This document shows positions 1 to 43,376 of a stretch of DNA of 43,376 nt, piece after piece. Source of the DNA: Solobacterium sp. (GTDB taxonomy: Bacteria > Bacillota_I > Bacilli_A > Erysipelotrichales > Erysipelotrichaceae). Each line of letters starts with the position of its first letter. Positions within the stretch are counted from its first letter, which is position 1. The DNA lies in contig JAFRMA010000003.1 of NCBI GenBank assembly GCA_017430925.1, forward strand, positions 1-43,376, read 5' to 3'. Under the pieces are notes generated by a model. The model did no database searches. It saw only the letters and a list, made by a program, of their open reading frames with translations, and had not been told where the DNA came from. The position numbers and the translations under genes were made by a program.

Positions 1-216
1 ATTCCGTAGATCTTCCTCTGTATAGATACGCAGACCGTTCCAGGAATCTCCGTCCAGGGGATCCATACTCATTACACCGACAAAGTTATACTCATCCCCA
101 AACGTATGAAGTATAGCTTCCGCGTAGTTCCTGGACCCATGAAGCAGAATGCGTTTCTCTTTCATCGAAGAGAAATGTCTGTTGAAGTTTTCCAGAACAT
201 ATTCGATTTCTGTCAT
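1..216 (-). CDS. Unknown protein, N-terminal 72 residues only (gene runs off the window)
   Basis: The reverse strand has an open frame from an ATG at 216 to the window edge with no stop. The visible protein begins MTEIEYVLENF and contains a strand-loop-helix stretch KRILLHGSRNYAEAIL that resembles a Rossmann-type nucleotide- or sugar-binding start, followed by a second strand (YNFVGVMS). A GGAAAGGTG stretch lies about 10 bases upstream and could serve as the ribosome binding site. I do not recognise the family from this fragment. It is followed on the same strand by the terminated reductase gene, so it probably has its own promoter in 217-301. Confidence 0.6.
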   Translation of the reverse strand, partial: MTEIEYVLENFNRHFSSMKEKRILLHGSRNYAEAILHTFGDEYNFVGVMSMDPLDGDSWNGLRIYTEEDLRN

Positions 217-301
217 CTTTACTAAACACCTTTCCCAAAGGATCCGTATCTTCCTGCGCTTTACCGCAACGCATAATCAATGTATCACACATACGTAGAA
301 T

Positions 302-332
302 AAAAAAGAAGGAGATCCTCAGATCTCCTTCC
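302..332 (-). terminator. Intrinsic terminator of the flavin reductase gene
   Basis: Perfect 9-bp stem AAGGAGATC/GATCTCCTT (309-317 and 322-330) with a 4-base loop, followed on the reverse strand by a run of six T. It lies 17 bases beyond the stop of the reductase gene. Confidence 0.85.
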
Positions 333-348
333 TGTAAAACTCTGGTAA

Positions 349-2169
349 TTATTTCGTGTAGTTTGTGGCATTCTCACCGGCAATACGGCCGAATACAACG
401 AAGTCTGTAACAGCGTTACCACCCAAACGGTTACCGCCGTGTACACCACCGGTGACTTCACCAGCCGCATACAGACCAGGAATGACATTACCCTTTGTGT
501 CGATAACTTCCGCGTTGGTGTTGATCTTGACACCACCCATGCAGTGATGGATACCCGGAGAGATCTGTACGGCATATAACGGAAGTGCAGAGAGATCGGT
601 CAGATTTGCCTGTAACTGTGTACGTCCGAATTCTTCATCGTTCCCTGCTGCGCAGGCTGCCTGCCACTTTTCCAGGGATTCCTGTACTGTAGCTTCATCT
701 ACACCGATCAGTTTTGCGAGATCCGCAACAGTATCACATTTGATCATGTAACCCTTGTTTACATATTTTTCAATAACTGTAGATTCCTTAGCCATGTTTT
801 CATCCGCAATCAGCCATGCATAGCTGTCCGGCTGTTCATTGATATGCGCAGAGACAACATCTCTGGTCAGGATCTCATTACAGAAACGTTTGCCTTCCTT
901 GTTCAGCAGGATCGCGCCGTCACCACGCAGAGATTCAGAAATCAGGGAACCATCTTTCTGGACGACTGTCGGGTGGATCTGGATCTGTTCAAGATCACGG
1001 AAGTCTGCGCCGATCGCCTCTAAGAACGCAATCGCATCACCGGTAACGGTAGGAGCGTTGGTAGATACATAACCCTTCAGATCAGGTCTGTATTTGACAA
1101 TCAGATCAGGGTTGGAACCGAAACCGCCTGTTGCGATGACAACCGCATCCGCATGGATTGTGATTTCACTGCCGTCAGCCACACTTGTCGCATGGAGACC
1201 TGCAGCTTTACCGTTATCCATCAGTACTTCGTCAACCTTCGCTTCATAGATGATCTCGATGCCAAGATCTGCACAAGTTGTGGACAGATGTTCTACCAGG
1301 TAGGAACCGACGGAGAGGATTTTGTTTTCCGCGTTGACAGGACGATGCTGACGCATAGCTCTGGCACCACCTGCCTGACCGATATTCTTTAACGGAGCGC
1401 CGATGGAATCCAGCCAGTCGATTGCCGCGGAAGAGTTTGCTGCCAGTGTTCTGACAAGTTCAGGATCGTTGATGTCATGGCCGCCTGTCATGGTATCTTC
1501 GAAGAACCAGTCTACGTGGTCTTCAATACCTTGTTCAGACTGATAGTGTGTCTCAGCCGCATTCATACCACCGGTCGCATAACTGGAGTTACCTCCCGGG
1601 AGTGCGCCTTTTTCAAGAATGATGACTTTCTTGCCGTTCTGTGCTGCAGTGATTGCAGCTGTCATACCGGCACCGCCGGCACCCGCAACGACGATATCCA
1701 CGGTCTTTTCAACATTCTCAATTGTTTTTTCTGTTTTTTTCGCAACAAGTTTGGAAGGATCCGCGCCTGCCAGAACGATTGCGTCATTCAGTGCCGCAAT
1801 GAATCCGTTGTATGTAATTGTCGCACCACTTGTCAGGTCAATATCCGGAGACTGTGCTGCCAGAGCCGCATCGACCAGCTTGGGCAGTGCCATACCGCCG
1901 ACTGTCGGTGTTTCACCGTCTGCCGTATATTCAATGCTTTCGATTTCCTGATCACTGAATGTGACTTTCAACTTGATCGGGTTACCTTCACCGCCATAAC
2001 CTGCAGCTTCGGTTTCATATGTTCCTGCCGCAAACAGTGCGCCGGCAGGTACTTCCGCAATTTCTTTCTTTTTTACACTGTTTACACCAAAGGCATATCC
2101 GCCGGTGAAGACAAGTAATAAAGCAAGTGCCAATGCTAATGCACGTAAGGCTAATTTGCTTTCCTTCAT
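349..2169 (-). CDS. Membrane-anchored FMN-binding/FAD-dependent reductase (fumarate/urocanate reductase-like flavoprotein)
   Basis: This 606-residue protein is probably an extracytoplasmic reductase that uses an organic acceptor such as fumarate, urocanate or a related enoate. Residues 7-30 form a hydrophobic signal or anchor helix. Residues 45-135 are an FMN_bind domain with the motif DLTSGATIT (SGAT at 114-117), the site where ApbE-type transferases attach FMN to threonine. Residues 158-606 form the FAD-binding fumarate-reductase domain: the Rossmann motif GAGGAGMTAA, a LISESLRGDGAIL stretch, RFCNEI..RD, and a C-terminal HGGNRLGGN. There is no haem-binding CXXCH domain, so electrons must arrive through the flavin. 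AGGAGG lies 9 bases before the ATG. A TATAAT box (2198-2203, reverse) lies in the region shared with the divergent peptidase. The exact substrate cannot be told from sequence. No ApbE gene is in the window. Confidence 0.88.
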   Translation of the reverse strand: MKESKLALRALALALALLLVFTGGYAFGVNSVKKKEIAEVPAGALFAAGTYETEAAGYGGEGNPIKLKVTFSDQEIESIEYTADGETPTVGGMALPKLVDAALAAQSPDIDLTSGATITYNGFIAALNDAIVLAGADPSKLVAKKTEKTIENVEKTVDIVVAGAGGAGMTAAITAAQNGKKVIILEKGALPGGNSSYATGGMNAAETHYQSEQGIEDHVDWFFEDTMTGGHDINDPELVRTLAANSSAAIDWLDSIGAPLKNIGQAGGARAMRQHRPVNAENKILSVGSYLVEHLSTTCADLGIEIIYEAKVDEVLMDNGKAAGLHATSVADGSEITIHADAVVIATGGFGSNPDLIVKYRPDLKGYVSTNAPTVTGDAIAFLEAIGADFRDLEQIQIHPTVVQKDGSLISESLRGDGAILLNKEGKRFCNEILTRDVVSAHINEQPDSYAWLIADENMAKESTVIEKYVNKGYMIKCDTVADLAKLIGVDEATVQESLEKWQAACAAGNDEEFGRTQLQANLTDLSALPLYAVQISPGIHHCMGGVKINTNAEVIDTKGNVIPGLYAAGEVTGGVHGGNRLGGNAVTDFVVFGRIAGENATNYTK

Positions 2170-2287
2170 GATATTTTCCTCCTATATCAGTGTGAAAATT
2201 ATAACATTACCGTATCATTACCGCTATACACAAACGTAGTTTCCCTCAGTTTTTCGATATAATACAGGTAACAAGAGGAGAAGTACC

Positions 2288-3415
2288 ATGAATCGAGAAG
2301 AAATCACCAGATATGTCAGCGACAATACCGACGAAGCCATTACTCTGCTGGAAACCCTGGGCAAAATCCCTGCGCCCAGCCATCACGAAGATCTGCGGGC
2401 GGAATTCTGCCGGAAGTGGTTCGCAGAGAATACAAACGGAGAAGTATCTATCGACAGTGCCAAGAACGTTGTATGTAAATTTGAAGTCAATGACGGAGAT
2501 TACGCGGTAGTCATGGCGCATACCGATGTTGTCTTTGAAGATACGGAAGAATTACCGATGAGCAGGGAAGGGAATATCCTTGCGGCACCGGGAATCGGGG
2601 ATGATACGGCAAACCTGGTCAACCTGATGATGGCAGCGCGCTATCTGTCAGGGAAGAAAGATCAGCTGAAGAAGAACCTGCTGGTTGTGGCTAATGCTTG
2701 TGAAGAGGGTCTGGGGAACCTGGATGGGTCCAAACAGATCTTCAAGGACTACGGAGAGAAGATCACCGAGTTTATTTCTCTGGACGGGAATCTCGGCGGA
2801 TTAACGGACAAACCTGTAGGTTCACACCGTTACCAGATTACCGTAAAGACACAGGGCGGACATTCTTACGGGAATTTCGGCAGAGATAACGCGATTGAAC
2901 TCATGGCGAGAATGATCGAGAAATTATACGTTGTAGAACTCCCCAAAGAAGCGTATACAACGTTCAACGTTGGTACGATCAAGGGTGGTTCCACGGTCAA
3001 TTCCATCGCCCAGGAATGTTCCATGTTATATGAATACCGCAGTGAGAACGAAGACTGTCTGAAATACATGCAGGAGAAACTGGATCAGATCATCGGAGAA
3101 TTCAAGATGGACGGAAAAGATGTAGAAGTACAGATCCTGGGTATCCGTCCGGGGATGGGAGAGATCGACCAGGAGAAGCTTGCGGCATTCACAGAGAAGA
3201 ATATCCGGATCATTCAGGAATACTACAGTGAGGAAGTTCGTGTACATGCAGGATCTACAGATGCCAACGTACCGCTATCCATGGGCGTGATCGCCAATAC
3301 ACTTGGAACGATTACCGGCAAAGGCGCGCATACCCGGGAAGAGTGGGTCGATCTGGATTCCATTCCTGCCGGTATGTCACTGGCAATACACTTACTGTGT
3401 GAATATCTGGGATAA
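2288..3415 (+). CDS. M20 family metallopeptidase
   Basis: A 375-residue cytoplasmic di-zinc peptidase of the M20 (PepT/ArgE/DapE-like) family, of usual length. The metal and catalytic residues are visible in order: H78 with D80 (AHTDVV), bridging D105 or D106 (GIGDD), catalytic E139 with metal ligand E140 (CEEG), D166 (LDGN) and H348 (GAHTREEW). Residues of about 175-290 carry the dimerisation lid domain with GGHSYGNFG and GGSTVNSIA. It most likely cleaves di- or tripeptides or an acylated amino acid. AAGAGGAG precedes the ATG, and a TATAAT box lies at 2258-2263. It is divergent from the flavin reductase and is a single-gene unit closed by a hairpin at 3429-3451. The family is certain, the substrate is not. 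Confidence 0.9.
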   Translation: MNREEITRYVSDNTDEAITLLETLGKIPAPSHHEDLRAEFCRKWFAENTNGEVSIDSAKNVVCKFEVNDGDYAVVMAHTDVVFEDTEELPMSREGNILAAPGIGDDTANLVNLMMAARYLSGKKDQLKKNLLVVANACEEGLGNLDGSKQIFKDYGEKITEFISLDGNLGGLTDKPVGSHRYQITVKTQGGHSYGNFGRDNAIELMARMIEKLYVVELPKEAYTTFNVGTIKGGSTVNSIAQECSMLYEYRSENEDCLKYMQEKLDQIIGEFKMDGKDVEVQILGIRPGMGEIDQEKLAAFTEKNIRIIQEYYSEEVRVHAGSTDANVPLSMGVIANTLGTITGKGAHTREEWVDLDSIPAGMSLAIHLLCEYLG

Positions 3416-3428
3416 ACCATGATAAGGA

Positions 3429-3451
3429 AAAGGGAGGTTCAGCCTCCCTTT
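3429..3451. terminator. Terminator hairpin between the M20 peptidase and feoAB
   Basis: Perfect 9-bp stem AAAGGGAGG/CCTCCCTTT with a 5-base loop, sitting between two convergent genes. The flanking A and T tracts are short, so it probably acts in both directions but not as strongly as others in the window. Confidence 0.7.
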
Positions 3452-3474
3452 AACATGTTTTGTCTGAATCGGTG

Positions 3475-5850
3475 TCAGACCAGCCCGATCATCGTTCCCA
3501 GCACATGTACAAGGAATGCCATGATCCAGGCAATTGCGCACTGCCCGGCAACGACACCCAGAGCCCAGTTTCTTCCCAGTTCCCTGCGGATGGAAGCGAT
3601 TGCGGCAACACACGGGGTATACAGCAGGCTGAACACCAACATGGTTATTGCGCCAAGCGTAGTCAATGCGGTAACCGCGCCACCCTCTGTACCGAACAAT
3701 ACTTCCATGACCGACACAACACTCTCTTTGGCGATAAAACCGCTGATCAGGGATGTACAGATACGCCAGTCACCCAAACCAAGAGGTCTCATCAGAGGTG
3801 CCAGTACACCGGATAATACTGCCAGGATACTCTGTCTGGAGTCAGCCACGAGATTGAGGTGGAGATCAAACTTCTTCAGGAACCAGACACAGATCGTAGC
3901 CAGCAAGATAACCGAGAACGCTCTCTGCAGGAAGTCCTTGGCTTTTTCCCACAGTAGCATCATGACACTGCGTGCACCCGGCATACGGTAGTTGGGAAGC
4001 TCCATCACAAAGGGAACGGCTTCTCCGGTAAATACCGTCTTTTTCAGGATCCAGGCCATCAAGATTCCGGTCAGGATACCAAAGACATAGAGACCGGTCA
4101 TGATCCATCCCCCTCTGCCGGGGAAGAACGTACTTACAAAGAACGCATAGATCGGTAATTTGGCCGTACAGCTCATAAACGGTGTCAGTAAGATCGTCAT
4201 CCGGCGATCTCTTTCACTTGGGAGTGTACGCGTGGACATGACGGCGGGTACCGTACATCCAAAGCCGATCAGTAAGGAGATGATACTTCTGCCGGAAAGA
4301 CCAATCTTGCGCAGTAAGGTATCCATGAAGAACGCTACACGGGCTATATATCCGCTGTCTTCCAAAATCGACAGGAAGAAGAACAATGTCACGATGATCG
4401 GCAGGAAACTCAGTACGCTTCCTACACCCTCAAAGATACCATCAATAATCAGACCGTGAATGACTTCGTTGATTCCGGCATTGGTCATCGCCTGATCAAT
4501 GATCAGTGTAAGATGACTGATACCGATATCCAGCAGATCCTGTAACCATAGACCAATGACGTTAAAGGTCAGATAAAATACCAAGGCCATGATCAGGATG
4601 AATACAGGTAATGCAGTATATTTACCGGTAAGGATACGGTCCAGTTTCTGTGTACGGATATGTTCCTTACTTTCGTGAGGTTTGATTACACATTGGTCAC
4701 TGACTTTGGAGATAAAGGTAAAACGCATATCCGCGATGGCAGCGCTGCGGTCAAGACCGCTTTCTTTCTCCATCTGTATGAGGATATGTTCGATGGTTTC
4801 TTTTTCGTTCTGATCCAGTTCCAGCTGGTTGATGATCAGAGAATCACCTTCGATGACCTTACTGGTTGCGAAACGCTGGGGTAATCCGGCTCTTTCCGCA
4901 TGGTCGGAGATGAGATGCCCGATGGCGTGCAGACAGTGGTGGAGAGCTCCACCGCGGTCATCTTCGGAACAGAAATCCTGCGGTACAGGTCTTTCCTGGT
5001 ATCTGGCAATATGTACGGCATGTTCCACCAGTTCATCCACACCCTGGTTCTTTACGGCAGAGATGGGGATGACAGGTACACCAAGCATCTCTTCCATGGC
5101 GTTGATATCCACGGTACCGCCGTTGCCGGTCAGTTCATCCATCATGTTCAAGGCTATGACCATGGGAGTATTCATCTCCAGCAGCTGCATGCTCAGATAC
5201 AGATTTCTTTCGAGATTTGTAGCGTCAACGATATTGATGATCGCTTTTGGTTTTTCATTCCGGACAAAATTACGGGAGACAAGTTCTTCGCTGGTATACG
5301 GAGACATGGAATAGATACCCGGCAGATCTGTGATCAGGGTATTGGGATATCCGCGGATCTCTCCGTCTTTGCGGTCTACCGTAACACCCGGGAAATTACC
5401 GACATGCTGACGTGAGCCGGTCAGCTGGTTGAACAGGGTGGTTTTTCCGCTGTTCTGGTTACCGACCAGCGCAAAGGTAAGTACCGTATCTTCCGGCAGG
5501 GGATTGCCGGTTCCCTTAGGATGGAACTTACCGGATTCTCCGAGACCGGGATGCTGCCGGTGTTCTCCTCTGTGATGATGTTCATGGTGTTCTTCATCTT
5601 CGTGGTGGTGATGGTGATGATGCCCGGCTTTTTCGACATCGATCTTTGCGGCATCTTCCAAGCGTAATGTCAATTCATAACCATGAATACGGATCTCCAT
5701 GGGGTCTCCCATCGGAGCCAGCTTGGTGACGGTAAGAAAAGCTCCGGGAATAACGCCCATATCCAGAAAATGCTGACGAAGAGCACCATCTCCGCCGATA
5801 TGAAGAATATGCGCCGATTCTCCTACAGGTATATCTTTCAGAGTTAACAT
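3475..5850 (-). CDS. feoB: FeoA-FeoB fusion, ferrous iron transporter with histidine-rich linker
   Basis: A 791-residue membrane protein that imports Fe(II). Residues 1-75 are a FeoA (SH3-like) domain. Residues 77-100 are a linker very rich in His (runs of seven and three His mixed with Glu/Asp). The G domain begins at about 122 with G1 GNQNSGKTT (130-138), G3 DLPG (175-178) and G4 NMMD (235-238). The C-terminal half has the FeoB transmembrane Gate regions and the GFGCTVPA motif. The longer open frame begins 12 codons upstream, but the ATG at 5850 has GGAGG six bases before it and starts exactly at the FeoA domain (MLTLKDIPVG), so I chose it. Upstream is a dyad at 5878-5906 that may be a metal-responsive operator. 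Confidence 0.93.
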   Translation of the reverse strand: MLTLKDIPVGESAHILHIGGDGALRQHFLDMGVIPGAFLTVTKLAPMGDPMEIRIHGYELTLRLEDAAKIDVEKAGHHHHHHHEDEEHHEHHHRGEHRQHPGLGESGKFHPKGTGNPLPEDTVLTFALVGNQNSGKTTLFNQLTGSRQHVGNFPGVTVDRKDGEIRGYPNTLITDLPGIYSMSPYTSEELVSRNFVRNEKPKAIINIVDATNLERNLYLSMQLLEMNTPMVIALNMMDELTGNGGTVDINAMEEMLGVPVIPISAVKNQGVDELVEHAVHIARYQERPVPQDFCSEDDRGGALHHCLHAIGHLISDHAERAGLPQRFATSKVIEGDSLIINQLELDQNEKETIEHILIQMEKESGLDRSAAIADMRFTFISKVSDQCVIKPHESKEHIRTQKLDRILTGKYTALPVFILIMALVFYLTFNVIGLWLQDLLDIGISHLTLIIDQAMTNAGINEVIHGLIIDGIFEGVGSVLSFLPIIVTLFFFLSILEDSGYIARVAFFMDTLLRKIGLSGRSIISLLIGFGCTVPAVMSTRTLPSERDRRMTILLTPFMSCTAKLPIYAFFVSTFFPGRGGWIMTGLYVFGILTGILMAWILKKTVFTGEAVPFVMELPNYRMPGARSVMMLLWEKAKDFLQRAFSVILLATICVWFLKKFDLHLNLVADSRQSILAVLSGVLAPLMRPLGLGDWRICTSLISGFIAKESVVSVMEVLFGTEGGAVTALTTLGAITMLVFSLLYTPCVAAIASIRRELGRNWALGVVAGQCAIAWIMAFLVHVLGTMIGLV

Positions 5851-5877
5851 AACACCGCCTCCGTTAGAAATTGTTAA

Positions 5878-5906
5878 TACTATCAATTATACTAACAAAG
5901 ATAGTA
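5878..5906 (-). promoter_or_regulatory. Promoter region of feoAB with inverted repeat (candidate metal-responsive operator)
   Basis: The reverse strand reads TACTATC, 15 bases, GATAGTA, and a TATAAT box lies between the two arms. A repressor bound to the dyad would cover the -10 element. DtxR/MntR/Fur-type control of feo genes is known in related bacteria, but the repeat does not match a standard Fur or DtxR box, so the regulator is unassigned. Confidence 0.4.
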
Positions 5907-5915
5907 AAGAAAAAG

Positions 5916-5953
5916 CAGGAATCTTACCTGTGGATAACCGGGGAAGAATCCTG
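5916..5953 (-). terminator. Probable terminator of the 5'-nucleotidase-family gene
   Basis: Imperfect 10-bp stem (CAGGAATCTT and AAGAATCCTG on the plus strand, one mismatch) with an 18-base loop. On the reverse strand it is followed by TTTTTC. It lies just past the stop at 5970. Confidence 0.55.
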
Positions 5954-5969
5954 TTTTAACTGAGATTGA

Positions 5970-7490
5970 TTATTTAACGATATGGATATTATGCACCGGT
6001 TCAAAGTCGATCGGTGATTTCTGACGGATATACTCCGCCAGGAGTTCCGTCACATCCGTACGTATTTCCTGTACGGTCTTGCAAGGCTTTAACATGGTAA
6101 AACTGCTTCCTCCGCTTGCCCGGAAGTTATTTAGGGCAATGGTAAAGACCTGGTCATCCTGAATCTCTTCTCCGTTATACGTGAGAGAGGTGATCCGATG
6201 TCCGGGATCATTGGATACCGTGATGGTATATTCGATACCGTCTGCCATGTCATAGTTGTAGTACTTCGGCGCCGGTTCTTCGAATGCCCTGGAGATGACG
6301 ATCTTCTCATTGCGGACTGACCAGAATTCCGCGCACTTTTCCAGGTATTCACGCAGGGTGCTTCCGGCGATTTCCTTGACGACAATGGTATCAGGGAAGA
6401 CATAGGTGTTGATGATATCACGCATGGTAATCTGGTGATGGAAGCCTGTAGCGTCCAGGAACAGGGAATTAAACGCAATCTGTGCTCCGGTCAGCTCCAT
6501 GAACATCTTGTTCAGGAAGGTAATGACCTGGGATTTATCTAATCTAGCGGATACAGGATCCGTGATTGCCAGGTCGATCTTTGTCTGCCCCAGAGGCTGG
6601 TCCAGCCATTTCTGGCAGCGTTCCTCGTTGTACCGGATCTTCTCCAGGAGTTCTTCATCCGGTTCGGTATCTGCCTTCAGCACCTGGATTTCCGTGGTGT
6701 TGGTATCAGTATACAGGTCTACACATGCCAGTTCCTGACCGTGGTTGTTGATCTGCACGTATGCTTTGCCAAACGCATTTCCGTATAGCGTACGATGCTG
6801 GTGTCCGGCAATCAGCACATCGATATCCGGGATATTCTTCAGGATCTCATAGCCTTGATTCTCGCCGTCCAGACGTTTGAGAGGATATCCGGTTTCCAGA
6901 TCACGTTCAAAGCCACCGTGATACACACAGATAATCACATCCGGCTTCTCCAGGCGTTTCAAGATATCCACGGTCTTTTTCGCGGTCTCATACGCATCCT
7001 GGAAACGCATATGCTTGATCGTACGCGGACTGACCCACTCCGGCACATGGTGGGTAATGATTCCAAACAGTGCGACTTTCTTACCGGCAATTTCGCGGAT
7101 CACGTAGGTAGGACCCATGGTCTTTCCCCGGTACAGCGCATTGGAAGTGATACAAGGCGCAGAAACATAGCGCAGATGGGTAAACAACGCTTCTTCTCCC
7201 CGGTCAAAGTCATGATTGCCCAGATTGATATAGTCATAACCGATATGTTTCATGGCTATGGACATCGGGGACACTTCTTCCGGTTCATTCCGGTAATGGT
7301 AATAGGCAAGAGGGGAACCTTCCAGATTATCTCCGTTATCGATGACCAGTGTATTTTCATCTTTTAATAACTTGATTAATGTAGACAGCCGGGCAAATCC
7401 ATAGTCTTTCTCTGTCCCTTCCGCATAGTCATACGGGAAACAGTAACCATGAACATCCGATGTCACAAGAATACGAATTCGATCTTTCAT
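5970..7490 (-). CDS. Bifunctional metallophosphatase/5'-nucleotidase family protein (CpdB/UshA-like)
   Basis: A 506-residue two-domain enzyme likely to hydrolyse nucleotides or cyclic nucleotides. The N-terminal calcineurin-like domain carries the metal-binding signatures D12xH14 (SDVHG), GDN at 53-55, GNHD at 91-94, a later H in VYHGG and AGHQH. The C-terminal domain (from about residue 320) is the 5'-nucleotidase C domain, with the run FLDATGFHHQ and TMRDIINTYVFPDT that fits the 2',3'-cyclic phosphodiesterase/3'-nucleotidase branch. There is no signal peptide, unlike classical UshA/CpdB, so this version should act in the cytoplasm. AAGGAG precedes the ATG. It appears to be a single-gene unit between two terminators. 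Confidence 0.85.
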   Translation of the reverse strand: MKDRIRILVTSDVHGYCFPYDYAEGTEKDYGFARLSTLIKLLKDENTLVIDNGDNLEGSPLAYYHYRNEPEEVSPMSIAMKHIGYDYINLGNHDFDRGEEALFTHLRYVSAPCITSNALYRGKTMGPTYVIREIAGKKVALFGIITHHVPEWVSPRTIKHMRFQDAYETAKKTVDILKRLEKPDVIICVYHGGFERDLETGYPLKRLDGENQGYEILKNIPDIDVLIAGHQHRTLYGNAFGKAYVQINNHGQELACVDLYTDTNTTEIQVLKADTEPDEELLEKIRYNEERCQKWLDQPLGQTKIDLAITDPVSARLDKSQVITFLNKMFMELTGAQIAFNSLFLDATGFHHQITMRDIINTYVFPDTIVVKEIAGSTLREYLEKCAEFWSVRNEKIVISRAFEEPAPKYYNYDMADGIEYTITVSNDPGHRITSLTYNGEEIQDDQVFTIALNNFRASGGSSFTMLKPCKTVQEIRTDVTELLAEYIRQKSPIDFEPVHNIHIVK

Positions 7491-7546
7491 TAGTGATCAC
7501 TCCTTACAGGAATACGACTTCAAAAGAATACCACAGACCACGGACA

Positions 7547-7578
7547 AGAAAAAAGCCTGTTTCCAAGGAAATAAGCTT
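7547..7578 (-). terminator. Intrinsic terminator of the cytidylate-kinase-like gene
   Basis: 12-base arms AAGCTTATTTCC and GGAAACAGGCTT on the reverse strand pair with two non-Watson-Crick positions over a two-base gap, followed by TTTTTTC. It lies 18 bases past the stop at 7596. Confidence 0.75.
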
Positions 7579-7595
7579 TCTTCTGTAATTCTGTT

Positions 7596-8177
7596 TTATT
7601 TCGCAAGATCAGCGATGATTTCAGCACATTTCTCAATGCCGATCGCTTCTGTATCCAAGGAGATATTGTAGTTCTGTGCTACACCCCATTTATTATCGGT
7701 ATATAACTGGTAGTAACTGATACGGCGTTTGTCTTTATCTGTGATCCGTTTTTCGGGATCGACATCGGTTTCCCCGTATTCATGTACGATTCTCTTCATT
7801 CTGGCTTCTTTCGGCGCATGAATAAATACTTTCAGAAGATCGTTACGGTCACTCAGGATATAGTCTGCGCAGCGTCCGACGATTACACACGGTCCTTGTT
7901 CTGCCAGATCCTTGATAATACCACACTGAATAGCCCAGATCTGATCACTGTTGTTCAGTCCGTAGTAATCTGTACGTGACAGTGCCGCAAAAATACCGGA
8001 ATCTACAGCGTCTTCACTGTGTTCACGGATATAGTTTTCCGCAAATCCGCTCTGTTCAGCGATTTTCGCAATGATCTCACTGTCGTAGCAGGGAATACCA
8101 AGAAGTTCAGCTGCTTTCTTTCCTACCGTACGTCCGCCGCTGCCGAATTCACGGCTGATTGTAACAATTTTAGTCAT
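7596..8177 (-). CDS. Cytidylate kinase-like family protein
   Basis: A 193-residue P-loop protein of the family often annotated as cytidylate kinase-like (Cytidylate_kin2). It starts MTKIVTISREFGSGGRTVG, in which GSGGRTVG stands in the P-loop position, and has IVGRCADYIL, the RM.RI helix and the Arg/Lys-rich lid DKDKRRISYYQ with the YYQLYTDNKWG segment typical of the family. It is shorter and different from the essential Cmk, and its substrate in this family is not established. GAGGTGA precedes the ATG. No partner gene shares its transcript. Confidence 0.82.
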   Translation of the reverse strand: MTKIVTISREFGSGGRTVGKKAAELLGIPCYDSEIIAKIAEQSGFAENYIREHSEDAVDSGIFAALSRTDYYGLNNSDQIWAIQCGIIKDLAEQGPCVIVGRCADYILSDRNDLLKVFIHAPKEARMKRIVHEYGETDVDPEKRITDKDKRRISYYQLYTDNKWGVAQNYNISLDTEAIGIEKCAEIIADLAK

Positions 8178-8274
8178 ATCTTTGTCACCTCATCTTTACC
8201 AATTCTATATTATCATACACCTGATTTATTAAGAATACATGTTTAACAAACAAGATTTTTACCCTTAAATTACG

Positions 8275-8304
8275 TTGTACAGGCTCAACTATGTAAGATA
8301 ATAT
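8275..8304 (+). promoter_or_regulatory. Sigma-A-type promoter for the 8.3-10.6 kb glycosyltransferase pair
   Basis: TTGTAC (8275-8280), an 18-base spacer and TAATAT (8299-8304), ending 22 bases before the ATG of the membrane protein gene. Confidence 0.5.
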
Positions 8305-8326
8305 AGTAGCGGAGTATCTTGGATTA

Positions 8327-9910
8327 ATGCGTAAATGGATAAATCACAACTCTGAATCGTTATTAATACTGTTGTTTTTCCTTGTGTTATTCAGCAGTCT
8401 CATACTCATATTCACATTTTCTCCGGGTATCATGTATTACGATGTCTATGATTATTGCGAAGGATTACCGCTGGCAGACGCAACTATCCGGTCAAGGTCG
8501 CTGATCCATCCGGATTATATCTACTACTATACCCTTCCTCTGGGACCAAATGTCCTGATGGCACCGTTTATCCTGTTGTTCGGGTATACCATGCGTGCGA
8601 ATCAGGCAGGAATGATCGTTTACCTGTGCATGTATCTGGGGGTCATGTATAAGCTGTCCCGGGCATTGTACGAGGACCGGAAAAGCCGTATTCTGTTTTG
8701 TACGGTGCTGTCCTTGTTTGTCTATACGTATATCGGGGATAATCTCCTGCATCATCTTCTGGCATACGGTATCGGGTTTGTATGTTTCCTGGGTGAGCTG
8801 GCCTGCGTGATCGAGATCCGCAGACAACAAAATATACGATGGAATACGATTCTGCTGGTGATTCTGTCTTTCTGGAGCTCCGCAAACGGGATCTCTCCGG
8901 CAGCGTTGTCCGGGTTATCTATTCTTGCGGCGTTTCTTCTTCCGGGGATCCTGAACGGGAAATGGCATACGAAAGAGAATCTGCAGATTCTCAAAATCAT
9001 GATACCGTCAACGATTGCCGGTCTTGGGCTATATCTGTATCTGAATAGTACTGCCAGGACTATGAATGAGTATGTCAATCATTTTATCCTGGATGATGCG
9101 TATGCTGTAGTTTTCCGGCTTTTTATCAATACCCTGTCAGATTATCTTAAGCTCTTTTACTACGATCCTGCGGATATCCCGCTGTTTAGTTTATCCGGGC
9201 TGCTTCATATGATCCGTCTGTGTTTTGCGATTACCGTGCTGGTACTGCCTGTGTGGATCTCCCGGAAATATTCCGTAAAGACAACCATGGGCGAAGACCG
9301 GGCGTTGATCTTCATGTCCTGTGGTATGGTCTGGCTGGTATGTCTTGCCCAGTATCTCCTGATGACTTCTTCGATTTTCCGTTTCCTGTTCAATGGTGTG
9401 CTGGGGCTGTTTCTGATATGCGCGGTGTTGTTTACAGATTACCGGGAGAAGATTCCTGCCGGTATACCTGTGCTGGCTGCCTTGATCGTGCTGATGACCG
9501 TAAAAACGATCGTGGTAACTTATCCGAACGGATTGACGGTTTTGAAACGGTATGAAGATCTGAATGAATTGCTGAACCGGGAGAATCTGCCTGTCGGGTA
9601 TTGTTTCTCACAGAATCCAAGACCGGTAGAGATCTTATCTCAGCATAAGAACAACGTTTATCCGCTTTATTTCGATGAAAATACGGAGAAATTTAAGGTG
9701 TCTTATGACCGGACATATACATGGAATCAGCACAAACCGGAAGGAATTGACAGGTTCTATATCGCTTTTGACGCAACCAAACCGATAGATAAGTATTATT
9801 CCGGGCTTGGGCAAATTCTTCTGGATTCCTGCAGAGAAAAGATCGTATTCAATAATTTGACACTGCTCATCTATGATATTGAAGACTGGGAAAGTGTATT
9901 ATCGGAGTAA
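8327..9910 (+). CDS. Multi-spanning membrane protein, putative GT-C-type glycosyltransferase
   Basis: A 527-residue hydrophobic protein with about ten predicted membrane helices, beginning with one at about 12-33. A loop with acidic and aromatic residues (YYDVYDYCEG) follows the first helix, the place where GT-C enzymes of the ArnT/PMT type keep catalytic aspartates. A soluble C-terminal tail of about 120 residues follows the last helix. It is only 3 bases from a GT2 polyprenyl-phosphate sugar transferase gene, so the pair probably makes and uses a lipid-linked sugar for modification of a surface glycan or protein. I recognise no specific family, and the GT-C assignment is an inference from topology and neighbour. 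Confidence 0.6.
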   Translation: MRKWINHNSESLLILLFFLVLFSSLILIFTFSPGIMYYDVYDYCEGLPLADATIRSRSLIHPDYIYYYTLPLGPNVLMAPFILLFGYTMRANQAGMIVYLCMYLGVMYKLSRALYEDRKSRILFCTVLSLFVYTYIGDNLLHHLLAYGIGFVCFLGELACVIEIRRQQNIRWNTILLVILSFWSSANGISPAALSGLSILAAFLLPGILNGKWHTKENLQILKIMIPSTIAGLGLYLYLNSTARTMNEYVNHFILDDAYAVVFRLFINTLSDYLKLFYYDPADIPLFSLSGLLHMIRLCFAITVLVLPVWISRKYSVKTTMGEDRALIFMSCGMVWLVCLAQYLLMTSSIFRFLFNGVLGLFLICAVLFTDYREKIPAGIPVLAALIVLMTVKTIVVTYPNGLTVLKRYEDLNELLNRENLPVGYCFSQNPRPVEILSQHKNNVYPLYFDENTEKFKVSYDRTYTWNQHKPEGIDRFYIAFDATKPIDKYYSGLGQILLDSCREKIVFNNLTLLIYDIEDWESVLSE

Positions 9911-9913
9911 GCC

Positions 9914-10600
9914 ATGAACGAGAAAAAGCTAAGTGTAATCATTCCTTGTTATAACGAGGAAGCCAATATATTCTCTCTGGTCAGTAAGGTCAGAGAAGCT
10001 TCAGAAGACGCCGAGATCATCATCGTGGATGATTGTTCCACAGATCATACGAGAGAGATCCTGGAAAGAGATGTACGTCCTCTGGCAGACCAGATCCTGT
10101 ATCACGAAGTGAATCAGGGGAAGGGGGCAGCTCTGCGTACAGGGATCATGCATGCAACAGGAGATATGGTGATCATCCAGGATGCGGATCTGGAGTATGA
10201 CCCGAAGGAGTATCCCTTACTTACAGAACTGATTGAACGCGGAGAAGCGGAAGTCGTTTACGGGTCCAGGTTCATGCAGGGAACACGCAAGGGGTATCTG
10301 ATGAACCGCTGGGCAAACCGTTTCCTGACCTCCTTGTCCAACGTATTCACCCATGAACATCTGACAGACATGGAGACTTGTTACAAGTGTTTTAAAAGAG
10401 AAGTGATCCAGTCGGTGGATCTGAAGGAAAACCGTTTCGGGTTTGAACCGGAAGTTACCGCCAAGATCGCAGCGAAGGGAATACAAATCAGAGAAGTACC
10501 GATCTCTTATTATCCCCGGACGAACGAAGAAGGGAAGAAGATCGGTTTTAAGGATGGTCTGCGGGCGATTTATTGTATCTGGAAATACCGCAGAGGATGA
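9914..10600 (+). CDS. Family 2 glycosyltransferase (dolichyl/polyprenyl-phosphate sugar synthase-like)
   Basis: A 228-residue soluble GT2 enzyme of the DPM1/GtrB type without membrane helices. It starts with [13 protein letters not shown], has DDCSTDHT, the metal-binding DAD in QDADLEYDP, then GSRF and a DMETCYKCF segment in which a second acidic group resembles the DxxCGFK motif of polyprenyl-phosphate mannose/glucose synthases. It probably transfers a sugar from a nucleotide donor to undecaprenyl phosphate. The gene begins 3 bases after the upstream membrane protein gene, which suggests translational coupling. The sugar cannot be assigned. Confidence 0.88.
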
Positions 10601-10679
10601 AGATAGTACAAAGATTTTACGATTCTTTGGTAAAATATAATCAAGGATAAGGGAGTACTTCCCGGAAAGGAAAGACAAT

Positions 10680-11606
10680 ATGCTTCATGAAGTAAAGTTT
10701 TTATCATTCAACGAAAGAGATCAGGTACATGGTTGGATCTATGTTCCTGCCTGCGAACCAAGCGGTATCATTCAGCTGATTCATGGTTTTGGCGAACACT
10801 CCCGCAGATATCTGCATATGATTACTACGTTTATGGAAGCCGGATATATTGTGGCTGCGGATGATCATGTCGGTCATGGTAAGACAGCGGTAGAGAATGA
10901 CTGCTGGGGTGACTGGGGTGACAAGGGATTTACCACCATGGTGGAAGATGAGAAGAAACTCCATGATCTGGTTGTGGAGAAATATCCGGATATTCCGTAT
11001 TTCATGTTTGGTCACAGTATGGGTTCCTTTATTACCAGACAGTATATGGCAAGATATGGTGAAGATCTCGCCGGCGCAACGATCTGCGGTACCACCGGTG
11101 TATGGCCGAATCTGGAAGAGAATATCGCGGTTGTGCAGAAACTCGTGGATGAAGGTAAGGGAACTGAGGCTGATCCTACATTAGGCGGTCAGTTCATGGG
11201 CTGGATGTTTGCGCGCTGTACAGAGGGTGTGAAGTTAGGCAATGAGTGGATCTGTGATGATCCGTGGGTACAGAAGGACCATGCGGAAGATCCGTTTGAT
11301 GCCTTTACCAAGCCTACCAGCAACCGTTCCTGGTTATATTTCATGCAGATGATGCAGGATATCACCGGCGAAGAATGGGCGAAGAAAGTACCGGAAGATC
11401 TGCCGGTATACAACATTGCGGGTGACCAGGATCCTGTCGGACAGTATGGTACAGGCGTATACCAGACAGCGAACTGGTTAATTGACACAGGTCATAAAGT
11501 AGATACCAGATTATTCACCGGTTATCGTCATGAGATCCATAACTACTCTGATATCCGTGAAGAAGTAGAAGAGAGTATCGTAGATTTCTTTGATTTCTGT
11601 GTATAG
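10680..11606 (+). CDS. Alpha/beta hydrolase, monoacylglycerol lipase/lysophospholipase-like
   Basis: A 308-residue cytoplasmic serine hydrolase of the Hydrolase_4 group. The oxyanion segment LIHGFGEHSRRY (33-44) and the nucleophile elbow GHSMGS (S113) are the hallmarks of monoacylglycerol lipase-like enzymes. The acid is probably in DQDPVG and the His in GYRHEIHN near the C terminus. GGAAAGG precedes the ATG, and a TATAAT box at 10636-10641 suggests its own promoter despite following the glycosyltransferase by 79 bases. A perfect hairpin follows the stop. The physiological ester is unknown. Confidence 0.87.
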   Translation: MLHEVKFLSFNERDQVHGWIYVPACEPSGIIQLIHGFGEHSRRYLHMITTFMEAGYIVAADDHVGHGKTAVENDCWGDWGDKGFTTMVEDEKKLHDLVVEKYPDIPYFMFGHSMGSFITRQYMARYGEDLAGATICGTTGVWPNLEENIAVVQKLVDEGKGTEADPTLGGQFMGWMFARCTEGVKLGNEWICDDPWVQKDHAEDPFDAFTKPTSNRSWLYFMQMMQDITGEEWAKKVPEDLPVYNIAGDQDPVGQYGTGVYQTANWLIDTGHKVDTRLFTGYRHEIHNYSDIREEVEESIVDFFDFCV

Positions 11607-11634
11607 TACCTTCAGAGAATTCCAGTAGACAGTA

Positions 11635-11660
11635 ACAGACCGGTCAGAAGACCGGTCTGT
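11635..11660 (+). terminator. Terminator hairpin after the alpha/beta hydrolase gene
   Basis: Perfect 10-bp stem ACAGACCGGT/ACCGGTCTGT with a 6-base loop, 28 bases beyond the stop. The downstream sequence is TATACATTTG, so the U tract is weak. Confidence 0.65.
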
Positions 11661-11699
11661 TATACATTTGATAAGAACTGATAAGTAAAAACAAATATG

Positions 11700-12145
11700 G
11701 AAAAGCATTGATAGATTTTCTTGTTAAATACTAATTAGTATACTGTTGCAATACCTATAACCGGAGAAGCTCCGTGATAAGTTGGATATACTGTTCCTGA
11801 GTATAAAACATATACCTCATTGCTATAAGGATTAATTCCGTAAGAATAGGATAAGTTTGCGGTACCACCTGTCACAGATGTTATATACGAGGATAGATTG
11901 TAATTGTATGGTTTTCCGGAATTATCCAAATATACATATCCGGTAACCATGAAATATACAGTTACATCATCTTGTGAATGGACAATTTGCCTGTTAATGG
12001 ATATAACTTGTGTTCGTTCTAATTCCTGAGGTTTAAAATGATTTTGTTCTTCTAATGCTTTGATTGGAGAAATAGAAAAAGCAAAAAGCACTATCATATT
12101 AAAAAGTATAATAAGAGTTTTTCTCATATAACATCAATGCTTTTC
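11700..12145. repeat. 13-bp perfect inverted repeats flanking the small exported protein gene
   Basis: GAAAAGCATTGAT at 11700-11712 is repeated in inverse orientation (ATCAATGCTTTTC) at 12133-12145, bracketing exactly one small gene. I see no target-site duplication outside the repeats and no transposase, so the meaning is open. Confidence 0.5.
11735..12127 (-). CDS. Small exported protein of unknown function
   Basis: A 130-residue protein with a clear signal peptide: MRKTL, a hydrophobic core to about residue 20, then a likely cleavage site after SPIKA (A-L-E). The mature part of about 105 residues is rich in Tyr, Ser and Val and looks like beta structure (for example VYFMVTGYVYLDN, YGINPYSNEVYVL). 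There are no cysteines. I do not recognise a family. The gene is more AT-rich than the flanking housekeeping genes and has no good Shine-Dalgarno sequence. It is divergent from another exported protein gene, and the shared intergenic region contains nested inverted repeats. Confidence 0.6.
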   Translation of the reverse strand: MRKTLIILFNMIVLFAFSISPIKALEEQNHFKPQELERTQVISINRQIVHSQDDVTVYFMVTGYVYLDNSGKPYNYNLSSYITSVTGGTANLSYSYGINPYSNEVYVLYSGTVYPTYHGASPVIGIATVY

Positions 12146-12170
12146 GACATTACTTTATCGAATAACCTTC

Positions 12171-12232
12171 TATCTGTTTTGTGAAAGGTTCTGCACATCA
12201 TGTGAAATATACGCTCACTAACAAAACAGATA
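12171..12232. repeat. Nested inverted repeats in the divergent intergenic region
   Basis: A perfect 12-bp inverted pair, TATCTGTTTTGT (12171-12182) and ACAAAACAGATA (12221-12232), surrounds a smaller perfect dyad CACATcATGTG (12194-12204). The position between two divergent genes suggests a regulatory site, perhaps for the nearby XRE protein. Confidence 0.5.
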
Positions 12233-12265
12233 AAATCCATAAGATATAATTAACTCGTAAAGTAT

Positions 12266-13012
12266 ATGAATAAGTACGGATCTGGTTTATTGCTGAAAAT
12301 ATTACTCGTTATCAGTTTGTTTTTGTTGTACATCACAGGATATCACTCCCCGTACCGTTTCACAGAGAAAACAATAACGGCAGAAAAGAAACTACAGGAA
12401 CAAACAGTAGTTTTCACTGAATACACTGCAAATGATATTTTATTTGTGGATAAAATATCTGATACTCTCAATGGCTTTATGAATCAGACCTTATCAAAAG
12501 AAGAAGCTCTGGATATCATTGGCCGATTAAAACAAAAGTCTTCAGCAAGATATAGTAAATGCAGCGAGAACGGCACAGTAATTTACAACGAAATGGTTAT
12601 CTTGGAGGGAATTATAAAATTATCAGATAATAGCCACGATGTCTGGGAATTACTTCTGCAGAAGCGAAGTGTTTTTGATGCGATGAGAAGCAATATCCAT
12701 CAATACCAAAAAGATCATCATCTGATCAGTGTGAATAAATCAGATGATGATCTTAACGGGCAATATCTGATTACAATGATGAATCACTATCTCTCCATGT
12801 CATATTCAATAGGAATACAACAGGGACAGATAAGAAATGCGTATAATCCTCACAGTAGTTCTTCTTTTTATGCCATAACCAATGAGAAACTGACAATAGA
12901 TTCTCCATATCAGGCTACATATTCTATAATGTTAAATAAATTAACTGTATATCTGGAAAAGTATCTACGATCTTCCATACAAGATGGGGAGATAAGAATA
13001 ACTTATAATTAA
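12266..13012 (+). CDS. Membrane-anchored extracytoplasmic protein of unknown function
   Basis: A 248-residue protein with a positively charged start and one hydrophobic helix at about residues 8-24, which is probably an uncleaved anchor. The rest is hydrophilic and mostly helical in character and would lie outside the cell. I recognise no domain. A TATAAT box lies at 12245-12250, but no convincing Shine-Dalgarno sequence precedes the ATG. It ends 5 bases from the stop of the convergent XRE regulator gene. The tight head-to-tail packing suggests the two were kept together. Confidence 0.6.
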   Translation: MNKYGSGLLLKILLVISLFLLYITGYHSPYRFTEKTITAEKKLQEQTVVFTEYTANDILFVDKISDTLNGFMNQTLSKEEALDIIGRLKQKSSARYSKCSENGTVIYNEMVILEGIIKLSDNSHDVWELLLQKRSVFDAMRSNIHQYQKDHHLISVNKSDDDLNGQYLITMMNHYLSMSYSIGIQQGQIRNAYNPHSSSSFYAITNEKLTIDSPYQATYSIMLNKLTVYLEKYLRSSIQDGEIRITYN

Positions 13013-13017
13013 ATATC

Positions 13018-13500
13018 TTATTGTTTTAAAACATGAATTACAGGTTTGATCCAGTAGATTCCGTTCATGAAGAGAATTTCGTCCAGGCAAACAAGGCAAA
13101 AGAAAACTGCGAAGCATTGTACATATACGGGTAATTTCCGGATAAACGAATATACTACGGATATTAAGGCAAGAATAAGCCCGAATGGATTTAAATAATA
13201 AGAAATAATCGATAACATCAAAACAACAAGAATCTGTGTTGTTTTTCTTTCCGAAACAATAGAGTTTTCTGCTGTTTGTTCAGAGGGGATTTCTGAAGCA
13301 GAAATATCCTGTATGCTCAGAGATAATAGTTCAGAAAGCTGTTGGATTTGCTGTGGATTTGGTGTGATTTTCCCAGATTCCCAGCGCGATACCAAAGAGC
13401 GGTCAACAAATAGTTTAGAGGCTAATTGTTCCTGGCTTAACCCAAGTTCTTTTCTTCTGTTACGAATCTGTGTGCCGAATGGAATGTCAGAATTCTTCAT
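13018..13500 (-). CDS. XRE-family transcriptional regulator with C-terminal membrane helices
   Basis: A 160-residue protein with an N-terminal helix-turn-helix of the Cro/CI type (residues about 8-65: FGTQIRNRRKELGLSQEQLA, then SLVSRWESGKITPNP) and two to three hydrophobic segments from about residue 92 to 155. Such membrane-tethered XRE proteins often regulate a neighbouring gene. Likely targets here are the divergent exported-protein genes at 11.7-13.0 kb. No Shine-Dalgarno sequence is evident, and a TATGAT box lies only 6 bases before the ATG. Confidence 0.82.
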   Translation of the reverse strand: MKNSDIPFGTQIRNRRKELGLSQEQLASKLFVDRSLVSRWESGKITPNPQQIQQLSELLSLSIQDISASEIPSEQTAENSIVSERKTTQILVVLMLSIISYYLNPFGLILALISVVYSFIRKLPVYVQCFAVFFCLVCLDEILFMNGIYWIKPVIHVLKQ

Positions 13501-13574
13501 GAACTAATCATAACATAAATCATTTTTGTAAAAGGAAATAATACCGGATGAGACTTTTTGATCTATCTGCGTAG

Positions 13575-15119
13575 TTAATCAAGATCACTTTTTAATCCGT
13601 TTTCTGTTAACACATAAATCTTTGTGCATACTTCAGAGATATACTTCCGGTCATGAGAGACACTGATCACAGCGCCGGGGAAGGAGGACAACATACGCCG
13701 GATCACCGGTCCGGACAGCGGGGAGAAGTTCCTGGTCGGTTCATCCAGGATCAGTACATTTGCCTTGGACAGAGACATCTTCAACAGGAATACCTTGGCT
13801 TTCTGACCGCCGGAGAGCTCTCTGATCGGATGTTCCATCTCTTTCGTGGTATATTTCAGAGAACCCAGATGTGTGCGTATACGTGTGATTTCTTCCTTGT
13901 CTCCGGTACGGGACAGGTATTCCGCAGGAGTCTGGTCAAGATCCAGCAGATCTTCGTAGTTCTGGGGCATGTATACCACCCGCAGGTCTGGTCTTTTCTG
14001 CAGTTCTTCCGCAATCTGTTTCAAGAGGGTAGTCTTTCCGCAGCCGTTTAAGCCGGTAATACAGACTTTTTCCGAACCGTGGACAGAAAGCGTGATATCC
14101 CTGGATAACTGACGTTTTCCGTCCGGAGTCATCAGGATATCCAGTCTGAATTCACACACGGTCTTGCCGGCAGGAATCTCTGAATCCTGATCACCGAGAG
14201 TAAAGAAGATGGCTTCTTCCTGTTCCGGTTTCCGGGTCATGTTTTCATCCTCTTTTTCAAAGCGTCTGCCCATGGACTTTACGGCGTGCATCTTTTTCTT
14301 CAGGTTTGCGGCAGTGTGAGGATCCTGGCGTGTGATCACAGCCTGGGCATGTTCCACACTCTGCATGATCCTCCTGTACTTTTCATCCCGTATCCGCTTC
14401 TGGCGGAGATCACTCTGTGCCTGTTGTGCTTGTCTTTCGAACTGGTCGGCACGGTACTTCATATAGTTCCCGTAGGTGTCATGGACAATGGTATACCGGG
14501 ATTTTTGTTTTTTCATGACTTGTTCAAGATGGATGATCATGTTTGCGGTATTCTCAATCAGAGTCTCGTCATGGGAGACAAACAGAACGATATGTTTCTG
14601 TCCGCGGATGAATTCTTCCAGAAATTCCAGAGTTTCGATATCAAGGTCATTGGAGGGTTCATCCAGTAATAATACCGTAGGTTCACACATCAGAAGACGC
14701 ATTAACTGGGCTTTGATCTTCTCTCCGCCGGAAAGGCTTTCCAGTGTCTGTTCACGGAAGAAAAAGTCATTGTCTGTGTGGAAATCCGAAGCCATCCGGG
14801 ATAATTCCCGGGGATTCTTCTCCAGGAATGCAGGTTCTTCGGAGAAGAAATCATAGAGGGTCTTTACGGCATCCGCAGGAGGAAGTTCCTGGGGAAGATA
14901 TGCCAGTCTTTCCCTGCCGGTGATTCTCTCTCCCTTTGCTTCCGCATAGCTTTCAATCAAACCCGGATCATAGATCCATTTCAGCAGAGTTGACTTACCG
15001 TTTCCTTCTTCACCGATGATCACGGCTTTATCTCCGTCATTCAGGGTAACAGAAAAGTCTTCCAGCAGGATACGCAGGTCTTTGCGGTGAATGATCTTCA
15101 GGTTCCGGATCTGTAACAT
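13575..15119 (-). CDS. ABC-F family ATPase (ribosome-protection-like)
   Basis: A 514-residue soluble protein with two ATP-binding cassettes and no membrane domain, as in ABC-F translation factors. NBD1 has Walker A GEEGNGKST (36-44), signature LSGGEK and Walker B LLLDEPSNDLD. NBD2 has GLNGCGKTT, LSGGQK and LILDEPTRNFSP. A charged interdomain linker of roughly 80 residues separates them. It may act on the ribosome; antibiotic protection cannot be inferred without comparison. The open frame extends 73 codons upstream, but that part overlaps the gpmI promoter and start, and MLQIRNLKI is the usual family start. The -10 element (extended, TGATATAAT) ends 7 bases before this ATG, so the mRNA may be leaderless. 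Confidence 0.88.
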   Translation of the reverse strand: MLQIRNLKIIHRKDLRILLEDFSVTLNDGDKAVIIGEEGNGKSTLLKWIYDPGLIESYAEAKGERITGRERLAYLPQELPPADAVKTLYDFFSEEPAFLEKNPRELSRMASDFHTDNDFFFREQTLESLSGGEKIKAQLMRLLMCEPTVLLLDEPSNDLDIETLEFLEEFIRGQKHIVLFVSHDETLIENTANMIIHLEQVMKKQKSRYTIVHDTYGNYMKYRADQFERQAQQAQSDLRQKRIRDEKYRRIMQSVEHAQAVITRQDPHTAANLKKKMHAVKSMGRRFEKEDENMTRKPEQEEAIFFTLGDQDSEIPAGKTVCEFRLDILMTPDGKRQLSRDITLSVHGSEKVCITGLNGCGKTTLLKQIAEELQKRPDLRVVYMPQNYEDLLDLDQTPAEYLSRTGDKEEITRIRTHLGSLKYTTKEMEHPIRELSGGQKAKVFLLKMSLSKANVLILDEPTRNFSPLSGPVIRRMLSSFPGAVISVSHDRKYISEVCTKIYVLTENGLKSDLD

Positions 15120-15126
15120 CAACCTG

Positions 15127-15135
15127 ATTATATCA
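15127..15135 (-). promoter_or_regulatory. Extended -10 promoter of the ABC-F gene
   Basis: TGATATAAT on the reverse strand, with no recognisable -35 element. Only 7 bases separate it from the ATG at 15119, placing the expected transcription start at or next to the start codon. Confidence 0.5.
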
Positions 15136-15204
15136 CAGGAAGATTCTTTCATTTTCGGGACCGGGGAATTACTATATAATAGGTTAGAAAAGGAGATTTT
15201 ATAT

Positions 15205-16791
15205 ATGAGTAAACCTGTAGTATTGGTTGTCATGGATGGTGTCGGATGGACACAGAAAGATAAGGGAAATGCTGTATTGCATGCGTATAAACCACAGTTG
15301 GATGAATTGATGACGGAGTGGCCGCACACAACGATCAAAGCTTCGGGGACAGCGGTAGGTCTGCCTTCCGATGATGATATGGGTAACTCGGAAGTAGGTC
15401 ATAACGCGTTAGGATGCGGACAGATCTATTCCCAGGGTGCGAAACTGGTAAATGAATCTATCGAGAGCGGTAAGATCTATGAATCTTCCGCATGGCAGGA
15501 TGCGGTAAAGTTCGTTAAGGATCATAACGGTAAGCTGCACTTTATCGGCTTGCTGTCTGACGGTAATGTACATTCCAATATCTCTCACCTGATTGCCATG
15601 TTAAAGCAGAGCAAGGCCGAAGGTCTGAAAGAAGCACGTGTACATATCCTGCTGGACGGACGTGATGTTCCGGAGACCAGTGCCCTGCAGTATGTGGATC
15701 AGTTGGAAGAAGTACTTGCGGAACTGAATGATGAGAATTACCACGCCTGCATCGCTTCCGGCGGCGGACGTATGGTTATCACAATGGACCGTTATGAAGC
15801 AGACTGGTCCATGGTGGAACAGGGCTGGCATATCCATGTCATGGGTGACGGAAGACAGTTCGCATCCGCAAAAGAAGCGATTGAGACATTACGTGCAGAG
15901 GGTGGTTATACCGACCAGTTCCTGCCGGGATTCGTGATTGCGAAAGACGGTGTACCTGCCGGAACGATCGATGACGGTGACAGTGTGCTGCTGTATAACT
16001 TCCGTGGTGACCGTGCAGTGGAATTATCCAAGGCGTTTGACTATATGAAAAGTGGTTTCAGTGCCTTTGACCAGGTGAAGAAGCCAGACGTATACTACGC
16101 AGGCATGTTACAGTATGACGGAGATCTGAAGCTTCCGGAACACTTCCTGGTGGAACCTCCGCACATTGAACATACACTGAGTGAATTCCTGGTTAACCAT
16201 GGGGTGAAGAGCTTCGCCTGCTCCGAAACACAGAAATTCGGACATGTGACATACTTCTGGAACGGCAACCGCTCTGAGAAGTTCTCCGATGAACTGGAGA
16301 CCTGGGTAGAAGTTCCTTCCGATATTATCCCGTTTGAGAAGAAACCGTGGATGAAAGCCACCGAGATCACTGATCTGATGGTTGAGGCGATCGAATCCGG
16401 TAAGTATCAGTTCCTGAGATGTAACTACCCGAATGGTGACATGGTAGGTCATACCGGTAACTATGAGGCCACAATGATCGGTGTACAAAGTGTAGACCTG
16501 ATGTTACGGAGAATCATGGATGCCTGCAAGAAGATGGATTATGTCTTACTGGTAACTGCAGACCATGGTAACTCCGATGAAATGTATGACAAGGGTGTTA
16601 ACCCGGATGGTTCACCTAAGCCCAAGACCAGTCATTCCCTGGCAAGAGTACCGTTTGCGGTATTTAACGGACCGGAAGGTACAGAAGTCAAGGATCTGGA
16701 AGATCTGGGACTGGCGAATGTGGCCGCAACCGTTGTTAAACTGCTTGGTTATGAACCTCCGAAGGAATGGCTGGAATCCATCACAAAGTAA
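15205..16791 (+). CDS. gpmI: 2,3-bisphosphoglycerate-independent phosphoglycerate mutase
   Basis: This 528-residue glycolytic enzyme interconverts 3- and 2-phosphoglycerate using two Mn ions and a phosphoserine intermediate. The N-terminal metal motif VVMDGVGW (D11) and catalytic serine S62 in GNSEVGHNALG are present, followed by the phosphoglycerate-binding domain (SDGNVHS, DGRDVPE) and the C-terminal metal ligands in TADHGNSDEM and the SHSLARVPF segment. Length and motifs are those of complete GpmI. The open frame starts 38 codons earlier, but AGGAG at 15191-15195 and the conserved MSKPVVLVVMDG fix the start here. A TATAAT box lies at 15175-15180. A strong hairpin follows the stop. Confidence 0.97.
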   Translation: MSKPVVLVVMDGVGWTQKDKGNAVLHAYKPQLDELMTEWPHTTIKASGTAVGLPSDDDMGNSEVGHNALGCGQIYSQGAKLVNESIESGKIYESSAWQDAVKFVKDHNGKLHFIGLLSDGNVHSNISHLIAMLKQSKAEGLKEARVHILLDGRDVPETSALQYVDQLEEVLAELNDENYHACIASGGGRMVITMDRYEADWSMVEQGWHIHVMGDGRQFASAKEAIETLRAEGGYTDQFLPGFVIAKDGVPAGTIDDGDSVLLYNFRGDRAVELSKAFDYMKSGFSAFDQVKKPDVYYAGMLQYDGDLKLPEHFLVEPPHIEHTLSEFLVNHGVKSFACSETQKFGHVTYFWNGNRSEKFSDELETWVEVPSDIIPFEKKPWMKATEITDLMVEAIESGKYQFLRCNYPNGDMVGHTGNYEATMIGVQSVDLMLRRIMDACKKMDYVLLVTADHGNSDEMYDKGVNPDGSPKPKTSHSLARVPFAVFNGPEGTEVKDLEDLGLANVAATVVKLLGYEPPKEWLESITK

Positions 16792-16814
16792 TCGTTTTAT
16801 AGAAGTGTAAATTT

Positions 16815-16846
16815 GACCGGATAGCGCTAAAGCTGACCGGTCTTTT
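16815..16846 (+). terminator. Intrinsic terminator of gpmI
   Basis: GACCGG/CCGGTC outer stem, one A-A mismatch, then TAGC/GCTG inner stem around GCTAAA, followed by TTTT. It lies 24 bases past the gpmI stop. Confidence 0.8.
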
Positions 16847-16865
16847 CACATCAGGAGGATAGGAT

Positions 16866-17309
16866 ATGGTAAGAAAGATGCCCCCGTTAGAGAAGGTTTA
16901 TGAGGCTTTCTCCGCAATCGGAGATGAAAGAATACATGTAGAAGATAATACGTACTTGGTGTATTCCTCAGACAAGTCAAAGTACTATACCGTTACAGAA
17001 AAGGATAATGTCTACCGCAGTGATGATAATGCGACATACTGGCAGGGATATCCGGGATATCCTGTGATTGCGGTATTGATCCTGCAGGGGAAGCTTCCCT
17101 ACAATCGTGAGGTATGTGAAGAGATGAAGGGTATTCCCTGGAAGGTACTGAATGATAAGTATCAGCGGGATTATGCGGCTGCGGCAGAAGAAGCTTTACA
17201 AGGTCTTGGTACAGATACGCAAAAGATCCGGGAAGAAGCGCAGAAAGTCTATGACGCGCTGCAGGTACTGGATATCGAGACAGGCAGGGGAAAGCGGAAA
17301 AAAGGCTGA
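16866..17309 (+). CDS. Small cytoplasmic protein of unknown function
   Basis: A 147-residue hydrophilic protein with no signal peptide or membrane helix. The N-terminal half contains short beta-like strands (TYLVYSS, KYYTVTE) and a YWQGYPGYPVIAVLILQGKLPY core. The C-terminal third is a charged helix ending in GKRKKG. I do not recognise a family, but AGGAGG seven bases before the ATG and the codon use support a real gene. It sits between the gpmI terminator and the UroD-like gene with 53 bases to the latter, so the two could be cotranscribed. Confidence 0.7.
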   Translation: MVRKMPPLEKVYEAFSAIGDERIHVEDNTYLVYSSDKSKYYTVTEKDNVYRSDDNATYWQGYPGYPVIAVLILQGKLPYNREVCEEMKGIPWKVLNDKYQRDYAAAAEEALQGLGTDTQKIREEAQKVYDALQVLDIETGRGKRKKG

Positions 17310-17362
17310 ATACGATAGTTGTTTGTACTATGATATATGTAGATAAATAGGAGAGATAATAC

Positions 17363-18391
17363 ATGGAAACATTGACGAAACGAGAGAGATTCGAACGTTT
17401 TATGGCCAATGAACCCGTTGACCGTGTACCGGTAGCGTTTTTTCATCATTTTATCGGACAGGACCAGTGGTTCAAGGGAATGGTAGACGAACAGGCATTT
17501 GAGAAGAATATCGAAGGCCACAGAATCGCCAGAAAGATCTTTGACCCGGATATCATCAAGGTCATGAATGACTCCCTGATGATCATGCCGGTAGACATGA
17601 CATTTGTGAAACATGCGCAGGATCTGGAAAAGATCGAGCCTCCGGTCCACGGTTCATTATTCTTTGAAAAGAGTAAGGAACTGACAAAACGCGTACTGGA
17701 GATCTACGCGGACTCTGACGCGCCGACATACTTCACCGGATTCTCCTGCGGAATGATCGCAAAACTGGCGCTGAGGAAAGCTCCGGTTGAGGAACAGCCC
17801 GGCAAATCCAAGCTACAGGTACTGATCGAGGAAGATAAAGAAGCTGTCGTCAAAGCCCTGACAAAGATCAATGATAGTGTTATCGCCCTGAACAAGGAGA
17901 TCTTTGAGGAAACCGGTGTAGAGGGTCTGTACTTCAGTGTAAATAACCAGGCACACTACCTGCCGGATGATATGTTCCGGGAGATTATCGCACCTTTGGA
18001 CAAGAAGGTTATTGAAGAAGCCAACAAGCTTAGTAAGATCAATATGTTGCATATCTGCGGATATGAGGGCTTAAGCAACAATCTTGAACTGTTTACGGAT
18101 TATGATACTCCGATTATCAACTGGGCTGTACATGCGGAGGGAGTTAGTTTATCCGAGGGTAAGAAGTTATTCCACGGGAAACCAATCTGCGGAGGCTTTG
18201 CGCAGGCAGAGACCATATACAAGGGGTCCCCGAGAGATGTGGAGAATGAGACCTTCCGCTACCTGAAAGATGCCGGACAGGTTGGTGTCATGATCGGTGC
18301 AGACTGTACCGTACCGATGGATATCGATAACGAGCGTCTGGAGTGGGTACGCCGTGCATGCATGAGATTTGCGACATTGCCTAATAAATAG
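17363..18391 (+). CDS. Uroporphyrinogen-decarboxylase-fold protein, probably a zinc-dependent methyltransferase-like enzyme
   Basis: A 342-residue protein of the URO-D superfamily. It begins with the usual RERFERFMANEPVDRVP, but the classical decarboxylase signature (RQAGRY) is absent; the corresponding place reads FFHHFIGQ. It has H230-x-C232 (LHICG) and a later C315 (GADCTVP), the zinc-binding pattern of the MtaA/MtbA corrinoid methyltransferase branch. It is therefore unlikely to make haem precursors and more likely to act on a methylated or corrinoid-linked compound. No corrinoid protein or other haem gene is adjacent. GGAG precedes the ATG. The specific substrate is unknown. Confidence 0.8.
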   Translation: METLTKRERFERFMANEPVDRVPVAFFHHFIGQDQWFKGMVDEQAFEKNIEGHRIARKIFDPDIIKVMNDSLMIMPVDMTFVKHAQDLEKIEPPVHGSLFFEKSKELTKRVLEIYADSDAPTYFTGFSCGMIAKLALRKAPVEEQPGKSKLQVLIEEDKEAVVKALTKINDSVIALNKEIFEETGVEGLYFSVNNQAHYLPDDMFREIIAPLDKKVIEEANKLSKINMLHICGYEGLSNNLELFTDYDTPIINWAVHAEGVSLSEGKKLFHGKPICGGFAQAETIYKGSPRDVENETFRYLKDAGQVGVMIGADCTVPMDIDNERLEWVRRACMRFATLPNK

Positions 18392-18401
18392 AACACAGAC
18401 G

Positions 18402-18426
18402 AAAACCTGTCGGAAAGACAGGTTTT
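18402..18426. terminator. Intrinsic terminator after the UroD-like gene
   Basis: Perfect 10-bp stem AAAACCTGTC/GACAGGTTTT with a 5-base loop, beginning 10 bases after the stop. Confidence 0.8.
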
Positions 18427-18594
18427 ACTATGCCTGAGATAAAGCAGGATCATATATTCTGCAGGACTTTTACAAATTAAGAGAAATATTCACTAGAAAC
18501 TAATGATCTGTGGTACATCGTATTCCAGAAAATTAAGAAAACGTGAGTTTGAACAATAGTATAATTGTCTCAGAAACATAGTAAGAGGCAGGAA

Positions 18595-19344
18595 ATGAAG
18601 ATACTCGGAATCCTTATCGGTATAACCGGTTTGTTTGTATTCAGTATACCGATCTTTGCGGGTATCTTTAATTTTGGCAGTCAGGCAGGGATATTGTTAT
18701 CACTTCCGGTGTTGCTGACCGGGCTGTTTTATACTCAGCTCAGAGAACTGTGCAGTACTGTATCCTGGGTACGTATGTTGTGCAGGTTCATTCAGTGCGG
18801 ATATATTGTATTCCTGGCAGCTGCTGTCATCACATGTGCCTGTATGATCAGAGAGACACAGAATACACCGAAAGAAGATAAGGAGTATACCATGGTGGTG
18901 CTTGGCTGCGGTCTGGAAGGAGATCAGCCCAGTCTGATGTTGTGGTACCGTCTGAAGAGAGCAGAAGGGTATCTGAAAGATCATCCGGAGATGAAGGTGG
19001 TTGTGTCCGGTGGTCAGGGCGGAGATGAAATCATGCCGGAAGCACAGTGTATGCGTCAGTGGCTGCTGAATCACGGGATCGCGGAAGAGAGAGTATACAG
19101 TGAGGAACGTTCGAGATCCACGGCAGAGAATCTGAAGTATTCGCTGGAGATCATCCGGGAGAATCACCTGCCGGAAGAAATCATTATTGTGACCAACGAT
19201 TTCCATGCGTACAGAGCTGGTTATATCGCGAAGAAACAGGGGATAGAACATCGTACACTGGCAGGTCATTCCACGTGGTGGCTGTATCCGATCTCTGTTC
19301 TCAGGGAAATATTCGGTATAGCCTGGGAATGGGTGAGACGTTAG
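18595..19344 (+). CDS. YdcF/DUF218 family membrane-anchored protein
   Basis: A 249-residue protein with two N-terminal hydrophobic regions (about 5-50 and 62-88) and a DUF218 domain from about residue 100: YTMVVLGCGLEG, VVVSGGQGGDE, the conserved E in SEERSRSTAENL, and IIIVTNDFHAYRA. Family members such as SanA and YdcF are linked to envelope functions, and the biochemical role is not settled. The open frame can be extended to a TTG at 18565, but that codon overlaps a TATAAT box (18560-18565), so the ATG with AGGCAGGA before it is the better start. It is a single gene with its own terminator. Confidence 0.83.
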   Translation: MKILGILIGITGLFVFSIPIFAGIFNFGSQAGILLSLPVLLTGLFYTQLRELCSTVSWVRMLCRFIQCGYIVFLAAAVITCACMIRETQNTPKEDKEYTMVVLGCGLEGDQPSLMLWYRLKRAEGYLKDHPEMKVVVSGGQGGDEIMPEAQCMRQWLLNHGIAEERVYSEERSRSTAENLKYSLEIIRENHLPEEIIIVTNDFHAYRAGYIAKKQGIEHRTLAGHSTWWLYPISVLREIFGIAWEWVRR

Positions 19345-19371
19345 GTGTTCAGACATAATACAGAGATAGTC

Positions 19372-19397
19372 AAGGCATGGTCAGCCATGTCTTTTTT
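19372..19397 (+). terminator. Intrinsic terminator of the YdcF-like gene
   Basis: Stem AAGGCATGG/CCATGTCTT (one G-T pair) with loop TCAG, followed by a T run. Confidence 0.75.
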
Positions 19398-19413
19398 CTG
19401 CCGGAACAATAAG

Positions 19414-19439
19414 AAAAACCTCATCAGACCGATGAGGTT
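19414..19439 (-). terminator. Intrinsic terminator of the LacI-type regulator gene
   Basis: Perfect 9-bp stem AACCTCATC/GATGAGGTT with a 5-base loop. On the reverse strand it continues into TTTTTCTT, 25 bases past the regulator stop. Confidence 0.85.
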
Positions 19440-19463
19440 CAATAGATGCGTTTTTCAGGATGT

Positions 19464-20507
19464 TTAACGTTTTCTGGCAGGACCTGTACTATCGCGGACA
19501 ATCAGGTTTGTCAAAATACTGATCTTTGTGCGTTCTTTAGCACGTCCGTTGATAATGTCATCGAGACGATCTACTGCCATTGCCCCAAGACGTTCCTTCG
19601 GCACATTTACCGTAGTCAGCCGGGGCAGGGTGATCTCACTGATTGCGATATTGTCAAAACCAATTACAGAGATATCTTTAGGTACCTGATATCCACGGGC
19701 AGCCAGGGTTTGTATACAGCTGACACCATACCAGTCGGTTGCACAAATGAAAGCAGTAGGCATACCGTTTTCGCTGTTTTCCAGCTGGTTAAAGATCTGA
19801 TTGAGAATCTCAGAGTAGTCCAGCATATTCATATTGCTCCGGTTCATGATAAAGACATTTTTCGCTGAAGCAGCCATCTCCGGATGCAGGGATACCGCAT
19901 TGATAAAGCCTTGAATACGTTCAGCGAAGTTGGAGAATTCCTGTTCTCCTCCGATGTGTGCGATATTGGTGTGACCGAGGGAATAGAGATACTCTACCGC
20001 AAGTCCGATACCTTGAGCATTTGCGATAGTAATACTATCCAGGCCATACATCTCTACTGCTTTATCTAGTGTTACAAATGGAATCTTGAGAGATTTCATG
20101 ATGTCCGGGCTGACCATTTCACCGGCTGTCGGAAGAAGAATAATTCCACTGGTATTGGTGTCCAGAGTAGAAATGATCTTTTCCGCTGTAAGATCTTTAA
20201 AACTGATATAGGTTACACGAAGGGTATAATTCATCTGTTGTGCTTCCAGACTGATTCCCTGAATGACCTTATCCAGGAACATGTTGTTGTCAAAAGGAAC
20301 AGTGGAAGTAAAAGATGAACTGACAAACAAATGAATCAACGATCCGATATTTGTTTTCCTTTGTTTATGAACATAGCCTAATTCAGATGCTGTCTGTAAA
20401 ATTAACTGACGTGTTTCCTCACTGATACCAGGTTTGTTATTCATGGCAATGGAGACTGCAGAGGGTGAAACTCCTAATTTTGCGGCAATTTCTTTAGCGG
20501 ATATCAT
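19464..20507 (-). CDS. LacI/GalR-family transcriptional regulator of the sugar locus
   Basis: A 347-residue regulator with the LacI DNA-binding head at residues 1-50 (SAKEIAAKLGVSPSAVSIAMNNKPG, the hinge helix region following ELGYV) and a periplasmic-binding-protein-like sensor domain to the end, with SGIILLP, GLAVEYLYSLGHTNIAHIGG, AFICATDWYG and DISVIGFDNIAISE. It probably senses a sugar or sugar derivative. It is divergent from the FGGY kinase gene, and the shared 184-base spacer holds the palindrome ACTAAATTTAGT, which recurs with slight changes before two other promoters of the locus, so it is the obvious candidate local repressor. GAGGA lies upstream of the ATG. Confidence 0.93.
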   Translation of the reverse strand: MISAKEIAAKLGVSPSAVSIAMNNKPGISEETRQLILQTASELGYVHKQRKTNIGSLIHLFVSSSFTSTVPFDNNMFLDKVIQGISLEAQQMNYTLRVTYISFKDLTAEKIISTLDTNTSGIILLPTAGEMVSPDIMKSLKIPFVTLDKAVEMYGLDSITIANAQGIGLAVEYLYSLGHTNIAHIGGEQEFSNFAERIQGFINAVSLHPEMAASAKNVFIMNRSNMNMLDYSEILNQIFNQLENSENGMPTAFICATDWYGVSCIQTLAARGYQVPKDISVIGFDNIAISEITLPRLTTVNVPKERLGAMAVDRLDDIINGRAKERTKISILTNLIVRDSTGPARKR

Positions 20508-20617
20508 TTTATGAAGTCCTCATCTTTCTAAGATTGTCACAAATACAAACTCGTATAAATATAAAAGTATGTATTTTTTATCAAATATAGTATAGCACGA
20601 GCATAGAAATTTAGCAA

Positions 20618-20629
20618 ACTAAATTTAGT
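20618..20629. promoter_or_regulatory. Palindromic operator candidate, site 1 (kinase/regulator promoter region)
   Basis: Perfect 12-bp palindrome ACTAAATTTAGT in the divergent region. A possible kinase promoter (TTTAGT as -35, TATACT at 20646-20651) overlaps it, so binding would block the promoter. Confidence 0.6.
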
Positions 20630-20691
20630 AAATAACAGTATACAATATACTAAAAACATGTAATAATTTAATCAATAGTTGGAGGGTTATC

Positions 20692-22179
20692 ATGGCAGAA
20701 AGATATATTATCGGTATTGATCAAAGTACTCAGGGAACAAAGACGATTCTTTTTTCGGACAGCGGTGAAATATTATGCAGAGCTGACCGTCCTCACCGCC
20801 AAATCATTGATGAACGTAATTATGTTGAACATGATCCCGTGGAGATCTATCAGAATACATTGTCCGCAATTCGGGAAATCATTGAAAAAACAGGAATCAA
20901 TAAAGATGAGATTGCCGGTATCGGGATCAGTAATCAGCGTGAGACGACAGTTGCCTGGAACCGTAAAACCGGTGAACCCATTTATAATGCCATCGTATGG
21001 CAGTGTGCCAGAGCAGAGAAGTTATGTCGAGAACTGAATACAGGCGGATTTGATGAGAAAGTAACCAGTATCACAGGTTTAAATTATTCTCCATATTATG
21101 CGGGACCAAAGATGGCCTGGATCATGCAAAATGTTCCGGAAGCACGAAAACTGGCAGAAGAGGGCTCTCTATGTTTCGGCACGATCGATACCTGGCTGTT
21201 ATTCAAACTCAGTGGTAACCAGTCCTTCAAGACGGATTCTTCCAATGCGTCCAGAACCATGTTCATGGATCTGGAAAAACTGTGCTGGGACGAAGAAATC
21301 TGCAGTACCTTTGGTATCCCGGTAGAATGTCTGCCGGAAATCGTCTGTTCCGATGTGAATTTTGGCCTGACTGACCTGGAAGGCTATCTCAATATACCTG
21401 TTCCTGTACATGCGATGTTGGGTGATAGTCATGCGGCGTTGTTCGGGCAGGGTTGTCATGAACCGGGAATGATCAAGGCTACCTATGGTACCGGTTCTTC
21501 CATCATGATGAATGTCGGGGAAAAACCGGTTTCCTGCGAAGGAATTGCGTCATGTGTTGCCTGGGGCAGAAACGGGAAAACACTTTATGTTCTGGAAGGG
21601 AATGTTACCTTTAGTTGTGCGGTAATTACATGGCTCAAGGATGATCTGAAATTAATCGATTCTCCGAAAGACAGCGGTAAACTTGCAAAACTTGCTAATC
21701 CTGAAGATATCACCTGCCTGGTACCTGCGTTTAGTGGTCTTGGAGCACCGCACTGGGACACGGAAGCGAAAGGCACGATCTGCTTTATGACGAGAACTAC
21801 GGGAAGAAATGAGATCGTCAGGGCTGCTGAAGATTCCGTGGCGCATCAGATTACAGATGTCATTGAAACCATGGTAAAGAATGCACATGTGAATGTATCA
21901 GAACTAAGAGTTGACGGCGGTGCCACAAAAGATAAGTATTTGATGCAGTTCCAGAGTGATATGCTGCAATGTGATCTGCTGGTTCCGGATGTGGAGGAAT
22001 TGTCATGTATAGGTGCTGCGTACATGGCAGGTCTTGCTCTGAATGTCTACGATGAGTCTATTTTCAACCGGATCAAGAGAGAACGCTACACACCGGCAAT
22101 GGAAGATGACAAACGGGCAGGAAAGCGTGAACTCTGGAAAAAGGCTGTACACAGTGTGATGACTAATAAAGCTGAATAA
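20692..22179 (+). CDS. FGGY-family carbohydrate kinase, glycerol-kinase-like with altered substrate pocket
   Basis: A 495-residue cytoplasmic sugar kinase that aligns with glycerol kinase almost without gaps: DQSTQGTK (10-17), NQRETT (81-86), IVWQ (101-104), SPYYAGPK (133-140), GDSHAALFGQ (244-253), YGTGSS (265-270), GLGAPHWD and VDGGATKDKYLMQFQSD. Using E. coli GlpK numbering, which coincides here, R83, E84, W103, Y135 and D245 are kept, but Q246 is Ser and F270 is Ser. The fructose-bisphosphate loop (GGKGGTR) is missing. The acceptor is therefore probably not glycerol but a ketose or polyol made in this locus. GGAGGG precedes the ATG. It is the only gene of its transcript, closed by a shared terminator. 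Confidence 0.88.
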   Translation: MAERYIIGIDQSTQGTKTILFSDSGEILCRADRPHRQIIDERNYVEHDPVEIYQNTLSAIREIIEKTGINKDEIAGIGISNQRETTVAWNRKTGEPIYNAIVWQCARAEKLCRELNTGGFDEKVTSITGLNYSPYYAGPKMAWIMQNVPEARKLAEEGSLCFGTIDTWLLFKLSGNQSFKTDSSNASRTMFMDLEKLCWDEEICSTFGIPVECLPEIVCSDVNFGLTDLEGYLNIPVPVHAMLGDSHAALFGQGCHEPGMIKATYGTGSSIMMNVGEKPVSCEGIASCVAWGRNGKTLYVLEGNVTFSCAVITWLKDDLKLIDSPKDSGKLAKLANPEDITCLVPAFSGLGAPHWDTEAKGTICFMTRTTGRNEIVRAAEDSVAHQITDVIETMVKNAHVNVSELRVDGGATKDKYLMQFQSDMLQCDLLVPDVEELSCIGAAYMAGLALNVYDESIFNRIKRERYTPAMEDDKRAGKRELWKKAVHSVMTNKAE

Positions 22180-22201
22180 TTCCTTCTGAACAAGCAAAAC
22201 G

Positions 22202-22228
22202 AAAGGTACCTGACACCAGGTACCTTTT
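22202..22228. terminator. Bidirectional terminator between the kinase gene and the leftward hydrolase operon
   Basis: Perfect 11-bp stem AAAGGTACCTG/CAGGTACCTTT with loop ACAC, followed by T runs on both strands. It lies between convergent stops at 22179 and 22249. Confidence 0.9.
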
Positions 22229-22248
22229 CCGTAGAATCTTGTCGTTGA

Positions 22249-23253
22249 TTACTTATCCCAGATCTTATTTCTGTAATAACAGAATCTGGCATCTCCCTTT
22301 TCATACTGGCGGTCAAAAGGACCGTCCGGACCAAGTTTTCTGCCGAAGCAGAAAGTCATACGTCCGTGACTGTACTCAAGGAAACGTCCCAGCCCGGCAT
22401 CGATGAAGTTCTGTTTCATCTTCGCAAACTTTGGACTTCTGCGGGAATATACGGGTTTACCATCAAGTTCAGAAACATTGGCAATACGGTCTTCGTAGGG
22501 TTCATAGTATTCCTTACCCAAATCCGGATTCTTAAAGAGGAGATCTTCTGCCATTTCCAGATATTGATCTACAAAACGTGCCTCAGCCTGTCCGTTACCT
22601 GCGCATAATAAGTCATACGCATCACGGAAGGAAGCCCACCGCTTCAGATTTTTATAACTATGTTCAACACTAATCCGGCTGTCAAAGAAATGATCATTCA
22701 GTTCATCCCCGCAGAACAAGATGCGTGATTTACGGTCCAGGAAGGATAATGATCCTGTACAGTGTTCAGCAATCGCATAGACTTCCAGAGGTCTGCCTTT
22801 CAGGTTGAATACATCACCATCATGTAAGAAGACTACCGGGTAGTCATCCGGGACATCAATATCCTTGAAATCGCCCATCTTACGGCATCTGCCTTCATAG
22901 CACCACTCACTCATATATACAACATCAAACTGATAGTTATTCAGTGTATGGTCAAAGTGGTTGTGTGTATTGATGATTCTGTACAAAGGTTTTTCCGGGC
23001 AGAGACTCTGGCAGAAATCACGGATACTTCCTGCCCCCATGCCGCTGTCAATGCACAGCAGTTCATCATCTCCTTCAAGAACGTATGTATAGTCACCGTT
23101 GGATAATACAGACCATACACCGTCCGCAAGTTTTGTGGCTTTGAAGTACGGTTCGCTTTCCGGCTGGATGTTGCCCTCAAAATCTTCAATCAAATCTGTC
23201 AGCGAAGACAGATCCAGAGGACCCATGTTCTTTTTCCACTTTAATGTTCCCAT
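22249..23253 (-). CDS. Metallo-beta-lactamase-fold hydrolase, paralogue 1
   Basis: A 334-residue cytoplasmic protein of the MBL superfamily, last gene of the leftward operon. The metal motif is NTHNHFDHT (H97, H99, D101, H102), followed by H164 (AEHCTGS) and D183 (CGDELN). At the place where most family members have the final metal ligand His in a GHG motif, this protein has AGNG (N220). It is closely similar to the two upstream paralogues. The longer open frame starts 9 codons earlier, but GGAG before the ATG at 23253 and the shared family start (xxLKWKK) decide the start. A lactonase or thio/ester hydrolase role is possible but unproven. Confidence 0.85.
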   Translation of the reverse strand: MGTLKWKKNMGPLDLSSLTDLIEDFEGNIQPESEPYFKATKLADGVWSVLSNGDYTYVLEGDDELLCIDSGMGAGSIRDFCQSLCPEKPLYRIINTHNHFDHTLNNYQFDVVYMSEWCYEGRCRKMGDFKDIDVPDDYPVVFLHDGDVFNLKGRPLEVYAIAEHCTGSLSFLDRKSRILFCGDELNDHFFDSRISVEHSYKNLKRWASFRDAYDLLCAGNGQAEARFVDQYLEMAEDLLFKNPDLGKEYYEPYEDRIANVSELDGKPVYSRRSPKFAKMKQNFIDAGLGRFLEYSHGRMTFCFGRKLGPDGPFDRQYEKGDARFCYYRNKIWDK

Positions 23254-23257
23254 AAGT

Positions 23258-24322
23258 CTACTCCTGTTCTTTCTGATCATCTGTAACCGGGAAGATCATC
23301 GAGTCATACTTTTTCCCGACAGGTCCGTCCCAGATGCGATTGCGGTAGTAAGTAAACCTTACACCGTCTTTTTCATACTGACGGTCAAAGATACCATCCG
23401 GTGTAATCTTTCTCAACAGACAGAAACAAATTCTGCCGTTGTTCAGATCCATGGCTTCCTGCCAGCCTGCCGCCTGTAATACAGGTTCAAGGGCATCCAG
23501 ATTTGGGCTTCTGCGGAGGTGTACAGGCTTACCGTCTTTTTCACTGATCGGGGAAATTTTGTCCGCGTAAGGGACATACAGCGCCTGTCCGCAGTCAGGA
23601 TCTTCAAACAATATGTGTTCTGCCATTTCCAGATATTTTTCGATGTAGGATGCGTCATGAATTCCATTACCTGCAGCTAAGATATCATAAGCATCACGGA
23701 AAGAAGCCCATCGTTTCAGATTCTTATAACTTCTCTCTACACTTATCCGGCTGTCAAAGAAATTACCGTTTAACTCATCTCCGCAGAACAGGATACGGGA
23801 TTTTCTGTCCAGGAACTGCAGGGAACCCGGAGCGTGTTCATCAATCGCATAGACTTCCAGAGGTCTGCCCGCCAGGTTGAACACATCACCGTCATGCAGG
23901 AAAACAACAGGGTAATCACCGGGAATACCAAGTGCTTCATGTGAAGGGTCCAGACGGTGACTATATGTCTGAGGCGCCATGTAGACAACATCAAACAGGT
24001 AATTACTCATCGTGTGATCCACATGGAAATGAGTATTAATGATCCGGTATAAAGGTTTCTCAGGGCACAGACTCTGGCAGAATGCACGCAGATTACCTGC
24101 GCCGGAGCCTCCGTCAATACATAACAGCTCATCATCACCCTCGAGGACGTAGGTGTAATCACCATCGCTTAAGACCTGCCAAACACCTTCTGCCATTTTC
24201 ACAGCTTTATAATACGGTTCACTGCGGAGACGTATATCTCCATCTTCATCCATCAGGTATTCATTAGACCAGGAAGGAATATCTATCGCATCCAACCCTT
24301 GTTTCCATTTTAATTCAGCCAT
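23258..24322 (-). CDS. Metallo-beta-lactamase-fold hydrolase, paralogue 2
   Basis: A 354-residue paralogue with the motif NTHFHVDHT (H98, H100, D102, H103), H163 (DEHAPGS), D182 (CGDELN) and again AGNG (N219) instead of the terminal metal-binding His. It differs from its neighbours in VERSYKNLKRW, where the other two have His in place of the Arg, and by a C-terminal extension of about 20 residues (from GPVGKKYDS). The downstream paralogue begins 4 bases after its stop, and the upstream one ends 9 bases before its start, so all three are translated from one message. AGGAGA precedes the ATG. Confidence 0.85.
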   Translation of the reverse strand: MAELKWKQGLDAIDIPSWSNEYLMDEDGDIRLRSEPYYKAVKMAEGVWQVLSDGDYTYVLEGDDELLCIDGGSGAGNLRAFCQSLCPEKPLYRIINTHFHVDHTMSNYLFDVVYMAPQTYSHRLDPSHEALGIPGDYPVVFLHDGDVFNLAGRPLEVYAIDEHAPGSLQFLDRKSRILFCGDELNGNFFDSRISVERSYKNLKRWASFRDAYDILAAGNGIHDASYIEKYLEMAEHILFEDPDCGQALYVPYADKISPISEKDGKPVHLRRSPNLDALEPVLQAAGWQEAMDLNNGRICFCLLRKITPDGIFDRQYEKDGVRFTYYRNRIWDGPVGKKYDSMIFPVTDDQKEQE

Positions 24323-24331
24323 GATATCTCC

Positions 24332-25345
24332 TTATTTATCCCAGATCCGGTTTACGTAATAGCAGAACTTACAATCAAACTTTTCAAGCTGACGATCAAA
24401 CGGACCATCCGGACCAAGTTTACGCATCAGACAGAAACAACCTCTGCCATGATTGAGTTCTACCGCTTTTTCATAACCTGCCTCAATCAGAGGATAAGCA
24501 AGGTCTTCCATGTTCGGACCGCGGCGGGTAATAAGCCTCTTACCATCTTTCTCACGTGCGGAAGCAATATGATCCTCATACGGTACATACCATTCTTCTC
24601 CTTCGTTCTCATGACCGCTGAGGATATATTCCGCAGCTTTCAGATAACGATCAACGTATACGGCATCAGCTATTCCGTTTCCTGCATACATGGTATCGTA
24701 GGCATCTCTCAAGCTTGCCCAGCGTTTCAGGTTACGGTAGCTATGTTCAACACTGATCCGGCTGTCAAAGAAGTGATCGTTTAATTCATCGCCGACAAAG
24801 AACATACGATTCTTTCTGTCCAGAAACTGAAGAGATCCCGGGCAATGTTCTTCAATGTTATAGACTTCAATTGGACGCCCTTTCAGGTTGATTACGTCTC
24901 CATCCTTGAGGAACACCACCGGATAATCCGCAGGAATCTGTTCCTGGATCTTCTCCCAGTCCATAAACATGTTCGCTCTGCCTTCATAGCACTTTTCATG
25001 CATATAGACGACATCAAACTGATAGTTGTTTACTGTGTGGTCCGCATGATTATGGGTGTTGAACAGGCGGTATACTTTCTTGCCCGGTACCAGGCTCTGT
25101 ACAAATTCACGCAGATTTCCGCATCCGTTTCCGCTGTCAATAACAATAGCTTCGTCATCTCCTGCCAGTACATACTGGAAATCTCCCTGTGACAGGATCT
25201 GCCAGGTGTCCGGTCCGATTTCGGTGGCTTTAAAATACGGCTCATCCATAGGCTGAACATTTCCGTCAAAGTCTTCAACGAGAATGTCATGGAACATGGA
25301 GAAGTCCAAGGCACCTAAACCCTTTTTCCACTTAAGTTCTTTCAT
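24332..25345 (-). CDS. Metallo-beta-lactamase-fold hydrolase, paralogue 3
   Basis: A 337-residue paralogue with NTHNHADHT (H98, H100, D102, H103), H167 (EEHCPGS), D186 (VGDELN) and AGNG (N223). The N-terminal 50 residues carry the family-specific EPYFKATEIG and a beta hairpin before the first MBL strand. A GTG five codons upstream could also start the protein, but it overlaps the GAGGA ribosome binding site, so I prefer the ATG at 25345. Three tandem copies with the same missing ligand suggest related substrates rather than redundancy. Confidence 0.85.
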   Translation of the reverse strand: MKELKWKKGLGALDFSMFHDILVEDFDGNVQPMDEPYFKATEIGPDTWQILSQGDFQYVLAGDDEAIVIDSGNGCGNLREFVQSLVPGKKVYRLFNTHNHADHTVNNYQFDVVYMHEKCYEGRANMFMDWEKIQEQIPADYPVVFLKDGDVINLKGRPIEVYNIEEHCPGSLQFLDRKNRMFFVGDELNDHFFDSRISVEHSYRNLKRWASLRDAYDTMYAGNGIADAVYVDRYLKAAEYILSGHENEGEEWYVPYEDHIASAREKDGKRLITRRGPNMEDLAYPLIEAGYEKAVELNHGRGCFCLMRKLGPDGPFDRQLEKFDCKFCYYVNRIWDK

Positions 25346-25356
25346 TTTTTTAATCC

Positions 25357-25575
25357 TCACTTTTCTTTCTGATTCTGTCTGATCATGCGCAGCGTCCGGA
25401 ACAAGAAGAATGCTCCCGCAATCAGGAATAACACCGCAAAGATCAGATAAAATGTACGATGTTCCTCAGGGATCTGAGTGTTTTGTCTGAACATATTCAT
25501 AGAAAGCCAGATCAGACATACAGATACAGCCAGATCCAGAAGCTGGTTGAACGTAACAGGGTTCTGCCCGTTCAT
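25357..25575 (-). CDS. Small membrane protein with two predicted helices
   Basis: A 72-residue protein (82 if the in-frame ATG at 25605 inside the upstream gene is used). Two hydrophobic segments, LLDLAVSVCLIWLSM and TFYLIFAVLFLIAGAFFLF, are joined by a short hydrophilic loop with EEH, and the C terminus is basic (RTLRMIRQNQKEK). It starts 2 bases after the stop of the hydrolase gene, lacks a clear Shine-Dalgarno sequence and probably depends on coupling. Its place within the hydrolase operon suggests a role in tethering the enzymes or in transport, but nothing in the sequence proves that. Confidence 0.6.
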   Translation of the reverse strand: MNGQNPVTFNQLLDLAVSVCLIWLSMNMFRQNTQIPEEHRTFYLIFAVLFLIAGAFFLFRTLRMIRQNQKEK

Positions 25576-25577
25576 GG

Positions 25578-27029
25578 TTATTTCAGGCCACGCTTTCTTG
25601 CGCATTCAATGGTATGACCAAGGTTTGCTTCTCTATCTTCTTCCAGAAGGAATCCTTGAGCCACAAGACGGTTATATTCCTGGTTGACCAGTTCACTATA
25701 GTGTTCCAGGGAACCGTACAGTTCCTGCAGGAATTCTGCGGAGAATGGGTTGACCTTACCAAAAGCACCATTGATTCTGCCATCTTTATAAGTACAGGAG
25801 GAAGAGATACGAGCTGTCGGATAAACCACATACGGGATGCGGATACCACCGAGGCAGTTTCCAAAAGCATCGGTACGGTTATCAGCGTAGACAATACCAA
25901 TTGCCTGTGAAGGAGTAAAAGATGTAGAAACTTCAATTTTCGGCGCGTGCGGGGCAGGAATCCCATTTCTTACCCAAAGGTAAAGAGCTTTCCAGGCAGC
26001 GCTGAATACAGGTTCATACGGGGAATCCAGAGCTTCTCCGTCTACACCGTAGAAGGCATTATATATACCCAGACTTTCCAGCATCTTCAAGTCTTTCTCT
26101 CCGTAATAATCAACGAGATTATATTTACTGTCGTGACTGGATCCTGCAATCTGCCATGTACGGAATTTGAAATCCGGTTCGTCAAAATCTCCATACCAGT
26201 AAGAACCACGGTTCTCACTTTCGGTATTAACTGCGATAAAGGGCTGGGGAGCACCGTTGATACTACTCTGAGGTTCTCCGGCTCCGAGACGGAATGGCTG
26301 TGAATTGCTTAACGGGGCAAGTCCGGCGCTTCCTCCGCCGTTGTAATACCCGTCAAACAGACAAGCGTTCTCTCTTTTGGCAAAGCAGCGTACGATACGG
26401 TTAACATAGCTTGTAGACTGACTCCAACCGGTCAGATATAACCAGATTTTTCCGTATTCCCGGATCGGATTCATTTCACTGTCAGAACGGAGTAGTTTTG
26501 CCAGATCCAGCAACATATCCCAGAACAGTCCTAATTCATACTGAGGCAGATAACGCATCCTGCCGGTTTTTACTTCTTCAGGGACTTCACGTTCCGGCAT
26601 CGGGTTATCCCAGTTGATTGCTTCATAACGCTTTGGGTCAAATCCCTTGAGACTATCTACGACATGACCTTTGGATGAGATACCGACGAAGATATCCCCG
26701 TTCCTGGTCAGATACGGCCAGCTGTTGACCCACATCCGGTCGATATCAATGTTGGCAGAACTGTTCAGGATCTCCAGGACGACATTACCGGAGAACTTTG
26801 ATACATCTGCAGGTCTGCGGATGATCACTCTGGTGGTATATGGAGCGTTCTCATAAATCGGGAATACATTGTGTTCCGCATCTTCGTCATAGACGTTGGC
26901 AGTACCGGTTTGGAAGTATTCGTCTTCGATATAGCCGATTTCATCAAAACGGCATTTGTCAGCAGCTCCCGCAAAGGGAGTAGATGTTTCCGTTGTTGGG
27001 ATGAATTTGAATTCAGTAATTTTATTCAT
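25578..27029 (-). CDS. PF20091-like alpha/beta hydrolase, paralogue 1
   Basis: A 483-residue protein that resembles the 'alpha/beta hydrolase domain' (Abhydrolase_10, PF20091) family, whose substrates are mostly unknown. There is no signal peptide, so it acts inside the cell. Candidate triad: S203 in GWSQST, E270 in VNTESE and H299 in GSSHDS. Other shared blocks are TTRVIIRRPADVSKFSGNV, DRMWVNSWPY, PQYELGLFWDML and KVNPFSAEFLQELYG. It is roughly two-thirds identical by eye to the gene upstream. AAAGGAA precedes the ATG, which lies 15 bases after the stop of its paralogue. Confidence 0.72.
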   Translation of the reverse strand: MNKITEFKFIPTTETSTPFAGAADKCRFDEIGYIEDEYFQTGTANVYDEDAEHNVFPIYENAPYTTRVIIRRPADVSKFSGNVVLEILNSSANIDIDRMWVNSWPYLTRNGDIFVGISSKGHVVDSLKGFDPKRYEAINWDNPMPEREVPEEVKTGRMRYLPQYELGLFWDMLLDLAKLLRSDSEMNPIREYGKIWLYLTGWSQSTSYVNRIVRCFAKRENACLFDGYYNGGGSAGLAPLSNSQPFRLGAGEPQSSINGAPQPFIAVNTESENRGSYWYGDFDEPDFKFRTWQIAGSSHDSKYNLVDYYGEKDLKMLESLGIYNAFYGVDGEALDSPYEPVFSAAWKALYLWVRNGIPAPHAPKIEVSTSFTPSQAIGIVYADNRTDAFGNCLGGIRIPYVVYPTARISSSCTYKDGRINGAFGKVNPFSAEFLQELYGSLEHYSELVNQEYNRLVAQGFLLEEDREANLGHTIECARKRGLK

Positions 27030-27044
27030 GATCTGTTCCTTTCT

Positions 27045-28508
27045 TTAAAGACCTCTGATTTTTGCGTAACTGACAAGGCGACGTACATATTCTTCTCTGT
27101 CTTCCTCCAGAAGGAAACCTTGACTGACGATGCTTGTATAGTCTTCATTGACGAGTTTTGTGTAATGATCAATGTCACCGTATAACTCTTTCAGGAATCC
27201 TGCAGAGAAAGGATTTTCCTTACCGAACGCGCCGTTGACAAAACCGTCTTTATAGGTGCAGAAACAACTGATCCGGGAAGTAGGAAGATTAACTGCAGGA
27301 GTGCGTATTCCACCGCGTGTATTACCGAAGGCATCGGTCAGATGGCGAATATGAAACTTCATACCTCCGATACCCAGGATGCCTTCTTCGGTTCTTTCTG
27401 TTTCAAAACGGGGTGCGTGAGGGGCAGGGACACCATCCGCAGACCAGGCATAGAGAGCTTTCCATGCGGCATTGAACACTGCTTCGTAGTATGTGTCCAG
27501 AGGTTCTCCGTCTACACCATAGTAGGCGTTACGGATACCCATGTCCTCCAGCATCTTCAAATCTTTTTCTCCGTAATATTCTACGAGGTTATAGTTGCTG
27601 TCATGACTGGTTCCGGCAATCTCCCAGACCCTGAATTTAAAATCAGGCTCATCAAAATCTCCATAGAAGTTAGCCATACGGTTGTCACTCTCCGTATTGA
27701 CGGCAATGAAGGGTTTGTGACTGCCCAATACTCCGCTTATCAATCCACTGTTGTCACCGAGTGAAAGAGTCTGGGTATTGTTCAAGGGGGCCATCGTTGA
27801 ACCGCCGCCGCCGTTAAGATATCCGTCATACAGGTTCTCAAGACGACTTCCTTTTTTACAGAACTGTCTGGTCATGCGATTGACATAGAAAGTAGACTGG
27901 CTCCATCCGGTCAGATAAAGCCGGATCTTTCCGTATTCCCGGAGCGGATTCATTTCACAATCGGATTTTAATAAAGCAGAAAGATCAATCAGCATATCCC
28001 AGAATAGTCCAAGTTCATATTGAGGGAGGTAACCAAAGAGACTGTCTCTGACTTCCTGCGGTACGTTTTCGTCTGGATTGGGATTTGCCCAGTTGATGGG
28101 GGCATAGCGCTCCGGATCAAAAGTTTTCAGACTGTCTACGACATGACCTTTGGAAGAGATACCGACATAGATATCACCGTTACGGGTAAAGAAAGGCCAG
28201 CTGTCTACCCACATCCGGTCGATATCGATGTTGGCAGAACTGTTCAGGATCTCCAGAATGACATTGCCGGAGAACATTGATACATCTGCGGGCCTGCGGA
28301 TCAGCACTCGCGTGGTATACGGCGCATCAGCAATCTTAATACTGAGTTCGTGAGATTCGTTTTCATCGTAGACATTTGCAGTTCCGGTCTGGAAGTATTC
28401 ATCTTCTACATAGCCGATTTCCCGGAAACGGCATTTTTCTGCTGCAGCCGCAAAAGGGACGGATTTGGCTGTCACAGGGATAAAATTGAATTCTGTTATC
28501 TGGCTCAT
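27045..28508 (-). CDS. PF20091-like alpha/beta hydrolase, paralogue 2 (first gene of the leftward operon)
   Basis: A 487-residue paralogue of the next gene, with candidate triad S203 (GWSQST), E273 (VNTESD) and H302 (GTSHDS). It carries a few inserted residues before the triad glutamate. The open frame reaches 11 codons further upstream, but AGGAGG six bases before the ATG at 28508 and alignment with paralogue 1 (MSQITEFNFIPV versus MNKITEFKFIPT) set the start. It is transcribed leftward from the region that contains operator site 2 at 28552-28564, so it should respond to the LacI-type regulator. The substrate is unknown. Confidence 0.72.
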   Translation of the reverse strand: MSQITEFNFIPVTAKSVPFAAAAEKCRFREIGYVEDEYFQTGTANVYDENESHELSIKIADAPYTTRVLIRRPADVSMFSGNVILEILNSSANIDIDRMWVDSWPFFTRNGDIYVGISSKGHVVDSLKTFDPERYAPINWANPNPDENVPQEVRDSLFGYLPQYELGLFWDMLIDLSALLKSDCEMNPLREYGKIRLYLTGWSQSTFYVNRMTRQFCKKGSRLENLYDGYLNGGGGSTMAPLNNTQTLSLGDNSGLISGVLGSHKPFIAVNTESDNRMANFYGDFDEPDFKFRVWEIAGTSHDSNYNLVEYYGEKDLKMLEDMGIRNAYYGVDGEPLDTYYEAVFNAAWKALYAWSADGVPAPHAPRFETERTEEGILGIGGMKFHIRHLTDAFGNTRGGIRTPAVNLPTSRISCFCTYKDGFVNGAFGKENPFSAGFLKELYGDIDHYTKLVNEDYTSIVSQGFLLEEDREEYVRRLVSYAKIRGL

Positions 28509-28551
28509 TGTTTTCCTCCTTAATTCATTCTGGAATTTCAAACACAGTTTA

Positions 28552-28564
28552 ACTAAAGTTTACT
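28552..28564. promoter_or_regulatory. Palindromic operator candidate, site 2 (leftward hydrolase operon)
   Basis: ACTAAA-G-TTTACT, one mismatch from the palindrome of site 3, about 45 bases before the first gene of the leftward operon. The surrounding TTTAACTAAAGT also resembles sequence near site 4. Confidence 0.5.
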
Positions 28565-28652
28565 AAATAATAAAACTACATATACAATAACATTTTACAT
28601 TTTATTCGTCAATTCATTGGTAAAAAAACGATAATAATCGCTAGAGAACGGA

Positions 28653-28666
28653 TAAAAGCGTTTACA
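28653..28666. promoter_or_regulatory. cre-like site (CcpA) over the esterase promoter
   Basis: TAAAAGCGTTTACA matches the cre consensus TGWAANCGNTWNCW at all but one defined position, and it covers the -35 hexamer TTTACA of the rightward promoter. Confidence 0.5.
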
Positions 28667-28689
28667 ATTTATTAAAACTACGCTAAAGT
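28661..28689 (+). promoter_or_regulatory. Promoter of the esterase-mutarotase operon
   Basis: TTTACA (28661-28666), a 17-base spacer and TAAAGT (28684-28689). The -10 element is weak. The operator at 28693-28705 lies over the expected transcription start. Confidence 0.45.
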
Positions 28690-28692
28690 AAA

Positions 28693-28705
28693 ACTAAAGT
28701 TTAGT
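28693..28705. promoter_or_regulatory. Palindromic operator candidate, site 3 (rightward esterase operon)
   Basis: Perfect dyad ACTAAA-G-TTTAGT, located 20 bases before the ATG of the esterase and just downstream of its predicted -10 element. Confidence 0.6.
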
Positions 28706-28724
28706 CAACAATCGGAGGAGCATA

Positions 28725-29882
28725 ATGAAAATCAGCAAAGAACAATTAGAAAATCGCAGTTTATTAAGTAATTCAGTTATGTGGAATCAACAGCTTTGGG
28801 GCAGATCTAATGCCGGCGTTCCCTACAGTCCTGCAGATATTCCGCCCGCAATCGAAGTGCAGGAGGATGGAAGTGTGGTTTGCCGCTTCTATGCGCTGGA
28901 TGCAGAGAGTGTATCCGTCGGTTATATCCTGGGGGAACAAGTACCTCTGACAAAGGGGGAAAACGGTGTCTGGACAGGAATGATTTCCTTTGAATTTCCG
29001 GGACTGAAAGTAATTACCTGGAGAGTCAACGGGATCGAGGTTATGAACCCGTATGCACCGGTGGGTTACGGATACGGAAGACCAATGAACTATGTGGATA
29101 TTCCCTGTCCCGAACAAGATTATCTGATGATCAAAGATGTCCCGCATGGGAATGTTGTTCGCGAGTGGTTTAAATCAGAGACTACAGGTGAGTGGGAGAG
29201 CTGCCTGGTGTATCTTCCTCCGAAGTATTTTGAAGAAACGGAGAAACGTTATCCTGTACTGTATCTGCAGCATGGCGGATCACAAAATGAAAATGGATGG
29301 ATCTACGAAGCGAAGACAAATTTCATTGCGGATAATCTGTTTGCGGAAGGAAAGGCAGAACCCTGCATTATCGTCATGAACAACGGGATGGTGCAGATGA
29401 AGCAGGAAGATGGTTCCTGGAAGGTGGATACCGATGCTCTGGAGCCATTGCTGATCAATGACTGCATACCGTTTATAGACAATAAATACCGTACAATCCC
29501 AACAGCTTGGGAAAGGGCATATGCAGGTTTATCCATGGGGTCTTTACAGGGGGCAGTCATTTTCCTGAAACATATGGATGTGATTGCGTCAGCAGGTCTG
29601 TTTACCGGGTTTCCTCTGAAGCAGTATGAGTTTGGCCCGAAAGTAGCCTTCAGTCATGAGATTACCGGTGTTTTTGATGATCCGGAAACTTTCAACAGTA
29701 AGTCCAGGTTGTTCTATCTTGCGGTAGGACAAAATGAGCCGTCTGTAGAGATTGTTAAGGATACTTCCGCAGAACTGACAAAGATGGGAATTGACAACGT
29801 ATATATGGACTTCCCGGGTGGTCATGAGTGGCATGTATGGCGTGCATGTCTGTATGACTTCATGCAGAGAATATTTAAATAG
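28725..29882 (+). CDS. Esterase with N-terminal E-set/CBM48-like domain (CE1/enterochelin-esterase-like)
   Basis: A 385-residue cytoplasmic serine esterase. Residues about 40-135 form an early-set beta domain (VVCRFYALDAESVSVGY, GVWTGMISF, ITWRVNGIEVMNPYAP) like those in CE1 feruloyl and acetyl esterases. The catalytic domain begins at about 145 with CLVYLPPKY and YPVLYLQHGG, has the nucleophile elbow GLSMGS (S270) and GGHEWHVW (H367, H370) near the C terminus. No signal peptide is present, unlike most plant-wall feruloyl esterases, so it should act on an imported ester. GGAGGAG precedes the ATG. It begins the rightward operon, 14 bases before the first mutarotase gene. Confidence 0.85.
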   Translation: MKISKEQLENRSLLSNSVMWNQQLWGRSNAGVPYSPADIPPAIEVQEDGSVVCRFYALDAESVSVGYILGEQVPLTKGENGVWTGMISFEFPGLKVITWRVNGIEVMNPYAPVGYGYGRPMNYVDIPCPEQDYLMIKDVPHGNVVREWFKSETTGEWESCLVYLPPKYFEETEKRYPVLYLQHGGSQNENGWIYEAKTNFIADNLFAEGKAEPCIIVMNNGMVQMKQEDGSWKVDTDALEPLLINDCIPFIDNKYRTIPTAWERAYAGLSMGSLQGAVIFLKHMDVIASAGLFTGFPLKQYEFGPKVAFSHEITGVFDDPETFNSKSRLFYLAVGQNEPSVEIVKDTSAELTKMGIDNVYMDFPGGHEWHVWRACLYDFMQRIFK

Positions 29883-29896
29883 GAGAGAAGAAGAGT

Positions 29897-30346
29897 ATGT
29901 TAAAAGGAATTCCTGCAGTACTGTCTCCGGAAATGCTGGAGGCTTTAGCAGAAATGGGTCACGGTGACATGATTGTGATCGGAGACGCGTATTTTGCGGC
30001 AAAGACAATGGCAAAGGCCAACAACAACCTTCTGGTCAGAGCAGATGGAATTAATGCGTTTACATTGGTGGATGCGATCCTGCAGCTGATGCCTCTGGAT
30101 AATTGGGGCGGGGATCCGGTGATTGCCATGGGCTTTCCCGATTCGGTAACCGGGGAAATCAAAGGTACTCCGGTAACAGAAAAGTTTAAGAAGATAATTG
30201 CTGAACATGATGAGGAAGCTGCCTCTAAGATGCGCTACGTGGACAGATTTGCATTCTATGACATTTCCAAGACAGCGTTCTGTACAGTGGCAACAGGCGA
30301 TGGTAAGACCAACGGATGCATTATCCTGACGAAAGGAGTGTTCTGA
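29897..30346 (+). CDS. RbsD/FucU-family sugar mutarotase, paralogue 1
   Basis: A 149-residue protein that catalyses interconversion of sugar anomers in this family. It shows the FucU pattern MLKGIP..LSPEMLEALAEMGHGD (catalytic-type H22), VRADGI and RFAFYDISK (Y121), followed by GCIILTKGV at the end. The DANFPA stretch of FucU is changed to DAYFAA. It resembles L-fucose mutarotase more than RbsD. It has AGGAGAGAAG before the ATG and is 1 base from its paralogue. It implies that the pathway uses a free reducing sugar. Confidence 0.9.
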   Translation: MLKGIPAVLSPEMLEALAEMGHGDMIVIGDAYFAAKTMAKANNNLLVRADGINAFTLVDAILQLMPLDNWGGDPVIAMGFPDSVTGEIKGTPVTEKFKKIIAEHDEEAASKMRYVDRFAFYDISKTAFCTVATGDGKTNGCIILTKGVF

Positions 30347-30347
30347 T

Positions 30348-30788
30348 ATGTTAAGAGGAATACCGTTTGAGATTTCTCCGAAATTACTGCGTACTTTGGC
30401 AGAGATGGGCCATGGGGACAGGATCTGTATCGGAGACATGTTTTTTCCTGCAAACAGCAATGCCAAAGAGGGCAGAATCATTCGCGCTGACGGTATCGAT
30501 GCCGGAACATTGACGGATGCGATCCTGAAGCTGATGCCTCTGGATGACTGGGCGGAGTATTCTGTGATATTCCTTGGACAGCCTGATGAAAACGGGGTGC
30601 CGGGGCCTTCGGAGACAACACAGGAAATTAGTAAAATCATTTCAAAATATGACGAGAATGCTGCGAAAACAGCGAAGTATGTGGAACGCTTTGCGTTCTA
30701 TGATCTGACCAAAGAATGTTATGCAGTGATCAGCAGCGGAGAATCCAGAACATATGGATGCCTGATCCTGCAGAAAGGTGTGAAGTAG
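30348..30788 (+). CDS. RbsD/FucU-family sugar mutarotase, paralogue 2
   Basis: A 146-residue second copy with MLRGIPFEISPKLLRTLAEMGHGD (H22), DMFFPANS (closer to the FucU DANFPA motif than paralogue 1), IRADGID, RFAFYDLTK and GCLILQKGV. Its start lies one base after the stop of the first copy, with GAAAGGAG before it. Family members form ring-shaped oligomers with active sites between subunits, so the two copies might form a hetero-oligomer or serve two sugars. Neither is shown by the sequence. Confidence 0.9.
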   Translation: MLRGIPFEISPKLLRTLAEMGHGDRICIGDMFFPANSNAKEGRIIRADGIDAGTLTDAILKLMPLDDWAEYSVIFLGQPDENGVPGPSETTQEISKIISKYDENAAKTAKYVERFAFYDLTKECYAVISSGESRTYGCLILQKGVK

Positions 30789-30799
30789 GAGGAGTAACT

Positions 30800-32332
30800 A
30801 TGGAATTCATTTGTACATCGACAGAGCCTGTAGTTCAGACAAAGGCGGGCAAAGTTCACGGGTATAAGCTGGACGGAATCTATACCTTCAAAGGTATTCC
30901 TTATGCGACAGCCAGGAGGTTCCATATGCCTGAGCCATATGCACCTTGGGAAGGAATCAAGGATACGATCGCTTATGGTGATACGGCACCTTATATGGAG
31001 AAGAAGGTCAACGGCTTCAATGATGTGCGTATAGCACATCGTTATTGGCCGCAGGATGAAGCCTGCCAGTATATCAATGTGTGGACAAAAGCGCTGGATA
31101 CAACAGCTAAAATGCCGGTAATGGTATGGATCCACGGCGGCGGGTTTGATACAGGATCTTCTGTAGAACTGGTGTGCTATGAGGGAGCAAATGCCGCGAG
31201 ATACGGGGATGTTGTTCTTGTGTCGTTGAATCATCGTCTTAATATTGCGGGATATCTGGATTTGTCTGCGTATGGTGAAGAATATAAGAATTCCGGGAAT
31301 TCCGGTATGGCGGACATTGTCATGGCTCTGGAATGGGTCAGAGACAATATTGCGGAATTCGGCGGTGATCCGGAGAACGTTACGATCTTTGGTCAGTCCG
31401 GAGGCGGCGGAAAGGTAACAACCTTATTACAGATGCCGGCAGCAGATGGCTTGTTCCATAAAGCCATTATCCAAAGCGGTGTTCTATATGGCGGCCCTTC
31501 CGTAACAAAACAGAGTGCGCAGGACATTGCCGATATGCTGGTGAAACAACTTGGTCTGACCAGGGAAACGATTCATAAGATTGAAGAGATCCCATACAGC
31601 GAGATCGTGGATGCATATGCGGCAATACGCCCGCAGATCAATGCCAAGGGATACCGCGCATCTTTTGCGCCGGTACCGGGTGATTACTATGCTGGTTCAC
31701 CGCTGGAGACAGGATTTACGGAACATGCATGTGGAGTGCCGGTGATGATCGGGTCTACTTTCGGTGAAATCCCCAATCCTCATTTCCCGAAGAAAAAATA
31801 TGAAAAGAGTGAAGAAGAATGCCTGGCAATTCTGCGAGAAACCTATGGTGATCAGACAGAAGAAATCGTTAGTGAATTCAGGAAAGCCTATCCGGATAAA
31901 AATCTGCTGGATATCTTGCTGGCGGATATCCGCTTCCGTTTGGGGAACATAAAGATGCTGGATATTCATGCAAAACAGGCATCAGCTCCAGCTTATGGTT
32001 ATATGTTCGCATATGATTTCCCTTACAACGATGGTGAACCGGCATGGCATTGTGCTGAACTTCCGTTCGTGTTCCACAACATCGAACTGGTTCCTGTATG
32101 CCATATTCCGGAAGATGGAGAAAGGCTGCAGAATGAATTCTTCGGCGCATGGACAGCGTTTGCCCGTACCGGCAATCCAAACAATGAACACCTGCCGCAG
32201 TGGGATCCCTATACCGAAGGGAACGAAATTACTATGATTTTTGATTCACCCAGTACAGCAAAAAAGGATTACGACAGAAATTTAGTTAATTTAGTTGCGA
32301 AAGTAAACGGAAAACTCGATTTCGTGAAATAA
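30800..32332 (+). CDS. Type-B carboxylesterase
   Basis: A 510-residue cytoplasmic carboxylesterase/lipase of the COesterase family and of typical length. The N-terminal FKGIPYA, oxyanion hole IHGGGFDTGS (111-120), LNHRLNIAGYL and nucleophile elbow GQSGGG (S200) are present; most relatives have GESAGG. The catalytic His is in WHCAELPFVFHN. No signal peptide. AGGAGGAG lies before the ATG at 30800; the longer frame overlaps the mutarotase gene. Together with the CE1-like esterase and PF20091 proteins, it gives the locus four serine hydrolases, which points to an ester-rich substrate. Confidence 0.9.
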   Translation: MEFICTSTEPVVQTKAGKVHGYKLDGIYTFKGIPYATARRFHMPEPYAPWEGIKDTIAYGDTAPYMEKKVNGFNDVRIAHRYWPQDEACQYINVWTKALDTTAKMPVMVWIHGGGFDTGSSVELVCYEGANAARYGDVVLVSLNHRLNIAGYLDLSAYGEEYKNSGNSGMADIVMALEWVRDNIAEFGGDPENVTIFGQSGGGGKVTTLLQMPAADGLFHKAIIQSGVLYGGPSVTKQSAQDIADMLVKQLGLTRETIHKIEEIPYSEIVDAYAAIRPQINAKGYRASFAPVPGDYYAGSPLETGFTEHACGVPVMIGSTFGEIPNPHFPKKKYEKSEEECLAILRETYGDQTEEIVSEFRKAYPDKNLLDILLADIRFRLGNIKMLDIHAKQASAPAYGYMFAYDFPYNDGEPAWHCAELPFVFHNIELVPVCHIPEDGERLQNEFFGAWTAFARTGNPNNEHLPQWDPYTEGNEITMIFDSPSTAKKDYDRNLVNLVAKVNGKLDFVK

Positions 32333-32372
32333 AACAAGGAAAAAATGTCAAAAATCTTAGTTATTAACCTCG

Positions 32373-32406
32373 TTTAGTAAAATAATTAACTAAATTTAAC
32401 TAAAGT
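32373..32406. promoter_or_regulatory. Operator-like cluster, site 4 (transketolase-transporter promoter)
   Basis: TTTAGT at 32373-32378 faces ACTAAA at 32389-32394, followed by a second ACTAAA at 32400-32405. The same half sites make the palindromes of sites 1-3, here arranged with wider spacing just upstream of the -35 hexamer. Confidence 0.45.
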
Positions 32407-32408
32407 AC

Positions 32409-32436
32409 TTGCATAATAAAGTAAATTGTGTAAAAA
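32409..32436 (+). promoter_or_regulatory. Promoter of the transketolase-transporter genes
   Basis: TTGCAT (32409-32414), a 16-base spacer and TAAAAA (32431-32436), immediately followed by a cre-like site. Confidence 0.4.
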
Positions 32437-32450
32437 TGTAAGCGGTTAAA
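32437..32450. promoter_or_regulatory. cre-like site (CcpA) before the transketolase genes
   Basis: TGTAAGCGGTTAAA fits the cre consensus TGWAANCGNTWNCW with one mismatch and lies directly downstream of the -10 element, a position suited to catabolite repression. Confidence 0.55.
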
Positions 32451-32464
32451 AGAAAGGAGAAATC

Positions 32465-33289
32465 ATGAACGCGAAACAATTGAAGGATAAAGCAAATACT
32501 CTCCGTATTCATGTCCTGGATGCAATCTATCAAGCAGGAACCGGTCATATCGGCGGAGACTTCAGCGTTATTGATATCTTGACATGTTTATATAACGGCG
32601 TGATGAATGTTTCCCCGGAAACGGTGGATGATCCTGACCGTGACAGATTTGTCTTAAGTAAAGGTCATTCAGTAGAAGCATTCTATGCTGTACTTGCAGA
32701 TAGAGGTTTCTTCCCGATGGAGGACTTCCTTGGTACATTCTCAAAACTTGGCAGTAAATTTATCGGTCACCCCAACAACGAACTTCCAGGGATTGAAATG
32801 AACACAGGTTCCCTGGGACATGGTCTTCCGGTCGGTGTCGGTATGGCACTGGCCGCGAAGCTCGATAAAAAAGACTATCGCGTATATGTGGTTCTTGGAG
32901 ACGGCGAACTGGCAGAAGGCTCTGTCTGGGAAGCGTTCCAGGCTGGTGCACACTTTGGCCTGGATAACCTGATTGCGGTAGTTGACAGAAATATGCTGCA
33001 GATCAGCGGTAATACCGAAGACGTCATGGCTTCCGGTAATGTCGCAGATAAGCTGAGAGTTTACGGTTGGGATGTTGTGGATGTACAGGACGGAAATGAT
33101 CCTGCACAGTTGCTGAAAGCGTTTGAACACTGTAAGGAACGCGCCGGCAAACCACACGCAATCGTTGCTCACACGATAAAGGGATGCGGAGTATCCTTCA
33201 TCCAGAATCAAGCAGGCTGGCATCATCATGTACCAAATAAGGAACAATATGAAAAAGCCATGCAGGAATTGAAAGGACTGGTGAAATAA
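32465..33289 (+). CDS. Transketolase, N-terminal (thiamine diphosphate-binding) subunit
   Basis: A 274-residue subunit of a two-gene transketolase. It has GTGHIGGDFS, LSKGHS, MNTGSLGHGL and the ThDP/Mg motif GDGELAEGSVWEAFQAG followed by VVDRN. It holds only the pyrophosphate-binding domain and needs the next gene for activity. AGAAAGGAG precedes the ATG. Being beside a sugar transporter, a sugar kinase and an isomerase, it is likely a dedicated enzyme acting on the phosphorylated ketose of this pathway, not the main pentose phosphate transketolase. That is an inference from context. Confidence 0.9.
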   Translation: MNAKQLKDKANTLRIHVLDAIYQAGTGHIGGDFSVIDILTCLYNGVMNVSPETVDDPDRDRFVLSKGHSVEAFYAVLADRGFFPMEDFLGTFSKLGSKFIGHPNNELPGIEMNTGSLGHGLPVGVGMALAAKLDKKDYRVYVVLGDGELAEGSVWEAFQAGAHFGLDNLIAVVDRNMLQISGNTEDVMASGNVADKLRVYGWDVVDVQDGNDPAQLLKAFEHCKERAGKPHAIVAHTIKGCGVSFIQNQAGWHHHVPNKEQYEKAMQELKGLVK

Positions 33290-33290
33290 G

Positions 33291-34220
33291 ATGGGAACAG
33301 CTTGTAAACAAGTCATTGCGGATGTTCTTGCAGAAACCGCTCCTAAAGATAAAGATCTGCTCGTTCTGTGCAGTGATTCCCGCGGATCCGGAAGTATCGG
33401 CCCGTTCTACGATAAATTTCCTGCACAGGCAATCGAAGTCGGGATTGCTGAACAAAATCTGGTATCCATATCTGCAGGTCTGGCATCCTGCGGCAAACAT
33501 CCTTACGCAATATCTCCGGCATCCTTCTTATCCACAAGAAGCATTGAACAGATCAAGGTAGATGTCTGCTATTCCAAAACAAACGTAAAACTGATTGGTA
33601 TCAGCGGTGGTGTAAGCTATGGTGCCCTGGGTATGAGTCATCATGCCTGCCAGGATATCGCCATGGTCAGCTGCATTCCCAATATCCGTGTCTATATTCC
33701 AAGTGATCAGTATCTGACAAGATTCATGATGGAAAAACTGGTTAAGGATCAGGAAGCCGCATATGTCCGTGTATCCAGAAATGCTACGGAAGATGTCTAT
33801 ACACCGGAAACAAAGTTTGAATTTGATAAAGCAGTCCTGGTAAAAGACGGTACAGACGCAACGATCATTGCGGTGGGTGAATTTGTGTCCAGAGCGAAGA
33901 AAGCAGCGGAAATCCTGGCGGAAAAGAACATCAGCGTCCGTGTACTGGATATGTACTGTATCAAACCAATAGACAAAGAAGCAGTTATTAAAGCAGCTCA
34001 GGAAACCGGACATATCGTAACTGTAGAAGAGCATTCCATCATTGGTGGTCTCGGATCCATGGTCAGTACAATTACGGCAGAGAACGCTCCCTGCAAAGTA
34101 AAAGTATTAGGTCTTCCGGATGCTGAATTAATCTGCGGTACACAGGAAGAAATCTTCGAACATGAAGGTCTGACACCGGAAGGTATCGCATCTGAAGTAG
34201 AAAAACTGATTGGTAAATAA
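33291..34220 (+). CDS. Transketolase, C-terminal (pyrimidine-binding) subunit
   Basis: A 309-residue partner with the catalytic Glu in VGIAEQNLVSISAGLA, then the STRSIEQIK and SYGALGMSHHACQDIA segments and the C-terminal transketolase domain (DATIIAVGEFVSRA, VRVLDMYCIKPID, HIVTVEEHSIIGGLGS). Its ATG begins one base after the stop of the N-terminal subunit, so equal synthesis by coupling is likely. Split transketolases are known in several bacteria and archaea and in the D-apiose pathway. Confidence 0.9.
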   Translation: MGTACKQVIADVLAETAPKDKDLLVLCSDSRGSGSIGPFYDKFPAQAIEVGIAEQNLVSISAGLASCGKHPYAISPASFLSTRSIEQIKVDVCYSKTNVKLIGISGGVSYGALGMSHHACQDIAMVSCIPNIRVYIPSDQYLTRFMMEKLVKDQEAAYVRVSRNATEDVYTPETKFEFDKAVLVKDGTDATIIAVGEFVSRAKKAAEILAEKNISVRVLDMYCIKPIDKEAVIKAAQETGHIVTVEEHSIIGGLGSMVSTITAENAPCKVKVLGLPDAELICGTQEEIFEHEGLTPEGIASEVEKLIGK

Positions 34221-34278
34221 TATCGGACTATTCCTGGGGAACGAATTCCAGGTAGTTATAGGAAAAAGGAGAAAGAAA

Positions 34279-35382
34279 ATGAAAAAGTTTATTAAATCTC
34301 TTCTGACACTGGGCATGGCAGCTTCTCTGGTTGCTTGTTCCAATGGCGGAGCATCAAACTCACCGGCAGCTACAACAGATTCCACAGCTGGAACTGATGC
34401 ACCTGCAGCTGCTAAAGTCGGCGATGAAGGCAGCATTGCTGTTGTTCGTAACATGACAGCTTCTGACCATACAACTCAGTTCTTCAACGGTTGTATCGCA
34501 GAAGGTAACGCATTAGGTTACACAGTTGATACGTATGTATCTGAAGGCGACGATGCCAAGATGCAGGACCTGCTGGATCAGGTAATCAACAAAGATTACA
34601 ACATTATCGTAATCAGCCACGCAAATGAAGGCTACCAGGCTGAATATGTACAGAAAGCTCTTGATGCAGGTAAGTATGTTGTCTGCTTCGACTGCAACGG
34701 CGAACATGTTCCGGGCGTAACCTATACATCTCAGGGTGATATCACAATGACAACAAAGGCTCTGCAGGCTGTTACTGACAAACTGAAGGAATGCGGCGGC
34801 GCAGAACCTCATCCGTTAGCTGAATACAACACTCTCGGTATGATCATTCCGTTTGATCTCCGTGGTGAAGAAAACCAGAAATGGGCTGACGAAGGCAAGA
34901 TTGAACTGCGTCTCTGCCCGGCTGACTTCAACGATGGTTATAACTCCATTTACAACCATGTAACAAAGATGCTGACAGACTATCCGGATACACCGGTAGG
35001 TATCTTCCTCTGTGCATGCGGCGGTGCTGTTTGTACAGGTGCTCAGGATGCAATCAACGCTCTTGGAAGAAATGAAGATGTATGGTTCGCAGGTATTGAT
35101 ATCTCCAACGAAGTTATCGAACTCATTCAGAGCCAGGAGAACTTCCTTGGTGTAGCTTGCTGCGACCCGTATGTAGTTGGTGTTATCGATGTTCGTATCG
35201 CTGTTCTGAATCAGCATGGCACAGAGACTCCGGAAGTATTTGCTTGTGAAAACGTATTCGTTGGTAAAGAAGATGTTTCCAGCAGCTCTAACATGATGAA
35301 CCTTGCTAAGCCTGGCTTCGGTGATTCTTCTGACTTCAAAGAAGGCATCATTGAAGAACTCCGCGCAAAATACGCTCAGTAA
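34279..35382 (+). CDS. Sugar ABC transporter substrate-binding lipoprotein
   Basis: A 367-residue lipoprotein with lipobox LVAC (Cys20), then a Ser/Ala/Thr/Asp-rich spacer to about residue 55, and a two-lobed RbsB-like domain (NIIVISHANEG, YVVCFDCNGEH, VWFAGIDISNE). It should deliver a monosaccharide or small sugar derivative to the permease. The open frame extends 23 codons upstream, but AAAGGAG before the ATG at 34279 and the signal peptide fix the start. Codon choice is more uniform than in neighbours, as expected for a highly expressed gene. A very stable hairpin follows the stop. Confidence 0.93.
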   Translation: MKKFIKSLLTLGMAASLVACSNGGASNSPAATTDSTAGTDAPAAAKVGDEGSIAVVRNMTASDHTTQFFNGCIAEGNALGYTVDTYVSEGDDAKMQDLLDQVINKDYNIIVISHANEGYQAEYVQKALDAGKYVVCFDCNGEHVPGVTYTSQGDITMTTKALQAVTDKLKECGGAEPHPLAEYNTLGMIIPFDLRGEENQKWADEGKIELRLCPADFNDGYNSIYNHVTKMLTDYPDTPVGIFLCACGGAVCTGAQDAINALGRNEDVWFAGIDISNEVIELIQSQENFLGVACCDPYVVGVIDVRIAVLNQHGTETPEVFACENVFVGKEDVSSSSNMMNLAKPGFGDSSDFKEGIIEELRAKYAQ

Positions 35383-35410
35383 GAAAATATTTGTAGTAAA
35401 GCATAAAATC

Positions 35411-35444
35411 TGTATCGCTGCTGCAGAAATGCAGCAGCGATACA
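35411..35444 (+). promoter_or_regulatory. Strong intercistronic hairpin after the binding-protein gene
   Basis: A perfect 15-bp stem, TGTATCGCTGCTGCA with its complement, closed by a GAAA tetraloop. It lacks a T run, so it more likely protects the 3' end of the upstream mRNA or limits readthrough than terminates completely. Confidence 0.75.
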
Positions 35445-35506
35445 TCTCTTAGTTAAACTTGCCGGATTAATCAGGCAATGAGAAAGAAAAAAGGAATGGT
35501 GGCGTG

Positions 35507-37033
35507 ATGGAAAAACACATTATTGAAATGAAAAACATCGGCGTAGAATTTCCTGGTGTCAAAGCTTTAAAAGGTGTTGATCTGATAATTGAAAGTCAGA
35601 AGGTAACTGCCTTAATCGGGGCTAACGGTGCCGGCAAATCTACATTGATGAAAGTTTTGTCCGGAGTGTATAACCACTACACCGGGCAAATCACAATTGA
35701 CGGCGAAGATGTTGAGATCCGCGAACCGAACACTGCCAAACATTTGGGAATAGAAACCGTATATCAGGAAGTAGATACGGCTTTGGAGCCGAATCTGTCT
35801 GTAGCGGAAAACATCATGGTCGATTATCTGGTAAATGGACTTGGGAAAAAACAGTTCTTTAACTGGAACTATATCTATAAAACATCACAGGATATCCTGG
35901 ATAAACTGGGACTGACAGATATCGATAATCGCCAGCTGGTTGGAACAATGCCTTTGGCAAAAAAACAAATGGTTGTTATTGCACGTGCGGTACTTCGTGA
36001 TTGTCGTTTCCTGGTTCTGGATGAACCTACAGCAGCTCTTTCGGAAGCAGAAACAGAACACTTGTTTGAAATTGTACGCGATCTTAAGAATAACAGAGGT
36101 GTTGGCGTAATCTTTATCTCACACCGATTGAATGAGCTCTTTGAGATCTGTGACACTCTTACCGTACTGCGTGACGGCAACCTGGTCCTGGCAGATCAGC
36201 CTTTGACCAAGGAAACAACGATCAATGACATTGTCCAGTATATGCTTGGTGAAACATACGATAAGGTATTGGACAGAAGCGGAAGAACGATCGGTGAGAA
36301 AGTACTGGAAGTTGAAGGACTGACAGAATTCACCGGTAAGTGTAAGGATTGCTCGTTCTATGTACGGTCTGGTGAAATTGTAGGTATTTCCGGTCTTGTA
36401 GGCGCAGGGAAAACAGAAATGCTGAAGACGCTCTATGCGGCACTTCCTGTTTCTTCCGGAACAGTCAAGGTACATGGTAAGGAAATCAGTCCGAGAATTC
36501 CTGCAGATGCTGTAAAAGCCGGTATCTGTATGATTCCTGAAGAACGACGTAAAGAGGGTCTTGAACTGACCATGAGTGTTGCTTATAACCTTTCCATGGC
36601 TACGCTTGACAAATATTCCGCTAATCCTCTGAAATTTCTGGATAAGAAACAGGAGCGTATAGATGCGGTGAGCAAGGTTGATCAGCTGCATATCGCTACT
36701 CCGAGTATTGATCAGCAGGTTATGTTCCTGTCCGGCGGTAACCAACAGAAAGTTGTTATCGGTAAATGGATCGGGTCTGATGCGGATGTGTTTATCTTTG
36801 ATGAACCGACACAGGGTATCGATGTAGGTGCCAAGCAGGAAGTATATAAGCTCTGTATTGATCTTGCCCGTCAGGGAAAAGCAGTGATCTATTGTACCAG
36901 TGAGACTGGTGAGATTCTGTCTTTGACAGATCGTACATATGTTATGTATGACGGACAAATCCAAAAAGAATTCAATACTGCAGAAACAAATGAACAGGAG
37001 ATTCTGGTTTATTCAACGGGAGGAACCAACTAA
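35507..37033 (+). CDS. Sugar ABC transporter ATP-binding protein (RbsA/MglA-like, two cassettes)
   Basis: A 508-residue protein with two nucleotide-binding domains, as usual for monosaccharide transporters. Cassette 1: Walker A GANGAGKST (38-46) and Walker B LVLDEPTAAL; its signature is degenerate (GTMPLAKKQ). Cassette 2: GLVGAGKTE in the Walker A place, signature LSGGNQQK and FIFDEPTQGID. A GTG one codon upstream is the alternative start. AAGGA lies 11 bases before the ATG. It overlaps the permease gene by one base (TAATG), so the two are translationally coupled. Confidence 0.94.
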   Translation: MEKHIIEMKNIGVEFPGVKALKGVDLIIESQKVTALIGANGAGKSTLMKVLSGVYNHYTGQITIDGEDVEIREPNTAKHLGIETVYQEVDTALEPNLSVAENIMVDYLVNGLGKKQFFNWNYIYKTSQDILDKLGLTDIDNRQLVGTMPLAKKQMVVIARAVLRDCRFLVLDEPTAALSEAETEHLFEIVRDLKNNRGVGVIFISHRLNELFEICDTLTVLRDGNLVLADQPLTKETTINDIVQYMLGETYDKVLDRSGRTIGEKVLEVEGLTEFTGKCKDCSFYVRSGEIVGISGLVGAGKTEMLKTLYAALPVSSGTVKVHGKEISPRIPADAVKAGICMIPEERRKEGLELTMSVAYNLSMATLDKYSANPLKFLDKKQERIDAVSKVDQLHIATPSIDQQVMFLSGGNQQKVVIGKWIGSDADVFIFDEPTQGIDVGAKQEVYKLCIDLARQGKAVIYCTSETGEILSLTDRTYVMYDGQIQKEFNTAETNEQEILVYSTGGTN

Positions 37034-38031
37034 TGGAAAAGAAAAGAAAAATGACTGTCCAGAGATTCTTGGGTGAGTGGGGACCTGTAGTTCTGATTCC
37101 TCTCTTATTCGTGATCTTCTCTATTATCGATTCAAAGAGTTATCTGAGCGCCAATAACGTTCTGAATATTCTTCGTGCTACCTGTATTTACCTCGTTGTT
37201 GGTATGGGTTCTACATTCGCGTTCTCCTGCGGCGTCTTCGATCTGTCCGTAGGCTCGGCGGTGACGATCGGCGGTATGCTGTCAATCTCACTTCAAGCCT
37301 GGTTTGGTATCCCGTGGTTCATCTCGATCCTGCTGGTTGTCTGTGCCGGATGTCTGATTGGTATTATTAACTCCATGCTTGTCTTGAAGTTCAACATCAA
37401 TGGTATGTTGGCAACATTATCCATGCAGTTTATTCTGAACGGTGTCGCGTTAACATACTCTGCAGGCCAGGTTGTTACAGCCACAAAGGCGAATCGTCCC
37501 GGTCAGATTATTCAGGGTACTGTACCGGATGTCTTCTGGAATCTTGGTAAAGCGCCGTGGATCATCATCTTCGCATTCCTCTGCGTATTAATTGTATTCG
37601 TCTTCCAGAACTTTGTTAAACACGGAAGATATCTGTATATGGTTGGTGAGAATGCTGAAGCCGCAAGACTTTCCGGTATCAATGTCAATGCTTACAGAAC
37701 ATTCGCCTTCATCATGACTGGTGTATTCGCCTGCCTGGGCGGTATGATCATGGCGGCTCGTAACGGATCTGTTGCGACCAATGCCGGTGGTTCTTACCTG
37801 ATGCCTGCAATTGCTGCCGTAAATATCGGACGTACTGTAGCAGGTATCAATAAGCCTAACGCTCTCGGTACATTTGTCGGTGTCCTGCTATGGGTCATTC
37901 TTGACAATGGTCTGATCATGGTTGGTGTTCCTTACTACATGGTTGATATTGCCAAGGGTATCGTACTGTTGCTGGCAATGATGGTCACAAGCTACCAGCC
38001 CACAGGGAAAAAGCTTGGCAAGAAAAAATAG
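37033..38031 (+). CDS. Sugar ABC transporter permease (RbsC-like)
   Basis: A 332-residue inner-membrane permease of the BPD_transp_2 family with about nine to ten helices. The family markers FAFSCGVFDLSVGSAV, MVGENAEAARLSGINV and the ARNGSVATNAGGSYLMPAIAAV stretch are present. It forms the channel for the lipoprotein and ATPase encoded upstream. The start codon overlaps the stop of the ATPase gene. It is followed after 21 bases by the isomerase-like gene, and the substrate should be the sugar the isomerase and kinase process. Confidence 0.94.
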   Translation: MEKKRKMTVQRFLGEWGPVVLIPLLFVIFSIIDSKSYLSANNVLNILRATCIYLVVGMGSTFAFSCGVFDLSVGSAVTIGGMLSISLQAWFGIPWFISILLVVCAGCLIGIINSMLVLKFNINGMLATLSMQFILNGVALTYSAGQVVTATKANRPGQIIQGTVPDVFWNLGKAPWIIIFAFLCVLIVFVFQNFVKHGRYLYMVGENAEAARLSGINVNAYRTFAFIMTGVFACLGGMIMAARNGSVATNAGGSYLMPAIAAVNIGRTVAGINKPNALGTFVGVLLWVILDNGLIMVGVPYYMVDIAKGIVLLLAMMVTSYQPTGKKLGKKK

Positions 38032-38052
38032 TATTAAAGAAGGAGAATAGAA

Positions 38053-39464
38053 ATGGCTAAACAGACATTTGGTGTAATTGTATCGACAAGAAGCTTCTTC
38101 CCCTCCAGTCTGGTTAAAGGCGCTCGTGAAGGTATTGTAAAAGTACTGGAAAAACTGGGACATGACTATGTCATGGTCGGAGAAAATGATACGGAATACG
38201 GTGCTGTACTGACCTATGATGAGGCCAAGACATGTGCAAAGCTGTTCCGTGAACACCAGGATGAGATCTCCGGTATCATCGTCGTCCTGCCGAACTTCGG
38301 TGAGGAACTCGGTATTGCGGAAGCGATCTCTCTATCCAAATTGAATGTACCGATCCTGATCCAGGCTTGTGATGATGACTTTGACCAGTTGGATATGGCG
38401 CATAGAAGAGATGCTTTCTGCGGTAAGATCTCCCTCTGTAATAACCTCTATCAGAGAAATATCCCGTTCACTCTGACAAAGACACATACCTGCAGACTCG
38501 ACAGCGCTGATTTTGAAGAAGATGTCAAGAAGTTTGCGGCAGTATGTAACGTGGTAAAGGGTATTCGTTCTGCACGTATTGCGATGCTTGGCGCACGTCC
38601 TGTTGCGTTCAACACTGTGCGTTTCTCTGAAAGATCCTGCAGAAGTATGGTATTGCGATCCAGACTGTTGATTTCAGCGAAGTAATCTTTGAAGCGATGA
38701 AATATGCGGATGAAGAAAAGGTCGCTGCAAAAGTACAGGAAATCCGTGAATACGGTGATGTTGCTCCGTTTATCACTGATGATCTGCTGGTTAAGCAGGC
38801 AAAACTGTGTCTGGCAATCGAAGAACAGGTTGAGAAGTATCAGTGCTGCGCAAGTACGGTACAGTGCTGGGACAGCGTAGAGAACAACTATGGTTGTGCA
38901 ACATGTCTCGCAATGAGCATGATGGGTGATAAGGGCAAACCTTCTGCATGTGAAAGTGATATTACAGGTGCGGTTTCCATGCTGGCATCCTATCTGGCAA
39001 CAGATACAGCTCCTGCCCTGATGGATTGGAACAACAATATCCGTGAGAATAGAAATAAATGTATCTGTCTGCACTGCAGCAACTTCCCGAAGAGTTTCTT
39101 CCAGAAGGATAACATTGAGATTGAATGTCTTGATGTCTTAGGAAGTACTTTAGGAAAACCGAACTGCTTCGGAGCATGTAAGGGTCAGGTAGCCGGAGGC
39201 GATATGACGTTCTTCCGTGTGACAACCGATGATCAGAAAGGTGTCATGAGAGCCTATGTCGGTGAAGGCAGCTTTGAAGATGAGACTGTAGAAACTAAGG
39301 GCGGCGTCGCGAATTGCTATGTTGAGGGTCTGCAGGATCTGCTGAAGTACATCTGCAAGAACGGATTTGAACACCATGTGTGCTTTGTCCGCGGACATGT
39401 CGCAGATATTCTCGAAGAAGCATTCACTACATACCTTGGTGTAGAAGTATATCGTCATAACTAA
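38053..39464 (+). pseudogene. L-fucose/L-arabinose isomerase-family gene with a single-base frameshift
   Basis: Two frames together make a full-length protein of about 470 residues of the L-fucose/L-arabinose isomerase family. The first (38053-38685) reads to ARPVAFNTVRFSE and then runs off in a wrong frame to a stop. The correct continuation (KILQKYGIAIQTVDFSEVIF, then into 38697-39464) is in the -1 frame. The break is at the GAAAG of 38629-38633, where one more A would restore the frame. The second part has the conserved CWDSVE, the SACESDITG acidic metal-binding-type block and LHCSNFP. It is probably the aldose-ketose isomerase of the pathway. The frameshift may be a real mutation or an assembly error; a slippery heptamer is not obvious. 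Confidence 0.82.
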
Positions 39465-39487
39465 AACAAAATTTGTCAAATAAACTA

Positions 39488-39524
39488 CACCCTGAAAGCC
39501 GGATACACTTTCAGGGTGTTTTTT
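39488..39524 (+). terminator. Intrinsic terminator of the transporter-isomerase operon
   Basis: Perfect 11-bp stem CACCCTGAAAG/CTTTCAGGGTG with a 9-base loop, followed by TTTTTT, 23 bases past the isomerase stop. Confidence 0.9.
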
Positions 39525-39852
39525 AATGAGAAATACTGCCTGACCTGGAATATGTAACGTAAAGGGAATTTGGGCGGATGAAGATTGAGAAATTCTGCGG
39601 GTTGGAAAATACATATATTTCCGCTGAGAAAGTGCAAAGGTCTATTCTTGATGATTTACGATACTTTGATAACGAAGAAATCAATCGCCCAACTGTTGGG
39701 GGGTACTTCAGTTTGGTACTTTTCCTGTTTTTTGCTATAATACAACACGAAAGAATATTACATAATATTTTTGCGTAGTAATCGTTCTGTTTCACAAACA
39801 TATACAAGTATTCATATACAAAACAGCAGACTTTGGCGAATCGAGGTACAGT
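39525..39852. other. Intergenic stretch with no convincing gene
   Basis: About 330 bases between the operon terminator and the next gene. A 66-codon frame (39578-39778) is present, but its upstream sequence is not a good ribosome binding site and its end lies across the promoter at 39713-39741. Apart from that promoter, I see no repeat or structured RNA here. Confidence 0.5.
39713..39741 (+). promoter_or_regulatory. Sigma-A-type promoter of the GtrII-like gene pair
   Basis: TTGGTA (39713-39718), a 17-base spacer and a consensus TATAAT (39736-39741). It implies a 5' leader of about 105 bases before the ATG at 39853. Confidence 0.7.
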
Positions 39853-41439
39853 ATGAACACAATAAATAACAGGAAAGATCTGATGTTGTCTGTTTTGACA
39901 GCAGTTTTTTTTATCGGTCTTGCCGCACATGGTTTCTTTGCTTCAAATCTTATATACTCCGGAGACGCACTTGCTGAAGTATATATGAGTGAATCCTGGG
40001 GGCGTCATTTTATCTCTTTGGGCAGGTATATGACACCTGTTATCGATCGTATTTTCGGATGTTCATTCGCAGCTAACTGGAGTGCGGTGATCATCGGGTT
40101 CCTGATGATTTCATTGTCTGTATATTTTGTCTGCAGAGTCTTTCAAATCTCAGAGAAAGAGAAGATTATCCTGGTTGGCGGTATTTTTGTCACAAACAAA
40201 ACCGTTATCACATTAGTTCTTAATTATTCCCATCTTATCGTTCCGTATTCTTGTTCACTGCTCTTATCCGTTATATCCTTCTGGTTCTGGCATCAGGCTG
40301 CAGTGGATAAGATAAACAAGAAGAGTATTGTGATCAGTGTAATATCACTGTTTGTGTCTCTGGGAATTTATCAGGCTTTCTTTCCAGTTACTGTTTCTCT
40401 GATAATCATAGATCTACTTGTTGAGACAACGGATAAAAAAGATGTACGGACCATTGTAAAAAAAGGATTTATCGGGGCAGGGATAGTATTAACTGCAGGT
40501 ATTCTTTACGCATGTTCGTTACCACTTGTATCTGCGGTAACAAACGTTCCTCTGGAAACGGGATCCTATCACTCGCTTGATGGTGTATTCAGCGGTGAAT
40601 CACTTCCCGGCAGGTTAATATACGCATATGCTGTACCTGTATTACAGCTCACATTAAGTTCCTATTCTGTTTACTCTACATTACTTATTTCCGTAGTCAA
40701 TTTATGCCTCGGTATCCTGTTTGTTTATACATTAGTAAGAAAGACTCGGAATAATCATTTATCTGCAGGAAATTATCTGCTTACTTTTATGCTGGTGCTG
40801 ATACTCCCGCTTGCGATGGGATCCATACGTATTCTTACAGGAACAGTCTATGATCTCATGGTGTTTTCTGTCTGGATGTTCTATCTTTTGCCGTTGGTTT
40901 TTCTGCCGGATACATCATGGATAAAAAGGATGATTTACGTTTTGATCATCTTTGTAATTTACAGTAATTGTCAGTCCGCAAACGCTGTATATGCGAAGAG
41001 GGTATCAGATGATAAAAGCACGTTTGCTGTGATGAATAATATCAGTTATGACCTTGAACGGACAGAAGGTTATGTAGCCGGAGAGACTCCTGTTTTCTTC
41101 GTCGGACAGTTATCGGATCAGTTTATTCCTGTGGGGACAACCTATGATTATTCCAGAATCTTTCAGAATGATCTTCGTACAGAACAGGGGATGACAGACA
41201 TAGATTTTTATCGGGTGTCTAACGGAAACTTGGGAATCGTAACGTATGAAAACAAATACGGGCCATACTTTAACTGGTATTTTCAAAAAGAAGTAAATTT
41301 GATCAAGAGCGGGAATTATGCCAAACTGATGGAATTATATGAATATTATGATGATATGACTTCCGGAATGCCGGTATATCCCAAAGAAGGTTATATCCGG
41401 TGGGTTGATGATGTACTGGTCATAAGAGTAGGTGAATAA
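39853..41439 (+). CDS. GtrII-like membrane glucosyltransferase-family protein
   Basis: A 528-residue integral membrane protein with about ten to eleven predicted helices. It resembles the glucosyl transferase GtrII family, which transfers glucosyl groups from a lipid carrier to surface polysaccharide. The N-terminal part has the typical GDALAEVYMSESWGRHFISLGRYM loop with acidic residues, and later NYSHLIVPYS and GIYQAFFPV. The C terminus is a soluble domain of about 120 residues. It is followed with no gap by a second large membrane protein, so the two form an operon that probably decorates a surface glycan. The donor and acceptor are unknown. Confidence 0.75.
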   Translation: MNTINNRKDLMLSVLTAVFFIGLAAHGFFASNLIYSGDALAEVYMSESWGRHFISLGRYMTPVIDRIFGCSFAANWSAVIIGFLMISLSVYFVCRVFQISEKEKIILVGGIFVTNKTVITLVLNYSHLIVPYSCSLLLSVISFWFWHQAAVDKINKKSIVISVISLFVSLGIYQAFFPVTVSLIIIDLLVETTDKKDVRTIVKKGFIGAGIVLTAGILYACSLPLVSAVTNVPLETGSYHSLDGVFSGESLPGRLIYAYAVPVLQLTLSSYSVYSTLLISVVNLCLGILFVYTLVRKTRNNHLSAGNYLLTFMLVLILPLAMGSIRILTGTVYDLMVFSVWMFYLLPLVFLPDTSWIKRMIYVLIIFVIYSNCQSANAVYAKRVSDDKSTFAVMNNISYDLERTEGYVAGETPVFFVGQLSDQFIPVGTTYDYSRIFQNDLRTEQGMTDIDFYRVSNGNLGIVTYENKYGPYFNWYFQKEVNLIKSGNYAKLMELYEYYDDMTSGMPVYPKEGYIRWVDDVLVIRVGE

Positions 41440-43203
41440 ATGAAAGAAGCGGGAATACTTAATCTGAGCCGTAATAACGATAGAATTCAGAAAAACACAG
41501 GTCTTATTATACTGTTTATTAATACACTGGTTTTGCTGTTCCATGCGCAATATGGGTTTTGCCAGACAGATGAACCGTTTTACGCTGCTCTGGTGCACAG
41601 ACTGTATCTTGGAGAAGCGCCTGTTGTCAATGAGTGGCATCTGACACAGTTATATGCTCCGGTGTTTTTACCGTTCTATGCGTTATTCAGAGGTTTGACA
41701 GGATCTGCGGATTACACCATTCTGTATTTCAGGGTTCTGCGGATTCTGCTGGCTTTCGGTGCTTCTGTTTTCCTGTATCACAATGTCTGCAGGAATTATG
41801 GAGTGATCCCCGGAATCATTGCGGGATTACTGGTACAGGTATATTCACGGGCAAATATTAACGGGTGCAGTTACTATACGGTATTCTATATCTTTGTGAG
41901 TGCTGCGGGAGTTCTGACCTCCTTATGCATGAATGAGGATACTCACCCGGCAAAGCGGAAAATATACGCGTTCCTCTGCGGGATCATGTACAGTCTGTCC
42001 GTTTTGTGCAATCCGTATTTTGCGCTTCCGGTAGTTATTATGTGGATGATTCTGGTTCTTAGGGGAAACCGGTCAGTCAGGGAATCCTGCCTTTATGTGC
42101 TGGCAGGAATTCTGGCATCCGCGTTTGTATACCTGGTATTTTTGCTGTCCCGCGCATCTGTGGCTGAAATGCTTAAAAGTCTGCCGTATATTCTGATGAA
42201 TGATGATGACCATATGATAAAAGTGATCGATATCGTATATCTGGCGGTATTGCAGGCACTGGAGTATATGGATCTGTTGTCCCTGGCTGCGGTTGCGGGA
42301 ACCTTTGTTATCGCGTTTATCTACCGGAAAAAAGAATTCCCGTTACCCGCAAGAGTTGTATATCTGTTGTTAAGTATTGCGGCTATGATAAAATCCCTGT
42401 CCAAAATAAAATACGGCGTATGTTTTGTCTCATTATTACCGGTTACTCTGATCGGATTCCCGTTATTCCTGAGAAAACTGCATTTGCATCAGTTTGACCT
42501 GGGATTTGTGTTCTATCTGATCGGAGGCTTCTCGGCAGTGGTATTTATGTTGGCGAGTGTTACGGTCATCGACGCGATGACTATAGGATTTGCGCTATGT
42601 ACGATAAGCACGATATGCATGTTGTCAGAAGTGATTCAAGGTGTAAGTACCAGGGGGATCGGTGATCAGCTTCTGTATCTGTGCCTGTGTATTCTGATTC
42701 TGGTTCCCTGTTACTGTCATCGTATATTCGGAACGTACAGAGATACCACACTCGCAAAAATGAATACCAGGATTGAACAGGGACCTGCACGTGGATTGTA
42801 TACTTCCCCGAAACATGCCCGCGAACATGATCATATCTATGAGGCGGTTATGACACAATACAGGAAGGATCCTGATGCGCAGGTAATGTTCAGTAAGGAA
42901 TTACCGTGGGCATATCTGTGTACGGACTGGGGTTATGGATCTCCCAGTGCCTGGGGGAATGAAGTGGCGAATCCTGTGCTGAAGGACTATTATGAATTGT
43001 TCCCGGATAAAGTTCCTGATTATGTATATATCTTTGAGACGGAGGTTGCCGGATATGATACGGTTACGTTCAACAGTCATACCGCAAGGCATCAGTATGA
43101 GATGCAGGACATGGAAGGATGGTTCTACGACACGTATATTGTTCCGGCAGAGATATTGTACAAAGATGAATACGTAACGGTATACCTGATCGATCACCAA
43201 TGA
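41440..43203 (+). CDS. Large multi-spanning membrane protein, putative GT-C glycosyltransferase
   Basis: A 587-residue protein with about twelve predicted helices and a C-terminal soluble region of about 130 residues. After the first helix it has a loop CQTDEPFYAALVHRLYLG followed by NEWHLTQ, resembling the catalytic Asp/Glu loop of PMT/ArnT-type GT-C enzymes. I do not recognise a named family. The start codon abuts the stop of the GtrII-like gene, and no independent Shine-Dalgarno is strong. It resembles in layout, but not obviously in sequence, the membrane protein at 8.3-9.9 kb. Confidence 0.6.
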   Translation: MKEAGILNLSRNNDRIQKNTGLIILFINTLVLLFHAQYGFCQTDEPFYAALVHRLYLGEAPVVNEWHLTQLYAPVFLPFYALFRGLTGSADYTILYFRVLRILLAFGASVFLYHNVCRNYGVIPGIIAGLLVQVYSRANINGCSYYTVFYIFVSAAGVLTSLCMNEDTHPAKRKIYAFLCGIMYSLSVLCNPYFALPVVIMWMILVLRGNRSVRESCLYVLAGILASAFVYLVFLLSRASVAEMLKSLPYILMNDDDHMIKVIDIVYLAVLQALEYMDLLSLAAVAGTFVIAFIYRKKEFPLPARVVYLLLSIAAMIKSLSKIKYGVCFVSLLPVTLIGFPLFLRKLHLHQFDLGFVFYLIGGFSAVVFMLASVTVIDAMTIGFALCTISTICMLSEVIQGVSTRGIGDQLLYLCLCILILVPCYCHRIFGTYRDTTLAKMNTRIEQGPARGLYTSPKHAREHDHIYEAVMTQYRKDPDAQVMFSKELPWAYLCTDWGYGSPSAWGNEVANPVLKDYYELFPDKVPDYVYIFETEVAGYDTVTFNSHTARHQYEMQDMEGWFYDTYIVPAEILYKDEYVTVYLIDHQ

Positions 43204-43247
43204 GTCAGAGATAAAAAGAAGAGTCATGGTCCACATTGAACTAGTAA

Positions 43248-43376
43248 GATAAAAGTAGACATAGAAAAAAGTCAAAAAGGACTGAAAACTAAGTCTACTT
43301 TTTCTTATCATCAAAATGAAGGAGGAACCACAAATGGGAAGACCAAAAGGAGGAAAAAACCGCAGGTTCACATCAG
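43248..43376 (+). mobile_element. Left end of a probable insertion sequence (truncated by the window)
   Basis: The segment after the membrane protein gene carries a folded leader: GATAAAAGTAGAC (43248-43260) pairs with GTCTACTT..TTATC (43293-43309) around an inner AGTC/GACT stem. It is followed by a ribosome binding site and a start that looks like a transposase N terminus. The precise left boundary is not resolvable here. Confidence 0.45.
43334..43376 (+). CDS. Putative transposase, first 14 codons only
   Basis: The protein starts MGRPKGGKNRRFTS and runs off the window. Such a basic start is common at the N terminus of IS3-type OrfA transposases that bind DNA by helix-turn-helix. GGAGGA lies 8 bases before the ATG. 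The family call rests on 14 residues and on the structured leader, so it is tentative. Confidence 0.5.
   Translation, partial: MGRPKGGKNRRFTS

Follow-up and report, generated by a model that had tools for sequence, protein, structure and literature searches.

MBL-fold proteins lacking the motif-5 histidine form a clade in Erysipelotrichaceae

How can three neighbouring MBL-fold proteins share the loss of a metal ligand and still be kept by selection? The motif-5 histidine belongs to the constant ligands of the MBL superfamily, and here it has been lost throughout a clade that remains under strong selection. The question arises from positions 1 to 43,376 of a contig of Solobacterium sp. (GCA_017430925.1, JAFRMA010000003.1), a stretch of 43,376 nucleotides called the window below. 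A natural clade without this His, in which the other ligands are kept, offers a ready experiment on how important the second metal is and how it can be replaced, and the operon links of the genes point to an undescribed step of sugar catabolism in Erysipelotrichaceae of the gut and rumen.

Three tandem proteins and the position of their asparagine

A first-pass annotation had described three tandem MBL-fold open reading frames with AGNG at N220, N219 and N223, and had held that HxHxDH, the later His and the Asp of GDELN were retained. Both statements proved right in all three frames, including the residue numbering (Table 1). Motif 2 (HxHxDH), the motif-3 His and the motif-4 Asp of the MBL superfamily are thus all present in MBL1-MBL3, whereas the motif-5 His of the canonical di-metal site is absent and AGNG stands in its place. 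The proteins are 57-63% identical in pairwise comparisons. Their sole Pfam match is PF00753 (53-58 bits against a cut-off of 22.7), no NCBIfam model assigned any of the three above its cut-off, and inspection by eye revealed no evident signal peptide at the starts of the MBL or Abhydrolase_10 proteins.

Table 1. Coordinates of the MBL genes, their ligand motifs and neighbouring features in the window
Feature	Positions	Strand	Basis or remark
FGGY kinase, glycerol-kinase subfamily	20692..22179	+	convergent with MBL3
MBL3: MBL-fold protein, 334 aa, HNHFDH / EHCTGS / GDELN / AGNG	22249..23253	-	ORF, Pfam PF00753 E 3e-14; start taken at an internal ATG aligned with the MBL1 and MBL2 starts, the ORF itself opening at 23280
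MBL3 N220 codon, motif-5 position	22594..22596	-	
MBL2: MBL-fold protein, 354 aa, HFHVDH / EHAPGS / GDELN / AGNG	23258..24322	-	ORF, Pfam PF00753 E 1e-15
MBL2 N219 codon, motif-5 position	23666..23668	-	
MBL1: MBL-fold protein, 337 aa, HNHADH / EHCPGS / GDELN / AGNG	24332..25345	-	ORF, Pfam PF00753 E 5e-14, AF2 model pLDDT 89
MBL1 N223 codon, motif-5 position (His263 in BBL numbering)	24677..24679	-	
MBL1 motif 4, GDELN (D186)	24779..24793	-	conserved across alignment
MBL1 motif 3, E166-H167	24845..24850	-	Glu where Gly often precedes the motif-3 His
MBL1 motif 2, HNHADH (H98, H100, D102, H103)	25037..25054	-	sequence; invariant positions
82-aa ORF	25357..25605	-	hydrophobic by eye, no Pfam match; between Abhydrolase_10 gene and MBL1
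Abhydrolase_10 (PF20091) protein	25578..27029	-	E 9e-97; upstream in MBL gene run
Second Abhydrolase_10 protein	27045..28508	-	E 5e-95
Putative esterase (PF00756)	28725..29882	+	E 5e-16; divergent from MBL run
Split transketolase, N and C halves	32465..34220	+	
Sugar ABC importer: binding protein, ATPase, permease	34210..38031	+	
L-fucose-isomerase-like gene	38053..39464	+	broken by frameshift in this assembly

In the MBL fold, zinc is bound in site 1 by His116, His118 and His196, and in site 2 by Asp120, Cys221/His121 and His263, the last of which is motif 5 (PMC7785958); the geometry of His263 is set by the adjacent Gly262 (PMC5018959). We modelled MBL1 with AlphaFold from an alignment of 18 window and locus proteins (pLDDT 89, pTM 0.89). 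The best structural matches of the model were B1 zinc beta-lactamases, spanning residues 37-239, and the top solved structure was BcII (Z 20.0, rmsd 3.0, 191 residues aligned). N223 follows a strand (218-221) in a G222-N223 loop. In a profile match to LACTB2, DIIYPGHG stands opposite DTMYAGNG of MBL1; this ungapped reading is our own, the HMMER alignment having put a small insertion in that segment. In addition, the Gly preceding the Asn is invariant in the aligned core proteins and corresponds to the Gly262 that lies beside His263 (PMC5018959). Model and alignment together place the Asn of AGNG at motif 5, the predicted position of the site-2 ligand His263. Neither finding that the first-pass annotation had named as contrary to its reading came up. 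In the MBL1 model the AGNG loop sits at the motif-5 position, and no other His appeared to complete the site: the only histidines invariant across 11 core proteins were H98, H100, H103 and H167, and no other conserved His was found among them. Acidic and amide residues that are invariant in the core and variable in relatives include E166, D194, D258, D317 and N189.

A clade without the motif-5 histidine

The motif-5 Asn was invariant in 12/12 core proteins, three from the window and nine from seven other genomes; this count includes the MBL3 of genome G031, whose in-frame stop lies upstream of the motifs. Because the window copies are paralogs, their agreement does not amount to three independent observations; it is the nine relatives from the other genomes that supply independent evidence. 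Two sister proteins carry Pro and Gly, respectively, at this position, and the other MBL genes of the same genome that were readable at motif 5 all encode His (22/22), a contrast beyond chance. In a tree of 60 rows (12 Asn, 46 His and a single Pro and a single Gly, the labels having been verified visually), the Asn, Pro and Gly proteins formed a single His-less clade with support of 100/99, within which the Asn proteins formed a subclade (99/97); support was weak for the order in which the Pro and Gly lineages branch (94/47). The earlier proposal that the residue defines a subfamily is therefore upheld by the tree. Invariance of the Asn among homologues held throughout the core and failed in the two sisters; since these have Pro or Gly, the defining trait is better described as loss of the motif-5 His, with Asn marking only the core clade. 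Because all three types fall into one clade, the simplest history is a single loss of the His, followed by fixation of Asn in the core group. The Asn could have arisen by deletion of the His from GHNG or by a His-to-Asn substitution; both routes are possible because three relatives (L025, L033 and L050) read (G/P)HN at motif 5, and the His is absent either way.

The search of the family yielded members in eight genomes belonging to four genera (G000, G031, G070, G049, G048, G163, G210 and G226), and members occur in two public records, L001 (Solobacterium sp., roe deer jejunum) and L002 (RUG14114, an Erysipelotrichaceae MAG). Samples drawn class-wide (395 genomes) and phylum-wide (392, overlapping) contained no relative at E <= 1e-35 beyond this genome. 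With the Pro-type sister as the seed, no further Pro-type members came up, and plasmid records contained only MBL proteins of 24-31% identity. Among the genomes sampled, the His-less clade was found only in Erysipelotrichaceae.

The family of MBL1-MBL3 is under strong purifying selection. Comparison of MBL3 with its orthologs in G031 and L002 gave dN/dS values of 0.015 and 0.016, and that of MBL2 with its L002 ortholog gave 0.04, these being the measurable pairs, as dS was saturated in the remaining ones. The initial judgement that the shared change was unlikely to be decay is supported by these values. Relaxed constraint or an assembly error in one genome might be suspected from the in-frame TGA at a conserved Trp of the G031 MBL3 and from the frameshifted isomerase-like gene of the window, but the identical Asn in eight genomes of four genera and the low dN/dS make this explanation extremely improbable. 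A second explanation is that these are catalytically dead MBL-fold proteins with a binding or regulatory role. One site-2 ligand is indeed missing, and loss of metal binding is known in class-C flavodiiron proteins and in one Trz1 domain (PMC7785958); however, the 14 His-less proteins share all their remaining ligand motifs without variation, selection is strong, and the class-C flavodiiron proteins are altered at several motifs. We consider dead proteins quite unlikely.

Several lesions and further MBL genes were observed beside this clade. The TGA of the G031 ortholog of MBL3 (L001 8089-9090), a gene that is otherwise conserved, reflects either true damage to the gene or a mistake in the assembly. 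A fragment in L037 (4951-5278; G016:C19) is approximately 80% identical to part of MBL3, has a stop within the match and represents a decayed relative. The 2.7 Mb genome holds at least 25 MBL genes, including the three of the window. Two arrays of MBL-fold genes with a normal motif-5 His, of about seven and about six genes, lie in L048 (G000:C72, 2428-10492) and L049 (G000:C112, 2925-12596), respectively. A separate short MBL family, found at L016, L018-L024, L026-L029, L032 and L051, reads HADRDH at motif 2, with Asp for the second His, and keeps the motif-5 His.

Sugar genes and the proposed reaction

Besides the genes in Table 1, the window encodes a carboxylesterase and two FucU-type mutarotases. 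The 82-aa frame overlaps the adjoining Abhydrolase_10 gene by 28 bases, and an intact close relative of the frameshifted isomerase-like gene (about 90% identical) is present in G226 (L042 10109-11521). Several relatives of the MBL genes have a sugar kinase or a sugar ABC permease as their immediate neighbour. In G226, an FGGY kinase follows the MBL gene after 4 nt, and a fucose-isomerase-like gene and a split transketolase are divergent from this pair; in G048, the isomerase-like gene, the transketolase halves, the kinase and, after 11 nt, the MBL gene follow one another on one strand; and in G049, a sugar ABC permease lies 19 nt ahead of the MBL gene. In L002, an FGGY kinase, a mannitol-dehydrogenase-type protein and a zinc alcohol dehydrogenase adjoin MBL3. 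The sugar context is absent from the G163 and G210 loci.

The D-apiose cluster of E. coli consists of a kinase, two transketolase subunits and an importer (PMC13001218), and the window cluster has a set of this type (aplK, aptA, aptB), namely an FGGY kinase, two transketolase subunits and a sugar ABC importer. Identity to the proteins of E. coli SE15 was 37% for the kinase, 47% for aptA, 35% for aptB, 37% for the ATPase and 28% for the permease, all of them members of broad families. As regards a possible apulose specificity of the kinase and transketolase, the window kinase scored 559 bits against the GlpK subfamily, and the isomerase-like gene belongs with the fucose isomerases. A literature search on split transketolases and PF20091 gave nothing useful.

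Because selection is strong and most relatives occur in sugar-uptake operons, the three proteins are probably working sugar-ester or sugar-lactone hydrolases. We put at roughly 55% the probability that the three paralogs are active metallohydrolases of this kind with site 1 intact and site 2 either completed by Asn and water or weakly occupied; both the sugar and the reaction have been guessed from the neighbouring genes. An ancestor lost the motif-5 His, the usual site-2 ligand, and the core clade carries Asn there, its other ligand motifs having been kept intact by strong purifying selection. Under the proposal, site 1 (H98, H100 and H167, with D186) would hold the catalytic metal and its hydroxide. 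Site 2 (D102, H103 and D186) might be completed by the amide oxygen of the Asn and a water molecule, or might be weakly occupied, giving the substrate room. The enzymes, presumably cytoplasmic, would hydrolyse the ester or lactone form of a sugar taken up by the cell, which would then be isomerised, phosphorylated and split by transketolase. Sugar-lactone hydrolysis of the UlaG type was considered as a functional model only, and the Pfam scan placed no UlaG-type family here.

Asn can serve as a zinc ligand in an MBL-fold enzyme, as Asn216 does in Chd (PMC12784990), but such ligation is not needed across the wider clade because the sisters carry Pro or Gly. Site 2 may still bind metal, since H103, whose only ligand role is in site 2, does not vary even in these sisters. 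Losing the motif-5 ligand can be costly, given that the H263A change in CphA lowered kcat/Km for imipenem more than 100-fold (PMC5018959), although this effect is not directly transferable because CphA uses site 2 alone.

The proteins may instead be mononuclear enzymes, hydrolytic or, like persulfide dioxygenases, redox, with Zn or Fe in site 1 only and with D102, H103 and N223 forming a substrate pocket or supplying a general base. Site 2 is expected to be weaker without its fifth ligand, Pro and Gly in the sisters show that the motif-5 position can lack a ligand, and human ETHE1 binds a single Fe by His79, His135 and Asp154, its site-2 residues being empty (PMC4383860). Against this, the invariance of H103 in every His-less protein found suggests that site 2 still matters, ETHE1 retains its motif-5 His and is no direct parallel, and the neighbouring genes include no sulfur partner. 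A single metal is thus a possible but less probable arrangement than the hydrolases with a modified site 2 proposed above. Membership of a persulfide dioxygenase family was dropped because the gene context gives it no support, and this enzyme was considered only for its mechanism. More speculative, and rather doubtful, is the idea that the clade has permanently dropped the motif-5 ligand in favour of a centre that has one metal or is completed by the substrate, in which Asn would be a new active-site residue serving a reaction of sugar catabolism new to the superfamily. The altered metal site or different chemistry suggested at first is still an inference.

Comparison with known systems

Among solved structures, LACTB2 (PDB 4ad9) was the best sequence match in the profile search, whereas a single-sequence phmmer search of the PDB with MBL1 gave no match. 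LACTB2 shares with MBL1 the MBL fold, HxHxDH, the motif-3 His, the motif-4 Asp and the aligned strand and loop; in contrast, it is an RNA hydrolase whose motif-5 residue is His (PMC7785958), and the overall relationship is remote (profile E 5e-14). Glyoxalase II, or hydroxyacylglutathione hydrolase (TIGR03413), is likewise an MBL-fold hydrolase with a partial profile match, but MBL1-MBL3 scored 24.6-33.2 bits against this GloB model, below its cut-off of 200.8, and the motif-5 residue of glyoxalase II, His173, is a ligand of Zn2 (PMC4383860). The zinc beta-lactamase core model NF012229 gave 20.9-22.8 bits, also below its cut-off (100).

The persulfide dioxygenase ETHE1 of humans combines the MBL fold with metal in site 1 only; unlike MBL1-MBL3, it keeps His195 at motif 5 and is an iron oxygenase, not a sugar-operon protein (PMC4383860). 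Two further proteins have an amide residue among their metal ligands. The chlorothalonil dehalogenase Chd (PDB 6uxu) has the MBL fold with Asn as a catalytic zinc ligand, and the MBL1 model matched it over residues 32-337 (VIA Z 19.1, rmsd 3.8, 243 residues aligned). Unlike in MBL1, His257 is still a ligand in Chd (PMC12784990), and we read the ligands listed in PMC12784990 as placing Asn216 apparently where motif 4 normally has its bridging Asp, with site 2 occupied. Finally, the MBL-fold ODP of Thermotoga maritima has Gln as an unusual motif-5 ligand (PMC7785958); it differs from MBL1 in being a diiron oxygen sensor whose Gln substitutes for the third His of motif 2 (PMC7785958).
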